From an uncultured Eubacteriales bacterium (GTDB lineage Bacteria > Bacillota > Clostridia > Christensenellales > Borkfalkiaceae), in NCBI GenBank assembly GCA_902767225.1, contig CACXGN010000001.1, forward strand, positions 62,001 through 126,000: a stretch of 64,000 bases of DNA. The letters run 5' to 3'. The position numbers and the translations under genes are program-made. Numbering within the stretch: position 1 is the stretch's first letter; each line of letters starts with the position of its first letter. The notes beneath the pieces are model-generated. The model made no database searches. It saw only the letters and a program-made list of their open reading frames with translations, and had not been told where the DNA came from. Positions 1 through 64,000 of the stretch are shown in pieces.

Positions 1-313
1 TTGCATTTGCGGGCGAATTTGGCTCGAAACACATTTCGATAAATTCTTTCATTTTGTCGTCGCTATATATTTTCGGTTCGTATTTATAGAGTTTACCTTG
101 CGGAGAATCTGTTCTTCCGACGATAAAATCCAAAGAAACATCGAAATAATCGGCGTATCGTATAAGTAATTCCAAAGTCGGCAAATGTTCGCCTGTTTCA
201 TATCTGGCTAAAAGCGGCTGTTTTGTTTCCAACTTTTCGGCTAATTTTGCCTGTGAGAGTTTAATTCCGTTGCGTAATTCTCGTATTCTTTTTGAAACAA
301 TATCGTTTAACAT
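1..313 (-). CDS. XRE-family transcriptional regulator, C-terminus cut by window edge
   Basis: The reverse strand from ATG at 313 reads 104 codons without a stop and runs off the window. The N-terminal 60 residues form a Cro/C1-type helix-turn-helix, with SQAKLAEKLETKQPLLARYE as recognition region followed by the usual LPTLELLIRYADYFDVSLDF segment. This is the common XRE repressor architecture, a DNA-binding domain plus a short tail. It diverges from the ATPase gene at 534, so it may regulate that gene, though this is inference. The end is unknown, so total length and any C-terminal domain cannot be judged. Confidence 0.85.
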   Translation of the reverse strand, partial: MLNDIVSKRIRELRNGIKLSQAKLAEKLETKQPLLARYETGEHLPTLELLIRYADYFDVSLDFIVGRTDSPQGKLYKYEPKIYSDDKMKEFIEMCFEPNSPANA

Positions 314-453
314 AAACTATCCCCATTCATTTTGTAACATTATATCATTTTTCAAAACATAAGTCAATGTAATTTTATGATAATATTAATACGAGATTGA
401 TATTTTACCAAAAAACAGAGATTTTGGCGCAAATTCAAAAAAATTATAGTTTT

Positions 454-473
454 CTACAAAAATTTTCAATAGA
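454..473. repeat. Left copy of 20-bp direct repeat flanking accessory patch
   Basis: CTACAAAAATTTTCAATAGA recurs at 3868-3887 with one mismatch in 20. The pair brackets the ATPase, restriction subunit and zinc-ribbon genes. It could be a target-site or attachment duplication, or a chance match in AT-rich DNA. Confidence 0.45.
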
Positions 474-476
474 TAA

Positions 477-505
477 TTGACTTTATTTGTCTTTTCGGGT
501 ATAAT
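477..505 (+). promoter_or_regulatory. Promoter for the DUF4143 ATPase gene
   Basis: TTGACT (477-482), a 17-base spacer and TATAAT (500-505) match the sigma-A consensus. An SD-like GGAGTGA lies just before the ATG at 534. Confidence 0.75.
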
Positions 506-533
506 AAGTATGATTATTTTTATGGAGTGAGAT

Positions 534-1787
534 ATGGAAATAAGACGCGATTTTTACTTAAACAAGTTAATCAAACACAAGAAAAACGGTATGGTAAAAG
601 TCATTACGGGTGTTCGCCGCTGCGGAAAATCATATCTATTATTTAAGTTGTTTCGCAATCACTTGATGGAAAGCGGTGTTGCGCCAGACCATATTATAAC
701 TATCGCCTTTGACGACTTTGAAAACAAGTCTTTGCAAAGTCCCGATGCATTGTATAAATATGTAAAAAGCAAAATAACCGACGCGAAAGATTATTTTATT
801 TTGCTTGACGAGATACAGTTGGTATCCGATTTTGAAAGCGTTATAAACGGTTTTTTGCATATTGAAAACGCCGACATTTACGTTACTGGTAGTAATTCCA
901 AGTTTTTATCAAGCGATATTATCACGGAATTTCGCGGGCGTGGAGATGAAATCAAGGTTTATCCGTTATGTTTTTCGGAGTTTTATTCTGTTTATGGCGG
1001 CGAATTTGACAAAGCACTCGTTATGTATTTTAACTATGGCGGTATGCCGCTTTGCTTGTCTATGGAAACACAGGAAGAAAAGGCGAAGTATCTCACTAAT
1101 CTATTCGGAGCAACCTATCTTTCCGATATTATCAACAGAAATAATCTTCGTGGCAATGCCGAAATAAATGAGTTGACGGATATTTTGGCTTCTTCTATCG
1201 GATCTCTTACAAATCCGTTAAAATTATCAAATACGTTCGGTAGCGTAAAAAACGTAAAACTATCCGTTAATACCGTAATAAATTACCTAAATTATTTGGA
1301 AGACGCTTTTTTAGTTGAAAAAGCAGTCCGCTATGATATTAAAGGTAAAAAATATATAAATACTCCTGCAAAATACTATTTTGTGGATATGGGCTTACGT
1401 AATGCTCGGATCTCTTTCCGTCAGCAAGAATATACTCACATTATGGAAAACGTAATTTATAATGAATTACGTCGGCTTGGATATTCGGTTGACGTCGGCG
1501 TTATTGAAAGCATAGGAAAAGAAAACGGCGAGTCGGTAAGAAAAAAGTTCGAAGTTGATTTTGTCGTAAATATCGGCAACCGCAGATATTATATTCAATC
1601 TGCTTACAATATCTCGTCGGAAGAAAAAATGAAACAAGAACAAGCGTCTTTGCTTTCGATAAACGACGCTTTCAGGAAGATAATAATTGTAAATCAGCCT
1701 ATTTTAAGCGGATATAACGAGCAAGGAATTTTAATGCTTTCATTGCAAGACTTTTTAACTTCGCCCGAAACAGCGTTAAATTTTTAA
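534..1787 (+). CDS. AAA-family ATPase with DUF4143 C-terminus
   Basis: Predicted ATP-binding protein of the AAA_14/DUF4143 class, common in gut Firmicutes and Bacteroidetes as stand-alone accessory genes of unknown biological role. Walker A is GVRRCGKS at residues 26-33 and Walker B is FILLDEIQ near residue 90. TGSNSKFLSSD near 120 resembles sensor 1. The C-terminal half carries the DUF4143 region, including FEVDFVV, which resembles a PD-(D/E)XK-type core. The length of 417 residues is normal. It has its own consensus promoter and SD. It lies between an XRE regulator and an orphan restriction subunit inside a probable acquired patch, so a defence or mobile-element link is possible but unproven. 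Confidence 0.9.
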   Translation: MEIRRDFYLNKLIKHKKNGMVKVITGVRRCGKSYLLFKLFRNHLMESGVAPDHIITIAFDDFENKSLQSPDALYKYVKSKITDAKDYFILLDEIQLVSDFESVINGFLHIENADIYVTGSNSKFLSSDIITEFRGRGDEIKVYPLCFSEFYSVYGGEFDKALVMYFNYGGMPLCLSMETQEEKAKYLTNLFGATYLSDIINRNNLRGNAEINELTDILASSIGSLTNPLKLSNTFGSVKNVKLSVNTVINYLNYLEDAFLVEKAVRYDIKGKKYINTPAKYYFVDMGLRNARISFRQQEYTHIMENVIYNELRRLGYSVDVGVIESIGKENGESVRKKFEVDFVVNIGNRRYYIQSAYNISSEEKMKQEQASLLSINDAFRKIIIVNQPILSGYNEQGILMLSLQDFLTSPETALNF

Positions 1788-1841
1788 TAAATATGACTAA
1801 AACTGTCATAGTTAGAGTGGTAGAATAGAGATAAAACGAAA

Positions 1842-2828
1842 ATGGAACAAGATATAAGAGTCGATATTAAGGAAAACTACATAAAGAAGTTAGACGATTC
1901 TCTGTTGTCGATTTTGCTTAAAGACCATAGTTCGGGTAGTAATATCATCTGGGCTACCGATAACTATGCTCAAAAAGGTTTCGACTATGCGAGTTATGAG
2001 CCTATAACAATAAAAGCCATAACAGGGCGGCACGGCAATGTTATAAAGCCGCGTGTTGGAAAATCGAAGAAAGAGCAGTTGCACCGAGTAAAAGACAAGG
2101 CTGAAGTCTTTACCCCATCTTGGATCTGCAACTCGCAAAACAACCTTGTAGACAACGCTTGGTTTGGACGAGATAATGTTTTTAATACCGAAACAGAAAA
2201 ATCTTGGACGACAAACACAGAAAGGATAGTCTTTCCGCAAGGTAAATCGTGGCAAGATTACGTTAAGGCAAACAGGATGGAAATATCCTGCGGGGAAGCC
2301 CCTTATCTCTGTTCAAGATATGATACCGTTTCGGGTGAGTGGATAGAACTAAACGACAGGATAGGCATTTTAGACAGAAAGATACGGGTAATAAACGAGA
2401 ACACCGAAACAAAAGAAGACTGGCTGATTTGGGTACAGGAAGCATACAAGGCAACATACGGCTTTGAATGGCAAGGCGACAGCCTTTTAATAGCAAGAGA
2501 AAATCTTCTGTTTACGTTCATCGACTATTATCAGGGGAAGTTCGACGAAATGCCGACAAACGAATTGTTGCAAGATATGGCAAAAATAATATCTTGGAAC
2601 ATATTTCAGATGGACGGCTTAAAGTTTGTTATCCCGAATTCCTGTAAACCCGTTCCAAAAATGCAACAATCTTTTTTCGATATGATAGACGGAACAAAGG
2701 ATGAAACGGAGCCTTGCCCCGGTTGTGAAAAGGGCGATAACAAAAAGCATTCGGGCATTTATTGTAAAATAATGGATTGGCAAAAGAAAAAGCCGATAAG
2801 ATTTATTGATTTAACGGAGAACAAATAA
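1842..2828 (+). CDS. Orphan restriction-modification 'subunit M'-like protein
   Basis: 328 residues matching, by recognised motifs, the family annotated as restriction endonuclease subunit M in clostridia: IIWATDNYAQKG near residue 35, AEVFTPSWICNSQNN near 87, and a C-terminal CPGCEKGDNKKHSGIYC that looks like a Cys/His metal site. The family normally accompanies a second gene carrying the methyltransferase NPPY motif and often a helicase. No NPPY or SAM-binding motif is visible here. Only a 26-codon ORF follows before a terminator, so the partner is missing and catalytic activity is doubtful. No clear SD is visible; GAGAT lies about 10 bases upstream of the ATG. Confidence 0.75.
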   Translation: MEQDIRVDIKENYIKKLDDSLLSILLKDHSSGSNIIWATDNYAQKGFDYASYEPITIKAITGRHGNVIKPRVGKSKKEQLHRVKDKAEVFTPSWICNSQNNLVDNAWFGRDNVFNTETEKSWTTNTERIVFPQGKSWQDYVKANRMEISCGEAPYLCSRYDTVSGEWIELNDRIGILDRKIRVINENTETKEDWLIWVQEAYKATYGFEWQGDSLLIARENLLFTFIDYYQGKFDEMPTNELLQDMAKIISWNIFQMDGLKFVIPNSCKPVPKMQQSFFDMIDGTKDETEPCPGCEKGDNKKHSGIYCKIMDWQKKKPIRFIDLTENK

Positions 2829-2829
2829 T

Positions 2830-2910
2830 ATGGCATCACAACTTAATATTAAAAAACAAATGAATTTTAATCCCGATGAAACCAACGGGATTCCGCAAAT
2901 AAATACATAA
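2830..2910 (+). CDS. Tiny ORF after the restriction subunit, possible remnant
   Basis: ATG at 2830 starts one base after the upstream stop and encodes 26 residues, MASQLNIKKQMNFNPDETNG and six more. It may be the stub of the deleted partner gene of the restriction subunit, or meaningless. I recognise no family. A terminator follows. Confidence 0.3.
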   Translation: MASQLNIKKQMNFNPDETNGIPQINT

Positions 2911-2940
2911 GCGGCGGTTTATCGTAAACCGAAAAACGGT

Positions 2941-2979
2941 AGAGGCAGACAGGGGTTTTCCCTCTCTGCCTCTTTTTTT
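2941..2979 (+). terminator. Rho-independent terminator after the restriction subunit
   Basis: AGAGGCAG pairs with CTGCCTCT around an inner AGGG/CCCT stem and is followed by a run of T. Confidence 0.85.
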
Positions 2980-3058
2980 ATAACCTAATTATAAAACCGA
3001 AACAACCTTTAATAAAGTAGAAAGTGTTCGGATTATTAACGGAAGTTTCACCAAACAA

Positions 3059-3105
3059 GATAAAGGCGAACCCGTTTCCATTAGGAGACGGATTCGCCTT
3101 TATCT
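3059..3105. repeat. Imperfect 21-bp inverted repeat upstream of zinc-ribbon gene
   Basis: GATAAAGGCGAA... pairs with ...TTCGCCTTTATC across a 4-base loop with two or three mismatches. No T-run follows, so it is not an obvious terminator. It could be an old terminator, an operator, or part of a small element. The rest of 2980-3128 shows nothing I can name. Confidence 0.5.
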
Positions 3106-3128
3106 TCTACATCAAAAAATAAATATTT

Positions 3129-3614
3129 ATGGGTAAAGTTATGTTTGATAAAATAGGAACTAAAATAAAAAATCTTGCAATTATCATTACTGTTTTAGGT
3201 GTAATTGCTTCAATCGTAAGCGGAATTATAGTTATGATTAACGTCGTTTGGTGGCGGGGCTTAATAATTATAATTTGTGGTTGTCTTGTTTCCTGGATAG
3301 GTTCTTTTTTTGCTTATGGATTTGGAGAAATTATAGAAAAACTTAATGACATATCAAACGATTTAACTGACCAAAAAAGATTGTCCGTTGCAAAAGTAAT
3401 GAATAGCGACGATAAAAACAAAATGAAAGCCAAAGAAATATTAAACGACGTTGTTACATCGACTATGGAAGAAATCGAAACGAATATTGATAATATTGAC
3501 GATACTAATGAACCGCAAGAAGATGAATGCCCTTGCTGTTTTTATAAAATTAAATCTACAGATAGAGAGTGCCCGAACTGCGGATGGGATTTATCGAAGA
3601 CATTTAAAAAATAA
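3129..3614 (+). CDS. Two-TM protein with C-terminal zinc ribbon
   Basis: 161 residues. Two hydrophobic segments, at about 16-38 and 42-65, form a hairpin. A charged, acidic, largely helical region follows (about 70-130). The protein ends in a double-CxxC zinc ribbon, CPCCFYKIKSTDRECPNCG. Such zinc-ribbon membrane proteins are widespread in Firmicutes and mostly uncharacterised. The ribbon is expected to face the cytoplasm. No strong SD precedes 3129; an in-frame ATG at 3141 is an alternative start. The gene stands alone between two hairpins in the accessory patch. No function is assigned. Confidence 0.75.
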   Translation: MGKVMFDKIGTKIKNLAIIITVLGVIASIVSGIIVMINVVWWRGLIIIICGCLVSWIGSFFAYGFGEIIEKLNDISNDLTDQKRLSVAKVMNSDDKNKMKAKEILNDVVTSTMEEIETNIDNIDDTNEPQEDECPCCFYKIKSTDRECPNCGWDLSKTFKK

Positions 3615-3627
3615 ATTTTTTATATAA

Positions 3628-3665
3628 AATCGGGGAGCGAAATACATTATTTCGCTCCCCGATTT
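3628..3665. terminator. Strong terminator after zinc-ribbon gene
   Basis: AAATCGGGGAGCGAAA and TTTCGCTCCCCGATTT form a perfect 16-bp stem with a 6 to 7 base loop. A short T-rich tail follows on each strand. Confidence 0.9.
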
Positions 3666-3711
3666 ATCGTTTTATCGGCTCACGACAAACCTCCGCTTAC
3701 AGTCTTTATCG

Positions 3712-3863
3712 CGGTTGCCCTATGGATTTAACGGGCATATTTTTATTAAAATTTTTATTATTAAATTGTTGTTTTTGCCATTCGGCATAAGCTTCGTTTC
3801 CTTTTTCAGAATTGCAGTATGTAATTATCGATGAATACAACAACTCTATTTCAAAAAAGGAAG
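3712..3863 (-). pseudogene. Possible gene remnant
   Basis: The reverse strand holds an open frame of about 49 codons with no good start codon, opening right after two in-frame stops. It includes EIELLYSSIITYCNSEKGNE and AYAEWQKQQF. Composition looks protein-like, but I cannot name a family. It sits beside the right copy of the 20-bp repeat, so it may be debris at the edge of the accessory patch. This is the only thing I see in 3666-3867. Confidence 0.3.
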
Positions 3864-3867
3864 AACT

Positions 3868-3887
3868 CTACTAAAATTTTCAATAGA
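3868..3887. repeat. Right copy of 20-bp direct repeat
   Basis: CTACTAAAATTTTCAATAGA matches 454-473 at 19 of 20 positions in the same orientation. Confidence 0.45.
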
Positions 3888-3913
3888 AAAAATTTACCTA
3901 AAACGGCGTTTAT

Positions 3914-4870
3914 TTACGTCTCCAAATTAAGATAGGAGCGCTCTTTTGGGGTGAGAATTATATCGGCGGCGGCTACGCTTTCGGATAAGCTTTCTTTTCG
4001 GGAATTTCCGACTATCGCAAAGGTATTCATTGTATCGGAAAGAATATAGGCAAGCGCTATTTGCGGGACGGAGAGCCCCTTTTCTTTTGCGAGTTCTTCG
4101 GCACGGCGAAGTCTTATTATATTATCTTCATTAAGGTAAGAAACTTTTGCCGCATAACCAAGCGATTTTGCCGTTTCCTTAATATTTTCGCTTTTAACTT
4201 TACCGGACAGAAAACCGTTTGCGAGCGGTGAAAACGCGGTTACCGGCAACTGAGAACCCCGATACCATTTTCTTGCGGCAATATTATCTTTACCCGTGAT
4301 GCTGACGCAACCTAGCCAAGCCCATTTTTTATTAACGGCAAGCGAAAATTGCGGCTGGGAAAGGACTATGGGAGAAAGTCCGTTTTGGGCGGCATAACCG
4401 TTTGCTTTATCTATGCGGGTATGTTTCCAGTTTGAAACGCCCCACGTTTTAATTTTCCCTTCCTTAATAAAAGAGTTAAGCCACTCCGTAATTTCTTCCG
4501 CGGGGATCTTTTCGTTATCGCGGTGCAAAATATAAGTATCGATACAATCGGTGTTAAGAGCGGTAAGAGATTTTTCGAGATCACAGATAAGACATTTTTT
4601 ATTTATCCGTGAATTGCCCAAAAGTCCGTGCAGGCCGCCTTTTGTCTGGACAAAAACCTTGTTTTTAATTCCGTTCTTTTTAATAAAATCCCCTAAAATA
4701 TTTTCGCTATCGCCGTAGCCCCGCGCGGTATCGAAAGACGTTATGCCAAGCGACAACGCTGTATTTAACAGTTCGTCTTGATTTTTGCCATGCCAAAAAC
4801 CCTTTGACGCGCACCCTAAAATAATTTTCGATATCGGCTTATCTATTTGTGTTAAGCGGAAGTATTTCAT
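3914..4870 (-). CDS. Aldo/keto reductase
   Basis: 318-residue TIM-barrel NAD(P)H-dependent oxidoreductase of the aldo/keto reductase family, reducing carbonyl substrates in the cytoplasm. The catalytic tetrad is visible: Asp in SFDTARGYG (near 49), Tyr in that motif, Lys in VQTKGG (near 77) and His in YILHRD (near 115). The cofactor region near the C-terminus has AIVGNSRKESL. It resembles the YdbC/Tas-like bacterial group that acts on sugars or aldehydes. Substrate is unknown. The gene stands alone with a consensus promoter at 4891-4919 and an AGGA-type SD. Nothing looks damaged. Confidence 0.9.
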   Translation of the reverse strand: MKYFRLTQIDKPISKIILGCASKGFWHGKNQDELLNTALSLGITSFDTARGYGDSENILGDFIKKNGIKNKVFVQTKGGLHGLLGNSRINKKCLICDLEKSLTALNTDCIDTYILHRDNEKIPAEEITEWLNSFIKEGKIKTWGVSNWKHTRIDKANGYAAQNGLSPIVLSQPQFSLAVNKKWAWLGCVSITGKDNIAARKWYRGSQLPVTAFSPLANGFLSGKVKSENIKETAKSLGYAAKVSYLNEDNIIRLRRAEELAKEKGLSVPQIALAYILSDTMNTFAIVGNSRKESLSESVAAADIILTPKERSYLNLET

Positions 4871-4890
4871 AATATTTTTTCCTTTTTTTT

Positions 4891-4919
4891 ATTATACAAT
4901 TATAATACGCCGTTTGCAA
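4891..4919 (-). promoter_or_regulatory. Promoter for the aldo/keto reductase
   Basis: On the reverse strand TTGCAA (4919-4914), a 17-base spacer and TATAAT (4896-4891). Confidence 0.7.
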
Positions 4920-4995
4920 TAATAAAAAGCGGTAATATAATTTCGGTTTGTTTTTTTATTTATAAAGTGGTAAAATATAATTGTTCAGGGAAATT

Positions 4996-5772
4996 ATGAC
5001 TAAAAAAGAAATAAAAAGCGAATACAAAGATAATCTTAAAAAGTTAAAATCGGATTTTAGGGCGGAGAAGAAAGTTCTTAAAGCGCAATACGAAAAAAGG
5101 CTTGACGAATTTTATTCGTCAAACGAGTATAAAAACGCGGCTAACCCGCCGAGAAGAACGATTTTAGAAGAGATAGGCAATGCGGTAACGCACGGCGTCG
5201 GTTCGGTTTTTGCGATCGTTGCGCTTATTTTAATGCTTTTGCGCGCAAACTCTATCTCCGAATATATAGGCGCGGCGGTATACTTTACAGGACTGTTTTT
5301 TATGTTCACCATGAGTTGCCTTTACCACTCTTTTCCATACGGCAGCAAGGTAAAGCGGCTTTTCCGTCGGTTCGACTATTCTTCCATTTACCTTTTGATA
5401 GGGGCGACGTTTACGCCCATATTGCTTTGCTATATGGGCGGGGCATACGGAATTGCGTTCACAAGCGTGCAATGGGCGGTGATCGCCGCGGGCGTTACCT
5501 TTATAGGCGTTTTTGGGCCAAGTAGGCTTAAATGGTTGCACTTTCCTTTATATTTTATTTTGGGGTGGAGCGCGCTTATATTCGTGCCGAAAATGATAAC
5601 GGATAATTTAGCGTTCTTTTTCTGGATACTTGGCGGCGGCGTTATTTACACTTTGGGAATTATTCCGTTTGCGATAGATAAAAAAGTTTCGCACTTTTTG
5701 TGGCACTTTTTCGTGCTGGCGGGCGCGGTCGTTCAATGGGTAGGGATATATCTTTTTATTTACTGCGTATAA
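4996..5772 (+). CDS. Hemolysin III family membrane protein (YqfA/PAQR-like)
   Basis: 258 residues, integral membrane protein of the hemolysin III / PAQR superfamily. Seven hydrophobic segments follow a highly charged N-terminal extension of about 55 residues rich in Lys and Glu, likely a coiled coil. Family metal-site motifs are visible: EEIGNAVTHGVG near 56, MSCLYHSFPY near 105 and KVSHFLWHFFV near the C-terminus. Known members are implicated in lipid or membrane-fluidity sensing; true haemolytic activity is seldom shown. I place the start at ATG 4996, which has AGGGA just upstream, not the in-frame TTG at 4981. The long charged N-terminus is the odd feature. Confidence 0.88.
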   Translation: MTKKEIKSEYKDNLKKLKSDFRAEKKVLKAQYEKRLDEFYSSNEYKNAANPPRRTILEEIGNAVTHGVGSVFAIVALILMLLRANSISEYIGAAVYFTGLFFMFTMSCLYHSFPYGSKVKRLFRRFDYSSIYLLIGATFTPILLCYMGGAYGIAFTSVQWAVIAAGVTFIGVFGPSRLKWLHFPLYFILGWSALIFVPKMITDNLAFFFWILGGGVIYTLGIIPFAIDKKVSHFLWHFFVLAGAVVQWVGIYLFIYCV

Positions 5773-5780
5773 ATAATCGC

Positions 5781-5808
5781 TTGAAAAAAAGTATTTAAAT
5801 GATATAAT
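5781..5808 (+). promoter_or_regulatory. Promoter for ferredoxin gene
   Basis: TTGAAA (5781-5786), 16-base spacer, TATAAT (5803-5808). The -10 box overlaps the upstream ATG at 5807, so that codon cannot be the start. Confidence 0.75.
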
Positions 5809-5830
5809 GAAAAAAAACGGAGATAAAGAT

Positions 5831-6016
5831 ATGAAATTTAAGGTAGATAAAGAAAGTTGTATCGGGTGCGGATTTTGTGCGTCCGTTTGCCCAGAAGTTT
5901 TTAAAGTCGGTGAAGACGAAAAGGCGGTAGCCTATGAAGAGCCTAATGAGAATACTTTTTCTTCCGCGCAAGACGCGGCTGCGGGCTGCCCCGTCGCTGC
6001 GATAGGCGAAGAATAA
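5831..6016 (+). CDS. Single-cluster [4Fe-4S] ferredoxin
   Basis: 61-residue soluble electron carrier. CIGCGFCASVCPEVF gives the CxxCxxC and CP cysteines near residues 10-20, and AAGCPVAAI supplies the distal ligand near 51. This is the layout of Thermotoga-type monocluster ferredoxins. Their additional central Cys is replaced here by Ser. The start is ATG 5831, preceded by GGAG at 5819-5822; the in-frame ATG at 5807 lies inside the promoter. The acyltransferase gene follows 15 bases downstream, probably co-transcribed, though no shared pathway is evident. The redox partner is unknown. Confidence 0.92.
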   Translation: MKFKVDKESCIGCGFCASVCPEVFKVGEDEKAVAYEEPNENTFSSAQDAAAGCPVAAIGEE

Positions 6017-6031
6017 GATAAAGGTAAATAT

Positions 6032-7078
6032 ATGAGTAACACTAGTCGTGAGTTAAGGCAAAAAGAAGATTATCTGTCATTAAAAAGCACGACGGCTTTA
6101 AAAGGGATTTTAGCAATTTTTATTATATTGCATCACCTTAATTTAGTGTCGGGAGCTTTTAAAAATTTAAAAATATTAGACAAGATTTTTAGTAATTTAG
6201 GTTTTTTATGCGTTGGCGCTTTTTTTCTTATATCCGGATACGGTCTTATTTCGTCTTATAAACGAAAAGGCGAGAAATACTTAAACGATATTATTCCCAA
6301 AAAAGTTTTACCATTATATATTTTGTGCATTATTCTTGCGGCTGGATACTACTTGTTAACAAAGGAATTCAACTTGGTGCAGTTTGTAAAAATTCTGTAT
6401 AAATTCGGTGATTATGGGTATCTTTGGTATTTCACTTGTATATTGATTTTCTATTTGTTGTTTTTTATAATACATAAACTTAAAATCGGAGATAAACTCA
6501 AATTTATTTTAACTTGTGCGGGTGTTTTATTGTATTGTGCGATCGACGCGTCGCTTTTCCCGTATGCAACTTGGAAATATTGTTCTTGTTTTGCGTTTTT
6601 GTTAGGCTACGCATGGTTTTACGCAAAAGAAGATATTGACGAATTCTTAAAAAAGAACGTTAATTATTGGATTACGCTTATATTTGCAGTTGTTTTGTTT
6701 GCAGGACTATTTGTCTTTGAGTATTTTTTAGACGGAACAGTATTCTTAAAACAATTTTTGGCATGCTTGTTCCCTGTAATTTTATTGCTTTTATCGCAGA
6801 AAATTCCATTAAACAATCCTATTACAAGGTTTCTTGGTAAAATTTCGCTTGAACTGTATTCATTCCAATACTTTTGCATATATTTTTATCGGGAAATAGC
6901 AGTTATAGGAAATAAATGGCTATATTGTCTGGCGGTGCTTGCAAGCGTAATTGCCGTAAGTATAGTTCTGCATCCTTTAATTAAAATTTATTTAAAATAT
7001 TCAGGCAAATTTTTCTGCCTTTTAAGAGACAAAATAATTTCTTTAATAAAGAGAAAAAGACCAGAAGAACAGCCTTAA
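6032..7078 (+). CDS. Acyltransferase family 3 membrane protein
   Basis: 348-residue polytopic membrane protein of the acyltransferase-3 (OafA/WecH-type) family, which acetylates sugars of surface polysaccharides. An N-terminal cytoplasmic stretch is followed by KGILAIFIILHHLNLVSG near residue 24, with the paired His that marks the active site, then about ten hydrophobic helices. Arg/Lys-rich residues close the C-terminus. The target sugar or lipid is not predictable. It follows the ferredoxin by 15 bases. Base composition is more AT-rich than neighbouring core genes, which hints at a different history. Confidence 0.85.
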   Translation: MSNTSRELRQKEDYLSLKSTTALKGILAIFIILHHLNLVSGAFKNLKILDKIFSNLGFLCVGAFFLISGYGLISSYKRKGEKYLNDIIPKKVLPLYILCIILAAGYYLLTKEFNLVQFVKILYKFGDYGYLWYFTCILIFYLLFFIIHKLKIGDKLKFILTCAGVLLYCAIDASLFPYATWKYCSCFAFLLGYAWFYAKEDIDEFLKKNVNYWITLIFAVVLFAGLFVFEYFLDGTVFLKQFLACLFPVILLLLSQKIPLNNPITRFLGKISLELYSFQYFCIYFYREIAVIGNKWLYCLAVLASVIAVSIVLHPLIKIYLKYSGKFFCLLRDKIISLIKRKRPEEQP

Positions 7079-7148
7079 TAATTTTTTATATTTAATTTGA
7101 ATATTGTTCATAAAAATAAACCTTTTTATTATAAACGCTTAAATTTTT

Positions 7149-7176
7149 AAAGCCCTTGAAATACAAGGGCTTTTTT
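7149..7176 (+). terminator. Terminator after the acyltransferase
   Basis: AAAGCCCTTG and CAAGGGCTTT flank a 5-base loop and are followed by T residues. Confidence 0.9.
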
Positions 7177-7235
7177 GCTATAATGATATAGATAAAAACA
7201 GTTTACGACAAATCAAACGTTTAATCGGGGGAACG

Positions 7236-8702
7236 ATGAAATACATAGTTGCAATCGACGAAGGGACCACGAGCACGAGAGCGGTTCTATACGATTTAGA
7301 AGAAAGGAAAATTATAAAGCAGAAGTCCACGAGAATAAGTCAGATTTATCCTGCACCATCATTTGTGGAAGAAGACGCAAACGAGATATACGCGCACACT
7401 TTATCTTCTTTGATAGAAATTTTAGAGAGTGTGAATAACGTTAAAGATATTGCGGGAATAGGGATAACGAATCAGCGAGAAACGGTTATCGCGTGGGATA
7501 AGATCACGGGGAAGCCCCTTTATAACGCCATAGTCTGGCAATGCAGAAGAACGGCGGAGTATATGAACAAACTTTCCGCAGAATACGGCAGAACGATAAG
7601 GGCGAAAACGGGGCTCGTTATGGACGCATATTTTTCGGCAAGCAAGATACGTTGGCTTATCGATAACGTTTCGGAGATAAGGGAAAAGACGGCAAGGGGC
7701 GAAGTGTGTTTCGGCACGGTAGACAGTTTTTTGGTGTATAAACTTACGGGCGGAAAGGCGTTCGTAACCGACGTTACTAACGCGTCAAGAACGATGCTTA
7801 TGAATTTAAATTCGCTCGATTACGACGACGAACTTCTATCCTTTTTCGGCATACCTAAGAGCGCGCTCCCCAAGATAGTAAATTCAGACGTAAAGGTAGG
7901 CTGTTTTAACTATAACGGAGTGGATATTCCGCTATGCGGAATAGCGGGCGATCAGCAGGCGGCACTCGTTGGGCAAGGTTGTTTTACCGCGGGAACGGGC
8001 AAGGTAACTTACGGCACGGGGCTGTTTATGCTATATAATATAGCCGATAAACCCGTAATTTCAGACAACGGACTTATTACCACGGTGGGCTATAAAATCG
8101 GCGATAAAGTCGCATACGCCTTTGAAGGAAGCGTTTTCAACGCGGGTAGCGCCGTTCAATGGCTAAAAGATAATCTGAAACTTTTTGAAGACGTTGCCGA
8201 AAGCGAAAAGATAGCCTTTTCGGTAAACGATAACGGCGGGGTATATTTCGTTCCGGCGTTTACGGGGCTTGGCGCGCCATACTGGAACAGCGACGCAAAA
8301 GGTGTAATATGCGGGCTGACGCGCGGAAGTAATTTTGCGCATATAACGCGCGCCGTGTTAGAGGCGATGGCGTATTCTACAAAAGACCTTGCGTTTATTA
8401 TGGCGGCGGAAAGCGGGGTTAAACTCGAAGAAATACGGTGCGACGGGGGTGCTAGCGTAAATAACTTTTTATTGCAATATCAGGCGAACGTTTTGGGGAT
8501 CACCGTCAACCGTCCGGAAGAAAAGGAAAGCACGGCTCTCGGCGCTGTATATCTATGCGGAATAGGAACGGGCGTTATGAACTTAAAAGACATTGCCGAA
8601 TACAGAAAAACTCAAAGGATATTTTTGCCGGAAACGGGCGGTAAATATACGGAATATTATAAGGAGTGGAAAAGCGCGATAGAAAAGTGCCTTCATAGTT
8701 AA
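7236..8702 (+). CDS. glpK: Glycerol kinase
   Basis: 488-residue FGGY-family kinase that phosphorylates glycerol to sn-glycerol 3-phosphate with ATP in the cytoplasm. DEGTTSTRAVLYD near residue 7 is the N-terminal phosphate-binding loop. GITNQRETVIAWDK near 80 and GDQQAALVGQGC near 237 are glycerol kinase signatures. TYGTGLF and the FGGY-like FVPAFTGLGAPYW also match. Length is typical. A GGGGGA SD precedes the ATG. The hydrolase at 8705 begins 2 bases after the stop, so the pair is surely co-transcribed. Together they suggest use of glycerol released from monoacylglycerols. Confidence 0.96.
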   Translation: MKYIVAIDEGTTSTRAVLYDLEERKIIKQKSTRISQIYPAPSFVEEDANEIYAHTLSSLIEILESVNNVKDIAGIGITNQRETVIAWDKITGKPLYNAIVWQCRRTAEYMNKLSAEYGRTIRAKTGLVMDAYFSASKIRWLIDNVSEIREKTARGEVCFGTVDSFLVYKLTGGKAFVTDVTNASRTMLMNLNSLDYDDELLSFFGIPKSALPKIVNSDVKVGCFNYNGVDIPLCGIAGDQQAALVGQGCFTAGTGKVTYGTGLFMLYNIADKPVISDNGLITTVGYKIGDKVAYAFEGSVFNAGSAVQWLKDNLKLFEDVAESEKIAFSVNDNGGVYFVPAFTGLGAPYWNSDAKGVICGLTRGSNFAHITRAVLEAMAYSTKDLAFIMAAESGVKLEEIRCDGGASVNNFLLQYQANVLGITVNRPEEKESTALGAVYLCGIGTGVMNLKDIAEYRKTQRIFLPETGGKYTEYYKEWKSAIEKCLHS

Positions 8703-8704
8703 GT

Positions 8705-9601
8705 ATGGAAAAGAAAAGTTTTATTGCAAAAGACGGAAAAGTTATAGTATATAAAGAGTGGGCGGCAGAAAATCCGAAGGCGTTGCTTCAAATTTCGCAC
8801 GGCATGGCGGAAAGCACGGTCAGATACGAAGAGTTTGCCGAGTTTATGGCGCAAAACGGTTTTTTGGTTTTTGCCGACGATCATAGGGCGCACGGCGAAA
8901 CGGATAATTGCAGCGGATATTCCGACGGGGATATTTTTAACTTAACTCTTTCGGATATAGCCGAAATTTCGGCAAAGTATAAAAAGGCATACCCCGATTT
9001 AAAACTGATTTTGTTCGGGCACAGTTACGGCTCGTTTTTAACGCAGGCGTATATAGAGCGATACGGCGCTCTTGCAGACGGGTTTGTCGTCGGCGGCAGC
9101 GCGTATATGAAAGGCGCGCAAGTTATTGCGGGGAAGTTGGTTTCCGGAATGAACTGTCTTTTCGGAAAGAGAAATAAAAAGGCAAAACTTATCGCAAACC
9201 TTTCTTTCGGCGCTTATAACAAAAAGTATAACGATAAAACGACGTTTGTTTCTTCTATAAAAGAAGAGTGTGAAAAATACGATAGCAATCCGCATTGCGG
9301 GTTCGTGCTTTCAAACGGGTTCTATAAGTCGATGTTTTCCGCCTTTAAGGGATTATACGACAAGAAAAACGCATCGAAGATAGACGTTGATAAGCCCATA
9401 CTTTTAATAAGCGGAAAAGCAGACCCCGTAGGCGAATACGGAAAGTCGGTAGAACGCTTGCGTGATTTTTATAAAGAAGAAGTCGGAGTTAAGTCGGTAG
9501 ATATGGTGCTGTTTGACGGCGCGCGCCACGAATATCTAAACGATATTTCAAAAACCGCCGCAAGGCAAAAGATACTTGATTTCTGCTGTAAAATATCGTG
9601 A
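8705..9601 (+). CDS. Alpha/beta hydrolase, monoacylglycerol lipase-like
   Basis: 298-residue serine hydrolase of the lysophospholipase/monoacylglycerol-lipase type. Oxyanion region SHGMAES near residue 31, nucleophile elbow GHSYG with Ser107, Asp in ISGKADPVG near 236 and His in ARHEYLND near 276 form the expected triad. No signal peptide, so it acts in the cytoplasm or at the inner membrane face. Adjacency to glpK (2-base gap) supports release of glycerol or glycerophospholipid-derived alcohols for phosphorylation. Substrate assignment is inference. Confidence 0.88.
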   Translation: MEKKSFIAKDGKVIVYKEWAAENPKALLQISHGMAESTVRYEEFAEFMAQNGFLVFADDHRAHGETDNCSGYSDGDIFNLTLSDIAEISAKYKKAYPDLKLILFGHSYGSFLTQAYIERYGALADGFVVGGSAYMKGAQVIAGKLVSGMNCLFGKRNKKAKLIANLSFGAYNKKYNDKTTFVSSIKEECEKYDSNPHCGFVLSNGFYKSMFSAFKGLYDKKNASKIDVDKPILLISGKADPVGEYGKSVERLRDFYKEEVGVKSVDMVLFDGARHEYLNDISKTAARQKILDFCCKIS

Positions 9602-9642
9602 TAAAGGTAATAAAAATTTAAATTGAAAAAAGTCAAAAAAAG

Positions 9643-9678
9643 AAGTAGCGGCGTGCTTTCGGCACGCCGCTACTTTAA
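9643..9678. terminator. Bidirectional terminator
   Basis: AAGTAGCGGCGTGC and GCACGCCGCTACTT make a perfect 14-bp stem with a 5-base loop. It lies between the convergent hydrolase and dehydrogenase genes. Confidence 0.92.
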
Positions 9679-9688
9679 TAAATTATAT

Positions 9689-10480
9689 TCACTTCAAAAT
9701 CTTTCCGATTATCTTCGTTTGCCATCTCTTCGGCAATATATTCAACAACAAAAGCAAAGGATTGCGGTTGATTTTATAGACGTATTTAGGGTGCTTTTTA
9801 TTAAGCGCCTTTAATATTTTTTCAGCGATCTTTTGGGGCGGAACGTTTTTCGCTTCCACCTTATCGACTATTTTTTTGAATTTTTGCGCGTTGCAATCGT
9901 ATAACTTCGTATTGCGGCAAAACTCGTCTAACTCTCTCGTGGAGTCGGAAAGAAGCGAAGTTTTCACCGCGCCGGGGCGGATAACCGAAACGGATATATC
10001 CAAAAGTTGAACTTCCATACGGAGAGAGTATGCATAGCGCTCAACCGTGGTTTTGGTTATTCCGTAAATACCCGTAAACGGCAGGGGGTAAAGGGGCGCA
10101 AGTTCGCTTGACGTTATGATGATTTTACTTCCCTTTTTAAGAAGCGGCGCAAAAATTTTATTTATTCTGTAAACCCCAAAAACGTTTATATCGAAAATCC
10201 GTGTAAACCTTTCTTCGCTCATCTCTAAAAGCGAATCGAGAGAATATATTCCCGCCAAATGAATAATTGCGTAAAGTTCGTCCGTAACGCCCTTTATTTT
10301 TTCAAACGCATTATTTATGCTGCCAATGTCCGTAACGTCGACGGGGATCGGAATAACGCTGTCGGGCGCTTTTGAAACATTTTTATCGAGCGCAAAAACG
10401 GTATATCCCGCGTCCGATAGGTTTTTAACCGTTTCATATCCCATGCCGCCGAAAGCCCCCGTCACCAAAACGTATTTCAT
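9689..10480 (-). CDS. Short-chain dehydrogenase/reductase
   Basis: 263-residue Rossmann-fold oxidoreductase. The cofactor loop is VTGAFGGMG near residues 6-14, followed by LDKN, whose Asp suggests NAD preference. The catalytic Ser is in IITSSELAPLY near 127, and Tyr and Lys are in YGITKTT near 141-145. IRPGAVKT near 170 is the family PG motif. The C-terminal tail is basic with a hydrophobic stretch, as in classical retinol-dehydrogenase-like SDRs. GGAGA precedes the ATG. Substrate unknown; it stands alone. Confidence 0.9.
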   Translation of the reverse strand: MKYVLVTGAFGGMGYETVKNLSDAGYTVFALDKNVSKAPDSVIPIPVDVTDIGSINNAFEKIKGVTDELYAIIHLAGIYSLDSLLEMSEERFTRIFDINVFGVYRINKIFAPLLKKGSKIIITSSELAPLYPLPFTGIYGITKTTVERYAYSLRMEVQLLDISVSVIRPGAVKTSLLSDSTRELDEFCRNTKLYDCNAQKFKKIVDKVEAKNVPPQKIAEKILKALNKKHPKYVYKINRNPLLLLLNILPKRWQTKIIGKILK

Positions 10481-10624
10481 ACTTATCTCCGAAGTTTTTT
10501 ATTTATCTTAACATAATATAATAAATATTTCAATAAACGGCGGGAAGTTTCGTCTGGAATAAGCGCCTTATTTTTGCCGTCTAAAAAAAATTAAAAAAAT
10601 ATGACAAAAAATTCATATTTTTGC

Positions 10625-10706
10625 TTGACAACGTTTTTTTGGGGTGATAATATAATAACGCGAATATGAAAGATTATTCATATTCTTTTTGTTTTTAGCG
10701 TATAAT
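10625..10706 (+). promoter_or_regulatory. Promoter region of the feo operon
   Basis: TTGACA (10625-10630) with TAATAT at 10648-10653 (17-base spacer) gives an upstream promoter. TTCATA (10678-10683), a 17-base spacer and TATAAT (10701-10706) give a second one closer to the gene. Confidence 0.65.
10662..10685. promoter_or_regulatory. Candidate operator of the feo operon
   Basis: GAATATGAA, 6 bases, TTCATATTC is a perfect 9-bp inverted repeat just downstream of the first promoter and overlapping the -35 of the second. It is well placed for a repressor. An iron regulator (Fur or DtxR-like) is the natural guess from the genes, but it is not a textbook Fur box. Confidence 0.55.
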
Positions 10707-10738
10707 TTGACATAAAGCGTTAAGGCGAAGGAGAAAAA

Positions 10739-10951
10739 ATGCCGATAGTTTTGGCACCCACGAATCAAGATCTTAAAATAGTTAAGATCGTTGCGGACGA
10801 AAAAACGAAAAAACACTTGGAAAATTTAGGTATTACCATCAACGGAACGATAATGGTATTAAGTTCTTCGGGCGGCACGGTCGTTTGTAAGATAAAAGAA
10901 GGTAGGGTCGCATTAGATACCGACCTATCCAAAAAGATCTTCGTGGCATAA
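10739..10951 (+). CDS. feoA: FeoA-like protein, first copy
   Basis: 70-residue SH3-like FeoA-domain protein. The sequence KHLENLGITINGTIMVLSS corresponds to the FeoA core, in which a Leu-Gly turn is followed by a hydrophobic strand. FeoA proteins bind near FeoB at the membrane and support ferrous iron uptake. GGCGAAGGAG-type SD is upstream. It opens the feo operon. A second FeoA gene follows 30 bases later, a duplication common in Clostridia. Confidence 0.88.
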   Translation: MPIVLAPTNQDLKIVKIVADEKTKKHLENLGITINGTIMVLSSSGGTVVCKIKEGRVALDTDLSKKIFVA

Positions 10952-10981
10952 TTTTTGTTATAAATTAAAGGAGATACATAG

Positions 10982-11215
10982 ATGGAAAAAACTTTGGACG
11001 TTTTTACCGTCGGTGAGAGCGGAAGGGTAAAAGCCGTTCTCGGCGAAGGTAAAATCAAAAGACGTTTATTCGATATGGGGATAACCCCCGGCGCCGATAT
11101 CTGTATGAGGAAGAAAGCGCCGCTCGGCGATCCTATCGAAATTAACGTCAGAGGATACGAACTTACCCTTCGTAAGACCGAAGCGGCGTGCGTAAAGATG
11201 GAGGTTAACGATTAA
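10982..11215 (+). CDS. feoA: FeoA-like protein, second copy
   Basis: 77 residues with the canonical FeoA pattern: LGEGKIKRRLFDMGITPGAD, then PLGDPIEINVRGYELTLRK. This copy is closer to the family consensus (DMGITPG) than the first. Its stop overlaps the feoB ATG by one base, showing translational coupling. It is expected to interact with FeoB in ferrous iron import. Confidence 0.93.
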   Translation: MEKTLDVFTVGESGRVKAVLGEGKIKRRLFDMGITPGADICMRKKAPLGDPIEINVRGYELTLRKTEAACVKMEVND

Positions 11216-13515
11216 TGAAAAGATTTGCTTTGGCAGGTAACCCCAACTGCGGAAAAACCACGCTTTTTAACAGTCTTACCGGTTCTACCGCCCACGTCGG
11301 CAACTGGCCGGGCGTTACGGTAGACAAAAAAGACGGCGTTTATAAAAAGACGCCGAAACCCGTCGCGATAGTCGACCTTCCGGGTATTTACTCGCTTTCG
11401 CCGTATACCCCCGAAGAAGTTATCGCAAGAAACTATATATTAGACGAAAAGCCGGACTGCGTTATAAATATAGTCGACGCTACGAATTTAGAGCGTAACT
11501 TATACCTTTCCACGCAGATTTTAGAGATCGACGTTCCCGTGGTTATCGCGCTCAACATGATGGACGCGGTAGATAAAGCGGGGGATAAGATCGACGAAAA
11601 AGAACTTGAAAAAAGGCTTGGCGTTCCGGTCGTTAAGATTTCCGCTTTAAAAGAAACGGGACTTAAAGAACTTATGGAAAAGGCGTATAGCGAAAGCGAT
11701 AAGCCGCGCAACGGAACTACCGTTTTAGAAGATACTCCGCTTGCTCACCTTATCGGAGACGTTCGTATCGCCCTTAAAGGTCAAGGCGTTGAAAATCCTT
11801 TATTCCATGCGATAAAGCTCGTTGAAAACGATAGTATCGAAGTGGAAATGCATAAGTCCACCGTCGAAATGATCGACGAATTCAAAAAGACTTTTAAAGA
11901 CGACGTTTTCGGCGACGACTTCGAAGCGCTTGTCGCGGACGGAAGATATAAATACATATCCAAGAAATTCGCGCCCGTCGTTTCCAAAAAGGATAAAGAC
12001 AAATTCAGAATGACCAAGTCCGATAAAGCGGATAAAGTTTTAACGCATAAGATCTGGGGTATCCCGATCTTCTTGGTAATTCTTTTCTTGGTATTCCACT
12101 TAACGTTCAGCGAAGACTTGTTCTATCTAAGTAAGATATTTGCACTTCCGTCGCTCGAAGAAATGGGCTTGATTATCGACGGCGAACCCATAAGTTACGG
12201 CGTCCGCTGGCTTGCCTGCTTATACGACGGGGCGGTGTTCTCACCGGGTGTAATTATAAATAACATTTGGAACGATATGCTTGTTGGCGAACTGTTCGGT
12301 TGGCTCGGCGGACTTGTCGAAGGTTCTTCGATGGCTCCTTGGGCGATAGGACTTATCAATAACGGTATATTTGACGGTATAAGCGCGGTTCTCTCTTTCT
12401 TGCCGCCGATACTCGTGCTCTTCTTATTCTTCTCGATCTTAGAAGACTCCGGATATATGGCTCGAATCGCGTTTATACTGGACAGAATGTTCCGCCGTTT
12501 CGGTCTTTCGGGAAGGGCTTTCCTTCCGATGATCATGGGCTTCGGTTGTTCCGTTCCCGCAATGATCAACACAAGGACTTTGGCGGACGAAAAAGAAAGA
12601 ACGGCGACGATAAGGGTAATTCCTTTCTTCTCCTGCGGGGCAAAGCTTCCTATCCTTACCGCGGTTGCGGGCGCGATAGTCGCATACTTTAACGTAGGTA
12701 ACGCGGATCTTATCACTTACGGTATGTATCTGCTCGGTATCGTTGCTGCGATCATTTCGGTGCTTTTAATGAGAAGCACCACTCTTAAAGGCGAAACTCC
12801 GCCGTTTATAATGGAACTTCCGGCATACCATTTGCCCCAGTTCAAAAATTTGATGGCGCACCTTTGGGAAAAGACCAAACACTTCGTTAAAAAGGCCTTC
12901 ACTATCATCATTGCGTCTACTATAATCATCTGGCTTTTAACTCACTTCTCCTTCGATTGGAGATTCTTAGAAGACGAACAGATAAACGAAAGTATCTTAG
13001 CAAGCATTAGTATGTTCGTTCAGCCGATATTCACACCGCTTGGCTTCGGTAGCCAACTCGGTCAATACGGTTGGGTATTCGTTGTTGCTGCCGTTGCGGG
13101 ACTTATCGCAAAAGAAAACGTTATCGCAACCTTTGCAACGCTTGCGGCTTGCTTAATAGCCGGCGGCGCTATTTCCGGAGCGGGGCTTGACATCGAAGCC
13201 GAAGAAGGTATCGACGCGGTTCAGGCGATGATACAGGCAACCGGAATAACGATCCCTGCGCTCATCTCGTTTATAGCGTTCAATATGACCACTATTCCTT
13301 GCTTTGCCGCGGTTGCTACCGCAAAAGCGGAATTGCAGGATAAAAAGCGCTACAAATTCACCCTTCTTTTCTGGATTGCGGTGTCTTACGTAGTTGCGGC
13401 AGCAGTTTATACCATAGGCTCTTGGTGGTGGACCTTGTTCATCTGGGCTGTGGTGATTGCCGGAATTATAACCTTAATAGTTATGCGCAATAAAAAGGCG
13501 GCGAAAAGGAACTAA
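11215..13515 (+). CDS. feoB: Ferrous iron transporter B
   Basis: 766-residue Fe(II) uptake permease. The N-terminal G domain has GNPNCGKTT (residues 8-16), DLPGIYSLSPYTPEE (G3 region) and NMMD (G4). A helical region follows, then the membrane domain with two Gate motifs; FMIMGFGCSVPA near 440 and FFSCGAKLPILTA near 470 carry the conserved cysteines. Ten or so TM helices end in a basic tail. Length is typical. Its gene follows feoA with a 1-base overlap, and the small FeoB-associated protein follows. Predicted to be induced in low iron through the operator at 10662. Confidence 0.97.
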   Translation: MKRFALAGNPNCGKTTLFNSLTGSTAHVGNWPGVTVDKKDGVYKKTPKPVAIVDLPGIYSLSPYTPEEVIARNYILDEKPDCVINIVDATNLERNLYLSTQILEIDVPVVIALNMMDAVDKAGDKIDEKELEKRLGVPVVKISALKETGLKELMEKAYSESDKPRNGTTVLEDTPLAHLIGDVRIALKGQGVENPLFHAIKLVENDSIEVEMHKSTVEMIDEFKKTFKDDVFGDDFEALVADGRYKYISKKFAPVVSKKDKDKFRMTKSDKADKVLTHKIWGIPIFLVILFLVFHLTFSEDLFYLSKIFALPSLEEMGLIIDGEPISYGVRWLACLYDGAVFSPGVIINNIWNDMLVGELFGWLGGLVEGSSMAPWAIGLINNGIFDGISAVLSFLPPILVLFLFFSILEDSGYMARIAFILDRMFRRFGLSGRAFLPMIMGFGCSVPAMINTRTLADEKERTATIRVIPFFSCGAKLPILTAVAGAIVAYFNVGNADLITYGMYLLGIVAAIISVLLMRSTTLKGETPPFIMELPAYHLPQFKNLMAHLWEKTKHFVKKAFTIIIASTIIIWLLTHFSFDWRFLEDEQINESILASISMFVQPIFTPLGFGSQLGQYGWVFVVAAVAGLIAKENVIATFATLAACLIAGGAISGAGLDIEAEEGIDAVQAMIQATGITIPALISFIAFNMTTIPCFAAVATAKAELQDKKRYKFTLLFWIAVSYVVAAAVYTIGSWWWTLFIWAVVIAGIITLIVMRNKKAAKRN

Positions 13516-13518
13516 AAT

Positions 13519-13695
13519 ATGGGTATTTGGGAAATATTGATAATAATAGCCTGCGCGGCGATAGTTATAAGCGTTATCGTTACTTCCATAATCAGGAAAA
13601 AACAAGGCAAATCGTCTTGTGACTGCGGCTGTTCGAGTTGCCCGCATAACTGCTGCTCTCCATCCGCAAAAAAAGATAATAAAAATGCCAAATAG
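13519..13695 (+). CDS. FeoB-associated Cys-rich membrane protein
   Basis: 58 residues. An N-terminal TM segment (about residues 4-25) is followed by a cysteine cluster, CDCGCSSCPHNCC, and a Lys/Asn-rich tail. This matches the small FeoB-associated Cys-rich family found after feoB in Firmicutes. The role is unknown, with metal handling at the membrane presumed. It starts 3 bases after the feoB stop. Confidence 0.9.
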   Translation: MGIWEILIIIACAAIVISVIVTSIIRKKQGKSSCDCGCSSCPHNCCSPSAKKDNKNAK

Positions 13696-13710
13696 CACCT
13701 TCGTAAATAG

Positions 13711-13750
13711 CGTGCGCCCCGAAAGAATTTTCTTTCGGGGCGCACGTTTT
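13711..13750. terminator. Terminator of the feo operon
   Basis: CGTGCGCCCCGAAAGA and its exact complement form a 16-bp stem with a 4-base loop, followed by T residues. Confidence 0.95.
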
Positions 13751-13797
13751 TAAACGTTTATTTTATTTAAAAGTTTTACTAAAATAAAAAAATATCG

Positions 13798-13803
13798 TAT
13801 AAT
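13798..13803 (+). promoter_or_regulatory. -10 box six bases from the mutT start
   Basis: TATAAT at 13798-13803 with a weak TTTACT 17 bases upstream. Six bases separate the box from the ATG, with no SD, so transcription should start at the start codon. Confidence 0.6.
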
Positions 13804-13809
13804 AAAAAT

Positions 13810-14208
13810 ATGATAAAAGTAGTCGCCGCAATAATAAAGAGCGGAAATAAATTTATGATCTGCCAAAGACCGAGGGGTAAATCCCGCGCGCTTTTGTGGG
13901 AATTCCCCGGCGGAAAGGTTGAAAAAGGGGAAACCGAAGAATTAGCGCTTATAAGAGAGTGCCGCGAAGAACTCGGCGTTATTATAGAGCCAAAGGAAAA
14001 GTTTATTACTGTAACCCATAAATATCCCGATATTGAAATAGAACTATCGGTATATATTGCAATAATAAAAAGCGGCGAGCCCAAGATGATCGAGCACGCC
14101 GATATAAAGTGGATAGAAAAATCCGAAATAGATAATTTCGAGTTCTGCCCCGCAGATAAAGACGTTTTGGAAAAAATCAAAAAAGAATTAGAAAAGCCCG
14201 CCTTGTAG
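13810..14208 (+). CDS. mutT: NUDIX hydrolase, MutT-like
   Basis: 132-residue (deoxy)nucleoside triphosphate pyrophosphohydrolase of the 8-oxo-dGTPase type, which cleans the nucleotide pool. The Nudix box begins GGKVEKGETEELALIREC and continues REELGV, around residues 36-58. IKWIEKSEIDNF and FCPADKDVLEKI match the MutT C-terminus, where Asp after P recognises the base. No SD; a -10 box ends 6 bases before ATG, so the mRNA is probably leaderless. The stop codon lies in the loop of its own terminator. Confidence 0.9.
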   Translation: MIKVVAAIIKSGNKFMICQRPRGKSRALLWEFPGGKVEKGETEELALIRECREELGVIIEPKEKFITVTHKYPDIEIELSVYIAIIKSGEPKMIEHADIKWIEKSEIDNFEFCPADKDVLEKIKKELEKPAL

Positions 14209-14217
14209 CGGGCTTTT
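14192..14217. terminator. Terminator overlapping the mutT stop codon
   Basis: AAAAGCCCGC and GCGGGCTTTT pair around a short loop that holds the stop codon, ending in T residues. The same hairpin can serve the convergent gene. Confidence 0.85.
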
Positions 14218-14229
14218 GCTATGCTTAAA

Positions 14230-14769
14230 TTAAAGTAGCGGGATTGCTGCTAGATAAACTATATCGTCTCTATTTTTAGAGTCGCCTTCGGCTAAAACAA
14301 ACGCGCGCTTATAGATAATGCCGCCCGCCTTTTGGACTAGGCTTTCAAGCCCCAAAAGGCTTTCGCCGGTGGAGATAACGTCGTCAACAATAGCGACCTT
14401 TTTGCCTTTTATTAAATCTACGTCGTGCTTTGATAGAAAGAGTTCCTGCGCCTTTCCGGTGGTTATAGAAGCGCCGTAAGCAACGCTTATACCGTCTTGC
14501 ATATACAGTTTTTTAGACTTTCTTGCAACGGCGTAATACTCCATACCGCACTCCCTTGCGACGACGTGCGCAAGTTGAAGCCCCTTCGATTCCGCCGTGA
14601 TAATAACTTCGGCGTCGCCCAAAAGTTTGGAGAGTTCTTTGCCGCAATGTTCGGTCAGCGCCTGATTTCCGTGAAGGTTAAAAAACGCTATATTTATTCC
14701 GCTGGGTAGCGGCATAATGGGAAGTTTTGCTTTAACGCCTTTTATATCGATTTCCAAAAATTTATCCAT
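14230..14769 (-). CDS. Purine phosphoribosyltransferase-like protein
   Basis: 179-residue type I phosphoribosyltransferase. The PRPP loop VAIVDDVISTGESL near residues 126-139 is clear, and ITAESKGLQLAHVVAREC near 57 and YYAVARKSKKLYM near 79 correspond to the adenine PRTase pattern. An N-terminal segment of about 40 residues precedes the core. It most resembles Apt-like salvage enzymes that convert a base plus PRPP to a nucleotide. Base specificity cannot be fixed. AAGGTGA is its SD. The lipid kinase gene lies just upstream on the same strand, 20 bases away. Confidence 0.82.
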   Translation of the reverse strand: MDKFLEIDIKGVKAKLPIMPLPSGINIAFFNLHGNQALTEHCGKELSKLLGDAEVIITAESKGLQLAHVVARECGMEYYAVARKSKKLYMQDGISVAYGASITTGKAQELFLSKHDVDLIKGKKVAIVDDVISTGESLLGLESLVQKAGGIIYKRAFVLAEGDSKNRDDIVYLAAIPLL

Positions 14770-14789
14770 AAAATCACCTTTTGTGTTTT

Positions 14790-15662
14790 TTATCTGTATA
14801 TCCTTAGTTTATCCGAAACAATCTCCGCTTCGAACGGGATATTTTCGTAAAGTTCGCCGTCCGCTTGCACAACGTATGGCAACGATGCTTCGATTTTTAT
14901 TTTAGTTATCTTTTTATGCGTCGCTTGGGGGATAGATAAGATTTTTCCGCCTTTAAGCTTAATAAGCGCGCCTAAAAGCTTGAATTTGCCGAGTTTATCC
15001 ACGGCGACGAAATCAAGCGATTTATCCGCGGGATCGGCGATAGGGCAGATACGTATCCCGCCGCCATACGCGCTTCCGTTCGCAACGCACGCCATAAACG
15101 CGTTATATTCGGTTTTTTCTCCGTCTATCTCCGCAGAAAAATTCACGCAGTCGAACTTAAACAGGGTTTTAAGCAGACATTTGGTATAGCCGAACTTGGT
15201 TTTTTTCTTTAACGCGGCGTATTTTTTAAGCACTTCCACGTCTATTCCCATGCCTACTATATTTATGCTCCTTACCGTAGGAAGCTGTATAAAGTCCGTA
15301 AACTTAGGCGTTCCGTCAAGGATCAGATCGACGGTTTCTTCTATAGTTCCGCCAAGCCCGATGGCGCTTGCAAAGTCGTTACCCGTGCCGCAGGGGATTA
15401 TCCCTAACGCGCATTTATCGAAAGAGTGAAACCCGTTCACTATTTCGTGCAGAGTTCCGTCTCCGCCGACGGCTACGATACACGTAGCCCCGCCGTTTAT
15501 AAGTTCTTTTGTAAGTTCTTTGGCGTGGCCTACCCTTTCGGTATAGTGGATCTTATATTCCGCATTTCTCTCTTTAAGTCTTTTTTCGATAAGAGCGAGA
15601 TTTTTAGCCATTTTTTTGCCTTTTTTCCCGCCCGCTATCGGGTTTACGATTAAATCCAACAT
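14790..15662 (-). CDS. Diacylglycerol kinase family lipid kinase (YegS/DagK-like)
   Basis: 290-residue lipid kinase. NPIAGGKKGKK near residue 6 and VGGDGTLHEIVNGFH near 63 form the nucleotide site, and GIIPCGTGNDFA near 87 is the family's GTGNDFA motif. In Firmicutes DgkB-type enzymes return diacylglycerol to phosphatidic acid for phospholipid and lipoteichoic acid turnover. I place the start at the ATG ending at 15662, which has AAAGG 8 bases upstream, rather than an in-frame TTG 21 bases earlier. Confidence 0.9.
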   Translation of the reverse strand: MLDLIVNPIAGGKKGKKMAKNLALIEKRLKERNAEYKIHYTERVGHAKELTKELINGGATCIVAVGGDGTLHEIVNGFHSFDKCALGIIPCGTGNDFASAIGLGGTIEETVDLILDGTPKFTDFIQLPTVRSINIVGMGIDVEVLKKYAALKKKTKFGYTKCLLKTLFKFDCVNFSAEIDGEKTEYNAFMACVANGSAYGGGIRICPIADPADKSLDFVAVDKLGKFKLLGALIKLKGGKILSIPQATHKKITKIKIEASLPYVVQADGELYENIPFEAEIVSDKLRIYR

Positions 15663-15706
15663 AGCCGTATCCTTTGTTACCAACGGAAAATAGTTTACTA
15701 CTTTTA

Positions 15707-15736
15707 TTGCAAAAAAACAACGGTTTATGTTAAAAT
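15707..15736 (+). promoter_or_regulatory. Promoter of the CCA-transferase gene
   Basis: TTGCAA (15707-15712), 18-base spacer, TAAAAT (15731-15736). The ATG at 15744 is 7 bases beyond the box with no SD. Confidence 0.65.
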
Positions 15737-15743
15737 ATTTTAG

Positions 15744-17090
15744 ATGGAACTCTATTTTTCGGATAAAATAATAAATCTTGCGGAAATTTTAGGCGGCAAA
15801 CTTTACGCCGTCGGCGGATACGTCAGAAATTTTCTTATCGACGGAAGCTTTTCGGAAGATATCGATCTTGCCGCGCCTATCGGTGCGGATACTCTTATGT
15901 CCGCATTAGATAAGGCAGGGCTTAAAGTAGTCGCCGATTACAAGCGCACGGGCACGGTCGTTTTTTCGGACGGGGAAAGAAAATATGAGTTCACTTCTTT
16001 TAGAAAAGACGTTGGTTATACCGGCGGCGCGCACACTCCCGAAAAGGTGGTTTTTACGGACGATATACTTAAAGACGCCCTTCGGCGCGACTTTAAGTGC
16101 AACGCCGTTTACTACGATATTAAAAACGGAAATACAGTCGATCCCCTAGGCGGTGCCGAAGATATTAAAAACAGGGTTATAGACACGGTAACTTCGCCGG
16201 AAAAAGTTTTTTGCCATGACGGTCTACGGCTCATGCGGCTTGCAAGATTTTCTGCGGAACTTAACTTTAAGCCGAAAAGCGAAGTGCTTGCCGCGGCGAA
16301 AAAGTTTGCGGCAAACGTTCGTGACGTTTCGCCCGAACGGATATTTTCCGAGTTGAAACTTATTCTTAAAGCGGATAAAAAGTATCCCTTTTCGGATAAA
16401 GACGGGCATTATACGGGGCTAAAAATTTTAGACGACGCGCGCATTTTAGACTATTTTATTCCCGAACTTACGGCGGGGCGGGGCATGGTGCAACGTGCCG
16501 ATTATCACGATCACGACGTTTTAGAACACAGTTTAAGGTGTGTGCGCTACGCAAAAGAAAAAGTGCGCCTTTTTGCCCTTTTGCACGACGTGGGTAAGCC
16601 CGCTTCTATGCAAAAATACGGCAGATACCACTACCATGCGGACGAAGGCTATATTCTTGCCGAAACCGTGCTTAAAAGGTTAAGGGCGGACGTTAAAACG
16701 ATAAAGGAAAGTAAGTTTATCGCAAAATACCACATGTTCGATCTAAGCGGAAACGTTCGGGAAAACAAGGTTAGGATCTTTATTGTTAAGCATTTAGAGT
16801 ATATAGATGATTTGCTATCGGTCATGCAAGCGGACTTTTCGGCGTGCAAAGACGATTTAAGCACTTCTCCTGTGGTCGAAAAGTGGCGTGGAATAATCAA
16901 AAAAATGAACTTTGAAGGCGCACCGCGAACGCTGTCAGATCTTGCTATTTCCGGAAACGATCTGTTAGCGCTTGGGATAAACGGAAAAGCCGTCGGCGAA
17001 ACGCTTTCTAAACTTTTTTTGCATTGTGTTATCAATCCGAAAGACAACGTAAAAGAAAAACTGGTAAAACTTGCATTTTTAGCCAAATAA
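15744..17090 (+). CDS. cca: CCA tRNA nucleotidyltransferase with HD domain
   Basis: 448-residue class II nucleotidyltransferase that builds or repairs the 3' CCA end of tRNAs. YAVGGYVRNFL near residues 21-31 and SEDIDLA (39-42, catalytic Asp pair) form the active site. RRDFKCNAVYYD near 111 and LMRLARF near 160 follow. The C-terminal half carries an HD domain with HDVLEHSLRC near 251 and LLHDVGKPAS near 278, implying an added phosphohydrolase activity as in some bacterial Cca. Start codon is close to the -10 box, and no SD is present. Confidence 0.93.
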   Translation: MELYFSDKIINLAEILGGKLYAVGGYVRNFLIDGSFSEDIDLAAPIGADTLMSALDKAGLKVVADYKRTGTVVFSDGERKYEFTSFRKDVGYTGGAHTPEKVVFTDDILKDALRRDFKCNAVYYDIKNGNTVDPLGGAEDIKNRVIDTVTSPEKVFCHDGLRLMRLARFSAELNFKPKSEVLAAAKKFAANVRDVSPERIFSELKLILKADKKYPFSDKDGHYTGLKILDDARILDYFIPELTAGRGMVQRADYHDHDVLEHSLRCVRYAKEKVRLFALLHDVGKPASMQKYGRYHYHADEGYILAETVLKRLRADVKTIKESKFIAKYHMFDLSGNVRENKVRIFIVKHLEYIDDLLSVMQADFSACKDDLSTSPVVEKWRGIIKKMNFEGAPRTLSDLAISGNDLLALGINGKAVGETLSKLFLHCVINPKDNVKEKLVKLAFLAK

Positions 17091-17124
17091 AAAAATAGAA
17101 AAATAAGGCAATTTTATAATTATA

Positions 17125-17154
17125 TTGACTTTAATTAAAGTCGTATTGTATAAT
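17125..17154 (+). promoter_or_regulatory. Promoter for the tandem-repeat membrane protein
   Basis: TTGACT (17125-17130), 18-base spacer, TATAAT (17149-17154). An AAGGAAC SD lies before ATG 17185. Confidence 0.7.
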
Positions 17155-17184
17155 GAAAATATCTTAAAAAAAGGAACAACGGTT

Positions 17185-18813
17185 ATGGCAGAAAATAAGA
17201 AAGAAAAACCCACAATCGACGCAAAATCTTCCGGAAACGACGCGGCAAAATATAACGCCGAAGTTCAACCCGATAGCGGAAAGAAAGATAAAAAGAAAAA
17301 AAACTCTCTTCCGCCCGAATACGAAGGGCTTTCTAAAGAAGAGATTAAAGAACGCGAGCGTGCCGAAAAGAAAGAGTGGATAGTTAAAAGAAGAACGAGA
17401 AGGGCTTTAAAATCTTACCACGGAAGAAGGCTTAAAAATTTCCTGTTGTTTTTGACCGGATTTTTATGCGCCATTATAGCTTTCGTAGGTGTTGCGGGGG
17501 CGTTCGGAAAAATCGTTCCGCTTAAAACCTTCGTCGGCGAAGACGATACGAAGATAAGCAGCAAGATTTATAACAGCAGCGCGATAGACGCGATTTTAAA
17601 GATAAACGACTATACTTTAAGCGATATTCCGATATTAGAGAAGATGTTTACCGATTTTGCCAACGACGATCTGATCAGAAAATACGTTACGCTTGACGAA
17701 GAAAAACTCGCTATGGTAAGGCTTGTAAATATCGGAGCGGAAATCGCCGCTTGTTTTGACGTTGATATCGATAATATCAAAATTTCTTCGTTTTTAGAGA
17801 TCGATTCTTCAACCCAAAGAATTTACGATATTTTGGTTGACGGCACGGGCGGAACCAAAACCGCCGCGGAACTTACGATAAGCGACCTTAATAACTTCGT
17901 TTACAACAATATAAGGCTTTCCACTGTGTTACCAGTTTCCGAAAATCAGGATACTTACGATATGCTGGTAGACGGGCTCGGCGGAACTAAAACCGCGGAA
18001 GAAATTACGATAAGCGATATAAGCGGATTCGACGAAGCGAATATCAAACTTTCGACTATTTTGCCCGTTTCTTCCAACCAAGAAACTTACGACATTTTGG
18101 TTGACGGTATCGGCGGAACGAAAACCGCCGAAGATATAACGATAGGCGATCTTGACTCTTTCGATAACACAAGGATCAAACTTTCCATCTTTTTGCCGGT
18201 CGCAGAAAACGACCAAACTTATAATATTTTGATAGAGGGTATAGGCGGCACAAAAACGGCGGAAGAATTTACCTTGGGAGACATTGAAAATTTTGATATC
18301 CAAAACGTTACGATCGACACCGTTTTAACGGGCGTTTCTGTAACCGACAACGCGATTTTAAGCGCCCTTATGGGTAAAAATATCACGTTGGGCAATATGG
18401 CCACCGAAATCGACAATCTGACCATTGCCGAAATTTATAACGTAGAGTGCTTTACGAAAGACGTAAGCAAACGTCAGGAAAATACTTGGACGTATAAATA
18501 TAAATTCAACGAGTCCGACGGAAGTTATACCCTTGCGGACGACGGCGAATACTATATAAGCAACGAAGCGAGCATTTGGCTGTTCGTAGTTTATACTTAC
18601 GATCCCGCTTTGGTCAACTCTGATGGAAGAGCGGTAAAATACGAACTATCCGGCATCACTTTCGGATCGATGAAGAGCGAAATGAGAGAGACTATGAACG
18701 CCACTATCCAAGAAGCGACAGTCCGTCAACTTGTAGACGCGGGCGTTCTTGACGGCGGGTATGCCGCTCCCGTATATAATAAATCCATAAATTCAATCTT
18801 GTCGGGCAGTTAA
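17185..18813 (+). CDS. Membrane-anchored protein with four 44-residue tandem repeats
   Basis: 542 residues, family not recognised. A lysine-rich cytoplasmic N-terminus of about 80 residues precedes one TM helix (about 83-108), so most of the protein is predicted outside. Residues about 212-390 hold four tandem repeats of 44-45 residues, each with a TYDILVDG-GGTKTAEEIT core, a D-containing turn and an ending like LSTILPVS. A C-terminal domain of about 150 residues is rich in Tyr and Asp. ATG 17185 has the SD; the upstream ATG-less extension overlaps the promoter. It lies between cca and rpsF with its own promoter. A surface scaffold or cell-envelope role is possible but unsupported. Confidence 0.75.
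   Translation: MAENKKEKPTIDAKSSGNDAAKYNAEVQPDSGKKDKKKKNSLPPEYEGLSKEEIKERERAEKKEWIVKRRTRRALKSYHGRRLKNFLLFLTGFLCAIIAFVGVAGAFGKIVPLKTFVGEDDTKISSKIYNSSAIDAILKINDYTLSDIPILEKMFTDFANDDLIRKYVTLDEEKLAMVRLVNIGAEIAACFDVDIDNIKISSFLEIDSSTQRIYDILVDGTGGTKTAAELTISDLNNFVYNNIRLSTVLPVSENQDTYDMLVDGLGGTKTAEEITISDISGFDEANIKLSTILPVSSNQETYDILVDGIGGTKTAEDITIGDLDSFDNTRIKLSIFLPVAENDQTYNILIEGIGGTKTAEEFTLGDIENFDIQNVTIDTVLTGVSVTDNAILSALMGKNITLGNMATEIDNLTIAEIYNVECFTKDVSKRQENTWTYKYKFNESDGSYTLADDGEYYISNEASIWLFVVYTYDPALVNSDGRAVKYELSGITFGSMKSEMRETMNATIQEATVRQLVDAGVLDGGYAAPVYNKSINSILSGS
17818..18348 (+). repeat. Four tandem 132-135 bp coding repeats
   Basis: Units begin at about 17818, 17953, 18085 and 18217, a period of 135 then 132 bases. 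The protein core DGIGGTKTAE is kept in every unit, while flanking codons have drifted. Confidence 0.85.
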
Positions 18814-18845
18814 AATCTATTATATAAATATAATTAAAAAAATAA

Positions 18846-18874
18846 TTGACAAAGTGAAATATTTTTGTTATTAT
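18846..18874 (+). promoter_or_regulatory. Promoter of rpsF-ssb-rpsR
   Basis: TTGACA (18846-18851), 17-base spacer, TATTAT (18869-18874). Confidence 0.75.
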
Positions 18875-18901
18875 TATTAAACTTGCAAAACATTTGCAAA
18901 A

Positions 18902-18934
18902 GCCTTGCTTGCGGAATGGCAAGCCGAATAAGTC
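18902..18934 (+). promoter_or_regulatory. Candidate S6:S18 ribosomal leader
   Basis: GCTTGC (18907-18912), a 6-base loop and GCAAGC (18919-18924) form a hairpin followed at once by CG, giving a CCG trinucleotide, with short CTT/AAG outer pairs. The known S6:S18-binding motif upstream of rpsF is a hairpin with a conserved CCG on its 3' side, so position and shape fit. Confidence 0.5.
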
Positions 18935-18949
18935 CGGGAGGTAAAAATA

Positions 18950-19231
18950 ATGACTAAGTACGAGATGCTTTATATACTCGATACCGCTCTTTCCGACGAA
19001 CAGAAAGAAAGTATCGTAAAAAAGTTCGAAGACATAGTTAAAGGGGACAACGGCGTAGTTGAAAACATCGACCGTTGGGGCGTTAAGAAATTAAGCTATC
19101 CCATCAACTATAAGTCAGAAGGTTACTACGTTTTAATGACGTTTGAAGCCGAAAAGACTATCGTCGTTGAACTTAAACGTATAGCCGGCATTACTGACGG
19201 CGTAATCAGAAGATTGATTACCAAAAGATAA
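18950..19231 (+). CDS. rpsF: 30S ribosomal protein S6
   Basis: 93-residue small-subunit protein that pairs with S18 on the platform of the 30S subunit. MTKYEMLYILDTALSDEQ at the start, WGVKKLSYPINYKSEGYYVL in the middle and LKRIAGITDGVIRRLI near the end are typical. A GGGAGG SD precedes it. First gene of the rpsF-ssb-rpsR operon. Confidence 0.97.
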   Translation: MTKYEMLYILDTALSDEQKESIVKKFEDIVKGDNGVVENIDRWGVKKLSYPINYKSEGYYVLMTFEAEKTIVVELKRIAGITDGVIRRLITKR

Positions 19232-19246
19232 GTTAGGAGAAAGATT

Positions 19247-19663
19247 ATGAACAAAGTTATCCTTGTTGGAAATTTAACGCGTGATCCTGAACTTTCCGAA
19301 ACTCCGAGCGGGGTTGCGGTATGTAGATTCTCTATTGCCGTTTCGCGTGATTATGCGAACGCAAACGGCACTCGCGAAACCGATTTTTTCAATATTACGG
19401 TTTGGCGCGGAAGAGCGGAAAACTGCGGTAAATATTTAAAGAAAGGTAACAAGGTTGCAATCGTCGGAAGTTTACAAAACCGTTCTTATGAAGATAAAGA
19501 CGGTATAAAGAGAAATGTTACCGACGTTATTGCGAACGAAGTGGAGTTCTTAACGCCGAAAAGCGCGCAAAGCGAATATGAAGACGACGGCGAACCCGTT
19601 GTTTCCGCAAAAAGAGAACGTCCGCAATTAGAAGCGATAGACGACAATCAACTCCCGTTTTAG
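19247..19663 (+). CDS. ssb: Single-stranded DNA-binding protein
   Basis: 138 residues. The OB fold covers about 1-105, beginning MNKVILVGNLTRDPELSETP, with FNITVWRGRAENCGKYLKKG in the core. A short acidic linker leads to the conserved tip DDNQLPF, which docks partner proteins in replication and repair. It lies between rpsF and rpsR, the classical Firmicutes order. Shorter than B. subtilis SsbA because the linker is reduced. Confidence 0.97.
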   Translation: MNKVILVGNLTRDPELSETPSGVAVCRFSIAVSRDYANANGTRETDFFNITVWRGRAENCGKYLKKGNKVAIVGSLQNRSYEDKDGIKRNVTDVIANEVEFLTPKSAQSEYEDDGEPVVSAKRERPQLEAIDDNQLPF

Positions 19664-19701
19664 AGTAGTCGTCCGCTGTCAATTATATCAGGAGAATTAA
19701 A

Positions 19702-19998
19702 ATGGAAGAAATAAAAGAAACGACCGCCGCTCCCGTAGACGCAGGCGCGGCTGCTCCCGCAAAAGACGGGAAGAAATTCGTTAAAAGAGCGCCCCGTAAA
19801 AAAGTATGCGCGTTCTGTCAGGCAAAAGCCGACGGAATAGACTACAAGGACGTTAACACTCTTAAAAAGTATATTACCGAAGGCGGAAAAATTCTGCCCA
19901 GACGTATGACCGGCGTTTGCGCCAAACACCAAAGAGTTTTGGCAAGCGCTATTAAAAGAGCGAGACTTGTAGATCTTCTTCCCTTCAAGGGCGAATAA
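19702..19998 (+). CDS. rpsR: 30S ribosomal protein S18
   Basis: 98 residues. The core from about residue 30 has [35 protein letters not shown] and [16 protein letters not shown], all S18 hallmarks. It retains four Cys-type zinc ligands (CAFC, C, H region). The N-terminal 28 residues form an Ala/Pro-rich extension not needed in the family. AGGAG SD precedes it; last gene of the operon. Confidence 0.97.
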
Positions 19999-20002
19999 GA
20001 TT

Positions 20003-20040
20003 AAAAACGCCGCGGCAAAAACCTTGCCGCGGCGTTTTTT
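20003..20040. terminator. Terminator of rpsF-ssb-rpsR
   Basis: AAAAACGCCGCGGCAA and TTGCCGCGGCGTTTTT form a perfect stem with a short loop. Confidence 0.95.
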
Positions 20041-20162
20041 GGCTTTACGTAGAAGTTTGTTGCAGTCAAACAAACTATGAAAATTTGTAACATATTTATA
20101 GAAATATTTGGAAATTAGTGTGAAAATTTTTCAAAAAAATTTAAAAACACCGTTAAAATCGC

Positions 20163-20307
20163 TTTACAAATATTTTATAAAGTTGTATATTATCATTGTC
20201 GAAAGGGAAAACCCGAGTAGACGTATAGATGCTCATCATTTTCCCCCTTATCATATATTATTCAGGAAGCAGTAAACTGTAGTTTATTGCTTTTTGAATT
20301 TTAAAGG
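20163..20307 (+). ncRNA. Candidate small RNA with its own promoter and terminator
   Basis: TTTACA (20163-20168), a 17-base spacer and TATATT (20186-20191) make a plausible promoter. The predicted transcript from about 20198 contains GGGAAAA (20205-20211) pairing with TTTTCCC, an inner GAGTA/TGCTC hairpin, and ends in the first copy of the terminator-like repeat (20269-20300). No ORF or SD is inside. I match it to no known RNA family. Confidence 0.4.
20269..20307 (+). repeat. Terminator-like repeat, copy 1
   Basis: GCAGTAAAC, TGTA, GTTTATTGC, then TTTTTGAATTTTAAAGG. The arms pair with one G-T wobble and a T-run follows. Confidence 0.8.
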
Positions 20308-20416
20308 AACTTTTCGCTCGTTTTGAAGTTCAGCGTTAGCGAGTCTGCTTCCTTCTCCTCCGCTGGCGCTACGGAGCACTAGCCCGTCAAGAAGGTTTTG
20401 CAAAGTCGTGCAGTTC
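20308..20416. other. Noncoding spacer with hairpins, possible dispersed repeat
   Basis: No promoter or gene is visible. CTCCG/CGGAG and CTCG/CGAG short stems occur around 20326-20376. The block is enclosed by two copies of the same repeat and could be part of a genome-wide repeat; copy number elsewhere is unknown. Confidence 0.35.
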
Positions 20417-20458
20417 GCAGTAAACTGTAGTTTATTGCTTTTTGAATTTTTAAAGGAG
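20417..20458 (+). repeat. Terminator-like repeat, copy 2
   Basis: Identical to copy 1 except for one additional T before AAAGG. Confidence 0.8.
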
Positions 20459-20466
20459 ATCGTATA

Positions 20467-20495
20467 TTGACTTTAATCGTTTCAATCATTATAAT
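20467..20495 (+). promoter_or_regulatory. Promoter for the 127-residue membrane protein
   Basis: TTGACT (20467-20472), 17-base spacer, TATAAT (20490-20495), followed by the SD AAGGAGG. Confidence 0.75.
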
Positions 20496-20516
20496 GAAAA
20501 AAGGAGGATAAATATT

Positions 20517-20900
20517 ATGTTAGAGACAAAAAAAGTGTTAGAATATGGCAACAAAGACTATATCAACGATTTGCAAGCGTTCGGTTGGCAGGCGACGGAG
20601 GTTATTTCTGAAAGCTCCGGACGTAGCCACTATTATTATCAAATTTTGGCAAGGGATACTAATATGATAAATTATCAAACGCTCACATTGCTGGAAAATC
20701 AATATGAAAAAATTAAGGAACAAATGGAATTTTATGAAGAGATGGAAATAGAAATTGTCGGACTTTTGTTATTATTATTTATTATTCCCGGTGTAATGTA
20801 CATAACTTATAAGTTAAAACAAAAGAACAGAATAAATGAAGACAACGCTCGTCGTAAAGAACAAATGAATGCACTTGTAAAAAAAGCGAGAAGTGTATAA
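20517..20900 (+). CDS. Unknown single-TM protein
   Basis: 127 residues, no recognised family. An N-terminal polar domain of about 70 residues with YYYQILARD is followed by an acidic helix, one TM segment (about 78-98, IEIVGLLLLLFIIPGVMYI) and a Lys/Arg-rich cytoplasmic tail. Strong AAGGAGG SD and consensus promoter argue that it is expressed. It is enclosed by copies 2 and 3 of the terminator-like repeat, and its AT-rich composition differs from the flanking core genes, suggesting recent acquisition. Confidence 0.7.
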   Translation: MLETKKVLEYGNKDYINDLQAFGWQATEVISESSGRSHYYYQILARDTNMINYQTLTLLENQYEKIKEQMEFYEEMEIEIVGLLLLLFIIPGVMYITYKLKQKNRINEDNARRKEQMNALVKKARSV

Positions 20901-20919
20901 TTAAAAAATAACATAAAAA

Positions 20920-20958
20920 GCAGTAAACCATAGTTTATTGCTTTTTGAATTTTAAAGG
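20920..20958 (+). repeat. Terminator-like repeat, copy 3
   Basis: GCAGTAAAC, CAT, AGTTTATTGC, then the same T-run and GAATTTTAAAGG. It lies 20 bases after the stop of the membrane protein, where a terminator would be expected. Confidence 0.8.
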
Positions 20959-21043
20959 GGCTATTTTTTTTAGGGTTAGTTAGGTGATTGATTTTCGGAT
21001 ATATTTATGGTATCCTTTTTATATAATATCGGTAGGTGATTTT

Positions 21044-21481
21044 ATGAGCAAAGGCGAAATTGCAAAGAAATATTTTTTATCTGGTAAGAACTGCTCGCAG
21101 TCTGTTGCGCTTGCTTTTTTAGAAGAACTTAATTTAAGCGAAGAAGAAATTGAAAAATTAGTTATCGGTTTCGGCGGCGGATTTGCCCGCCAAAGGCTTA
21201 TTTGCGGGGCGGTATCCGGTATGGCGTTCGTTATCGGCGGAGTGCTATCTGACGGAGACGACAAGGGCAGAATTTACGCGATAATTCAACTTGCTTGCGA
21301 AAGATTCAAAGCCGAACTGGGTTCTATAATATGCGGGGAACTTTTGGCGGGAAACGTAAAGGCGGATACTTCGCCTAATCCCGAGCCCAGAACTAACGAA
21401 TATTATAAAAAGCGCCCGTGCGCGGATATATGCGCCATTGCGGCGGATATAACCGACGCAATAATAAAGGAATATAAATGA
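21044..21481 (+). CDS. C_GCAxxG_C_C family redox-type protein
   Basis: 145 residues of the C_GCAxxG_C_C family (redox-active Cys protein often linked with electron transfer). The first Cys is in KNCSQSV near residue 17, the GCAxxG-like core is ICGAVSGMAFVIGG near 56, and further Cys are in ACERF, IICGEL, RPCADICA. Here the core reads CGAVSG, a slight variant. I choose ATG 21044, preceded by AGGTGAT, over the ATG at 20984, which would add 20 hydrophobic residues without an SD. The stop overlaps the next ATG (ATGA), so it is coupled to thiamine pyrophosphokinase. Confidence 0.85.
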   Translation: MSKGEIAKKYFLSGKNCSQSVALAFLEELNLSEEEIEKLVIGFGGGFARQRLICGAVSGMAFVIGGVLSDGDDKGRIYAIIQLACERFKAELGSIICGELLAGNVKADTSPNPEPRTNEYYKKRPCADICAIAADITDAIIKEYK

Positions 21482-22074
21482 AAGTCGCAATAGTTCTTAA
21501 TTCGCCGAACCCTATAAAAAAGGTAGTGGAAAACGACGTTATATATACCGACGGCGGATATAAAAACAGAAAATATTTAAAGGGCAAAAACACACTTGCG
21601 CTCGTCGGCGATTTCGATACGCTTGAAAAAATTCCGAAAGGCGTGAATATAGTTAAACTTGACAGGATAAAGGACTTTACGGACGGAGAAAAAGCCGTCA
21701 GATACGCAAAGGAGATAGGAGCGGAGAGCATAACGATTTACGGCGCTACGGGTGGCAAGACCGAACACGTTTTAGGAAATATAGCGCTGCTTAAAATTGC
21801 GAAAAATATTTGTCTTCCCGCAAAGATTTTTGAAGGTAGTTCTACTGTTGAACTTTTAGGGGAAGGAAGATACGAGTTTAAGACCGAAAAAGACAAGAAA
21901 GTATCTTTTATCCCATACGGCGGGGAGTGTGAATTTATGTTTAGCTTCGGGCTTTATTATCCGCTTGAAGGTATAAAACTTACTGCCGCCGACACTTTGG
22001 GGATAAGCAACGTCGCTTTAAGCGAAAATTTTTCCGTAGAGATAAAAAGCGGCGAAGCGCTTATTATTTATTAA
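21478..22074 (+). CDS. thiN: Thiamine pyrophosphokinase
   Basis: 198 residues. The enzyme transfers pyrophosphate from ATP to thiamine, giving the TPP cofactor. Motifs are VGDFDTL (near 40), DRIKDFTDGEKAV (near 60), GATGGKTEHVLGNIALL (near 83) and DTLGISN (near 178); these match the TPK catalytic and thiamine-binding parts with small changes (GDFDT for GDFDS, EHVL for DHTL). It faces the ThiT transporter gene tail to tail, so import and activation of thiamine are adjacent. Confidence 0.93.
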   Translation: MKVAIVLNSPNPIKKVVENDVIYTDGGYKNRKYLKGKNTLALVGDFDTLEKIPKGVNIVKLDRIKDFTDGEKAVRYAKEIGAESITIYGATGGKTEHVLGNIALLKIAKNICLPAKIFEGSSTVELLGEGRYEFKTEKDKKVSFIPYGGECEFMFSFGLYYPLEGIKLTAADTLGISNVALSENFSVEIKSGEALIIY

Positions 22075-22090
22075 AAGAAAAAGCAATAAA

Positions 22091-22125
22091 AAATCGCCCT
22101 GCCGGATTTCGGCAGGGCGATTTTA
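22091..22125. terminator. Bidirectional terminator between thiN and thiT
   Basis: AAATCGCCCTGCC pairs with GGCAGGGCGATTT around a short loop; T-rich on both sides. Confidence 0.93.
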
Positions 22126-22129
22126 TAAT

Positions 22130-23668
22130 TTATCGATCTTCGTTATCTACGGGCTCTTCTGCCTGATTAAACGCCTTGGGGTTAAGTTTTTTAAGTTCGC
22201 CGACAACAGTTTTAGAAGAAAATAGAATAACGCCGACGAATATGCAGATAAGAAGATCGGGGAATACGTATGCCGCTTGATAGCCAAGGCTGTATATTGC
22301 GACGGGCGTGCCTTCGGGAGCGAAAGTTCCGAACGCGAATATTCCCGAAAGGAAGTGCATTATAAATCTGCAAACACCCGCAAAGATAGCGCCTAACGCG
22401 AATTGAATTTGCGGATATTTATCGAGTTTAGTTAAGTTGGCGAATATTCCCGCAAGCCCTATGCATGCAAAGGCGGCGGGGTAATCCAAAACGAATTGTG
22501 CGGGGTGTAAAATATAGGTGTCTTGCACCGATTGCAACAGACCGAAGATAAGCCCTGCGAACACGCCCTTTTTAAGCCCGAACGCATAAGAATAGATCAT
22601 AAGCGGAAGTAAAGACGCGATAGTGATAGAACCGCCTTGCGGCATTTTAACTATTCTAAGGTAAGAAAGCGCAAAACTCATAGCGATAGCGACTGCCGCG
22701 TGCGCTATTGATTTAGTGTCGAATTCAAACTTGTTTTTCTTATCGAAAAATATCGCGACCAAGATCACGGCGACAATGGCTATCACGCCGAAAACGTATA
22801 ACGCAACGGAATTTACGTCTTTATTTTCAAGCCAGTTAGCCTCCGCGGCGGCGCCGCTCGAAAAATGGATCGCCATACATATAAGCGTGGCTATAACCGC
22901 AGCGCCCATAATAGACACGGCAATAATAACGGTCGTTTTATTCTTTTTTAAAACAATTAAAATCATACCCGCCGCCACTACGAAGATCAATATCGCAAGC
23001 GGGATAAATAAAATCGGAACGATACCTTCTTCAACGAAGTTGAAAATCAAAAACGTAAGTCCCAAAACCGCCGCGTAACTTATAGAGAGAATAAACGCGA
23101 ACTTTTTAAAAAGCGAAAAAAACGGTTTTTTTCTGAACGCTATAAAACACGCAGTTATACCGATAACGAGCAGCAGCGTCAGCCAGATCGCCACCGAACG
23201 CAAGATATTGTGAGGGGTATCGAACAAAACGGGATACCAAGTCGCGGCGGCGCCGCTCGAAAAATGGATCGCCATACATATAAGGGTGGCTATAACCGCC
23301 GCGCCCATAATAGATACGGCGATAATAACGGTCGTTTTATTTTTTTTCAAAACGATTAAAATCATACCAGCCGCCACTACGAATATCAATATAGTAAGCG
23401 GTATAAAAAGAATCGGAACGATACCTTCTTCAACGAAATTGAATATCAAAAACGTAAGCCCCAAAATAGCCGCGTAACTTATAGAGATAATAAACGCGAA
23501 CTTTTTAAAAAGCGGGAAAGACGGTTTTTTCCTGAGCGCGATAAAAGACGCGGTTATACAGATAACGAGAAGTAGCGTCAGCCAGATCGCTACCGAGCGC
23601 AAGATATTGTGAGGGGTATCGAATAAAACGGGATACCAAGTTGCCTCGCTTGCAAGTAAATTTAACAT
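22130..23668 (-). CDS. thiT: Thiamine ECF transporter S component ThiT with duplicated N-terminal 4-TM module
   Basis: 512 residues, far longer than ThiT (about 190). The C-terminal part (about 320-500) is ThiT proper: FALSYLRIVKMPQGGSITIA, then GVFAGLIFGLLQSVQD, the family's thiamine-binding region. Residues about 9-141 and 142-274 are two near-identical copies of a module starting ATWYPVLFDTPHN, each with four predicted TM helices. A further TM and linker join them to ThiT. The start is the ATG ending at 23668 with AAGGAG upstream. Expression is governed by the TPP riboswitch. It needs the shared EcfAA'T module, not in this window. Confidence 0.9.
   Translation of the reverse strand: MLNLLASEATWYPVLFDTPHNILRSVAIWLTLLLVICITASFIALRKKPSFPLFKKFAFIISISYAAILGLTFLIFNFVEEGIVPILFIPLTILIFVVAAGMILIVLKKNKTTVIIAVSIMGAAVIATLICMAIHFSSGAAATWYPVLFDTPHNILRSVAIWLTLLLVIGITACFIAFRKKPFFSLFKKFAFILSISYAAVLGLTFLIFNFVEEGIVPILFIPLAILIFVVAAGMILIVLKKNKTTVIIAVSIMGAAVIATLICMAIHFSSGAAAEANWLENKDVNSVALYVFGVIAIVAVILVAIFFDKKNKFEFDTKSIAHAAVAIAMSFALSYLRIVKMPQGGSITIASLLPLMIYSYAFGLKKGVFAGLIFGLLQSVQDTYILHPAQFVLDYPAAFACIGLAGIFANLTKLDKYPQIQFALGAIFAGVCRFIMHFLSGIFAFGTFAPEGTPVAIYSLGYQAAYVFPDLLICIFVGVILFSSKTVVGELKKLNPKAFNQAEEPVDNEDR
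22844..23641 (-). repeat. Tandem duplication of 399 bp inside thiT
   Basis: 22844-23242 and 23243-23641 are two copies, roughly 90 percent identical by eye, joined without a gap. Changes are mostly at third codon positions, and reading frame is kept. Confidence 0.92.
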
Positions 23669-23693
23669 AAATTTCTCCTTTTCGCTTCGGGCA

Positions 23694-23720
23694 TAAAAAC
23701 AGCGCCCCATAGGGCGCTTG
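23694..23720 (-). terminator. Expression-platform terminator of TPP riboswitch
   Basis: On the reverse strand AGCGCCC and GGGCGCT pair around a 4-base loop, then GTTTTT. The upstream AAGCGCAAGCGC can compete for pairing. Confidence 0.75.
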
Positions 23721-23725
23721 CGCTT

Positions 23726-23800
23726 GGTTACGCGATCTCCTTCAAGAATTACCTTGCGGATTCAATGGTGTAATCTCAGCCTTGCGGCACCCATGGCGAA
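23726..23800 (-). promoter_or_regulatory. TPP riboswitch upstream of thiT
   Basis: On the reverse strand, GGGTGCCGCAAGGCTGAGAT is the thi-box 5' half. It is followed by TTGAATCC and GGTAATTC-like segments, which correspond to the GAACCTGA and GGTAATGCC parts in a divergent form. It sits between the promoter and the thiT start, with a terminator following. TPP is expected to shut off thiamine import. Confidence 0.85.
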
Positions 23801-23818
23801 TATTTATTTATCGGTTAA

Positions 23819-23847
23819 ATTATAATACCGAAAAAGCCTTGCGTCAA
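23819..23847 (-). promoter_or_regulatory. Promoter of thiT
   Basis: On the reverse strand TTGACG (23847-23842), 17-base spacer, TATAAT (23824-23819). Confidence 0.75.
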
Positions 23848-23900
23848 GGGAAAAAGTATGATAAAATAAAAAAACTTCACCGAAGAAGGATTATTATATT

Positions 23901-24476
23901 ATGTTTAAGTTTTTTGCATATCTTAACAGAATGAAATATATAAAGCGCTGGTCGCTTATGCGCTCGATAAGAGAAGAAAACATCATGGAACACAGCCAAC
24001 AGGTGGCTGTGCTGTCTCACGCGCTTGCACTTATCAACAATAAAATTTACGGCGGGAACGCGGATATTACGAAGACCGTTTTGCTTGCCCAGTATCACGA
24101 AGTGGGCGAAGTTATAACCGGCGACCTTCCTACCCCCATAAAGTATTTCAATCCCGAAATTCAGACGGCTTATAAAGACCTTGAAAAGAAGGCTTGCGAA
24201 AGAATACTTAATATGCTGCCCGAAGAGTTAAAGGAAGAATATGTTGAATACGTTTTGCCCGATCCAAACAGTTTGGAGCATAAGATCGTGAAGGCGGCGG
24301 ATAGGCTTGCCGCGTATCTAAAATGCGTGGAAGAAGAAAAAGCGGGAAATTCCGAATTCAAAAAGGCAAGGCTTACGATAGAAAAGGAACTTAAAAAAAG
24401 CGACTTAAAGTGCCTTGATTATTATCTTAAAGAGTTTGCGCCCGCTTACTTTTTGACGCTTGACGAACTTGATTGA
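23901..24476 (+). CDS. yfbR: YfbR-like HD-domain 5'-deoxynucleotidase
   Basis: 191-residue HD-superfamily phosphohydrolase that dephosphorylates deoxynucleoside monophosphates. IREENIMEHSQQVAVLSHAL near residues 23-42 gives the first His; the HD signature region reads AQYHEVGEVITGDLPTPIKY near 65-84; KAADRLAAYLKC near 133 supplies the last Asp. The unusual point is HE in place of HD at the signature, while the neighbouring Glu and TGDLPTP loop are kept. AGAAGGA SD is present. Not obviously linked to neighbours. Confidence 0.9.
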   Translation: MFKFFAYLNRMKYIKRWSLMRSIREENIMEHSQQVAVLSHALALINNKIYGGNADITKTVLLAQYHEVGEVITGDLPTPIKYFNPEIQTAYKDLEKKACERILNMLPEELKEEYVEYVLPDPNSLEHKIVKAADRLAAYLKCVEEEKAGNSEFKKARLTIEKELKKSDLKCLDYYLKEFAPAYFLTLDELD

Positions 24477-24593
24477 TTTTTTGTGCAAATTATACAATAA
24501 CGGTAGGGATATTTATAAATATTGCCTATTGAAAAGCACGCTTGAATAATGTAAAATATATAAAACACACAGAAAGATTTGCAGGAGGAAAAT

Positions 24594-25832
24594 ATGGCAA
24601 GTTTACAACTAAAAAATGTATATAAGGTTTACCCGTCCGGCGTAACCGCGGTTACCGACTTTAATTTGGATATCGAAGATAAAGAATTTATCGTTTTCGT
24701 CGGTCCGTCGGGTTGCGGTAAATCCACCACGCTCCGTATGATAGCGGGGCTCGAAGAAATTTCCGCGGGGGAACTTTGGATAGACGGCGAACTTGTCAAT
24801 AACCGCGCGCCCAAAGACAGGAACATCGCGATGGTTTTCCAAAACTACGCGCTCTATCCGCACATGACCTTATACGATAATATGGCGTTCGGCTTAAAAC
24901 TTCGTAAAGTGCCGAAAGATATAATCGACCAAAAGGTCAAAGAAGCGGCAAGAATTTTAGGTATCGAACAATATCTTTCCAGAAAACCGAAAGCGCTTTC
25001 CGGCGGTCAGAGACAGCGTGTTTCACTCGGCCGTGCGCTCGTTCGCGAACCTAAGGTTTTCCTTCTCGACGAACCGCTTTCCAACCTTGACGCAAAACTC
25101 CGTTCTCAAATGAGAACCGAAATTACCAAACTTCACAATAGACTTGCCACCACCTTTATTTACGTTACGCACGATCAGGTCGAAGCGATGACGATGGGAA
25201 CCAGAATCGTCGTTATGAAAGACGGATTTATGCAACAGGTGGACACGCCTATAAATCTTTACGACTATCCTATAAATCAATTCGTCGCAGGGTTTATCGG
25301 CACTCCGCAAATGAACTTCTTTACGGCAAAACTTACCGGAACGCCCGATAAGGTTTACGTTGAATTCGGAACGGATAAAGTTCTTCTTCCCGCGAAAAAG
25401 GTTGCGGCTATAAAAGACCTTGACGCATATCTTAACACGGATAAGGAAGTTACTTTCGGTATCCGCCCCGAAGATATTCACGACGAACCCGCTTGGCTTA
25501 AATCCAAAAACCCGAAACTCACCGTTAAGGTTGACGTTATTGAAGCGCTTGGATCTGAAACCTTGCTATACTGCAAGACCATGGCTGCCGCACACGACGC
25601 AGAATCTATCGACAGTATTGTAGACGACGTTTCGAACCTCGTTGCGAAGGTAGATTCCCGCTCTTATACAAAAACGGGGGATACAATCGAAGTCGCGCTG
25701 GACGTTATTCATTGCCATCTTTTCGATAAAGAAACCGAAATGACGATATTAAACCGTGATTTATCGATAGCAGCGCCTTCGCAACTTCCCGTTACCGAAG
25801 CGCCCGAAACGATAAAACCGATCAAAGAATAA
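24594..25832 (+). CDS. Sugar ABC transporter ATP-binding protein (MsmX/UgpC type)
   Basis: 412 residues, cytoplasmic ATPase of a carbohydrate ABC importer. Walker A GPSGCGKST (37-45), Q-loop VFQNYALYPHMT, signature LSGGQRQRVSLGRALVREP near 134, Walker B VFLLDEPLSNLDAKLR near 154 and H-loop YVTHDQ are intact. A TOBE-like OB region fills residues about 240-400. The longer C-terminus compared with the 365-residue norm may be lineage-specific. No permease or binding protein is near, so it is likely a shared orphan ATPase serving several sugar importers. Start is ATG 24594 with AGGAGG SD. Confidence 0.93.
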   Translation: MASLQLKNVYKVYPSGVTAVTDFNLDIEDKEFIVFVGPSGCGKSTTLRMIAGLEEISAGELWIDGELVNNRAPKDRNIAMVFQNYALYPHMTLYDNMAFGLKLRKVPKDIIDQKVKEAARILGIEQYLSRKPKALSGGQRQRVSLGRALVREPKVFLLDEPLSNLDAKLRSQMRTEITKLHNRLATTFIYVTHDQVEAMTMGTRIVVMKDGFMQQVDTPINLYDYPINQFVAGFIGTPQMNFFTAKLTGTPDKVYVEFGTDKVLLPAKKVAAIKDLDAYLNTDKEVTFGIRPEDIHDEPAWLKSKNPKLTVKVDVIEALGSETLLYCKTMAAAHDAESIDSIVDDVSNLVAKVDSRSYTKTGDTIEVALDVIHCHLFDKETEMTILNRDLSIAAPSQLPVTEAPETIKPIKE

Positions 25833-25918
25833 TTTCACTTAACGCTCTAATAAATATAGCCGAAAAAGGCGGTAATAGGGCGAAAAAAGGGAAAATCAGT
25901 TCAAAATAACAAAATAAA

Positions 25919-25951
25919 TAAAAAAAGCCGAGTTTTTAACTTGGCTTTTTT
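25919..25951. terminator. Terminator after the ABC ATPase gene
   Basis: GCCGAGTT, loop TTT, AACTTGGC with a wobble pair, followed by T residues. The -35 of the next gene overlaps its 3' arm. Confidence 0.8.
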
Positions 25952-25968
25952 CATATTTATGTTAAAAT
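25941..25968 (+). promoter_or_regulatory. Promoter of the metal exporter gene
   Basis: TTGGCT (25941-25946), 16-base spacer, TAAAAT (25963-25968). The start codon is 6 bases beyond the -10 box. Confidence 0.6.
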
Positions 25969-25974
25969 ATAGGT

Positions 25975-26817
25975 ATGTTGGAAGTTTTGCTTGACGCACT
26001 TAAAGATTCGCTGATCGTAGCGCCGTTCCTTTTTTTGGTTTACGCGCTTATGGAAGCGATCGAGAGTTCTACTAAAAAGGAAAAGATAGAAAAGGCGCTT
26101 TCGGGAAATTACGCGCCGTTTTTCGCCGCGCTTACGGGAATAGTTCCCGAGTGCGGATTTTCCGTTATGTGCGCAAAACTTTTCGATAAAGGACTTATAG
26201 GTATAGGCACGCTTATCGCCGCATTTATCGCCACCAGCGACGAAGGGCTTATCGTTTTGATGTCTTCCGGAACGGAATACGCGGGCACGGCGGGGCTTTT
26301 GATACTTTGGAAAATCATATTCGCCGTATTGTTCGGAGTGATTTTCAATATTTTATTCAAAAAGTTTTCCAACCTACACAGTTGCCCCGAAAAAGACGAC
26401 TGCATAGAGTGCGGCGAACGGCACGAAAAGTTCGCGGATAAGTTTATAATTCACCCTCTATATCACACGGCGAAAACTTTTTGCTATTTGCTTGTCGTAA
26501 ACTTCGTGCTTAACACCGTTATATACCTTATCGGCGAAGATAAGATTTTTGCATTTATGAACGCGAATTATTACGTTCAGCCCCTTATCACCGCGGTTGT
26601 GGGAATTATCCCGAATTGCGCTTCTTCTATCTTCTTATCTCAGGCATACGTCGGCGGGATAATAGGGTTTTCGGGATTGCTTACGGGGCTTGCCGTAAAT
26701 TCGGGCGTGGGGCTTTTAATAATTTTAAGAAACGGCAAAAATATAAAGAAAAGCCTTCTTATAGTGGCGCTTTTATTACTTTCGGGAATAACGCTCGGAT
26801 ACCTTGCTATGCTTTGA
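25975..26817 (+). CDS. Putative manganese/arsenic transporter family membrane protein
   Basis: 280-residue polytopic membrane protein of the family annotated putative manganese transporter (also ArsP-like 2). The protein has two related halves: GIVPECGFSVM near residue 45 with FIATSDEGLIVLM near 83, and GIIPNCASSIF near 205 with a similar following helix. A central cytoplasmic loop carries CPEKDDCIECGERHEKF, a Cys/His-rich segment that could bind metal. No SD; -10 box ends 6 bases before ATG. The substrate is not known. Confidence 0.8.
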   Translation: MLEVLLDALKDSLIVAPFLFLVYALMEAIESSTKKEKIEKALSGNYAPFFAALTGIVPECGFSVMCAKLFDKGLIGIGTLIAAFIATSDEGLIVLMSSGTEYAGTAGLLILWKIIFAVLFGVIFNILFKKFSNLHSCPEKDDCIECGERHEKFADKFIIHPLYHTAKTFCYLLVVNFVLNTVIYLIGEDKIFAFMNANYYVQPLITAVVGIIPNCASSIFLSQAYVGGIIGFSGLLTGLAVNSGVGLLIILRNGKNIKKSLLIVALLLLSGITLGYLAML

Positions 26818-26830
26818 TTTCCGTTCGGGC

Positions 26831-26859
26831 TTGAAATTTAAAGTCAAATGGGTTATAAT
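26831..26859 (+). promoter_or_regulatory. Promoter of the PucR-type regulator
   Basis: TTGAAA (26831-26836), 17-base spacer, TATAAT (26854-26859). The ATG lies 8 bases beyond, with no SD. Confidence 0.75.
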
Positions 26860-26867
26860 AATTAAGT

Positions 26868-27899
26868 ATGGATACCGAATTAAAAATTTTTATCGAAAGA
26901 GTTAAAGAAAAAACGGGTATAGACGTTAAGATCTATGCGGACGAAAATTCGTCCGCGATCGATCCTGCGGCGTTTTCCGAACGGGATCCCGAAGGTATAA
27001 TTTCGGATACGGAAAATTCCAGAACTTTATTTTCGGTAAACACCAAAACTAAAAAATACGCGGCGGAAATAGTCGGGGCGGGGGATGTTGAAAGGACTTA
27101 CGCGAAACTTATCTCCGCCTTGGGCGATAACTACTTTTTCAAAGATAACGAGTTAAAGCGTTCGGAGTTTTATAAGAGCGTGCTTTTCGGAGAGATAAGT
27201 TATTCTCAGTATAGAAGGTATATGCATAAATTCCGCATTGAAGACGCGCCTTGCTTTGCAATGATTATCGCCTTCGATAAAGAACACGCCGCCGAAATAA
27301 ACGAACTGTTTTTAAGTTACGGCGGGGAGAAAAACGACTTTGTTCTTCCGATAGACGAAACGCAGTTCGCCTTCATTAAATTTTCGGACGAAGAATCGGT
27401 CGAGTATCAGTCGTCAGCCGAATATGCCGAATTTTTATCGCAGACGGTTTTTGAAGAGATAGGCGTAAACGTAGCAGTGTTTATCGGCGGCACGGTCGAA
27501 TCGGCATACGATCTTAACTCTTCGTATTCTCAGGCGACTGCTGCATACCGTATGGCAAAGGGGCTTAACGTTAATTCGGGCGTTCACTCTTATAAAGATT
27601 ACATATTGATAACCATATTAGAAGATCTACCTAAATACAAACAGAACGAATATATGTCTGTGCTTATGGATAACGCGGCGAAAGAAATTTTTTCGGATAA
27701 GGAAATGACGGATACCGCGGAAGAGTTTTTGAACAGCAACTTAAATATAAGCGAAACTTCGAGAAAACTTTATCTACACAGAAACACTTTGATGTATCGA
27801 CTGGATAAAATAGAAAGGGCTACGGGGCTAAATATCCGCAAGTTTTCGGACGCGGTTACTTTCAGGCTTATAACCATGCTTTCAAAATTAGTCAAATAA
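26868..27899 (+). CDS. PucR/CdaR-family transcriptional regulator
   Basis: 343 residues. The C-terminus holds the PucR helix-turn-helix, NISETSRKLYLHRNTLMYRL then DKIERATGLNI, around 290-320. The central region with VAVFIGGTVESAYDLNSSYS near 200-225 resembles the GGDEF-like sensor domain of CdaR/PucR regulators. The N-terminal part is a sensory region of unknown ligand. It may control the next gene (S41 peptidase, 10 bases downstream). The mRNA is probably leaderless. Confidence 0.85.
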   Translation: MDTELKIFIERVKEKTGIDVKIYADENSSAIDPAAFSERDPEGIISDTENSRTLFSVNTKTKKYAAEIVGAGDVERTYAKLISALGDNYFFKDNELKRSEFYKSVLFGEISYSQYRRYMHKFRIEDAPCFAMIIAFDKEHAAEINELFLSYGGEKNDFVLPIDETQFAFIKFSDEESVEYQSSAEYAEFLSQTVFEEIGVNVAVFIGGTVESAYDLNSSYSQATAAYRMAKGLNVNSGVHSYKDYILITILEDLPKYKQNEYMSVLMDNAAKEIFSDKEMTDTAEEFLNSNLNISETSRKLYLHRNTLMYRLDKIERATGLNIRKFSDAVTFRLITMLSKLVK

Positions 27900-27909
27900 A
27901 GGAAAGAAA

Positions 27910-29247
27910 ATGGAAGACAACCGCATTAAAAGCAAAAAGACAATGAACCCTAAAACAAAAAGAACGATAATAGCGTTATGCTTGGCACTATTATTCGCTT
28001 TTTCATTTGTTTTCGGATACTTTATAAAAGATATTTTCGGTAACGGCGAATCCGCAAAGGTAAGAGACGTTATAGAACTTATCTATAAGCGCGGGCTTTT
28101 TTACGATAGCGACAGCCTTGAAAAAATAGACGTTACCGCAAGCGATATCGCAAATTCCGTTATAGACGATTATCTTGACGAATACAGCAAATACTACACG
28201 AAAGAAGAATACGAAGCGGTTAAAAAGAGCGATGACGGAGAATACGACGGAATAGGGCTGACGTTTATCACGGGCGAAACCACTATTAACAAAGTTATAT
28301 TAAATTCCCCTGCGGACAGAATAGGACTGAAAAAGGGGGATATATTAAAAGCCTTTTATATTAACGGAACGCTTTATCAAATAACTTCGTTAGACCAAGT
28401 TAAAGAATATCTTAAACTCGCCGAAGAAGGTTCGCCGTTTACCGTTTATTACGAGCGGGAAGGGATAGAGAGTAGCGGCGAGATATCAAAAGAAGAGTAT
28501 ATTGCAAGTTACATTTCCTATCAGGATAATTCGGTTACGATGAAATTCAGAACGGTAGACGGCAAAAAAGTGTTTACCGAAATAAAAGACGGAGAAAGTT
28601 CCGTCGGCAATCCCCTTTTAGACGAAAAGACCGCTATAATAACATATCAGGGCTTTGCGCGCGGTTCTTTCGAAGAAATGCAAACGGCGTTTAATTACCT
28701 TAAAGCGCACGGAAAAACCAAACTGATATTAGACCTTCGCGATAACGGAGGCGGGTTTATGAATATACTTTGCGACGTTTCTTCTTTCTTTATCGGAAGA
28801 GAAAAAATCGTGGCGTATGCGGAAGATTCCGCCGGCATAAAAACCCACTTCGTATCTTCAAAGGACTGCTATCAGTCTTATCTTGAAAGCCTTTCGGTAA
28901 TTGCGAACGAGAACACGGCGTCCGCCTCAGAGTGCCTTCTTAACGCGCTTTTATATTACGGAAAAGACGCAAGTTATAATTTTACCGCCGAAAAACTTAT
29001 AGTCGAAAACCGTGACGATTCGTCGCTTCCCGCCCACACGTACGGCAAAGGCGTTATGCAGGAAACATACGAACTATCACGCGGTGGCGCGTTAAAACTT
29101 ACCGCGGCGTTCATTTATTCGCCGGACGGAAAAACCTGCGTGCAAAAGAAAAATCCCAGCGGCAACAGGGGTATAGAGGCCGTTTTAGGCAATTCCGCTT
29201 TTAACCCCGATGACGCTCTTAATTTTGCGATAGCAAGGCTAAATTAA
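27910..29247 (+). CDS. S41 family C-terminal processing protease
   Basis: 445-residue membrane-anchored serine protease of the Ctp family. A basic N-terminus and one TM helix (about 18-38) place the rest outside. A PDZ domain spans about 95-175, with the GIGLTFI carboxylate-binding loop. In the catalytic region NTASASECLLNALL near 337 gives the Ser nucleophile, and YGKGVMQ near 378 the Lys. Ctp proteases trim exported or sporulation signalling proteins. It is co-directional with the PucR regulator, 10 bases apart, with a GGAAAG SD. Confidence 0.9.
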   Translation: MEDNRIKSKKTMNPKTKRTIIALCLALLFAFSFVFGYFIKDIFGNGESAKVRDVIELIYKRGLFYDSDSLEKIDVTASDIANSVIDDYLDEYSKYYTKEEYEAVKKSDDGEYDGIGLTFITGETTINKVILNSPADRIGLKKGDILKAFYINGTLYQITSLDQVKEYLKLAEEGSPFTVYYEREGIESSGEISKEEYIASYISYQDNSVTMKFRTVDGKKVFTEIKDGESSVGNPLLDEKTAIITYQGFARGSFEEMQTAFNYLKAHGKTKLILDLRDNGGGFMNILCDVSSFFIGREKIVAYAEDSAGIKTHFVSSKDCYQSYLESLSVIANENTASASECLLNALLYYGKDASYNFTAEKLIVENRDDSSLPAHTYGKGVMQETYELSRGGALKLTAAFIYSPDGKTCVQKKNPSGNRGIEAVLGNSAFNPDDALNFAIARLN

Positions 29248-29528
29248 GCGGAAGTTTCTTCAAAATATTTATTTAAGGTTTCAACGATACTTTTATCGGC
29301 GATACGTTCGATAGGCATAGTTTTATATCCCCGCCCGTTATCGGACGGGGTATTTTTTGTTCCGGATAAAAAGTCTTGCAGAATAGGCAGAAGATCTTTC
29401 GCTTTTATGCCCGATAAGGTCTTTTTTATATCGAAAGAATTATCCAAAAACCCGTCTAATATCGGCTTTAACGCACCCGCTCCGTATTCGTCTAACAAAA
29501 ATGATAATAAAAATTGTAATATTTCCAT
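29244..29528 (-). CDS. Small helical protein of unknown function
   Basis: 94 residues, unrecognised. The N-terminal half is hydrophobic-helical, with repeats of leucine pairs (LQFLLSFLLDEYG, then LLPILQDFLSG); the C-terminal half is polar. No signal peptide or cysteine. Its stop codon overlaps the end of the convergent S41 gene by 4 bases. It diverges from the equally small gene at 29599, with only 70 bases between, suggesting shared control. Confidence 0.65.
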   Translation of the reverse strand: MEILQFLLSFLLDEYGAGALKPILDGFLDNSFDIKKTLSGIKAKDLLPILQDFLSGTKNTPSDNGRGYKTMPIERIADKSIVETLNKYFEETSA

Positions 29529-29598
29529 ACGCTACCCGCTAACAATATAATATATGAAGTTCATAAAATAAAATTGAACTTAAAAAAGGAGGAGCACT

Positions 29599-29868
29599 AT
29601 GGAAGATTTCAATAACTACGTAAACAACGGGTCAAACGATAACGGCGGGAACATATTTAATCTTGTAAGTTCACTCGCAAATAAATACGACGGCAAAAAT
29701 CAGAACGAACTTTTGATGGCGATTTATCGCGAGGCGAAAAAAGGCAAAAAGAACGGCACGCTTTCTAACGCCGATCTTGATAACTTCGCGGGGCTGGTTT
29801 CTCCCTTTTTAGACGACAAACAAAAGTCTATGTTAAATAAAGTCGTTAACGAACTTAAAAAGATTTAG
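29599..29868 (+). CDS. Small acidic-basic helical protein of unknown function
   Basis: 89 residues, unrecognised. An Asn/Gly/Asp-rich N-terminus of about 18 residues is followed by predicted helices with NQNELLMAIYREAKKGKKNG and FLDDKQKSMLNKVVNEL. The AAAGGAGGAG SD is strong, so high expression is likely. Its stop abuts the convergent aminotransferase gene. It and the divergent gene at 29244 share an ending in Leu-rich helical segments and may work together. Confidence 0.7.
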   Translation: MEDFNNYVNNGSNDNGGNIFNLVSSLANKYDGKNQNELLMAIYREAKKGKKNGTLSNADLDNFAGLVSPFLDDKQKSMLNKVVNELKKI

Positions 29869-30989
29869 CGGCGGCAAATTCGTTCTATTGCGGAAGTAAA
29901 GTAATTTATTTCGCGGTATGTATTTTGCACGGATAAACTTGCACGCACCAGCCCGTCTTCTTCCGTGCCTAAATACTTATGCGTCAGCGGGGCGCAATGC
30001 AATCCGCCGCGCACGGCAACGTCGTAATCGCAGTTTAACGCGTCGGCGACGATCGCACTCGGCAAACCATTTATACTAAAAGAAACGATACCCGCCGCGT
30101 TCGGGGCGGAAAAGAGTTTAACCCCCGAAATGCGGCTTAACTTTTTTATCATTGCGTCGGTGTAGCATAGAAGTATTTCCGAAAAGGTATTTAAGTTATC
30201 CTTAACGTAATTTACGCCTTCTGATAGCGCCGCTATCGCCGGAAGATTAAGCGTTCCGCACTCTAAACGGTCGGGATAGTCTTTGGGCTGATCTAAATTC
30301 ATAGACTCGCTGCCCGTTCCGCCAAACATTAAGGGCGATACTTCTACGCCGTCTCCAACAACCAAAACTCCGCTACCCATAAGACCGTATAATCCTTTAT
30401 GCCCAGCAAGGGCAAGAAGGTTTATTCGGTCTCTTTTCATGTCAAGATTTATATGTCCGCCGCCTTGCGCTCCGTCACATAAAAATAAAATGCCGTGTTC
30501 ATCGCAAAGTTCGCCTATTTTTTTAACGGGAAGGGTAAGCCCCGTAACGTTCGAAACCGAAGTTGCCGCGATAAGATATGTGTTCGGGCGGATTTTTTCT
30601 TTTATGGCGGAAACGATATCTTTCCCGTTTTCGGGGCAAACTATATCGAGCGAAATTTCGCCCGTGTTTTTAAGATGCGTTAACGGTCGCAAAACCGAGT
30701 TGTGCTCGAAAGTGGTTGCGATCACGTGCCCGCCCCGCTTTACCGTGCCGAATATCGCAACGTTAAGCGCTTCCGTGCAATTCTTGGTAAAAATAACCCT
30801 TTCGGGGCTGGCGTTAAAGGTTTCGGCTATCACCGTTCTGCAATTTTCAACGGCTTTCGCCCCCGTAACGGACAATCTGTGCCCGCTTCTTCCGGGGTTT
30901 GCTAAAAGGTATTTCATAACCGTTATTGCGGCGTCGGTAACCGCGCTCGGCTTAAAGCCGCCCGTCGCGGCGTTGTCAAAATAAATCAT
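29865..30989 (-). CDS. Cysteine desulfurase-family PLP enzyme (EF2568-like)
   Basis: 374-residue class V aminotransferase. FDNAATGG opens the fold, HEHN-like TFEHNSVLRPL near 95 and CDGAQGGGHINLDM near 170 contact PLP, AGHKGLYG near 197 has the Schiff-base Lys, and RGGLHCAPLTHK near 330 has the active Cys. These fit cysteine desulfurase/selenocysteine lyase enzymes, especially the EF2568 group reported beside selenium-dependent hydroxylase genes. The start is the ATG ending at 30989, with GAGGTG upstream; a longer frame adds 23 residues without an SD. Divergent from a DUF3343 gene. Confidence 0.9.
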   Translation of the reverse strand: MIYFDNAATGGFKPSAVTDAAITVMKYLLANPGRSGHRLSVTGAKAVENCRTVIAETFNASPERVIFTKNCTEALNVAIFGTVKRGGHVIATTFEHNSVLRPLTHLKNTGEISLDIVCPENGKDIVSAIKEKIRPNTYLIAATSVSNVTGLTLPVKKIGELCDEHGILFLCDGAQGGGHINLDMKRDRINLLALAGHKGLYGLMGSGVLVVGDGVEVSPLMFGGTGSESMNLDQPKDYPDRLECGTLNLPAIAALSEGVNYVKDNLNTFSEILLCYTDAMIKKLSRISGVKLFSAPNAAGIVSFSINGLPSAIVADALNCDYDVAVRGGLHCAPLTHKYLGTEEDGLVRASLSVQNTYREINYFTSAIERICRR

Positions 30990-31089
30990 AGATCGCACCT
31001 CGTTTCCGTAACGAAAAAACACGGATTTTAATATTATGTAATATATTGTATAAATCAACAGTCGCGATTATGCAAAGGAGAAAAATTTT

Positions 31090-31347
31090 ATGGAATACGT
31101 TGCCGTGGCGTTCCGTCTCCGTTCTGAGACGGTAGCCTTTTCAAGGTTTTTAAGCAAAAACGGGATAATGAACGAAATAGTAAACACCCCCAAAAGCGCG
31201 GGTGTAGGGTGCGGGCTTTCGGTGAAAGTTCCGCCGTCTATGTTTATGGCGGTAAAAAGGGCGCTATTTTCCGTTTCCACAAAAAGTTTTGCCGGCTTTT
31301 TCCTGGTTTCGTTAAAACGGGGCGAAGTGTCTGTCAAAACACTTTGA
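31090..31347 (+). CDS. DUF3343 putative Se/S carrier protein
   Basis: 85 residues. The family pattern is visible: an N-terminal strand with FRLRSETVAFSRFLSKNGI, then EIVNTPKSAGVGCGLSVKV with a Cys in the turn, then a helix with SMFMAVKRALFS. DUF3343 proteins are described as putative selenium or sulfur carriers. It is divergent from the cysteine-desulfurase-like gene 100 bases away, fitting a donor/carrier pair. AAGGAG SD is present. Confidence 0.82.
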   Translation: MEYVAVAFRLRSETVAFSRFLSKNGIMNEIVNTPKSAGVGCGLSVKVPPSMFMAVKRALFSVSTKSFAGFFLVSLKRGEVSVKTL

Positions 31348-31363
31348 TATTATAAAAAATCGC

Positions 31364-31392
31364 TTGTAAAAAAATATTTTTTTTGATAATAT
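31364..31392 (+). promoter_or_regulatory. Promoter of nth-obg-yhbY
   Basis: TTGTAA (31364-31369), 17-base spacer, TAATAT (31387-31392). ATG at 31402 is 9 bases beyond, without SD. Confidence 0.5.
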
Positions 31393-31401
31393 GTTAATAA
31401 T

Positions 31402-32028
31402 ATGAACAAAGCGATCGCAAAAGAGATAGTGGAAAGGCTTTCGCACGAGTTTACCGATAAGCCGGCGCTTAAATTCAATTCGCCTTTCGAGTTGCTCGTT
31501 GCGGTGATCCTTTCCGCTCAATGCACGGACGAGCGTGTGAATAAAGTCACTTCCGTGCTTTTTGAAAAATACTCCACGCCCGAACAGATGCTGACCTTAA
31601 AAAAGGAAGAACTTGAAAGGTATATCTATTCTTGCGGTTTTTATAAGGTTAAGGCGGAGCATATTTTATCCACTAGCCGAGACATAATTGAAAAGTTTAA
31701 CGGGGAAGTGCCGAAAAGCCTTGAAGAGTTGCGCTCGCTCGCGGGGGTGGGAAGAAAAACCGCCAACGTGGTTTACAGCGTGGCATTTAAGGGAAACGCG
31801 ATCGCGGTCGATACCCACGTTTTCAGAGTGTCGAACAGGATCGGGCTTGTCGATTGCAAAGACGTGCTTTCTACCGAAAATAAACTTATGGAAATTCTTG
31901 ACGAGAAAGACTGGTCGAGAACTCATCATTATCTTATCTATCTCGGCAGAAGTTATTGCAAATCGATAAAACCGAATTGCGAAAATTGCCCCATAAAAGA
32001 TTTATGCGAAAAGAAAATTAAAAGGTAA
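31402..32028 (+). CDS. nth: Endonuclease III
   Basis: 208-residue DNA glycosylase/AP lyase for oxidised pyrimidines. Helix-hairpin-helix LAGVGRKTANVVYS near residues 111-124 contains the catalytic Lys, VDTHVFRVSNRIGL near 135 the catalytic Asp, and the C-terminal [4Fe-4S] loop reads CKSIKPNCENCPIKDLC. Three bases separate it from obg, so it leads a probable repair-ribosome operon. Confidence 0.96.
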   Translation: MNKAIAKEIVERLSHEFTDKPALKFNSPFELLVAVILSAQCTDERVNKVTSVLFEKYSTPEQMLTLKKEELERYIYSCGFYKVKAEHILSTSRDIIEKFNGEVPKSLEELRSLAGVGRKTANVVYSVAFKGNAIAVDTHVFRVSNRIGLVDCKDVLSTENKLMEILDEKDWSRTHHYLIYLGRSYCKSIKPNCENCPIKDLCEKKIKR

Positions 32029-32031
32029 CTT

Positions 32032-33291
32032 ATGTTTATTGACAGAGCGAAAATTACAATAAAGGCAGGCGACGGCGGTAACGGGATAACGTCTTTTCTT
32101 CACTTTAAAGGGAAGGTCGGCGGCGGCCCCGACGGCGGAGACGGCGGCAAAGGCGGCGATATTATTTTCGTTGCGGACAGGCATGTTAGTAGTCTTGCCG
32201 ATTATTACTATAAGACCAAATTCGTTGCGGAAAGCGGTGCGCCCGGCGGTCCGAAACAATGTTTCGGAAAGGCGGGAAAGGACCTTATTTTAAAAGTTCC
32301 GTGCGGCACGGTGATAAGGGATAAAGAAACGGGCAATATCATTGCCGATATGTTTTCGGACGGGCAAAGAAGAGTTGTTTTAACGGGCGGCGACGGCGGA
32401 AAGGGAAACGCAAGGTTCACCAACGCCAGAAGACACGCTCCGCATTTTTCCCAAACGGGCGAAAAGACTACGTCGCGCCAAGTCCTTTTGGAACTTAAAA
32501 CCATTGCGGACGTGGGGCTTGTGGGATTCCCGAACGTAGGAAAGTCTACCATCTTATCAAGGATAACCAAGGCAAGACCGAAGATAGCGAACTATCACTT
32601 TACAACCCTTTCTCCTAACCTTGGCGTTTGCGAGTATTACGACAATCAGTTCACCGTTGCGGATATTCCGGGGCTTATCGAAGGGGCAAGCGAAGGTTTT
32701 GGGCTTGGCATCGAGTTCCTTCGCCACATCGAAAGAACGCGTATGCTTGTGCACGTCGTGGATATTTCGGGAATCGAAGGAAGAGATCCTTACGAAGACT
32801 ACCTTAAAATAAACGCCGAACTTAAAAAATACGGCAAAGAACTTGCAAAGGTAAAGCAAATCGTCGTTGCGAACAAGTGTGACGCTTATTCTGCGGAAGA
32901 AAAACTTAAAGAGTTCAAAAAGAAGGTGAAGGGGCGTAAGGTTATTCCTATAAGCGCGCTGACCGGCGACGGGCTTGACGAACTTAAAAAGGCGATATTC
33001 GAAACGCTTCAAACTCTTCCAGAACTTAAACCGCTCGAATACGAAGAGTTCAACTACGTTAAACCCGAAAGGCTTGATTACGAAATTTTGCGCGAAGGCG
33101 AAACTTTCGTGGTTACCGGAACTTTGGTCGAAGTTTTAAAAAGGAACGTCGTTATGGACGATATGAACTCGCTATCGTATCTTCAAAAGGTTTTAAAAGA
33201 TCGCGGAATAATAGACGAACTCAGAAAAATGGGCGCAAATGAAAAATCCACCGTTATTATCGGCGGAGAAGAATTCGAATTTGTAGATTAA
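32032..33291 (+). CDS. obg: GTPase Obg (CgtA)
   Basis: 419 residues. The N-terminal Obg fold is glycine-rich (KVGGGPDGGDGGKGGDIIFV near 36). The G domain has GFPNVGKSTILS near 163, DIPGLIEGAS near 210, and NKCD near 282. The C-terminal OCT domain (about 350-419) is present. Obg assists 50S maturation and stress control. It starts 3 bases after nth; a strong SD is AAAGGTAAC. Confidence 0.97.
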   Translation: MFIDRAKITIKAGDGGNGITSFLHFKGKVGGGPDGGDGGKGGDIIFVADRHVSSLADYYYKTKFVAESGAPGGPKQCFGKAGKDLILKVPCGTVIRDKETGNIIADMFSDGQRRVVLTGGDGGKGNARFTNARRHAPHFSQTGEKTTSRQVLLELKTIADVGLVGFPNVGKSTILSRITKARPKIANYHFTTLSPNLGVCEYYDNQFTVADIPGLIEGASEGFGLGIEFLRHIERTRMLVHVVDISGIEGRDPYEDYLKINAELKKYGKELAKVKQIVVANKCDAYSAEEKLKEFKKKVKGRKVIPISALTGDGLDELKKAIFETLQTLPELKPLEYEEFNYVKPERLDYEILREGETFVVTGTLVEVLKRNVVMDDMNSLSYLQKVLKDRGIIDELRKMGANEKSTVIIGGEEFEFVD

Positions 33292-33303
33292 AAGGAAAAA
33301 GAT

Positions 33304-33597
33304 ATGCTAAATTCAAAACAGAGAAGTAATCTCCGTTCGCTTGCCGCGAACGAAGAACCGATAACGCAAATAGGCAAAAACGGAGTGAACGACGCTTTGA
33401 TTGAAAGCCTTTCTTCCGCAATAGAAAAAAGGGAACTTATAAAAGTTACCGTGCTTGAAAACTCGGGGCTTAACGCAAAAGACGCGGGCTTTATTATAGC
33501 CGAAAAACTCGGCGCGGAGTTCGTTTGCGCGACGGGAAGGAAAATCGTTTTTTATAGGCGCAGCAAGTCGGACAAGGTTAAGCATATAGAGTTTTAA
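33304..33597 (+). CDS. yhbY: YhbY/CRM-family RNA-binding protein
   Basis: 97-residue CRM-domain protein that binds 50S precursors. MLNSKQRSNLRSLAANEEP and the GxxG loop IGKNGVND near 26 are standard, with KVTVLENSGLNAKDAG and GRKIVFYRR near the end. It follows obg by 12 bases with AAAGGAAA SD. Confidence 0.93.
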   Translation: MLNSKQRSNLRSLAANEEPITQIGKNGVNDALIESLSSAIEKRELIKVTVLENSGLNAKDAGFIIAEKLGAEFVCATGRKIVFYRRSKSDKVKHIEF

Positions 33598-34389
33598 TCA
33601 AAGGGTGGGTATTTCACTATCCTTTTCCCTTTGGCGGCGGAATAAAACCGCGATAAGGGACAGGGCGGAGAATAAGCAACCCATAGTCAGGTAATACACT
33701 TTATATCTGACTAAAAACGAAAGCCCGAAAAATGCGAGCCCGAAAAGCACGTATTTAACGGCTTTTTTTCCGTCTAATATTCTATCCAAAAACCCCGTTG
33801 TGGGTTTTTCTTTTTTAAGGGTTATAAAGTTTTTAGGAAGAGCGTCGGAATTTTTTAAAAACAGGTAAAGACTTTTTCCGTAAATTATGCGTATTTTTTC
33901 TCCGAACCTTTCGGAAAAGGATTTAACCCCGCTATCAACGTAACAAGAAAATATAACGGCGGTGCGATCCCCTGCGGTGTTAAACGCTTTAACCACGTCC
34001 GCTTTTTTAAGTCCGTCTACTTCCGTATAAATAAACACGTCTATATTCTTATCCGGAACGGAGATATAGCCGCGTTTTTTTTCAAAAGATAGATCAAGGT
34101 TAGAAAGCGCGGTGGTAAAAACTTCGGTCTGCCGCTTTTTATCGGAAACGGATAGGTGGGTAAGCGTTTCGTCCATAACCGCCTTTTCCGCCTTTTTAAG
34201 TTTTCTTCCCGCCGAATTTTTTACAATAAGTCTATAAACGGGCAACAAAACTATAACCGTAAGCGCCCCTGCGACTATAAAAGAATACGGGCGGGGTATA
34301 AAGTAGTTTAATATGACGAAAAAGATAATAAAACTTATAAAAGCGGTAAAAATAATATCGAGTATATCCGCAACTGAAAATTTTTTCAT
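33598..34389 (-). CDS. Unknown protein with TM pairs at both ends
   Basis: 263 residues, no family recognised. Two TM helices near the N-terminus (about 8-55), a cytoplasmic domain of about 120 residues, and two TM helices near 210-250. The central part, with VFIYTEVDGLKKADVVKAFN and YVDSGVKSFSERF, has a rhythm like the restriction-endonuclease-like (Mrr) fold, but I see no convincing active site. It converges on yhbY with no intervening base, and AAGGTGA precedes its start. Confidence 0.65.
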   Translation of the reverse strand: MKKFSVADILDIIFTAFISFIIFFVILNYFIPRPYSFIVAGALTVIVLLPVYRLIVKNSAGRKLKKAEKAVMDETLTHLSVSDKKRQTEVFTTALSNLDLSFEKKRGYISVPDKNIDVFIYTEVDGLKKADVVKAFNTAGDRTAVIFSCYVDSGVKSFSERFGEKIRIIYGKSLYLFLKNSDALPKNFITLKKEKPTTGFLDRILDGKKAVKYVLFGLAFFGLSFLVRYKVYYLTMGCLFSALSLIAVLFRRQREKDSEIPTL

Positions 34390-34443
34390 AATTTCACCTT
34401 GAAAAAGTATTGCCGAAATTAGGGCGTTTATTCTATAATAAGA

Positions 34444-34472
34444 TTGATTTTATAATTATTTTATGAGATAAT
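34444..34472 (+). promoter_or_regulatory. Promoter of the nadD-yqeK fusion gene
   Basis: TTGATT (34444-34449), 17-base spacer, GATAAT (34467-34472). The ATG begins 6 bases past the box. Confidence 0.6.
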
Positions 34473-34478
34473 AACCGT

Positions 34479-35612
34479 ATGGAAAAAATAGGTATTTTCG
34501 GCGGAACGTTCAATCCCGTTCACGCCGAACACGTGGAAGTTGCGATAGCGGCTATAAACGAACTGAATCTTGATAAACTTATAATTATGCCGACCTTTTC
34601 GTCTCCGCATAAAACTTTAATTCCTGCCTCGGCGGAAGATAGAATAAATATGCTGTCTATCGCCTTTTCGGGGATTGATAAGGCAGTTATTTCGGATTAC
34701 GAGATAAAAAAGCAAGGCACGAGTTTTACCTATCTTACCGTAGAGCATTATAAAGAGTTGTATCCTAACGCAAAACTTTTCTTTATCGTCGGGGGAGATA
34801 TGCTCACCGACTTTAAAACTTGGAAATTTCCCGAAAGGATACTTGCCGCGGCAACGCTTGCGGTTTTTGAAAGGGAAAATTTCAAAACCGATTTTGCCGC
34901 CGAGAAAAAATATTTTAAGCAAACTTTCGATAAAGATTTTATAAAACTTTCGTATATCGGTAAGAATTTTTCTTCGACTAAAATCCGCGTTTATTCTATG
35001 CTAAATTTGGACCTTGAAGGAATTTGTATTCCCGCCGTTTCAAATTATATCAAAGAACGCGGCGTTTACCGTGGGGATGAAAAGATAGATTTTCTTCTTT
35101 CGCACTTGACAAAAAAAAGACTTATCCACACGGCGGGGGTTGCCGTTACCGCCATTAAAAAAGCGAAAGAACTTAATCTTCCCGAAAGCAAGGTTTTAAC
35201 GGCGGCACTCTTTCACGATTGCGCTAAATACCTTTCGCCGGAAGATTATCCGGATTTTACTTTGCCGCAAAATGTTCCGCCGCCCGTCGTTCACGAATTT
35301 TTGGGCGCATACGTTGCCGAAAAGATAGTGGGGATATTCGATCCCGAAATTATAGACGCGATAAAATACCACACCACCGGAAAGGCGAATATGACTACTC
35401 TCGGTAAACTTATATTCGTCGCCGATATGATTGAAGAAAATCGGGACTACGACGGTGTGGATAAACTTCGCGCATATTTTGACGGGGATTTCGATAAGTG
35501 CTTTACCGAGTGCTTAAAGGAAGAAACCCTGCACCTTTTAAGAAAAAAAATGCCCGTTTATTTCGAAACGGTCAACGCATACGATTTTTACGTAAATAAT
35601 AATAAACAATAA
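34479..35612 (+). CDS. nadD: NadD-YqeK fusion: nicotinate-nucleotide adenylyltransferase plus HD phosphohydrolase
   Basis: 377 residues with two domains. Residues about 1-195 are NadD: GIFGGTFNPVHAEHVEVA at the start, FIVGGDMLTDFKTWK near 107, and NFSSTKIRVYSML near 168 complete the nucleotidyltransferase site; it makes NaAD. Residues about 205-370 are YqeK-type HD: KKRLIHTAGVAVTAI, ALFHDCAKYLS with the HD pair near 248, and KYHTTGKANMTTLGKLIFVADMI. YqeK homologues cleave Ap4A. The two are separate neighbours in B. subtilis, and are joined here. The mRNA is likely leaderless. rsfS follows by 11 bases. Confidence 0.93.
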   Translation: MEKIGIFGGTFNPVHAEHVEVAIAAINELNLDKLIIMPTFSSPHKTLIPASAEDRINMLSIAFSGIDKAVISDYEIKKQGTSFTYLTVEHYKELYPNAKLFFIVGGDMLTDFKTWKFPERILAAATLAVFERENFKTDFAAEKKYFKQTFDKDFIKLSYIGKNFSSTKIRVYSMLNLDLEGICIPAVSNYIKERGVYRGDEKIDFLLSHLTKKRLIHTAGVAVTAIKKAKELNLPESKVLTAALFHDCAKYLSPEDYPDFTLPQNVPPPVVHEFLGAYVAEKIVGIFDPEIIDAIKYHTTGKANMTTLGKLIFVADMIEENRDYDGVDKLRAYFDGDFDKCFTECLKEETLHLLRKKMPVYFETVNAYDFYVNNNKQ

Positions 35613-35623
35613 GGAACGATATT

Positions 35624-35965
35624 ATGGATTCTAAAACATTTGCCGAAAACATTTGCAAAATACTTAAAGACCACAAAGCCGAAGACGTAGTTATGATAGA
35701 CCTCGGCGGAAAAACCGAAGTTTGCGACTTTTACGTCGTTGCCGGCGGCAGGAGTATGACTCATACCCGCTCGCTTATAGAACACGTCGAAGAAGAAAAC
35801 GAAAAGATCGGCGTCGGCGCGATCCGCAGCGAAGGCATTAGAGAAGGGCGCTGGGCGGTTCTCGATTACGGCGACGTTATAGTTCATATCTTTAACGACG
35901 AGTCAAGATTATTTTACCATTTAGAATCCCTTTGGGACGACGGAAAGAACGTTACGAGATTTTAA
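35624..35965 (+). CDS. rsfS: Ribosomal silencing factor RsfS
   Basis: 113 residues, binds L14 to block subunit joining in starvation. VVMIDLGGKTEVCDFYVVAG near 26-45, then GVGAIRSEGIREGRWAVLDYG near 66 and VIVHIFNDESRLFYHLESLW near 86 are RsfS landmarks. AAGGAACG SD. It follows nadD-yqeK by 11 bases, the same order as in B. subtilis. Confidence 0.95.
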   Translation: MDSKTFAENICKILKDHKAEDVVMIDLGGKTEVCDFYVVAGGRSMTHTRSLIEHVEEENEKIGVGAIRSEGIREGRWAVLDYGDVIVHIFNDESRLFYHLESLWDDGKNVTRF

Positions 35966-36244
35966 TCAGGATATCTTTTTGACGTAAATTCTATCTACTT
36001 CGTCAGGATTTATTTCGATACTGCGAATAGGCTTTTCCGCTTTCTTTACGGGGCTTTTTTTGGGCGGAGCGGGCTTAAAGTCTTTTTCGGACGGAAGATA
36101 GCGGATCTTATCTACCATCTGTTTGATGTATAAAATTACCGCTTTCGCGCCGACCACGAGCAAAAGCGAGAGGACAAAAAGCAGAACCACGCATAAAAAT
36201 CCCCAAAAAACGGAAGAAGTTATATCGAACGAATTGCTGTTCAT
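35966..36244 (-). CDS. Small single-TM protein of unknown function
   Basis: 92 residues, no family recognised. One TM helix at about 11-36 is followed by a Lys/Pro-rich linker and a C-terminal motif IEINPDEVDRIYVKK. ATG at 36244 is my choice; a longer form begins at 36313 and no strong SD settles it. It converges directly on rsfS with zero bases between stops. Confidence 0.55.
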   Translation of the reverse strand: MNSNSFDITSSVFWGFLCVVLLFVLSLLLVVGAKAVILYIKQMVDKIRYLPSEKDFKPAPPKKSPVKKAEKPIRSIEINPDEVDRIYVKKIS

Positions 36245-36330
36245 AAAAGTAAAATAACATAGAAATTTATGAAAAACGAAAAGTAAATTGTTGCTTTTTC
36301 TCGTTTTTTGCAAATAATAAGAGGTATCTT

Positions 36331-37227
36331 ATGCTTTTTAAAAATAATAAAAAGAAAAATTCCGAAGAAGAAATAAAGGCTTTGCCGAATAATGAGTTAA
36401 CCTTAACAGAAGAGACTGCCGTAACCGAATTTGAACTTTCGGAAAAAGAGCAAAACCCTATCTCAAATGATAAATTTTCAGAACTTGCGACCCTTTTGGG
36501 GAAAAATTCGGACACGGTAAAAGACGAGTGCTACGTTTATCAAATAAGGAATTTTTTAAGCCGAGTCGGAAAGGTTATAGTCCGCTACGACGTTTCGGGC
36601 AAAGAATTTAGCAAGATAGAAGAGAACGCCGCGATATTAAATCTCGGCGAAATAGTTCTTGCACCCGCATATCTTTCGTCTTTAAAGCGCGAGATAAAAA
36701 CTTCCGAATATCCTAAAAACAGAATAAGGGCGATAATAGATTTCCCGTTCGGCGAATCTTCTTTTAAAAATAAGATCGTCGCCGTGAAAGAGTGTGTTAG
36801 ATCCGGGGTAAAGGGGTTTTACGTAACCATGCCCGTTTTATTGCTTGAAGACGCGAAGGGAAAAGAATTCAAAAAACAGGTCAAAAAACTCGGCAAACTT
36901 GCTAAAAGCGTGGATATAGCGATCTCCGCCCAAGAACTTACCGAAGAAAAGATAAAGTCGGTAGTAAAAGCGGTTGAAAAATCCAAAGTGGACGGCGTGA
37001 CGCTCGTTTTCGGAGACGCTTCCGAAAACGAAATAACCGAAAAGATCGCGTATATCAAAAAATACAAAAGGACCAAAACTCTCAAAATTTTGGGCAACGT
37101 GCTGTCCGAAAAAGGGCTTACCGCGCTGTTTAATTTGGGCGTAGACGGAGTTCTTACCCCGTATGCGGACGAAATAGGCAAAGACCTGTTTAAAGATTTT
37201 AATATAAAAACCGTCAATCTTCGCTGA
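36331..37227 (+). CDS. DeoC-like TIM-barrel protein, probable non-catalytic
   Basis: 298 residues. An acidic, disordered N-terminus of about 55 residues precedes a TIM barrel with the DeoC pattern: EIVLAPAYL near 109, IRAIIDFPFGES near 131, SGVKGFYVTMPVLLLED near 155 and LGVDGVLTPYADE near 272. In deoxyribose-phosphate aldolase the segment VKTSTGF carries the Schiff-base lysine. The corresponding stretch here seems to be LVFGDASENE, without that lysine. So I infer a degenerate relative with changed or lost activity. AAGAGG SD is present. Confidence 0.6.
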   Translation: MLFKNNKKKNSEEEIKALPNNELTLTEETAVTEFELSEKEQNPISNDKFSELATLLGKNSDTVKDECYVYQIRNFLSRVGKVIVRYDVSGKEFSKIEENAAILNLGEIVLAPAYLSSLKREIKTSEYPKNRIRAIIDFPFGESSFKNKIVAVKECVRSGVKGFYVTMPVLLLEDAKGKEFKKQVKKLGKLAKSVDIAISAQELTEEKIKSVVKAVEKSKVDGVTLVFGDASENEITEKIAYIKKYKRTKTLKILGNVLSEKGLTALFNLGVDGVLTPYADEIGKDLFKDFNIKTVNLR

Positions 37228-37232
37228 AACGC

Positions 37233-37261
37233 TTTACAAGGCGGGTAGGGGAGATTATAAT
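37233..37261 (+). promoter_or_regulatory. Promoter of the riboswitch-controlled ribU-tsaE gene
   Basis: TTTACA (37233-37238), 17-base spacer, TATAAT (37256-37261). Confidence 0.7.
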
Positions 37262-37271
37262 TTAAGTATAA

Positions 37272-37382
37272 ATCTTTGGGGCGGGGCGAAATTCCCCACC
37301 GGCAGTATAGTCTGCGAGCCGATTTTTCGGTTGACGGGGTGCGATTCCCCGACCGACGGTATAGTCCGGATGTGAAAAGATA
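37272..37382 (+). promoter_or_regulatory. FMN riboswitch (RFN element)
   Basis: ATCTTTGGGGCGGGGCGAAA begins a classical RFN element, followed by TTCCCCACCGGCAGTATAG and TCTGCGAGCC, then a central hairpin, GATTCCCCGACCGACGG and TATAGTCCGGATG-AAAAGAT at the end. It lies between the promoter and the fused ribU-tsaE gene. FMN binding should switch off riboflavin import, and also the downstream t6A genes. Confidence 0.95.
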
Positions 37383-37399
37383 AAATATTTTTGTTTTTA

Positions 37400-37426
37400 C
37401 GCCCCGATTTTTATGGGGTGTTTTTT
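37400..37426 (+). terminator. Expression-platform hairpin covering the SD
   Basis: CGCCCC (37400-37405) pairs with GGGGTG (37415-37420) and is followed by TTTTTT at 37421-37426, directly before ATG 37427. GGGGTG is also the only SD candidate, so one hairpin can end transcription or hide the ribosome site. Confidence 0.75.
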
Positions 37427-38422
37427 ATGACCAAAAAAACTTTTTCAACCAAAAATATCGCGGGGATCGCGATGTTCGCCGCACTATCTTACGCGGTTTC
37501 GTTTTTAGAGTTTCCTATATTTCCCGCGGCGGGTTTTTTAAAACTCGATTTTTCGTTCGTGTTTATTCTTCTCGGCGGTTTTATGTATGGCCCTATCGCG
37601 GGGGTGCTTATCTCCGGCGTTAAGGAAACGCTTAAACTTATGACATCGAGCACCGGCGGAGTGGGTGAACTTGCAAACTTTATCGTCTGCGTGGCTTTTA
37701 TCATAATACCGACCGTCGTATACCATTTCAAGAAGGGTATCGTAACAGTTTTAATCACGCTTTTGATCGGAATACTCGTTCAGACGGCGGTGGCGCTGAT
37801 GTGCAACCGCTATATAATGTTCCCGATGTATGAACTATTCTTTAAAATGCCGGCAGAAAAAGCGTTCGAGTTGCTTTGGTTGTATATTTTGCTTTTTAAC
37901 TTGCTCAAAGGCGTTATGATCAGCGTCATAGTGCTGCTGCTTTATAAGCGCATTTCTCACTTATTTAAGGCAATAAACTTGCAGTCTGAAAAAGCGGATG
38001 ATATAATAAGTATAGACGATAAAAGCGAAATAGTAACTTCTTCCGAAAAAGAGACTATCGCCGTGGCGAAAGAGTATGCAAAAACCCTTAATAAAGGAGA
38101 CGTTTTGCTCCTATCCGGCGATTTGGGCGCGGGGAAGACGCACTTCGTTAAAGGCTTGGTGCAAGGGCTTGGCATTAAAGACGAAGTTACAAGCCCCACT
38201 TACGCGTATCTTAATATTTACGGGAATTACGTCTATCATTACGATTGCTATCGGTTAAGTTCGGGGGAAGACGCGGTAATGCTAGGGCTTACCGACTACT
38301 TTGGAAAAGACAATATTTCGGTTATAGAGTGGGCTGAAAACATTAAAGACGTTCTGCCCGATAAGGTAAAGACCGTCCGTATCGAAAAATTAAGCGAAAA
38401 CGAGAGAAAAATTATTCTATGA
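37427..38422 (+). CDS. Fusion of riboflavin ECF transporter RibU and t6A ATPase TsaE
   Basis: 331 residues in one uninterrupted frame. Residues about 1-180 are an ECF S component of the RibU type: six hydrophobic helices, FAALSYAVSFLEFPIFP near 18 and GFLKLDFSFVFILLGG near 36. A 20-residue linker leads to TsaE (about 206-331): GDLGAGKT (231-238), VTSPTYAYLNIYG near 256, YHYDCYRL and ISVIEWAENI. TsaE is the P-loop ATPase of threonylcarbamoyl-A37 tRNA synthesis. A TTG at 37979 with AAGG upstream could start TsaE alone, so internal initiation is not excluded. tsaB overlaps by ATGA. Confidence 0.93.
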   Translation: MTKKTFSTKNIAGIAMFAALSYAVSFLEFPIFPAAGFLKLDFSFVFILLGGFMYGPIAGVLISGVKETLKLMTSSTGGVGELANFIVCVAFIIIPTVVYHFKKGIVTVLITLLIGILVQTAVALMCNRYIMFPMYELFFKMPAEKAFELLWLYILLFNLLKGVMISVIVLLLYKRISHLFKAINLQSEKADDIISIDDKSEIVTSSEKETIAVAKEYAKTLNKGDVLLLSGDLGAGKTHFVKGLVQGLGIKDEVTSPTYAYLNIYGNYVYHYDCYRLSSGEDAVMLGLTDYFGKDNISVIEWAENIKDVLPDKVKTVRIEKLSENERKIIL

Positions 38423-39030
38423 ATTATCTTGCGATTGACACGAGCAGTAAAAACTTAATAGTTATTTTATCCGTCGGCAAAAAAGATTATATCGCTTACG
38501 ATAGCGATTGCGGGGTAAAGCACTCCGAAACGCTTATGCCGACCGTTGAAAGATTGCTGCTTGAAGCGGGCTTATCTATCGGCGATATTGACTTTTTCGC
38601 ATGCACGGTGGGGGCAGGGTCTTTCACGGGTATAAGAATAGGCGTATCTACCGTAAAGGCGCTTGCTTTCGCAACGGGAAAACCCGCGCTTAAAGTAACT
38701 TCGTTCGACGTTATAGCGTATAATAAAACCAGTGGAAAAGTGCTTGCCGTTATAGACGCGGGGCACGGCGGATATTACGTTTCGGGATATTCCGACGGCA
38801 AAGTCGTTATCGAGCCTTCGTATATCGACAGAGAGCGTATTTTTGAACTTTCAAAAGAATATACCCTTTTATCTGCCGAAAAGTGCGACGGAATAGATTG
38901 TGAAATAGTCGATCCGGTAAACGGGTTAAAAACGGCGGTAAAAGAAAACGCCGACAAAGTAACTTTTGATCTTGACGAAATTTCGCCGCTATACGTAAGG
39001 CTAAGCCAAGCGGAAGAGGGAAGAAAGTGA
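38419..39030 (+). CDS. tsaB: t6A biosynthesis protein TsaB
   Basis: 203 residues, ASKHA-fold partner of TsaD in the t6A complex. YLAIDTSSKNLIVILS at the N-terminus, HSETLMPTVERLLLEAGL near 37 and GAGSFTGIRIGVSTVKALA near 67 are strong TsaB motifs. Overlaps the upstream gene by four bases (ATGA) and is overlapped by rimI. tsaD is not in this window. Confidence 0.95.
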   Translation: MNYLAIDTSSKNLIVILSVGKKDYIAYDSDCGVKHSETLMPTVERLLLEAGLSIGDIDFFACTVGAGSFTGIRIGVSTVKALAFATGKPALKVTSFDVIAYNKTSGKVLAVIDAGHGGYYVSGYSDGKVVIEPSYIDRERIFELSKEYTLLSAEKCDGIDCEIVDPVNGLKTAVKENADKVTFDLDEISPLYVRLSQAEEGRK

Positions 39031-39458
39031 GATTTGAATTCTTAACCGAAAAAGACGCCGAGAAGATCTTGCGGTTTGAAAAAAAATCGGACTATAAAGA
39101 CGGGTATTCGGAAAAAGTTTTGCGCGCTTCTCTTAACCGTGAAAACGGATATTATCTCGCTTTATCAGAAGATGACCTATCTGCGATTATTTCGTTCACC
39201 GTTTCGGAAGATTTTGCGGATATAGAAGAAGTGTTGGTTAGCCCTTCCGAGCGGAAAAAAGGTTACGCATTTTCGCTTATAAATAAAGCCGTGGAAATCA
39301 TTAAAGAAAAGGGCGCGAAAAAGATTTTTTTAGAAGTCAGAAGATCGAATCTTCCCGCGATAAATCTTTATATTAAAGCGGGATTTAGTAAAATTTCCGA
39401 AAGGAAGAAGTATTATCAAGACGGCGAAGACGCTTTAATCTTTATAAAGGAGATCTGA
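39027..39458 (+). CDS. rimI: RimI-type GNAT N-acetyltransferase
   Basis: 143 residues, GTG start overlapping the tsaB stop. Acetyl-CoA loop region: VLVSPSERKKGYAFSLINKA near 71-90, then IFLEVRRSNLPAINLYIKAG near 98-117, the RimI pattern. RimI acetylates S18 N-terminus, and is widely placed with tsaB/tsaE. GSER/KKGYA is a slight variant of RGxG. Ends in a TGATC overlap with the hydrolase. Confidence 0.9.
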   Translation: MRFEFLTEKDAEKILRFEKKSDYKDGYSEKVLRASLNRENGYYLALSEDDLSAIISFTVSEDFADIEEVLVSPSERKKGYAFSLINKAVEIIKEKGAKKIFLEVRRSNLPAINLYIKAGFSKISERKKYYQDGEDALIFIKEI

Positions 39459-40168
39459 TCATAAAAACTCAAAGCGGAGTTTTTACGAAAGAAAAAGAAA
39501 AACTTTTATTTCTGCACGGATATTTGGCAAACTCGGATACTTTTGCCTATCAGACTTCTTATTTTAAAAGGTATTTCGACGTGTATTGTCCGGACCTTAA
39601 AGGGTTCGGCAAAAACACGGGTATGGAATACCCATATTCGCTTGACGACTATATAAAAGAAGTCGAAGAATATAAATATAAGAACGGGCTTATTTCTCCA
39701 AACGTTATAGCCCACTCTTTCGGGGGAAGAATAGTAATTAAAAGCGCGGCTAAAAACCCGAACGCTTATAATAAGATCGTGCTGACGGGCGCGGCGGGGT
39801 TAAAACCCAAAAGAACTTTTAATTATTATCGCAAAAAGATTGCGTTTAGCCTTTTAAAAAAGTTTTTGCCGAAAGAAAAACTATCTCGGTTTTATTCAAA
39901 AGACTATCTTGCACTTGATAACGTGATGAAACAAAGTTTTTGTAAAATAGTCAACGAACATTTAGACGATTATATAGGCGATATAAAAAACCCAACGCTT
40001 ATTGTGTTCGGGAAAAACGATAGGGAAACGCCCCTTTATATGGCGAAAAAATTAAACGAAAAAATAAAAAACAGCAAGCTTATAATCATTGAAAACGCAG
40101 GGCATTTTTGCTTTATAGATAAGCCATTAAAATTCAACACGGAGGTAAGAGAGTTTTTGCTCTCGTGA
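39458..40168 (+). CDS. Alpha/beta hydrolase with probable non-AUG start
   Basis: About 236 residues. The fold needs LLFLHGYLANSDT, the oxyanion loop, which lies upstream of the first TTG (39524) in the same open frame. Ser is in AHSFGGR near 87, Asp in VFGKNDRE near 188, His in NAGHFCFID near 213. AAAGGAG at 39446-39452 points to a start at ATC 39458 (overlapping the rimI stop as TGATC, like the TGATG couplings nearby) or ATA 39461. Function may relate to the following cell-wall ligase genes. Confidence 0.8.
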   Translation: MIKTQSGVFTKEKEKLLFLHGYLANSDTFAYQTSYFKRYFDVYCPDLKGFGKNTGMEYPYSLDDYIKEVEEYKYKNGLISPNVIAHSFGGRIVIKSAAKNPNAYNKIVLTGAAGLKPKRTFNYYRKKIAFSLLKKFLPKEKLSRFYSKDYLALDNVMKQSFCKIVNEHLDDYIGDIKNPTLIVFGKNDRETPLYMAKKLNEKIKNSKLIIIENAGHFCFIDKPLKFNTEVREFLLS

Positions 40169-40171
40169 AGT

Positions 40172-41848
40172 ATGTTTCCGACAGACGCTTCCACTTTTTC
40201 ACAGTTTTTATCTAACAATCAGTTTATAATATATGCGGTAATTGCAGCCTTAAACGGCGTGCTTTTGTTCTTTTCTTCCGTAAAGTTTTTGCTCGTTTTG
40301 CAGCAATGCGGGTATCACGGAAAAAGATACTTTAAGTGGTTAGGTAGCAGCGAAACGCCATACCGTTCAAGACTTATGCTTTTAAGCCTTTTGGGCTTTT
40401 TGTTCTTCTGCGTTTTAAATATGTGCTTTACGTCTCTTCTTGGAAGGGATATTGCGTCATACGTCGGCTTTGTCGCGTATATTCTATTTATGGTGCTTTA
40501 TATCAACACGGAAAGCGCGGTAAACGCCAAAGTTCCGCTTAAAAAAACCAAACGGTTAGTTAGGCTTTCGGCAACGTTCATTTTGTTCCTTTGCGCCTTT
40601 ACGTTCGGGCTTTTGATCCTTATCGATCTTATCTCGTTCGCGATAGGCGAAAGGGTGGTTGCCATTTTAAGATATGCGATAATCTGTATTATGCCGATAC
40701 TTTCGCCGTATATTCTCTTTTTGGCGTATTGCACGAACGAACCTTTCGAGTGGGCAATCAGAACGCACTATTATAACGTTACGAAAGATAAGCTTGCCCG
40801 TGCGGACGTGTTAAAGGTCGCAATCACCGGAAGTTACGCCAAAACGAGCGTTAAAGAAATGCTTAAAACCATACTTTCCCAAAAGTATAGAGTGCTTGCC
40901 ACTCCCGAGTCTTACAACACGCCTATGGGAATATCGCTTGCCGTTAAAAATCTTGACAGCACGCACGACGTGTTTATTGCGGAATTCGGCGCAAGATATA
41001 AAGGGGATATAAGGTATTTATCAAAACTCGTTAATCCCGATATCGCCGTGCTTACGGGGATAAACTTACAGCACCTTGAAACTTTTAAGTCGATAGAAAA
41101 CATTAAAGATACCAAGTATGAACTGTTTGAAGAATTAAAGAGCGGCGGAAAGGCGTTTTTCAATTCGGATAGCGAAGGGGCAAACGAACTTTTCGGAAGG
41201 TTTAACGGCGAAAAGTATCTTGCGGGAATAGACGGAAAAGAAAATATCGTTCGCGCAAGCGATATTTTTACGGACGCGCGCGGAACTAAATTCGTTTTGA
41301 CCTTTGAAGGGGAAAAATCCGTAACGTGTTCTTCGGTGCTGCTCGGAAGGCACAGCATAAGCAACGTTTGCCTTGCGGCGGCGGTCGCGTATAAGATCGG
41401 TATGACGCCCGAAGAAATAGCGCTCGGCATAAATAGAATTTCTTCCGTGGGGCATAGGCTCGAACTCGTTCCGAATAATAAAGATATAGTTATAATAGAC
41501 GACAGTTACAATTCAAATACGGACGGAATCAAAGCCGCTATGGAAGTTTTAGATATTTTCAGTGGCAAAAAGATAGTAGTAACCCCTGGGCTTGTGGAAC
41601 TTGGGAAGGAAGAAAACGTCGCTAACTTTAACTTCGGCAAACTGCTTGCCGGGCACGCCGATAAGGTTATAATAATCGGCAACCATAACGCAGAAACGCT
41701 TATAAACGGGCTTATCGAAGGCGGTATGGATAAAAGCGATATAAGTTTTGCCAAAAACCTTAAAAAGGGAAACGAAATGCTTAACGAAACTGTTGAAAAG
41801 GGAGACGTGGTCTTGTTTGAAAACGACCTTCCCGATAATTACAGTTAA
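40172..41848 (+). CDS. Membrane-anchored MurF-like ligase
   Basis: 558 residues. The first ~200 residues have five predicted TM helices (for example FIIYAVIAALNGVLLFF and LSATFILFLCAFTFGLLI). A Mur ligase core follows: ITGSYAKTSVKEMLK near 217 (P-loop, Ala where MurF has Gly), ESYNTPMGISLAV near 247, IAEFGARYKGDIRYLSK, and IIDDSYNSNTDGIKAA near 446. It resembles MurF, which joins UDP-MurNAc-tripeptide and D-Ala-D-Ala, but the usual N-terminal uridine-binding domain is replaced by the membrane segment. ddl lies 67 bases downstream. Confidence 0.85.
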   Translation: MFPTDASTFSQFLSNNQFIIYAVIAALNGVLLFFSSVKFLLVLQQCGYHGKRYFKWLGSSETPYRSRLMLLSLLGFLFFCVLNMCFTSLLGRDIASYVGFVAYILFMVLYINTESAVNAKVPLKKTKRLVRLSATFILFLCAFTFGLLILIDLISFAIGERVVAILRYAIICIMPILSPYILFLAYCTNEPFEWAIRTHYYNVTKDKLARADVLKVAITGSYAKTSVKEMLKTILSQKYRVLATPESYNTPMGISLAVKNLDSTHDVFIAEFGARYKGDIRYLSKLVNPDIAVLTGINLQHLETFKSIENIKDTKYELFEELKSGGKAFFNSDSEGANELFGRFNGEKYLAGIDGKENIVRASDIFTDARGTKFVLTFEGEKSVTCSSVLLGRHSISNVCLAAAVAYKIGMTPEEIALGINRISSVGHRLELVPNNKDIVIIDDSYNSNTDGIKAAMEVLDIFSGKKIVVTPGLVELGKEENVANFNFGKLLAGHADKVIIIGNHNAETLINGLIEGGMDKSDISFAKNLKKGNEMLNETVEKGDVVLFENDLPDNYS

Positions 41849-41915
41849 AAGATATTTAGTAAAGATAAAAATATCGAAACACCAAAGCGGAAAAATTTTG
41901 CGGAGGTGTTTTTTT

Positions 41916-43010
41916 ATGAAAAGAACAGCGGTATTTTTCGGCGGAACTTCGGTAGAACACGACGTTTCGGTAATAACCGGAGTAATGACGGTCAATACTC
42001 TCGATAAAACGAGATATGAAGGAGTGCCTATCTATATAGACTTCGACGGTAAATGGTATATAGGCAAAGATTTAAAAGATATAGAAAACTTTAAAAACCT
42101 TTCGGTCAAAAAACTTGAAAGGGTAACGATATTTAGCGGAGATAACGTTTTATATAAAATAAAGGGCAACAAGCATAAACCGCTTTTCCCGATATTTGCG
42201 GCGATAAACTGTCTGCACGGTGAACGCGGTGAAGACGGAAGCCTTGCTGGGCTGCTTAAAATGAGCAAGATCCCGCTTGCGTCTCCGCCAGCCCTAGCGT
42301 CTTCCGTAACTATGGATAAGGCGTTTAGCAAAATCGCAATGGCGGGAATAGGCGTTAAAACTTTGCCATACGTAAAAACGCAGGGCGTTACCGACTACGA
42401 AAAAGTTAAAAAACTCGGGTATCCTTTAATAGTAAAGCCGACTACTCTCGGCTCTTCTATCGGGATAAAAAAAGCGAACTCTCCCGAAGAGTTGCCGTAT
42501 GCGATATCCTTTGCCCAAAGATACTCGGAAAGCGCCATAATAGAGCCGCTTCTTACTGGGTTTACGGAGATAAACTGCGCGGCGTATAGGAACTCAAAGG
42601 GCGAAATAATAGTTTCCGAGTGTGAGCGCCCGATAGGGCAAGACGAAGTGCTTACCTTTAACGATAAGTATGCGGGCGGAAGCAGAGAATTCCCCGCAAA
42701 CATCGATAAAAAGATAAGCGATAAAATAAAAAAGACTACTAAAAGAGTTTACGAAAAGTTAAATTTTTCGGGGATCGTCAGGATAGATTATTTCGTTTAT
42801 AACGGCGAAGTTTTCGTAAACGAAATAAATTCCGTTCCCGGTTCGCTTGCCTATTATCTGTTCTCGGATACCTTAAAGGGCTTTTCGGAAATCTTAAACG
42901 ATATTCTTACAGCGGCGGAAAGGAATTTCGTTAAAGAAAACGGGGTAAAAACCAGATACGATTCTTCTCTTTTGAACCTTACCGGCATTAAGAGCGCAAA
43001 ACGCTTGTAA
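41916..43010 (+). CDS. ddl: D-alanine--D-alanine ligase
   Basis: 364 residues. AVFFGGTSVEHDVSVITG near residue 5 and NCLHGERGEDGSLAGLL near 91, then ATP-grasp motifs: PLIVKPTTLGSSIGIKKAN near 171 and VNEINSVPGSL near 309. It supplies D-Ala-D-Ala for peptidoglycan. Start is ATG 41916 with GGAGGTG; a longer upstream frame overlaps the MurF gene. It pairs with the MurF-like ligase just upstream. Confidence 0.96.
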   Translation: MKRTAVFFGGTSVEHDVSVITGVMTVNTLDKTRYEGVPIYIDFDGKWYIGKDLKDIENFKNLSVKKLERVTIFSGDNVLYKIKGNKHKPLFPIFAAINCLHGERGEDGSLAGLLKMSKIPLASPPALASSVTMDKAFSKIAMAGIGVKTLPYVKTQGVTDYEKVKKLGYPLIVKPTTLGSSIGIKKANSPEELPYAISFAQRYSESAIIEPLLTGFTEINCAAYRNSKGEIIVSECERPIGQDEVLTFNDKYAGGSREFPANIDKKISDKIKKTTKRVYEKLNFSGIVRIDYFVYNGEVFVNEINSVPGSLAYYLFSDTLKGFSEILNDILTAAERNFVKENGVKTRYDSSLLNLTGIKSAKRL

Positions 43011-43060
43011 GAAAAAAGGTTTTATGGTAAAATAAAAACATAAAATAACGGAGATAACTT

Positions 43061-44263
43061 ATGGATAAAATCAGAATGAAAACGCCGCTCGTCGAAATGG
43101 ACGGGGACGAAATGACCAGAGTTTTATGGAAGTGGATTAAAGAAATTCTGATAGAACCTTTCGTGGACTTAAAGACCGAGTATTACGATTTGGGACTTAA
43201 AGAAAGGGATAAAACGGACGATAAAGTAACGGTCGATTCCGCGAACGCCACCTTAAAATACGGCGTTGCCGTAAAGTGCGCGACTATCACGCCGAACGCG
43301 CAAAGGGTAGAAGAATATAACCTTAAAAAGATGTGGAAAAGCCCCAACGGAACTATCCGCGCCATTTTGGACGGCACGGTTTTCAGAGCGCCTATTTTGG
43401 TCGACGGAATAACCCCTTATATTCCAACGTGGAAAAAGCCTATTGTTATAGCAAGGCACGCATACGGGGATATTTATAAGGCGGTAGACGGCAAAACGGG
43501 TAAAGGAACGGCTGAACTTTCCTTTTATAACGAAAAGGGCGAAAAGGTAACCGAAACTGTTTTCGACTTTAAAGATGGCGGCGTGGTTTGCGCTATGCAT
43601 AACACCGATAAAAGTATCGAAAGTTTCGCGCGTTCTTGCTTTAACTACGCGCTCGATATGAAGTTGCCGCTTTGGTTTTCCACAAAAGACACGATAAGCA
43701 AAATTTACGACGGGAATTTCAAAAAGATCTTTAACGAAATTTACGAAAAAGAGTATAAAGAAAAGTTTGAAAAAGCCGGTATCGAATATATGTATACGTT
43801 AATAGACGACGTTGTGGCTCGTATCGTTAGAAGCGAAGGCGGTATCGTTTGGGCGTGCAAAAATTACGATGGCGACGTTATGAGCGATATGGTCGCCACC
43901 GCTTACGGCAGCCTTGCCATGATGACCAGCGTTTTAGTATCCCCCGCAGGGATATACGAATACGAAGCGGCTCACGGCACGGTTACCCGCCATTACTATA
44001 AATATATTAAGGGCGAAGAAACTTCCACTAACCCCGTCGCCACCATATTCGCTTGGACGGGCGCGCTGAAAAAACGCGGCGAACTCGATAATATTCCCGA
44101 ACTCGTTTCCTTTGCCGAAAGGTTAGAAAAAGCAACGATAGATACTATCGAAGGCGGCGAAATGACGGGCGATCTCGTTGCACTCTTCCATAAAGACGGA
44201 GTCTCGCCCAAAAAACTGAATAGCAGAGAGTTTTTATCGGCAATCGCCAAAAGACTTAACTAA
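43061..44263 (+). CDS. icd: NADP-dependent isocitrate dehydrogenase (eukaryote-like type)
   Basis: 400 residues. [20 protein letters not shown] is the N-terminus of type II homodimeric enzymes resembling cytosolic IDH1; [20 protein letters not shown] near 91 binds isocitrate phosphosite region, and [20 protein letters not shown] near 249 and [14 protein letters not shown] near 306 follow. It makes 2-oxoglutarate and NADPH. CGGAGA SD. The next gene is convergent after a terminator. Confidence 0.96.
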
Positions 44264-44285
44264 ATAACTAAATAAAATCAAAACA

Positions 44286-44313
44286 AAAAGGCAACCGCTC
44301 GGTTGCCTTTTTA
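44286..44313. terminator. Terminator between icd and mntP
   Basis: AAAAAGGCAACC and GGTTGCCTTTTT form a perfect stem with short loop; bidirectional. Confidence 0.92.
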
Positions 44314-44335
44314 AGTGCTTAAAAGTTTATATAAA

Positions 44336-44959
44336 TTATATCAATGCTGAAATCAATTCCTTTAAGGCAAGGGCGAAAAGGATAACTGCGCCCAGCCACT
44401 CGGCATATTTACCGAGAAGTTTGCCGAGAGATTTGCCGATAAAAAGCGCTGCCGAAACGACGGCAAATGTTACCGCGCCGATTATCGCCGCGGCGACGAA
44501 GACGAAGTTATTATAACTAACCATAGTAACGCCGACGAAAAGCGCGTCTATACTTGTGGCGACGCCCTGAACGAGCAAAAGCCAAACTCCGAATTTGCGG
44601 GCGGGTTTTGCGGGGGTTTCGTCAGGCTTATTATAATCGCTGAACTTAATTTCGTTTTTCTTTTTTTGGGCGCGAAGTTGCATTATATTATCGAACACGA
44701 TTTTAGCGGAGAGCAAAAAGAAAACCACGGCAGTGAAAATTCCCGAAACCTTGCTTAAATATTCGGAGAAAATCGAGCCGATAAGATAGCCCAAGATAGG
44801 CATAGCCGTTTGAAAGAGCGCAAAGCAAACGGGCATAGCCCACTCTTTCTTTTTGTTTAGTGAATTTTTATAGGCGGCGCAGTTTGCTATCGTAACCGAA
44901 AAAGCGTCAATTGCGAGCACAAGCCCTATTAAAACCGAACGGAAAATCTTTTCCCACAT
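44336..44959 (-). CDS. mntP: Manganese efflux pump MntP/YtaF-like
   Basis: 207 residues with six predicted TM helices. LVLAIDAFSVTIA near residue 14 and ATSIDALFVGVT near 133 are the duplicated acidic motifs that bind Mn2+. A Lys/Glu-rich cytoplasmic loop (about 97-122) divides the halves. It stands alone, divergent from ung. AAGG precedes the ATG. Confidence 0.9.
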   Translation of the reverse strand: MWEKIFRSVLIGLVLAIDAFSVTIANCAAYKNSLNKKKEWAMPVCFALFQTAMPILGYLIGSIFSEYLSKVSGIFTAVVFFLLSAKIVFDNIMQLRAQKKKNEIKFSDYNKPDETPAKPARKFGVWLLLVQGVATSIDALFVGVTMVSYNNFVFVAAAIIGAVTFAVVSAALFIGKSLGKLLGKYAEWLGAVILFALALKELISALI

Positions 44960-44992
44960 ACAAAAACCTTTTATTTATTATACTGAATTATA

Positions 44993-45021
44993 TTGCTTTT
45001 ATCAACTTAAAATGATAAAAT
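44993..45021 (+). promoter_or_regulatory. Promoter of ung-apgM
   Basis: TTGCTT (44993-44998), 17-base spacer, TAAAAT (45016-45021). The ATG at 45033 is 11 bases away without SD. Confidence 0.5.
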
Positions 45022-45032
45022 AATAATATATT

Positions 45033-45701
45033 ATGGTAAAAATTTCGGAAAAGTGGGACGAACTTTTAAGCGGACTTTTCAGTAGCGAATCTTACCTATC
45101 GCTAAGGGAGTTTTTAAAAAAGGAATATTCCACCCGCACAATCTACCCTTCTATGTTCGACATCTTTAACAGTATGAAGATGACGGATTTTGACGACGTA
45201 AAAGTCGTTATTATCGGGCAAGACCCTTATCACGAAGAAGGGCAGGCGATGGGGCTATCCTTTTCCGTGCCGAAAGGGATAGAAAAACCGCCGTCACTGC
45301 AAAACATTTTTAAGGAAATGGCAGCGGAACTTGACTGCGATATTCCCGAAAGCGGCGATCTATCCGGCTGGGCAAAACAAGGCGTGCTTCTTTTAAACTC
45401 GGTTTTAACCGTCAGAGCGCACGCGGCAAACTCACATAAAGGAAAGGGCTGGGAAGAGTTTACCGACGGGATAATAAAGATTATTTCCGAAAAAAAAGAA
45501 AACGTCGTGTTTATTTTATGGGGCGGCAACGCGCGAAGTAAAAAGCCGCTTATAGATCAAAATAAGCACCTTATTTTAGAGAGCGCGCACCCAAGCCCCC
45601 TTTCCGCGTATAACGGATTTTTCGGGTGCGGGCACTTTATCAAAACCAACGAATACCTTATAAAACACAAAAAATTACCTATAAATTGGAGCAAACTATG
45701 A
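45033..45701 (+). CDS. ung: Uracil-DNA glycosylase
   Basis: 222 residues, family 1 UDG removing uracil from DNA. IIGQDPYHEEGQAMGLSFSV near 61-80 contains the water-activating Asp; LLLNSVLTVRAHAANSHKGK near 115 and ESAHPSPLSAYNGFFGCGHF near 181 complete the site. The stop overlaps the apgM start (ATGA), so both are coupled. Confidence 0.96.
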   Translation: MVKISEKWDELLSGLFSSESYLSLREFLKKEYSTRTIYPSMFDIFNSMKMTDFDDVKVVIIGQDPYHEEGQAMGLSFSVPKGIEKPPSLQNIFKEMAAELDCDIPESGDLSGWAKQGVLLLNSVLTVRAHAANSHKGKGWEEFTDGIIKIISEKKENVVFILWGGNARSKKPLIDQNKHLILESAHPSPLSAYNGFFGCGHFIKTNEYLIKHKKLPINWSKL

Positions 45702-46912
45702 AATACGTTGTAATTTTAGGCGACGGCATGGCGGATTATCCCCAACCTTCGCTCGGCGGCAAAACTCCGCTAGACCTTGCAAAAAAACCTAACATCGATA
45801 AACTTTGCGAAGTTTCGGAAGTAGGGCTATGCAAAACTATCCCCGTCGGCATGAAGCCCGGCAGCGACGTTGCAAACCTTTCCGTTTTAGGGTATGATCC
45901 CAAATCCTGCTACACGGGCCGCTCTCCGTTAGAAGCGGCAAGTATCGGTATAGATTTAAAAGATACCGACGTTACCGCACGCGCAAATTTGGTAACCCTA
46001 TCCGGCGAAGAAGTTTTCGAAGATAAAACAATGATAGATTACAGCGCGGGAGAAATAACCACCGAAGAAGCAAAAACACTTATCGAATACCTAAAAGGGT
46101 TTTTAGATGACGAGATACACTCGCTTTACGCGGGCGTAAGTTACCGCCATTGTTTGGTTACGGCGTTCGGTAAAATCGCGGGCGACTTAACGCCCCCGCA
46201 CGATATTACCGGCAAGCCCATAAAAGATCATTTACCTACTTCGCAAGACGGAAAAGTTTATCTTGACATAATGAAAAAGTCTTACGAACTGCTTAAAGAC
46301 CACCCGATAAACAAGGCGAGAATAAAGGCGGGCAAAAACCCCGCGAACTCACTCTGGTTCTGGGGCGAAGGCACAAAACCCGCCTTAGAAAACTTTGAAA
46401 AAAAGTTTGCGCTTAAAGGCGGCATGATCTCTGCGGTAGACCTACTTAAAGGTATTGCGATAATTTCGGGCATGAAAGTTATAGAAGTAAAAGGCGCGAC
46501 GGGGAATTACGACACGAACTTTTCGGGCAAGGCGCAAGCGTGCATAGACGGGCTTAAAAACGGGTTGGACTTTATATATATCCACATGGAAGCGCCCGAC
46601 GAGTGCGGACACCACGGCGACGCCGAACATAAAATCTATTCGATAGAGCAAATAGACGAAAAAGTCGTTGCGCCCGTCCTTGATTATCTTAAAGGGTGCG
46701 GGGAAGACTTTGCTGTGCTTATTTGCCCCGATCATCCTACTCCCTTAAATTTAATGACGCACGTTTCCGATCCCATACCGTATCTTATATATAAAAGCAA
46801 CAAGGTATACGGTGGCGCAAAGGCAAAAGGGTATACCGAAAGTTACGCAAGCGAAACGGGAAACTTCGTTCCGTCCGGCGTGGAACTTATGAAAAAACTT
46901 TTGGAAAAATAA
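45698..46912 (+). CDS. apgM: Cofactor-independent phosphoglycerate mutase (archaeal-type)
   Basis: 404 residues, alkaline phosphatase-fold enzyme exchanging 3- and 2-phosphoglycerate. MKYVVILGDGMADYPQPSLG near the start, MKPGSDVANLSVLGYDP near 51 (nucleophile Ser), YIHMEAPDECGHHGDAEHK near 290 and ICPDHPTPLNLMTH near 342 bind metals. It begins 4 bases inside the ung stop with GGAG upstream. Confidence 0.94.
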   Translation: MKYVVILGDGMADYPQPSLGGKTPLDLAKKPNIDKLCEVSEVGLCKTIPVGMKPGSDVANLSVLGYDPKSCYTGRSPLEAASIGIDLKDTDVTARANLVTLSGEEVFEDKTMIDYSAGEITTEEAKTLIEYLKGFLDDEIHSLYAGVSYRHCLVTAFGKIAGDLTPPHDITGKPIKDHLPTSQDGKVYLDIMKKSYELLKDHPINKARIKAGKNPANSLWFWGEGTKPALENFEKKFALKGGMISAVDLLKGIAIISGMKVIEVKGATGNYDTNFSGKAQACIDGLKNGLDFIYIHMEAPDECGHHGDAEHKIYSIEQIDEKVVAPVLDYLKGCGEDFAVLICPDHPTPLNLMTHVSDPIPYLIYKSNKVYGGAKAKGYTESYASETGNFVPSGVELMKKLLEK

Positions 46913-46929
46913 AATCGACAAAATAATTA

Positions 46930-46965
46930 AAAAGGCGCGGAAAGAATTTTCCGCGCCTTTTTAGT
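46930..46965. terminator. Terminator after apgM
   Basis: AAAAAGGCGCGGAAA pairs with TTTCCGCGCCTTTTT around a short loop. Confidence 0.93.
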
Positions 46966-47029
46966 TTTTCGGAATATTATTGAAATGGCGGTCATAAAGA
47001 TTATTACAAAAGGAAAAAGGGAGATGTTT

Positions 47030-47824
47030 ATGAACGAAAAATTGCAGTATGCCGAAATGCTCGAAATCCCGCAGAGCACTTGCAACATAACTTACAAGCG
47101 TGCAAAGAAGAAAAGGTTTTCGAGAAGGAAAAAGACCGACGAAGAAGTTAAAAACGAATTACTTGAAAAGGTCAATTCGATAGCCGAAGAAAGTGAAGAA
47201 GAATTATCGGCGAAAGAAATAGCGGAAAGCCCAGAAAACTTAGAAGAATACGAAAACGTGACCGAAAACGAAGAAATACCCACCGTAACCATAAGGAAAG
47301 AGAAAAAGAGAAAAGCCGTTATCGGCGGGTTCAGTTTCGTAACATTTCAGTTTATTTTGATAGGCGCGCTTATAGCGACCATATTTTTAACCAACGCGTT
47401 AGTTCCTAACAGCGGAATAAACACGTTTTTTAAAAACGTGTTCAGCACGCAAAAAGCGCCGGTTATAGAAAAGTTTTCGGACTTTACGCCCGTTCTTACG
47501 GTTTCTTCTTCCGAAAACGTTTCGCTTGACGGCGGGGTTATGACCATTTCCGGCGAAGGAAGCCTATATTCGCCGTGCGACGGCACGGTTACCGCCGTTA
47601 CGCAAGAGAACGGCAAATACAATATAGAAATTATGCACAGCGAAAAGTTCAAAACCGTTTTTTCGGGGCTTGACTTTGCTTACGTAATAAACGGGGAAAG
47701 CGTTTATAAAACTATTCCCGTAGGATACAGCAAGGGCGAAGAAGTTTCTATGTGCTTTTATGACGGAAAAGAAATGATCACGGATTATACTCTGAACGAA
47801 AACACGGTGGTATGGGCAGTATAA
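47030..47824 (+). CDS. spoIVFA: SpoIVFA-like protein with degenerate LytM domain
   Basis: 264 residues. A basic N-terminus and an acidic linker (about 20-90) precede one TM helix (about 100-120). Residues about 150-260 form a LytM-like region: GSLYSPCDGTVTAVTQENG and VGYSKGEEVSM match M23 beta strands without metal ligands. In B. subtilis SpoIVFA is the membrane inhibitor and anchor of protease SpoIVFB; the neighbour matches, which supports this call. Start is ATG 47030, 7 bases after GGGAG. Confidence 0.75.
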   Translation: MNEKLQYAEMLEIPQSTCNITYKRAKKKRFSRRKKTDEEVKNELLEKVNSIAEESEEELSAKEIAESPENLEEYENVTENEEIPTVTIRKEKKRKAVIGGFSFVTFQFILIGALIATIFLTNALVPNSGINTFFKNVFSTQKAPVIEKFSDFTPVLTVSSSENVSLDGGVMTISGEGSLYSPCDGTVTAVTQENGKYNIEIMHSEKFKTVFSGLDFAYVINGESVYKTIPVGYSKGEEVSMCFYDGKEMITDYTLNENTVVWAV

Positions 47825-48648
47825 AATTTTCCGTTCATCCTTTATTCTACCTGTTCGGGCTATACTATGCCTTAACGGGTAGAATTTTAATTTTTATAAT
47901 ATACACAGTTTCGGCGATAGTTCACGAACTCGGGCATTCTTTCGTGGCGGCAAACGCGGGGTATATGCTAAACAAGATAACCCTTATGCCTTTCGGCGCG
48001 GTGATAAACGGCAATATCGAAGGGCTTAAAAGTAAAGACGAATTTAAAATTGCCCTTGCCGGTCCTTTAACTAACCTTGCGATAGGTATACTTTTTGTCG
48101 CAGTATGGTGGATCTATCCCGAATCTTATGCTTTTACCGATATTGCGGCAGAGGCAAACTTTTCGCTTGCGCTTATCAACTTTCTGCCGGTATTCCCGTT
48201 AGACGGCGGCAGAGTGCTTTTTGCAACTATCGCCGAAAGAACCGATAAAGAAAAGGCAAGAAAGGTATGCCGCGCGATAGGGCTTACGGCAGCGTTCGTT
48301 CTTTTCGGGCTATTTATCGCGTCTTGCTTTTATAATTTTAACCTTTCGCTACTCTTCTTTTCTTTGTTCGTGCTTTTCGGCGCGTTCGATAAAAACAAGG
48401 AAAACAAATATATAAAAATATATTCTTTGCAAAATACTGAAAGGTTAAAGCGCGGTATCCCTTATAAAAAGCAAGCGGTGGACGAGAATATATCCGTAAA
48501 ACGGTTAGTTTCTATTTTATCCGTAGACGCGATAAACGAAATCGTCGTATTTTCGGGCGGTAAAGAAAAAACTACCCTTTCACAAAAAAAGATAGAAAAA
48601 ATTATCGGTCAAGCCGATATATACAGTCCGATAAAGAACTATATTTAA
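47812..48648 (+). CDS. spoIVFB: Site-2 protease SpoIVFB-like, M50 family
   Basis: 278 residues with about five TM helices. AIVHELGHSFVAANAG near residues 37-52 is the zinc HExxH site, and NFLPVFPLDGGRVLFATI near 122-139 the third ligand. A C-terminal CBS-like tail of about 90 residues is present. SpoIVFB cleaves pro-sigma-K late in sporulation. The start overlaps spoIVFA by 13 bases. Confidence 0.88.
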   Translation: MGSIKFSVHPLFYLFGLYYALTGRILIFIIYTVSAIVHELGHSFVAANAGYMLNKITLMPFGAVINGNIEGLKSKDEFKIALAGPLTNLAIGILFVAVWWIYPESYAFTDIAAEANFSLALINFLPVFPLDGGRVLFATIAERTDKEKARKVCRAIGLTAAFVLFGLFIASCFYNFNLSLLFFSLFVLFGAFDKNKENKYIKIYSLQNTERLKRGIPYKKQAVDENISVKRLVSILSVDAINEIVVFSGGKEKTTLSQKKIEKIIGQADIYSPIKNYI

Positions 48649-48789
48649 AATTTTTCGGCACAAGTTAAAGTTTTTGACGTGCCTTGACAATATTTTGTGC
48701 GACAAAAAGCTTGCTTAACACAATATATATAAATGTCGTTTTTTTAAGCAGTTTTTTGCAAAAAATATTTAAAAATCGGGCAAAAACCG

Positions 48790-48818
48790 TTGACAAGAAG
48801 GTATATAAATGTTAAAAT
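48790..48818 (+). promoter_or_regulatory. Promoter for rpmG-secE-nusG
   Basis: TTGACA (48790-48795), 17-base spacer, TAAAAT (48813-48818). Nothing else I can name lies in 48649-48789 beyond another TTGACA at 48684 without a good -10. Confidence 0.75.
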
Positions 48819-48872
48819 CAATTAGCATCTCGGAAGCGGGGTGTTAATTTTTTCATGTTCGGAGTATAGATT

Positions 48873-49037
48873 ATGGCTGCAAAGGGCGCAAGAAGCAAGA
48901 TTACTTTGGCTTGTACGGAATGTAAGCAGAGAAACTACGATACTTTTAAAAACAAAAAGAACGATTCCGAAAGAATTGAGATCGTTAAGTATTGCAAATT
49001 CTGCAAAAAACACACCACGCATAAAGAAGCGAAATAA
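48873..49037 (+). CDS. rpmG: 50S ribosomal protein L33
   Basis: 54 residues. [20 protein letters not shown], followed by [10 protein letters not shown] and [14 protein letters not shown], gives the CxxC...CxxC zinc pattern of the C+ L33 form. GGAG lies upstream of ATG 48873. Classical first gene before secE-nusG. Confidence 0.97.
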
Positions 49038-49079
49038 TTATTCGCTGTCCGCCGATTTTTCGGCAATACGGGGGCATTA

Positions 49080-49370
49080 ATGAAAAAGAAAGAACAGAAA
49101 AACGATTTCGTTATACAGGAAAACACAGTTAACGAAAAAGACGCCAAGAAAGATCGTAAAAAAGTTAAAGGCGACAAAAAACCCAACATTTTTAAACGTA
49201 TGGGCGCTAAACTTAAAGACGTTTTTTCCGAGCTTAAAAAGGTCAGTTGGCCAACTTTCCCGAACGTTCTTAAAAAGACGGGCGTGGTTATCGTTGTGGT
49301 TTTGGCTTTTTTGATAGTTATTACCGCATTTGACTTCGGTCTTTTCCAGTTGCTTAAACTTATCGTTTAA
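49080..49370 (+). CDS. secE: Preprotein translocase subunit SecE
   Basis: 96 residues. A charged extension of about 50 residues precedes the SecE core LKDVFSELKKVSWPTFPNVL and one TM helix. It clamps SecY. The gene lies between rpmG and nusG. Confidence 0.95.
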   Translation: MKKKEQKNDFVIQENTVNEKDAKKDRKKVKGDKKPNIFKRMGAKLKDVFSELKKVSWPTFPNVLKKTGVVIVVVLAFLIVITAFDFGLFQLLKLIV

Positions 49371-49381
49371 AGGAGATATTT

Positions 49382-49906
49382 ATGGAAGAAGCAAAATGGT
49401 ATGTCCTTCATACGTATTCCGGTTACGAAGCGATGGTAAAAGACAGTTTGGAACAGTTTGTTGAAAACAACAATCTGCAAGAAACCATTTTCGACGTGAA
49501 AATTCCTACCGAAGAAACCTTGGAAGAAAAGGCCAACGGCAAGAAGAAAATCGTCGAAAGGAAGAAATTTCCCTGTTACGTTTTTCTTAAAATGATTTAT
49601 AACAACGATCTCTGGTATGCCATTACCAACACGCGCGGCGTTACCGGATTCGTCGGCCCGCAAGGAAGACCTTTCCCGCTAACTAGCGAAGAAGTTGCGA
49701 GAATGGGGCTCGAAGAACACGCCGTTGAAATAGATTTCACGGTGGGCGACGAAGTAAGGATCGTTTCAGGCCCGCTCGAATCGTTCGCAGGCAAGGTCAT
49801 CTCGCTCAGCGAAGCTTCGCAAAAGGCTATGATCAACGTTGAAATGTTCGGAAGATCTACCGACGTTGAAGTTGACTTCGTTCAACTCAAAAAACTTAAC
49901 GGCTGA
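49382..49906 (+). CDS. nusG: Transcription termination/antitermination protein NusG
   Basis: 174 residues. KWYVLHTYSGYEAMVKDSLE (NGN domain) at the N-terminus, FPCYVFLKMIYNNDLWYAIT near 62, GVTGFVGPQGRPFPLTSEE near 84, and the KOW motif GPLESFAGKVISLSEASQ near 132. Couples RNA polymerase to ribosomes. AAAGGAGA SD. Confidence 0.97.
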   Translation: MEEAKWYVLHTYSGYEAMVKDSLEQFVENNNLQETIFDVKIPTEETLEEKANGKKKIVERKKFPCYVFLKMIYNNDLWYAITNTRGVTGFVGPQGRPFPLTSEEVARMGLEEHAVEIDFTVGDEVRIVSGPLESFAGKVISLSEASQKAMINVEMFGRSTDVEVDFVQLKKLNG

Positions 49907-49951
49907 TCATAATTTACTTGATACTGTTCGGCTTAGCCGATTTGTATATTA

Positions 49952-49999
49952 AGTGGGAGTCGCGTTAAATTTTTACACTGGCGCGACGATATTACCACC
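49952..49999 (+). promoter_or_regulatory. Ribosomal protein L1-binding leader before rplK
   Basis: AGTGGGAG, then GTCGCG/CGCGAC hairpin (about 49958-49986), then GATATTACCACC. GTGG and CCAC close the outer stem. This copies the L1-binding site of 23S rRNA (GUGGGAG...GAAAUACCAC), so L1 can repress the operon. The same layout occurs at 50450. Confidence 0.7.
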
Positions 50000-50016
50000 G
50001 TTTGGAGGAATTTATT

Positions 50017-50442
50017 ATGGCAAAGAAAGTTACGGCAATCGTAAAATTGCAATTACCCGCCGGTAAGGCAACTCCCGGTCCGCCCGTAGGTTCTACTCTC
50101 GGCCCGCACGGAATCAATATTCCCGGGTTCACGAAAGAATTTAACGCGAAAACGCAGGATCAGGCAGGCCTTATTATTCCGGTCGTTATGACGATATATC
50201 AGGACCGTTCGTTTACCTTCGTTTTAAAAACGCCTCCGGCTCCCGTGCTTATTAAAAAAGCGTGCGGGCTGGAAAAGGCAAGCGCAGTCCCCAACAAGAA
50301 CAAGGTTGCAAAAATAACCAAGGCTCAGGTTGAAGAAATCGCCAAGATTAAGATGCCCGACCTTAACGCAAATACTCTCGAAAGCGCGGCAAGCATGATC
50401 GCCGGCACTGCGAGAAGTATGGGTATCGAAGTCGTAGATTAA
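50017..50442 (+). CDS. rplK: 50S ribosomal protein L11
   Basis: 141 residues. [20 protein letters not shown] near 8 and [18 protein letters not shown] near 34 are L11 hallmarks; the C-terminal domain binds 23S helix 43-44. GGAGG lies upstream of ATG 50017. Confidence 0.97.
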
Positions 50443-50449
50443 GGAATCA

Positions 50450-50479
50450 GTGGGAGGGCTTTTTGCCCGAACGAACCAC
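50450..50479 (+). promoter_or_regulatory. Ribosomal protein L1-binding leader before rplA
   Basis: GTGGGAGGGC, 5 bases, GCCCGAACGAACCAC. The inner GGGC/GCCC and outer GTGG/CCAC stems enclose the same internal loop as the 23S L1 site. It sits directly before the rplA SD. Confidence 0.75.
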
Positions 50480-50491
50480 AGGAGGTAAAAA

Positions 50492-51178
50492 ATGAAACAC
50501 GGAAAAAAATATATTGACAGCGTTAAAAATATCGAATCCGCTAAACTTTACGAAGCGGACGAAGCAATTTCTTTAATGCTTGACACCGCAAAGGCTAAGT
50601 TCGACGAAACAGTTGAACTTCACGTTCGCTTAGGCGTTGATCCCAAACAGGCGGATCAACAGGTCAGAGGCGTTATCGTTCTTCCCAACGGAACGGGTAA
50701 ATCGGTTAGAATTCTCGTTATCGCAAAGGGCGAAAAGGCAGACCTTGCAAAAGCCGCAGGCGCAGACTTTGTAGGTGCGGAAGAAATGATCCAAAAGATC
50801 CAAACCGAAAACTGGTTTGATTACGACGTTATTATCACCACTCCCGATATGATGGGCTTGGTTGGTCGTATCGGTAAGGTTTTAGGCCCGAAAGGACTTA
50901 TGCCGAATCCTAAATCCGGAACGGTTACGATGGACGTTGAAAAGGCGATCAAAGATACCAAAGCAGGTAAAGTTGAATATAGGCTCGATAAGAACGCCAT
51001 TATTCACTGCCCGATCGGTAAAAAATCTTTCGGAAAAGACAAGATCAAAGAAAACTATGACGCGCTTATGGAAGCCATCGTTAAGGCGAAACCCGCCGCG
51101 GCGAAAGGCCTTTATATCCGCAGCGTTTCGGTAGCCAGCACCATGGGCCCCGGAATCAAAATCAACGCTAAATTTTAG
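50492..51178 (+). CDS. rplA: 50S ribosomal protein L1
   Basis: 228 residues. [20 protein letters not shown] at the start, [20 protein letters not shown] near 48, and [20 protein letters not shown] near 128, match L1. It forms the mobile L1 stalk and represses its own operon through the leaders at 49952 and 50450. AGGAGG SD. Confidence 0.97.
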
Positions 51179-51207
51179 TTGACAGCCGCCTTTACGGGTG
51201 GTATAAT
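51179..51207 (+). promoter_or_regulatory. Promoter of rplJL
   Basis: TTGACA (51179-51184), 17-base spacer, TATAAT (51202-51207), a near-perfect consensus. TTGACA overlaps the rplA stop codon. Confidence 0.85.
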
Positions 51208-51224
51208 CTAAACGTTAAAACTTA

Positions 51225-51345
51225 ATAGCCTAAGACAGTAGGTGTTAATTTGCCGTTTGGCAAAACCGACCGAGGCGGAAATTAAAGCGTTTTTTGCGCC
51301 CTTGTTCCGTTTCGTGTTCAAGGGCTTTTTCATTAAAATAGGAGG
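51225..51345 (+). promoter_or_regulatory. L10 leader with terminator-like hairpin
   Basis: CCTAAGACAGTAGGTG, TTGCCG and GACCGAGGCGG carry the Firmicutes L10-leader signature. GCCCTTG/CAAGGGC (51298-51325) then T-run is an attenuator. The L10-(L12)4 complex is expected to bind and reduce rplJL. Confidence 0.8.
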
Positions 51346-51352
51346 TAGAAAG

Positions 51353-51844
51353 GTGTCAGCAAATTTTGAAGCAAAAAAACAAGTAGTTGAAGAAATCAAA
51401 GCAAAGATCCAAAATTCCAAATCGGTAGTTTTTGTTAAATTCAATAAACTCACCGTTGCCGAAGATACCGAACTTCGCGGCGAATTCAGAAAGAACAACG
51501 TTGAATACAAAGTTTTAAAGAACACTTTGGTTCGCCGTGCGTTCAACGACTTAGGAATCACTTGTTTTGACGAAGACTTAAACGGCCCCACTTCGGTTGC
51601 GTTCGGAACGGACGAAACGGGCGCCGCAAAAGTTATTATTAACGCAAACAAGAAGTATGAAGACAAAGTTACCGTAAAGTGCGCGTATGTCGAAGGCGGC
51701 AAGGTTGACGCGGCAGGTGTTAAATCTCTCGCATCCATTCCTTCGAAAGATCAACTTTACGCAATGCTCGCAGGTGCTCTTATGGGCGTTCCGAGAGCGC
51801 TCGCTATTGCTCTTAACAAAGTGGCAGAAAAAAAGGCTCAATAA
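51353..51844 (+). CDS. rplJ: 50S ribosomal protein L10
   Basis: 163 residues, GTG start at 51353 with GGAGG upstream. SANFEAKKQVVEEIKAKIQ, then VVFVKFNKLTVAED near 23 and ASIPSKDQLYAMLAGALM near 125. The longer frame from 51242 runs through the L10 leader and is excluded. Confidence 0.95.
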   Translation: MSANFEAKKQVVEEIKAKIQNSKSVVFVKFNKLTVAEDTELRGEFRKNNVEYKVLKNTLVRRAFNDLGITCFDEDLNGPTSVAFGTDETGAAKVIINANKKYEDKVTVKCAYVEGGKVDAAGVKSLASIPSKDQLYAMLAGALMGVPRALAIALNKVAEKKAQ

Positions 51845-51894
51845 CCTTTAAAACAAAAAAATAAAAATTAAGTATTTAAGTGGAGGATATAAAA

Positions 51895-52263
51895 ATGGCA
51901 GACATTCAAAAAATGTTAGAAGAAATTGAAAATATGACAGTTATCGAACTTAACGATTTCGTTAAGGCTATCGAAGAAAAATTCGGCGTAAGCGCGGCTG
52001 CTCCCGTAGCGGTTGCTGCTGTTGCTGCTGAAGCTGCTCCCGCGGCTGAAGAACAGACCGAATTCAAAGTTGTATTGAAAGAAGTCGGCGGAAACAAGAT
52101 CGGCGTTATCAAAGTCATCAAAGAAGTTACCGGATTAGGACTTATCGAATCCAAGGCTTTGGCTGAAGACGGAAAGGTAATCAAAGAAAACGTTTCCAAA
52201 GAAGACGCGGACGCTATGATCGCGAAATTCAAAGAAGCCGGCGCAACTGCTGTTGCTGAATAA
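51895..52263 (+). CDS. rplL: 50S ribosomal protein L7/L12
   Basis: 122 residues. [20 protein letters not shown] near residue 4, an Ala-rich hinge (about 35-53), then [20 protein letters not shown] and [16 protein letters not shown]. Acidic stalk protein. GGAGGATA precedes ATG 51895. Confidence 0.97.
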
Positions 52264-52280
52264 TTTTAACGCAAAAAACA

Positions 52281-52315
52281 AAATACGGACGAAATTTTTC
52301 GTCCGTATTTTTTTG
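52281..52315. terminator. Terminator after rplL
   Basis: AAATACGGACGAAA and TTTCGTCCGTATTT form a perfect stem, followed by T residues. Confidence 0.93.
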
Positions 52316-52454
52316 TTTAATGTATTATCAATTTTCGTTCAAATTTTTAACCAAAGCGTTAACTATTCGTTTATCTCTTTGAAAACGTTTTTATATAAAA
52401 CTTGGGCGGAAGGGTATTTTTGAGGTAATTCGCCCTTTTAAGGCAAAAGTTTTA

Positions 52455-52483
52455 TTGACAATGTTTAAAAATAAATGTAAAAT
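52455..52483 (+). promoter_or_regulatory. Promoter of the lipoprotein isomerase gene
   Basis: TTGACA (52455-52460), 17-base spacer, TAAAAT (52478-52483). The remainder of 52316-52454 shows nothing clear. Confidence 0.75.
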
Positions 52484-52513
52484 AAACGTAATCACATATA
52501 AACGGAGAATATT

Positions 52514-53419
52514 ATGAAACGTAATTTTAAAATATTCGTCAATGCACTACTTATCGTCGTTTTATGCGTTTTATCTTTGGGGCTTTTTGCCTGTGAAGAC
52601 TTAAAGCGGGTTGAAGTTAACGTAAGCGTATACGATATTTCAAAGCAAAAGACCGTTACCAAAACGATAACGATAGATCTTTACCGCCACCTTGCGGATG
52701 AAACGGTGGATACGATAGTGGACTATGCCAAAAAAGGGTATTACGATAATTCGCTATTTTACGTCAATAAAAACACGTCCGAAACAGAAAATGCTATAAC
52801 CTTCGGCGACTATAAGTTCGACGATTCTTTTAACGTTATTCAAAACGCCGAGTCTTACGTGCATAATATCAAAGGCGAATTTGAATATAACGGAACGGTA
52901 GGCTCAGACCTTATCAACGCGAAGGGCTACGTTGGGCTTTGGAGAGACTGGACTGCGAATAACGGCTACACCACGAGCGATTCTTCTATGAATTCCGGCA
53001 GAGCAAGCCTTTATATGCCGACGACCGCCACTACCAAAATGGACGGATATTTCTGCGTTTTCGGAAAAATCGATTTAGATAAACAGGAAAACAAAGAGGC
53101 GTTCGATCTTATCTCCGCGATATTCGACGACAGCACCTATTACGTTGATTACACCGTTTATTATACCGGCGAATTTGACAAGACCAAGGCTGACGAAAAC
53201 TACGGACTTACTTATGGAATAATGACGAGTGAAGATTTTAACAACAACTACGATCCCGCAAACAAGAGAGTTAAAGTCGGGGAAGACTTCGTTTCGGTAT
53301 TTGCGGCGGAAGGCGAAGAATACGTTTCGTTTAACCATCACACCGTCCGTATTCCTATCTGGAATCAAAACGGAAAGGGCAATATCGCTACCGCTAAGAT
53401 AGAGTCGGTTAAGGCATAA
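52514..53419 (+). CDS. Lipoprotein with cyclophilin-like PPIase domain
   Basis: 301 residues. A signal peptide with lipobox LSLGLFAC (Cys near 27) precedes a cyclophilin-type fold: TITIDLYRHLADETVDTIVD, KGYYDNSLFYVN, then MNSGRASLYMPTTATTKMDG and YFCVFGKIDLDK near 180. It may be a membrane-anchored peptidyl-prolyl isomerase. Arg and Phe of the classical catalytic set are not all evident, so activity is uncertain. Confidence 0.75.
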   Translation: MKRNFKIFVNALLIVVLCVLSLGLFACEDLKRVEVNVSVYDISKQKTVTKTITIDLYRHLADETVDTIVDYAKKGYYDNSLFYVNKNTSETENAITFGDYKFDDSFNVIQNAESYVHNIKGEFEYNGTVGSDLINAKGYVGLWRDWTANNGYTTSDSSMNSGRASLYMPTTATTKMDGYFCVFGKIDLDKQENKEAFDLISAIFDDSTYYVDYTVYYTGEFDKTKADENYGLTYGIMTSEDFNNNYDPANKRVKVGEDFVSVFAAEGEEYVSFNHHTVRIPIWNQNGKGNIATAKIESVKA

Positions 53420-53430
53420 AAAATAATAAA

Positions 53431-53465
53431 CCAAAAAGCCCGCGCTTTTGCGCGGGCTTTTTCAG
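53431..53465. terminator. Terminator between convergent genes
   Basis: AAAAAGCCCGCGC, TTTT, GCGCGGGCTTTTT; a perfect stem working in both directions. Confidence 0.93.
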
Positions 53466-54418
53466 TCTTCCGATCTTTTTATATTCACGATTTTTCGATC
53501 GTCAAGTTCAAAAGTGAAATAGTTAACTTCATATTCGTTTTCTTCCTTTTCGTATATCAAGCCTATTTCGGTTTGAGATCTAAACGGAGGCGGTGGCATT
53601 ATGCCGATAAAGTTCCCCAAATAGTCTGATATTTTTTGGGCGTTTTTCAAAACGTTTCCGCCGAGATAAATATCAACGTTCCCGCTCGATAAAAACTCTT
53701 CCAAAAAGGCGTAAGGCAATATTTTTTCGGTAAGGTTATTTTCGGAGAAGTTTTTCGACCGTGTAACTTCTCTTTCGGTTTCCGTCAAAACTCCGTCCTT
53801 TAATTCCACTTTTCTTTTAATAACGTGTTTTGCTATATCCTTTTTTCTTTCGGTGATAGTAAGCCCTTCTTCCGACGAATATTCGTCCACGGTGATAAAC
53901 ATAAGCCGTTTTATTTTTGGGAACACGTCGTAAACGGCAAGGGTGATCTCGCTTTTATTATCTTGCCGCAGTTCGATTAACAAAAGGGGTTTTTCGTTAA
54001 GGACTATCCGCTTTATTTTTGCGTCGTCAAAACGGCGGTTTATGTAGTCGGTAAAGGTAGCCCCGCCGCAGTTTACTGATATTTTAATTCCGCTTTCAAG
54101 TTTAATACTTGCGCTAAGGTCTTGATACTCGGCGGCGGCTATAACTTTAACTTCGCCGTGCCGATACGAAGGCAAAAATTTAAAAAGATACCCGCCCTTT
54201 AAGTCTGTTATAGAAAGACTATCGATTTTTAATTCCTTAAAGTTTTTATCGATAATAAAAGAGATTTGATCTTCTTCTTTACAAAGCGGGCAAATTTCTA
54301 CGAATGTTCCGCTATACGCGTCGAGCTTTAAGCCCTTAACTACGTTTCCGATATTCCCGAAGTAAATCCCGTTAAGTTTTATAGCCGCGGGATACGCGCT
54401 TGAAAAATAAAAATACAT
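53462..54418 (-). CDS. Conserved-looking protein of unknown function
   Basis: 318 residues, no recognised family. Mostly beta-rich. The N-terminus IKLNGIYFGNIGN looks like a small barrel strand pair; a central stretch has LPYAFLEEFLSSGNVDIYLG near 240. Three Cys, no signal peptide or TM. It has no clear SD and is divergent from the coiled-coil gene at 54484, 65 bases away. Confidence 0.6.
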   Translation of the reverse strand: MYFYFSSAYPAAIKLNGIYFGNIGNVVKGLKLDAYSGTFVEICPLCKEEDQISFIIDKNFKELKIDSLSITDLKGGYLFKFLPSYRHGEVKVIAAAEYQDLSASIKLESGIKISVNCGGATFTDYINRRFDDAKIKRIVLNEKPLLLIELRQDNKSEITLAVYDVFPKIKRLMFITVDEYSSEEGLTITERKKDIAKHVIKRKVELKDGVLTETEREVTRSKNFSENNLTEKILPYAFLEEFLSSGNVDIYLGGNVLKNAQKISDYLGNFIGIMPPPPFRSQTEIGLIYEKEENEYEVNYFTFELDDRKIVNIKRSED

Positions 54419-54460
54419 ACGTTATAAATTACGTATAAATCGGTAAAAAAATGACGATAA

Positions 54461-54490
54461 TTTCCATACCGAAAGGAGACGGTATGGAAA
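54461..54490 (+). promoter_or_regulatory. Perfect inverted repeat with the SD in its loop
   Basis: TTTCCATACCG (54461-54471), loop AAAGGAGA, CGGTATGGAAA (54480-54490). The start codon (54484-54486) is in the 3' arm, so the mRNA hairpin would sequester the AUG but expose the SD. It could instead be a DNA operator. Confidence 0.7.
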
Positions 54491-54768
54491 AAACTGAAAA
54501 AACAATCGTAAATGATAATCAAACGGATATAACCGAACGCGTTAAAAACGCGGTGGGCAGGGTAACGCTTATAAGATTAAAGCAAGAAATAGACAGGCTT
54601 TACGAAAGGCTGTTTAGAGAAGTTAAAAAAGAAAATGAAGAACTTAAAGAGAAAATAGATCTTTTGCGTGCCGAAAATGCCGAACTCTATAAAAAACTTG
54701 CCGAAAAGGATAAAAACGGCGGTTATTTTTCTTTTATCAGGTTAAATGATAAAAAGAATATAAGTTAA
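54484..54768 (+). CDS. Small coiled-coil protein of unknown function
   Basis: 94 residues, strongly helical and charged, with heptad-like LKEKIDLLRAENAELYKKLA near 57-76 typical of a coiled coil. No family is recognised. Start is ATG 54484 with AAAGGAGA 4 to 11 bases upstream; the in-frame ATG at 54451 lacks an SD. The start lies in a perfect inverted repeat. It is divergent from the unknown gene at 54418. Confidence 0.65.
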   Translation: MEKTEKTIVNDNQTDITERVKNAVGRVTLIRLKQEIDRLYERLFREVKKENEELKEKIDLLRAENAELYKKLAEKDKNGGYFSFIRLNDKKNIS

Positions 54769-54783
54769 AAAACGCGTTTTTAC

Positions 54784-54812
54784 TTGCAAATGAATAAAGA
54801 AAGTTATATAAT
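54784..54812 (+). promoter_or_regulatory. Promoter of the oxoamine synthase gene
   Basis: TTGCAA (54784-54789), 17-base spacer, TATAAT (54807-54812). Confidence 0.8.
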
Positions 54813-54842
54813 AAATTCATATTAAATCTAAAGGAAGAAAAT

Positions 54843-56036
54843 ATGGATTTATTTAAAAAGTGCGGTAGCCTTGAAATCCTTAATATGGCAAAAGAAAAAG
54901 GGATTTACCCATACTTTCACCAACTTGAAACCAAGCAGGGCCCCGAAGTCGTTATGGAAGGTAAAAACATCATAATGATAGGCTCGAATAACTATTTGGG
55001 TCTTACTTCGCATCCCGAAGTTATAGAGGCGGGAATAAAAGCGCTTGAAAAATACGGCTCGGGCTGTTCGGGTAGCAGGTTTTTAAACGGCACGCTCGAT
55101 TCACACGTCGCTTTGGAAAAAGAACTCGCCGCATTTTTGCATAAAGAAGACGTCGTTACCTTTTCAACGGGTTTTCAGACTAATCTCGGCATAATCTCTT
55201 CTATCGCCGGCAGAAACGACTACATAATCGGCGATAAAGAAAACCACGCAAGTATATACGACGGTTGCCGTCTTTCATACGCTAAACTTTTAAGATATAA
55301 CCACTCTGATATGGAAGACTTGGAACGTCAATTAAAATCCGTTCCCGAAACTGCGGGTATTTTGATCGTTACGGACGGCGTTTTCAGTATGGGCGGCGAT
55401 ATCTGTAAACTTCCCGAAATCGTTAAGCTCGCCAAAAAATACGGCGCAAGGGTAATGGTTGACGACGCGCACGGTTTAGGCGTTTTAGGCAAACACGGAA
55501 GGGGAACTGCGGAACACTTCGGGTTAGAAGACGAAGTCGATATTTATATGGGAACTTTTTCAAAGTCGCTTGCAAGTATCGGCGGATATATGGCTGCAAA
55601 AAGAGAAGTCTGCGAATACGTTCGCCACACTTCCCGCCCGTTTATCTTCTGCGCGAGCATAACTCCCGCGTCGGTAGCGTGTGCGAGAAAGTCGCTTGAA
55701 ATTTTGCAAAGAGAACCAGAACGCGTTGCTCGCCTTCGCGATATATCAAATTATATGAGAAAGGGGCTTGTTAAAGCCGGCATCGAAATATTGGACAATA
55801 ACGACGGAACGCCGATAATTCCTATAATGACTTACGGAAACGTCAGAACGTTTACCGCTTGCCAAAAACTGTTTGACCGCGGAGTATACGTAAATCCGAC
55901 CGTTTCGCCCGCCGTTCCCGTAGGGCATAGTTTAATCAGAACGAGTTATATGGCAACCCATACCGAAGAGCAGATGGATAGAGCAATCGTTCAGATCAAA
56001 GAAGTTTTAGACGAAGTTAAAGACATTGAAGACTGA
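54843..56036 (+). CDS. Alpha-oxoamine synthase (Kbl/BioF-like)
   Basis: 397 residues, PLP enzyme joining an amino acid to an acyl-CoA with loss of CO2 or CoA. SNNYLGLTSHPEVIEAG near 51, GSGCSGSRFLNGTLDSH near 76, VDDAHGLGVLGKHGRG near 205, and GTFSKSLASIGGYMAAK near 239 with the PLP Lys. The sequence fits 2-amino-3-ketobutyrate CoA ligase or 8-amino-7-oxononanoate synthase. No other biotin or threonine catabolism gene is nearby, so the substrate is open. Confidence 0.88.
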   Translation: MDLFKKCGSLEILNMAKEKGIYPYFHQLETKQGPEVVMEGKNIIMIGSNNYLGLTSHPEVIEAGIKALEKYGSGCSGSRFLNGTLDSHVALEKELAAFLHKEDVVTFSTGFQTNLGIISSIAGRNDYIIGDKENHASIYDGCRLSYAKLLRYNHSDMEDLERQLKSVPETAGILIVTDGVFSMGGDICKLPEIVKLAKKYGARVMVDDAHGLGVLGKHGRGTAEHFGLEDEVDIYMGTFSKSLASIGGYMAAKREVCEYVRHTSRPFIFCASITPASVACARKSLEILQREPERVARLRDISNYMRKGLVKAGIEILDNNDGTPIIPIMTYGNVRTFTACQKLFDRGVYVNPTVSPAVPVGHSLIRTSYMATHTEEQMDRAIVQIKEVLDEVKDIED

Positions 56037-56050
56037 TAAAATCAAACTTA

Positions 56051-56080
56051 AAACGCCGAAAATAATCGGCGTTTTTGTAT
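56051..56080. terminator. Terminator after the oxoamine synthase
   Basis: AAACGCCGA, loop, TCGGCGTTT with T residues. Confidence 0.88.
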
Positions 56081-56113
56081 TTTAAAATATTTTGAATAAA
56101 TTCGATTTTTTTG

Positions 56114-56142
56114 TTGACTATCCTGTTTTTAAGGTCTATAAT
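56114..56142 (+). promoter_or_regulatory. Promoter of the iscR-iscS-iscU operon
   Basis: TTGACT (56114-56119), 17-base spacer, TATAAT (56137-56142). Confidence 0.85.
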
Positions 56143-56143
56143 G

Positions 56144-56170
56144 TAATTGCAACCAAAAAGGTTGCAATTA
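56144..56170. promoter_or_regulatory. Candidate Rrf2 operator
   Basis: TAATTGCAACC, AAAAA, GGTTGCAATTA is a perfect 11-bp inverted repeat covering the predicted transcription start just after the -10 box, the classical place for an autorepressor. Confidence 0.8.
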
Positions 56171-56188
56171 ACTTTTGAGAGAAGCGAA

Positions 56189-56590
56189 ATGAAACTTTCT
56201 TCCAAAACGCACTATGGGCTTATGGCGTGCCATATTTTGGGGAATAATTACCCGGATAACCCCGTATCTGCAAGCACTTTGGAATCAAAACTCGGTGTTT
56301 CGGGAAAGTATCTTGAAAAGATTTTGCGGATGCTTTCAAAGCGAAACATAGTTACCGCGGCGCGAGGGGCTTCGGGCGGATATTTTTTGGCGAAAAGCCC
56401 AGAAGAGATAACTGTGGGCGAGATCGTCAGAACGCTTGAAGACGATATGGTTTTGGTTGAGTGCGTATCGGATGGCGGAAAGTGCAAATGCTGTCCTTCC
56501 GCTAAGGTATGGAAAAAACTTTACGAGGGGATAAATAAACTGTTGGACGATATAACTTTGGCTCAGATGATTGAAGGCAAAGTAGATTAA
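56189..56590 (+). CDS. iscR: Rrf2-family (IscR-like) regulator
   Basis: 133 residues. A winged helix with SASTLESKLGVSGKYLEKIL near 28-47, then AARGASGGYFLAKSPEEIT. Cys near 91-101 (CVSDGGKCKCC) fit the Fe-S ligand region of IscR, though spacing differs (C-x6-C-x-CC). ATG 56189 is the start; the earlier in-frame codon would lie in the operator. Likely represses its own iscS-iscU operon. Confidence 0.93.
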   Translation: MKLSSKTHYGLMACHILGNNYPDNPVSASTLESKLGVSGKYLEKILRMLSKRNIVTAARGASGGYFLAKSPEEITVGEIVRTLEDDMVLVECVSDGGKCKCCPSAKVWKKLYEGINKLLDDITLAQMIEGKVD

Positions 56591-56600
56591 AGGCGGATAT

Positions 56601-57794
56601 ATGTTAAATAAACCTATTTATTTCGATCACGCGGCAACCACGCCGCTTGATAAAAAAGTTTTAGAAAAGATGTTGCCGTATTTCACCGAAAATTTCGGCA
56701 ATGCGAACAGCCAGCACGTTTTTGGGCGAAACGCCGTTAAAGGGGTAGACGAGGCAAGGGATAGTATCGCTAAAATTATCGGTGCAAAACCCGGCGAGAT
56801 ATATTTTACTTCGGGCGGAACGGAAGCGGATAACTGGGCGCTCCGCGGAGTGGCGCACGCGTTTAAGGATAAGGGCAGAAAGATAATAATCAGCCCTATT
56901 GAGCACGCCGCTATGATTTCCACCGCAAAGGCGCTCGAAAAAGAAGGCTTTATTATCGAATATATGAAAGTCGACGGAGAAGGCTTTGTGGATTTGGATC
57001 ACCTTAAAAGCATAGTTGACGACGATACGATACTCGTTGCGTGCATGATGGCAAACAACGAAGTCGGAACGATAGAACCTATAAAAGAAATCGCAAAAAT
57101 CGCGCACGAAAAAGGCGCGCTCGCCTTTTCGGACGCCGTTCAGGCGGCGGGCGTTCTTAAAATCGACGTTAAAGACTTGGGCGTAGATTTAATGAGTATG
57201 AGTTCGCATAAGATCTACGGGCCGAAAGGGGTAGGGCTGCTTTATATAAAGACGGGCGTCAGAATAGAGAGCATAATCACCGGCGGGCACCAAGAAAGAA
57301 CCAAGCGCGGCGGAACGACTAACGTTCCCGGCGTTATCGGGTTTGCGGAGGCTTTCCGCATCGCAGACGAAAATTTGGAAGAAAACGCCAAATACGTTTC
57401 TTCGCTTCGCGATAGATTTATTAAAAGAGTGCTTGCTGAAGTGCCGTTCGTTAAACTTAACGGGCCGGTTGACGGGGCAAAGAGACTTCCCGCCAACGCA
57501 GACTTTTCGTTTAAGTATATAGAAGGGGAATCCATACTGTTCAGTTTAGATCTTGCGGGAATAGCCGTATCTTCGGGCTCTGCTTGCTCTTCGGGCTCGC
57601 TTGAACCGTCGCACGTGCTTTTGGCACTTGGGCTACCGGACGAACTTGCGCACGGCTCGATAAGGTTTTCGTTCGGAAAACACAACACCGTGGAAGAAGT
57701 TGATTATTGCGTTGAAGAAATTAAAACCGCGGTAGATAGACTTCGTAAAATGTCGCCGCTATTTAAGGCAGAAGGAGAAATAAATTATGTATAA
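56601..57794 (+). CDS. iscS: Cysteine desulfurase IscS/NifS
   Basis: 397 residues. YFDHAATTPLDKKVLEKMLP at the start, EHAAMISTAKALE near 100 with the PLP His, SSHKIYGPKGVGLLYI near 202 with the Lys, and SGSACSSGSLEPSH near 324 with the active Cys loop. It provides sulfur for Fe-S clusters. It overlaps iscU by 8 bases and follows the Rrf2 gene by 10 bases. Confidence 0.96.
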   Translation: MLNKPIYFDHAATTPLDKKVLEKMLPYFTENFGNANSQHVFGRNAVKGVDEARDSIAKIIGAKPGEIYFTSGGTEADNWALRGVAHAFKDKGRKIIISPIEHAAMISTAKALEKEGFIIEYMKVDGEGFVDLDHLKSIVDDDTILVACMMANNEVGTIEPIKEIAKIAHEKGALAFSDAVQAAGVLKIDVKDLGVDLMSMSSHKIYGPKGVGLLYIKTGVRIESIITGGHQERTKRGGTTNVPGVIGFAEAFRIADENLEENAKYVSSLRDRFIKRVLAEVPFVKLNGPVDGAKRLPANADFSFKYIEGESILFSLDLAGIAVSSGSACSSGSLEPSHVLLALGLPDELAHGSIRFSFGKHNTVEEVDYCVEEIKTAVDRLRKMSPLFKAEGEINYV

Positions 57795-58161
57795 CGAAAA
57801 AGTAATGGAAGTATTCAAAAACCCCAAAAACGTGGGTGAAATAGAAAATCCCGACGGAATAGGCACGGTCGGAAACGCCGCTTGCGGGGATATTATGCAG
57901 ATCAGTTTGAAGATAGAAAACGACGTTATCGTAGACGCAAAATTCAAAACTTTCGGTTGCGCCGCCGCTATCGCAACGAGTTCTACCGCTACCGAAATGA
58001 TCAAAGGCAAAACTATTGACGAAGCGCTTAAAATCACTAATAAAATCGTCGTTGAAAAACTCGGCGGATTGCCTGCGCAGAAACTCCATTGTTCGGTTCT
58101 TGCGGAAGAAGCGATCCAAAAGGCGATAGAAGATTATAAGAGCAAACAAAAAGGCGCTTAA
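57787..58161 (+). CDS. iscU: Fe-S scaffold protein IscU/NifU N-terminal type
   Basis: 124 residues. NPKNVGEIENPDGIGTVGNA near 12 and CGDIMQISLKIE, KTFGCAAAIATSSTATEM near 56 and LHCSVLAEEAIQKAIEDY near 102 carry the three Cys ligands. A scaffold for cluster assembly, with IscS as sulfur donor. Confidence 0.95.
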   Translation: MYNEKVMEVFKNPKNVGEIENPDGIGTVGNAACGDIMQISLKIENDVIVDAKFKTFGCAAAIATSSTATEMIKGKTIDEALKITNKIVVEKLGGLPAQKLHCSVLAEEAIQKAIEDYKSKQKGA

Positions 58162-58173
58162 TTTTAACTATCT

Positions 58174-58214
58174 AAAAAAACACTCTTGCAATAAAGTGCA
58201 AGAGTGTTTTTTAC
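58174..58214. terminator. Terminator of the isc operon
   Basis: AAAACACTCTTGCA and TGCAAGAGTGTTTT form a perfect stem with 6-base loop and T-run. Confidence 0.93.
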
Positions 58215-58262
58215 ATTATTATAAACTGTTAAATATTCTATATTCGTGTTTTATTTAATTGA

Positions 58263-59831
58263 TTATTTATTGATTGAATCAGGCAGTTCAACTGTTGTTG
58301 TTCCGATATCGTAAAGTTTTACTATTGAAATTTCATCAGGTTTTTCATCAGAAACAGTTTTTAAGTAAATAACTCGATCGTCCTTGATCTTTATTAAAAA
58401 AGTCTGCCCCATAGTAGAGTGGAATTGATAACTTTTTTCGTCTCCGTTATAAATAATACTTTCAATCGAAGGATATAAGGCATTATCAAAAAATTCATTA
58501 AACTGTTCATGGGCGTTCCGGATTTCTTCTGCGGTATATTCAAGTATTTTTTTCCCATCTTCGTCATATTCTATAAATCCGTTAGATACGTCGTAAAAAT
58601 ATTGATTTCTATATCCACCATTTGTTTCAGTATTTTCTTCTATTTGCTCAATCTTGTCGTAGTCTCTTTTGGTTATGACGGGATAATTATCGTTGTAAAT
58701 ATATTCAAACGTGTTGTTTGAGCGTATATCAAGAAGCGGTGTTATTCCGGAGCCGCCTCTCGGGTCTTTAAGGAGAATTGTTTCATAAAAGTCTCTAAAA
58801 TATGACAGTATTAAATCTTCTTCAGAAACCATATCGCTTTCAATTGCTTCAAAATCAGTATCTGCCGTTAAATTAAACGTGGTTTCTTCATTGTTTATAT
58901 AATCGTTATAAACTTTCAAAACTTCTTCCGGAATATCGAGAGTAATATCTTTCGTATACTCTAAAATTTTGAAGTTGTTTGTTGTAAGTAGTTCATTTAA
59001 ATCGCTTTTCATTTTTTGCCAATCAGTTTTGGCTGCCTGATCATATTGCCACTCACCGTTACTTTTATAGACCGTAAGATAAGAGTCATTTTCTAAGTTC
59101 AAATAATAAACGGTATCACTATCATAATATGATCTATTTTGTGCTTTTTTATATTTTGGGAAGAAATCGTTAACATTTTCTTCTGTGAACTCGTCAAGAT
59201 CAAAAATTAAGTGTTTGTTTTTAATTGATAAGGCTATAATACCTTTAATACCTGCGTTTTCACCTTGCATTACAATTCTTCCTGAACCTTGACCGGATAA
59301 AAGATCATTAAAAATATCATCTGAAAGTTCAATAGGTTGACAGTTACTTAAATAAATATAATTAACTTCGGAAGGTATTTCAGGAGTTTTGATTTGTTTT
59401 GATATTGAATTAACCTTAAAATTATTAAGTTTCCAATCATTTTCAAAAAAATATGCGGATTTTATTGTGTAAGCAAAGCGAGAATCATACATAGATACAT
59501 CAACATCATTTGTGATAAAAACATTAGGGTAGACAACAAGATAATCACCATTATCTAATAAAAAATAATAAAGCGTAACTTGATATTTCCATTCGTTTGC
59601 CGAGTTGTCGTACACATATATTTCGTCGGTCGCTTTTTTATCTTTTACGGTAAGTATACTGCGCATATTATCTTGCTCGCCGTTATCATACTTTTCAGTA
59701 TATTCGTATTCGACTACGCCGTTACTTTTTAAATATAGATAATCTTTATAATTATCATTGCATGCCGAAAGACTGAAAACACACGCAACCAGTGCTAAAA
59801 CAATAAAAATTGTAGTGTAAATTTTTCTCAT
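58263..59831 (-). CDS. Large lipoprotein of unknown function
   Basis: 522 residues. A signal peptide ends in lipobox VFSLSAC (Cys near 24), so it is anchored outside. The remainder is rich in Tyr, Asp and Asn, and beta-like, with no family recognised. Its AT-rich base composition differs from the flanking core genes. GGAGA SD. It diverges from the XRE regulator at 59916, with a 9-bp inverted repeat in the shared promoter region. Confidence 0.75.
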   Translation of the reverse strand: MRKIYTTIFIVLALVACVFSLSACNDNYKDYLYLKSNGVVEYEYTEKYDNGEQDNMRSILTVKDKKATDEIYVYDNSANEWKYQVTLYYFLLDNGDYLVVYPNVFITNDVDVSMYDSRFAYTIKSAYFFENDWKLNNFKVNSISKQIKTPEIPSEVNYIYLSNCQPIELSDDIFNDLLSGQGSGRIVMQGENAGIKGIIALSIKNKHLIFDLDEFTEENVNDFFPKYKKAQNRSYYDSDTVYYLNLENDSYLTVYKSNGEWQYDQAAKTDWQKMKSDLNELLTTNNFKILEYTKDITLDIPEEVLKVYNDYINNEETTFNLTADTDFEAIESDMVSEEDLILSYFRDFYETILLKDPRGGSGITPLLDIRSNNTFEYIYNDNYPVITKRDYDKIEQIEENTETNGGYRNQYFYDVSNGFIEYDEDGKKILEYTAEEIRNAHEQFNEFFDNALYPSIESIIYNGDEKSYQFHSTMGQTFLIKIKDDRVIYLKTVSDEKPDEISIVKLYDIGTTTVELPDSINK

Positions 59832-59868
59832 AGTAAAAAATCTCCTTTTTTGCCAATAATATCACAAA

Positions 59869-59892
59869 ATGAGATATTTGTCAATATCTCAT
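59869..59892. promoter_or_regulatory. Candidate XRE operator
   Basis: ATGAGATAT, 6 bases, ATATCTCAT is a perfect 9-bp inverted repeat between the lipoprotein and XRE genes, overlapping a TTGTCA sequence that may be a -35. Confidence 0.6.
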
Positions 59893-59915
59893 ATAGAGAT
59901 TTTTATAATGATATT

Positions 59916-60104
59916 ATGAGATTAAAACAAGTAAGAGAAGAAAATTGTAAAACGCAGAAAGAGATTGCAGAATATCTTAACGTAAAACAAAATACTTATT
60001 CTCAATACGAAACCGGTGTAAGACAGTTGCCCATCGACGTTTTGATTAAACTTGCAAAATATTATAATGTTTCGACAGATTATATTCTTGAACTGGAAGA
60101 TTAA
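59916..60104 (+). CDS. Small XRE-family regulator
   Basis: 62 residues, one Cro/C1 helix-turn-helix and nothing else: NCKTQKEIAEYLNVKQNTYS, then YETGVRQLPIDVLIKLAKYY. ATG 59916 starts 6 bases after TATAAT (59904-59909) with no SD; the in-frame longer form lies through the promoter. Likely represses the divergent lipoprotein gene or itself. Confidence 0.88.
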   Translation: MRLKQVREENCKTQKEIAEYLNVKQNTYSQYETGVRQLPIDVLIKLAKYYNVSTDYILELED

Positions 60105-60161
60105 ATAAAGCCGCAACATAAATCGACGGAAACTGCCCATACTTTTAGTAAAGGAGGTAGT

Positions 60162-60329
60162 ATGAACGATAAATTTTTAGCGGGTGTGGCGCTCGGCATG
60201 ATCGGCGGCGCACTTATTGTAACCAACTCCGTTAAGGCAAGGCAAATGGTCAAAGACGGACAAGATCAGGTTATCGAAAAGATGTCCGAAGTAAAAGGCG
60301 GCAAGCAAAACGGAAAAAAACAAAAGTAA
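60162..60329 (+). CDS. Small YtxH-like membrane protein
   Basis: 55 residues. One TM segment, LAGVALGMIGGALIVTNSV, near 6-24, then a polar helix and a Lys/Gln tail. It resembles the YtxH family in size and layout. AAAGGAGG is a strong SD. Role unknown. Confidence 0.65.
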   Translation: MNDKFLAGVALGMIGGALIVTNSVKARQMVKDGQDQVIEKMSEVKGGKQNGKKQK

Positions 60330-60331
60330 AT

Positions 60332-60359
60332 AAAAAGGACGCTGCGGCGTCCTTTTTTT
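60332..60359. terminator. Terminator after the small membrane protein
   Basis: AAAAAGGACGC, loop, GCGTCCTTTTT with a T-run. Confidence 0.93.
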
Positions 60360-60381
60360 GAAAATGCCGTTTATAAAATCC

Positions 60382-60410
60382 TTGCGGTAATAGATAAAAT
60401 ATGCTAAAAT
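60382..60410 (+). promoter_or_regulatory. Promoter of ruvX
   Basis: TTGCGG (60382-60387), 17-base spacer, TAAAAT (60405-60410). The GTG start is 6 bases downstream. Confidence 0.65.
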
Positions 60411-60416
60411 ATCCGT

Positions 60417-60842
60417 GTGGAAAGATATTTGGCATTAGATATCGGGGATAGAAGGATAGGCGTTGCCGTGTCCGATCCCTTTAATGAATACGCGCTTCCC
60501 GTTGAAACGTATAATCGCAAAAATCTTAAAACCGATTTGATTGCGATAAAAAAATACGTTAAAGATAAGTTCGCCACGGCGATAGTTTGCGGGCTTCCGG
60601 TGAATTTTGACGGAACGGCTTCTATTCAGACCGAAAAGGCAAAATTCTTTATCGATAAACTTAAAGAAGAAACGGGCTTGCCCATTTATTGTGTGGACGA
60701 GCGTTGCACCACTTTTATGGCGAAAGAAACGTTAAAAGAACTCGGCAAAACGGTTGGCGAGAATAAAAAATTCGTGGATAACCTTGCCGCGGCTGAAATT
60801 CTCGACGGGTTTTTGCACGAACTTAAAAATAAAAAATCATAA
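60417..60842 (+). CDS. ruvX: Holliday junction resolvase-like protein RuvX (YqgF)
   Basis: 141 residues, GTG start. RNase H-like: YLALDIGDRRIGVAVSDP near 3-20, VCGLPVNFDGTASIQTEKAK near 58 and YCVDERCTTFMAKETL near 93 carry the acidic residues. The family acts in rRNA maturation or junction cleavage. No SD; leaderless by promoter position. A DUF1292 gene follows. Confidence 0.94.
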   Translation: MERYLALDIGDRRIGVAVSDPFNEYALPVETYNRKNLKTDLIAIKKYVKDKFATAIVCGLPVNFDGTASIQTEKAKFFIDKLKEETGLPIYCVDERCTTFMAKETLKELGKTVGENKKFVDNLAAAEILDGFLHELKNKKS

Positions 60843-60859
60843 ATTTATAGGAGAATATT

Positions 60860-61219
60860 ATGAGCGAAAAAGAAAAGCATATTCACGATGAACATTGTGA
60901 CTGCGGTTGTGAACACGATCACGAAGATCACTGCGATTGCGGTTGCGAGGACGATATTGTCGAACTCACCACCGACGACGGAAAAAAACTTAAATTCTAC
61001 TTTGTCGGCACGATAGAACATAAGGGTAAAAACTATTCGGCTTTTGAACCCGCCGAAGATATCGAAGGCATCTCCGAAGACGACCTTATTATCTTAGAAC
61101 TCTCGGGTGACGACGAAGAAACCGCAGAACTTTTACCTATCGAAGACGACGCACTTTTAGACGAAGTGTTCGAAGAATTCTGCAAGGCGCTTGACGAAGA
61201 CGAAGAAGACGCCGAATAA
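60860..61219 (+). CDS. DUF1292 protein with His/Cys-rich N-terminal tail
   Basis: 119 residues. The first ~32 residues are packed with His, Cys and Asp (HIHDEHCDCGCEHDHEDHCD and more), a probable metal-binding tail. The remainder is a DUF1292 (YrzB-like) domain, DIVELTTDDGKKLKFYFVGT then YSAFEPAED. In Firmicutes the YrzB gene follows ruvX, as here. GAGAAT SD. The tail is unusual. Confidence 0.88.
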   Translation: MSEKEKHIHDEHCDCGCEHDHEDHCDCGCEDDIVELTTDDGKKLKFYFVGTIEHKGKNYSAFEPAEDIEGISEDDLIILELSGDDEETAELLPIEDDALLDEVFEEFCKALDEDEEDAE

Positions 61220-61242
61220 AAATCAATAAAAATAAAACAATC

Positions 61243-61276
61243 AAAAAAGAACGCAAAACAATTGCGTTCTTTTTTG
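61243..61276. terminator. Terminator after DUF1292 gene
   Basis: AAAAAAGAACGCAA and TTGCGTTCTTTTTT form a perfect stem with 5-base loop. Confidence 0.9.
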
Positions 61277-61333
61277 TTGTTTATTTTGGTTAAAATCTAT
61301 TTAAAATATCAAAAACCATTTAAAAAAGGTTGC

Positions 61334-61470
61334 AAAACGGCGAGAATATATGCTAAAATATCAAAGCATAAAAATTCACACCCGAAAAGGACGGAACTTT
61401 CGTGTTTTCCGAAAATTTTTTCTAATCGGAAATGTTGTTCCTAAAAGCCTTGCGGGGAGGAGAAACGGAG
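61334..61470 (+). promoter_or_regulatory. rpsB upstream region with possible structured leader
   Basis: TTGCAA with an 18-base spacer and TAAAAT around 61330-61360 is a reasonable promoter. TTTCCGA/TCGGAAA (about 61414-61436) can form a stem. No named leader motif is recognised. Confidence 0.4.
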
Positions 61471-61479
61471 GTAAATTTT

Positions 61480-62244
61480 ATGGCAGTTATCACAATGAAG
61501 CAACTCCTTGAAACGGGAGTTCACTTCGGACACCAGACGAGACGCTGGAATCCGAAAATGAAGAAGTATATCTACGGCGAAAGAAACGGTATTCACATCA
61601 TCAACTTAGAGCAGACCGTTGATCTTATCGAAAACGACGTTTATCCGTTCGTTGTAGACCAGGTTAAGCAAGGCAAGACGATACTTTTCGTCGGCACCAA
61701 AAAGCAGGCGCAGGACGCTATCAAAGAAGAAGCCGAAAGATGCGGCATGTATTACATCAATAGCAGATGGCTCGGCGGCACGCTTACGAACTTTAAGACC
61801 ATCCGTTCGAGAGTTGATAGGTTAAATAAACTCAACAACATGGAAAAGATGGGCGAATTCGATCTTCTTCCCAAAAAAGAAGTTGCAGAACTCAAAGCGG
61901 AACGCGACAAGTTGGAATTAAACCTTGGCGGAATTAAAGAAATGAGAACGCTTCCCGGCGTTATGTTTATCGTTGACCCCGATCAGGAAGACATTGCGGT
62001 TATGGAAGCGAGAAAGTTAAATATTCCGATCGTTGCAATAACCGACACCAACTGCGACCCCGATTTAATCGATCACGTTATCCCCGGTAACGACGACGCT
62101 ATCCGTGCGGTAAAACTTATCGCAAGCGTAATTGCGGACGCGGTTATCGAAGCCAACCAGGGCGAACAGGTAGAAAAAGAAGAAGTAGCGGAAAATGCTG
62201 AACCTATTCAGGAAGAAGCACCCGCCGCACCTGTTGAAGAATAA
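61480..62244 (+). CDS. rpsB: 30S ribosomal protein S2
   Basis: 254 residues. [20 protein letters not shown] near 6, [20 protein letters not shown] near 68, and [17 protein letters not shown] near 92. A Glu/Ala/Pro-rich C-terminus is typical. ATG 61480 has GGAGG upstream. Confidence 0.97.
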
Positions 62245-62264
62245 TAGATAAAGGAGACGATCAG

Positions 62265-63146
62265 ATGTTTACAAGTGCAGACGTAATGGATCTCCGCAAA
62301 AAGACCGGAGCAGGTATTGCCGATTGCAAAAAGGCGCTTACCGAAACGGACGGAGATATGGAAAAAGCAATCGACTTTTTGAGAGAAAAGGGAATCGCGA
62401 CCGCCGCTAAAAAGGCGTCGAGAATTGCTGCCGAAGGTATCGTTGCGGCAAAGGTTGCGGGAAACAAAGGCGTTTTAGTAGAAGTAAACTGCGAAACCGA
62501 TTTCGTTGCGAAGGGCGATCAATATAAGGCTTTCGTTGACGGCGTTGCGGACTACGTTCTTAATAACGACGTTAAAGATATCGACGAACTCGTTGCCGCT
62601 AAATCCGACGAAACGATAGCGGCTACCGCTAAAATCGGCGAAAAGATCTCTATCCGCAGATTTGCGAAGTTTACTACCGAAGGCGGAGTTGTCGAAAGTT
62701 ATATCCACATGGGTGGCAAAGTCGGCGTTTTAGTCGAAGTTAAAGGTTGCACCTGCGACGCGACTCACGAACTCGCTCACGACTTAGCGCTCCAAATCGC
62801 AGCCGCTAAACCCTTATACGTTAAAGCGGACGAAGTTCCCGCCGAAGTATTAGAGCATGAAAAAGAGATCTTAAAGGCGCAAGCCCTTAACGAAGGAAAG
62901 CCCGCGGCTATCGTAGACAGGATGGTAGAAGGCAGAGTTAAAAAGTATTACGAAGAATTCTGTCTAATAAACCAAGCGTTCGTTAAAGATCCTTCTTTAA
63001 CTATCGAAAAGGTCGTTAAAGACTATTCCGCAAAAATGGGCAAAGAACTTACCGTTACCCGTTTCGTTCGTTTTGAAATGGGCGAAGGACTTGAAAAGAA
63101 AGTCAACGATTTCGCGGCGGAAGTTGAAGCGCAAATGAAAAAGTAA
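62265..63146 (+). CDS. tsf: Elongation factor Ts
   Basis: 293 residues, guanine nucleotide exchange factor for EF-Tu. [20 protein letters not shown] near 7, [19 protein letters not shown] near 72, and [20 protein letters not shown] near 156 are landmarks. AAAGGAGA SD. Follows rpsB by 20 bases. Confidence 0.97.
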
Positions 63147-63162
63147 AATAAATCAAAAATCT

Positions 63163-63190
63163 AAAACCCTGCTTTGAGTAGGGTTTTTTA
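63163..63190. terminator. Terminator after tsf
   Basis: AAACCCT and AGGGTTT around an 10-base loop with a T-run. Confidence 0.75.
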
Positions 63191-63257
63191 TTATTTTTAT
63201 AGACAAAAACACTTTGTTTTGTTATAATAAAAAAAGATATATTTGTAGGAGTAGCGT

Positions 63258-63965
63258 ATGAGCAAGGCAATATACAAAAGGGCGCTTATTAAACTTTCGG
63301 GCGAGGCGCTTGCGGGCAAATCCGGACACGGAATAGACGAAGAAATTTTAAGCAAAGTAGTAGATCAGATAATCGAAGTTAAAAAACTCGGCGTGGAGAT
63401 CGGCGTTGTTGTCGGCGGCGGAAACTTCTGGCGCGGCAGACAGGGTGTCGAAATGGACAGAAGCGCGGCAGATCACATGGGTATGCTTGCGACCGTTATA
63501 AACGCTATCGCTATTCAAGACGCGTTAGAACGCAAGAATATCCCGACGCGTGTTCAAACGGCGCTCACCATAACGAGAGTTGCGGAGCCTTATATTTTAA
63601 GAAAGGCAATGTCTCACTTAAACAAAGGCAGAGTTGTCGTGTTCGCTTGCGGCACGGGTAACCCGTATTTTACTACCGACACGGCGGCGGCGCTTCGCAG
63701 CGCGGAAATAAACGCGGATATTTTACTTCTCGCTAAAAACGTAGACGGGATTTACGATTCCGATCCGAAACTTAATCCGAACGCTAAAAAGCTCGATTCG
63801 GTAGACTATAAAGAGTATATCGAAAAAGGCTTAAAAGCGATGGATACGACCGCCATTACGATATGTATGGAAAACAATATTCCCGTTTTGGCGTTCGGGC
63901 TATTTGAAGAAAACGCGCTCGTAAGAGCGGTATGCGGCGAAAAAATAGGCACGCTTATCAAATAA
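63258..63965 (+). CDS. pyrH: Uridylate kinase
   Basis: 235 residues. KRALIKLSGEALAGKSGHGI near 7, EIGVVVGGGNFWRGRQG near 47, and AFACGTGNPYFTTDTAAALR-type GTGNPYFTTD near 137 match bacterial UMP kinase. It makes UDP and is usually followed by frr. AGGAG SD. Confidence 0.97.
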   Translation: MSKAIYKRALIKLSGEALAGKSGHGIDEEILSKVVDQIIEVKKLGVEIGVVVGGGNFWRGRQGVEMDRSAADHMGMLATVINAIAIQDALERKNIPTRVQTALTITRVAEPYILRKAMSHLNKGRVVVFACGTGNPYFTTDTAAALRSAEINADILLLAKNVDGIYDSDPKLNPNAKKLDSVDYKEYIEKGLKAMDTTAITICMENNIPVLAFGLFEENALVRAVCGEKIGTLIK

Positions 63966-63983
63966 AGATTAAAGGAGAAAATT

Positions 63984-64000
63984 ATGGGTATCGAAAACGA
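63984..64000 (+). CDS. Start of next gene, probably ribosome recycling factor
   Basis: ATG 63984 follows AAAGGAG; only MGIEN is visible. In Clostridia frr normally follows pyrH, so frr is the expected gene, but this is inferred from order only. Confidence 0.5.

Follow-up and report, generated by a model that had tools for sequence, protein, structure and literature searches.

A Riboflavin Transporter Component, RibU, Fused in Frame to the t6A ATPase TsaE and Recurring within One Bacterial Order

Introduction

Why would an ATPase serving tRNA t6A synthesis be encoded in the same reading frame as a vitamin transporter? The question is raised by a gene of an uncultured Eubacteriales bacterium, located in the 64,000-nucleotide stretch of DNA analysed here (hereafter, the window), in which the riboflavin transporter component RibU continues into TsaE. 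TsaE is usually, if not by strict definition, a free gene, and here its frame is joined to that of RibU. We asked, step by step, what this frame encodes, how it is controlled, whether it recurs, and how the junction could have arisen. The fused gene, its upstream control elements, and the tsaB and rimI genes lie on the + strand, and coordinates refer to the window.

One Reading Frame, Two Complete Domains

The ORF reading of the window gives a stop-free frame of 331 aa, from ATG 37427 to TGA 38420-38422, so that the fused ribU-tsaE gene spans 37427..38422. Its first part (aa 1-182; 37427..37972) is a six-helix RibU domain, i.e., the S-component of an ECF riboflavin transporter, recognized by ECF_trnsprt (PF12822; aa 9-173, E 2e-25) and by the RibU structure 3p5n (PDB search; aa 8-182, E 2.5e-24); PF07155 scores 25.9 bits on this half, slightly below its cut-off of 26.7. 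After a linker (aa 183-204; 37973..38038), predicted to be disordered, comes a complete TsaE P-loop ATPase domain (aa 205-331; 38039..38419), matched by Pfam TsaE (aa 205-329, E 7e-38), by TIGR00150 over the same residues (116 bits for a cut-off of 60.1), and by the TsaE structures 5np9, 5mvr, and 6nak (aa ~205-329). The TsaE motifs GDLGAGKT, SPTYAYLN, and VIEWAEN are each found in the window's protein, and the Walker A, SPT, HxDxYR, and EW motif residues are invariant across the 18 fused proteins compared. The fusion in one frame of a complete RibU with a complete TsaE, which the original prediction had read from the sequence, is therefore confirmed by the frame itself and by the Pfam, NCBIfam, and PDB matches. 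The structure model of the fusion contains the six helices, a disordered linker (pLDDT under 50 at aa 181-198), and the TsaE fold (mean pLDDT 82.7, pTM 0.55); the domains are predicted with confidence, the relative arrangement of RibU and TsaE is not.

The downstream genes, tsaB and rimI, belong to the families predicted for them and overlap as expected. Indeed, tsaB (38419..39030) starts at ATG 38419 in an ATGA overlap with the fused gene, and rimI (39027..39458) starts with the GTG at 39027 in a GTGA overlap with tsaB. On the upstream side, a 298-aa protein of unassigned function (36331-37227) resembles the IMP dehydrogenase barrel only weakly (E 9.5e-5, under the cut-off). The window also carries a second fusion of neighbouring functions, namely a NadD-type nucleotidyltransferase and a YqeK-type HD domain in one 377-aa frame (34479-35612).

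The fused copy is the only TsaE found above the family cut-off by profile search in this genome, a 1.24 Mb draft in 21 contigs that is 98.8% complete. A weak match to the TsaE family (21.9 bits, below cut-off) was seen elsewhere, at G000:C7:35682-35810 inside a 356-aa frame, and probably corresponds to another P-loop ATPase. The other t6A families are represented, TsaD and TsaC above cut-off elsewhere in the genome and TsaB next to the fused gene. In E. coli, TsaE is reported to be an essential protein (PMC4330362), and it may be essential in this organism as well. On the transporter side, a member of the EcfT/CbiQ family is found above cut-off. Moreover, ribB, encoding the DHBP synthase of riboflavin synthesis, was not found in this genome by a search that was positive in 14/14 control genomes, and the organism therefore probably needs to import riboflavin via RibU.

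An FMN Riboswitch Upstream of the Fused Gene

Upstream of the fused gene lies a full-length FMN riboswitch aptamer (RF00050; 37268..37385, 110.5 bits, E 7.5e-25), itself preceded by a promoter-like site, TTTACA-17-TATAAT (37233..37261), called by consensus match at 11 of 12 letters. The putative expression platform is an intrinsic terminator-like hairpin (37399..37421; -11.9 kcal/mol, z -2.9), whose T-run reaches the start codon. Because aptamer, terminator hairpin, and promoter-like site are found together, control of the fused gene by the FMN riboswitch is well supported at the sequence level. The same riboswitch is present at 30 of the 33 fused loci tested, the misses being G045, G285, and G035, the last of which is cut by a contig end. 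Another regulatory RNA of the window, a ribosomal protein L10 leader (RF00557; 51211-51340), scores 48.4 bits for a cut-off of 44.

The Fusion Recurs within One Order

The fusion had been presented as a lone oddity, together with the proposal to search related lineages for it. This search found a stop-free RibU-TsaE frame in 45 genomes (that of the window and 44 more), all from one order, and we therefore rejected the reading of a unique oddity. Counting the window in both sets, 4/44 genomes of its genus (G000, G012, G022, and G035) carry the fusion, while most of the others have ribU and tsaE as neighbours, and 42/396 sampled genomes of the order are fused, distributed among families f3 (27), f32 (10), f10 (2), f20 (1), f24 (1), and f1 (1, the window). 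Outside the order, the class (roughly 370 more genomes) and the phylum (roughly 380) were sampled non-exhaustively, and no stop-free RibU-TsaE frame appeared among the best matches listed; in a few of these genomes, ribU and tsaE are adjacent but unfused. Those relatives that are named in public genome records are Clostridia of the gut, including Candidatus Coproplasma.

A Junction That Probably Absorbed the tsaE Promoter

In many split relatives, tsaE is preceded by a promoter composed of TTGCAA (or a close variant), a spacer of 16-17 nt, TATAAT, and about 6 nt before the ATG. Such a promoter lies 4-11 nt from the start at 35/68 split loci, versus 78/6209 ATGs in the window's genome, the latter count being drawn from 363 kb. 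With a -10 box only ~6 nt before the ATG, transcription of tsaE would start on the initiation codon or close to it. Likely leaderless tsaE messages of this kind, with the conserved and unusual -35 box TTGCAA, are seen for instance at L047, L072, L125, and L132 (families f1, f32, f24, and f19). In some members of the genus, this box reads TTGCAG and doubles as Leu-Gln codons near the end of RibU. The ribU stop of the genus relatives comes after INLQNS in some genomes and, in others, after INLQSSPENDTIEK, where it adjoins the tsaE ATG; in the window, there is no stop. The linker of the window carries the remnant of the ancestral promoter, TTGCAG-17-TATAAT (37979..38007), a call based on homology with the split relatives, since a generic promoter scan misses it (TTGCAG matches TTGACA at 3/6 positions). 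At the residue aligned with the former tsaE Met, the window has Ser (AGC), and after the remnant no in-frame ATG, GTG, or TTG occurs before GTG 38063, which lies within the TsaE domain and lacks a ribosome-binding site.

These arrangements suggest a route in which the ribU stop would have drifted downstream through the tsaE promoter until both the ribU stop and the tsaE start were lost, producing the fusion. The junction offers an unusually clear view of how an upstream gene can absorb a promoter and a start codon, with intermediates that survive in living relatives.

Probable Repeated Origin and Three Kinds of Fused Gene

The tree of the joined RibU and TsaE domains (111 loci, 44 fused and 67 split) requires 11 changes between fused and split states, and branches supported at 95% or more make 9 of these unavoidable; such counts give no direction, gain versus loss being undecidable from them alone. 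Within the genus, each of the four fused genomes occupies a separate branch of this tree. The RibU half gives 12 changes, 7 of which are forced, and the TsaE half, with few columns, 11 and 2. The promoter-ATG layout of tsaE is common to split relatives in f1, f32, f24, and f19, and the ancestral state was thus likely that of adjacent, separate ribU and tsaE genes. Given this shared layout and the 11 changes that the tree needs, a single old fusion followed by many losses is disfavoured, and the fusion has apparently been made several times independently within the order.

Three kinds of fused gene can be distinguished. The four fusions of the genus, that of the window among them, are young, with no obvious internal start and a fast-evolving linker (pN/pS 0.65). 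The second kind, in f32, retains the tsaE signals inside the open frame: TTGCAA-17-TATAAT-6-ATG in five g82 genomes and TTGATT-17-TATACT-7-GTG/ATG in four g52 genomes, and only Met or Val occurs at the internal start position. Because a full internal promoter and start are kept in these open frames, f32 probably makes a free short TsaE alongside the long fused form. The third kind is an older fusion, shared by 23 f3 genomes in one clade. Its linker holds a motif, HW[E/D/N]G.SL, conserved at the amino-acid level through synonymous codons (pN/pS values are 0.45 and 0.57, compared with 0.22-0.30 for the domains), and lacks a conserved start codon. An internal start of the form TGGGAGGG-8-TTG was considered for this clade and rejected, since Glu is also encoded by GAA or gives way to Asp or Asn, and Leu is also encoded by CTC, CTG, CTT, or TTA. 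In two f3 genomes (G186 and G232; loci L089 and L093, compared with L100), a distant RibU (28% identity), still matched by RibU structures, has taken the place of the RibU half, and the frame remains fused; with respect to G162, their riboswitch is 92% identical in nucleotides and their TsaE half ~86% identical in amino acids. Several f3 fusions (L105, L112, L113, and others) also bear long low-complexity extensions, either C-terminal after TsaE or N-terminal before RibU.

A Single Polypeptide, or Two Proteins?

We consider it likely that the gene yields a genuine single RibU-TsaE polypeptide, created by drift of the ribU frame through the promoter and start of tsaE. The window's own fused junction rests on one assembly, a draft of metagenome type, no second assembly of the species was found when sought, and ribU and tsaE are separate in most of its congeners, all of which would suit an assembly or sequencing error joining two adjacent genes. 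On the contrary, removing both the stop and the ATG takes several base changes rather than one indel, the linker aligns with that of relatives with the conserved promoter still in place, and 44 other genomes are fused. Error is thus very improbable here, and we rejected it as the main explanation. A different objection is that TsaE is mainly a separate protein, released by linker cleavage or by initiation inside the frame, the fusion being a by-product. The original prediction had pointed to an internal start at TTG 37979 (37979..37981). This unproven candidate does have a TAAGG 8 nt upstream, and the genome uses ribosome-binding sites at such spacing; G045 has GGAGG-8-TTG inside its frame, and the f32 frames keep the signals described above. 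Against this, the site upstream of TTG 37979 is not common to the three remaining genus members with the fusion, which have no ribosome-binding site at an internal start, and the TTG has other roles, as a conserved codon of RibU and within the -35 box of the tsaE promoter inherited from the split state. Furthermore, the window has lost the ancestral ATG, leaving GTG 38063 as next possible start, and the older f3 clade lacks a conserved internal start. A mainly separate TsaE is therefore unlikely, and the TsaE of the window would be made only within the fusion, unless translation starts at TTG 37979 or, weakly, at GTG 38063.

If a single RibU-TsaE polypeptide is preferred, has it been selected to couple riboflavin uptake physically to t6A synthesis? 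In favour of such coupling are the repeated origin of the fusion, its long persistence in f3, its survival of the RibU swap, and the conserved f3 linker motif. Yet the model predicts a disordered linker, and tight linkage combined with tolerance could give the same pattern. We thus regard physical coupling as the selected function as rather unlikely. About one third of adjacent gene pairs are in frame. The adjacent order makes fusion by stop loss easy, and selection is not needed to account for its recurrence within the genus. It is likewise doubtful that the fusion was selected repeatedly in this order as a way to place a t6A ATPase at the membrane and let flavin status set the supply of tRNA modification, with f32 making a free form as well. 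Most simply, the fusion would represent tolerated or mildly useful co-expression rather than cross-talk between the two activities.

A Possible Mode of Action

For the fused polypeptide, a simple mode of action can be proposed. RibU would import riboflavin with the shared ECF module, and the TsaE half would hang in the cytosol on the flexible linker after helix 6, still serving TsaD-TsaB in t6A synthesis. The segment that follows helix 6, YKRISHLFK, is rich in Lys and Arg. According to the positive-inside rule, Lys/Arg-rich segments are cytosolic, which would put TsaE on the side where TsaD-TsaB and tRNA are found. TsaE would in this way be placed at the membrane, as the model suggests. TsaE binds TsaD-TsaB in its ATP state and departs after hydrolysis (PMC9654439), a cycle of binding and release that a flexible tether would allow. 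The TsaE level would, moreover, follow the FMN riboswitch, with less fused message when FMN is plentiful. Tethering, dosage control, and functional coupling are each hypothetical. If tethering or dosage through the riboswitch matters, the fusion would link vitamin status directly to translation accuracy.

Comparison with Known Systems

No fusion of TsaE with RibU, or with any other transporter, was described in the literature that we searched, where papers naming both TsaE and RibU were chance word matches; likewise, no transporter partner of TsaE had been known to the original prediction. The domain combination, absent from this literature, has apparently been made several times from the same gene neighbours in one order.

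Compared with RibU of known structure (3p5n, 5kbw, and 5kc0), the first half of the fusion is matched in full (~8-186), with six helices, an FMN riboswitch upstream, and EcfT encoded elsewhere in the genome, whereas the matched RibU chains stop after helix 6 and the fusion goes on to a C-terminal P-loop ATPase. The second half resembles TsaE/YjeE/YdiB (5np9, 5mvr, and 6nak) in its complete domain, its full set of motifs, its scores above the Pfam and NCBIfam cut-offs, and its proximity to tsaB and rimI. These proteins are normally free and soluble, whereas here the N terminus is joined to a predicted membrane protein under an FMN riboswitch. The closest arrangement is that of the adjacent ribU and tsaE of relatives in the order, which share gene order, riboswitch, and a homologous junction, and differ in being two genes, with tsaE often under its own promoter ~6 nt before the ATG. 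Known fusions in the t6A family include Kae1-Bud32 and, of the YrdC-Kae1 type, TobZ and HypF (cited in PMC9654439). There too, a t6A-family domain is fused to another protein; however, these partners are of the same or related chemistry, whereas the partner of TsaE in the window is an unrelated transporter.
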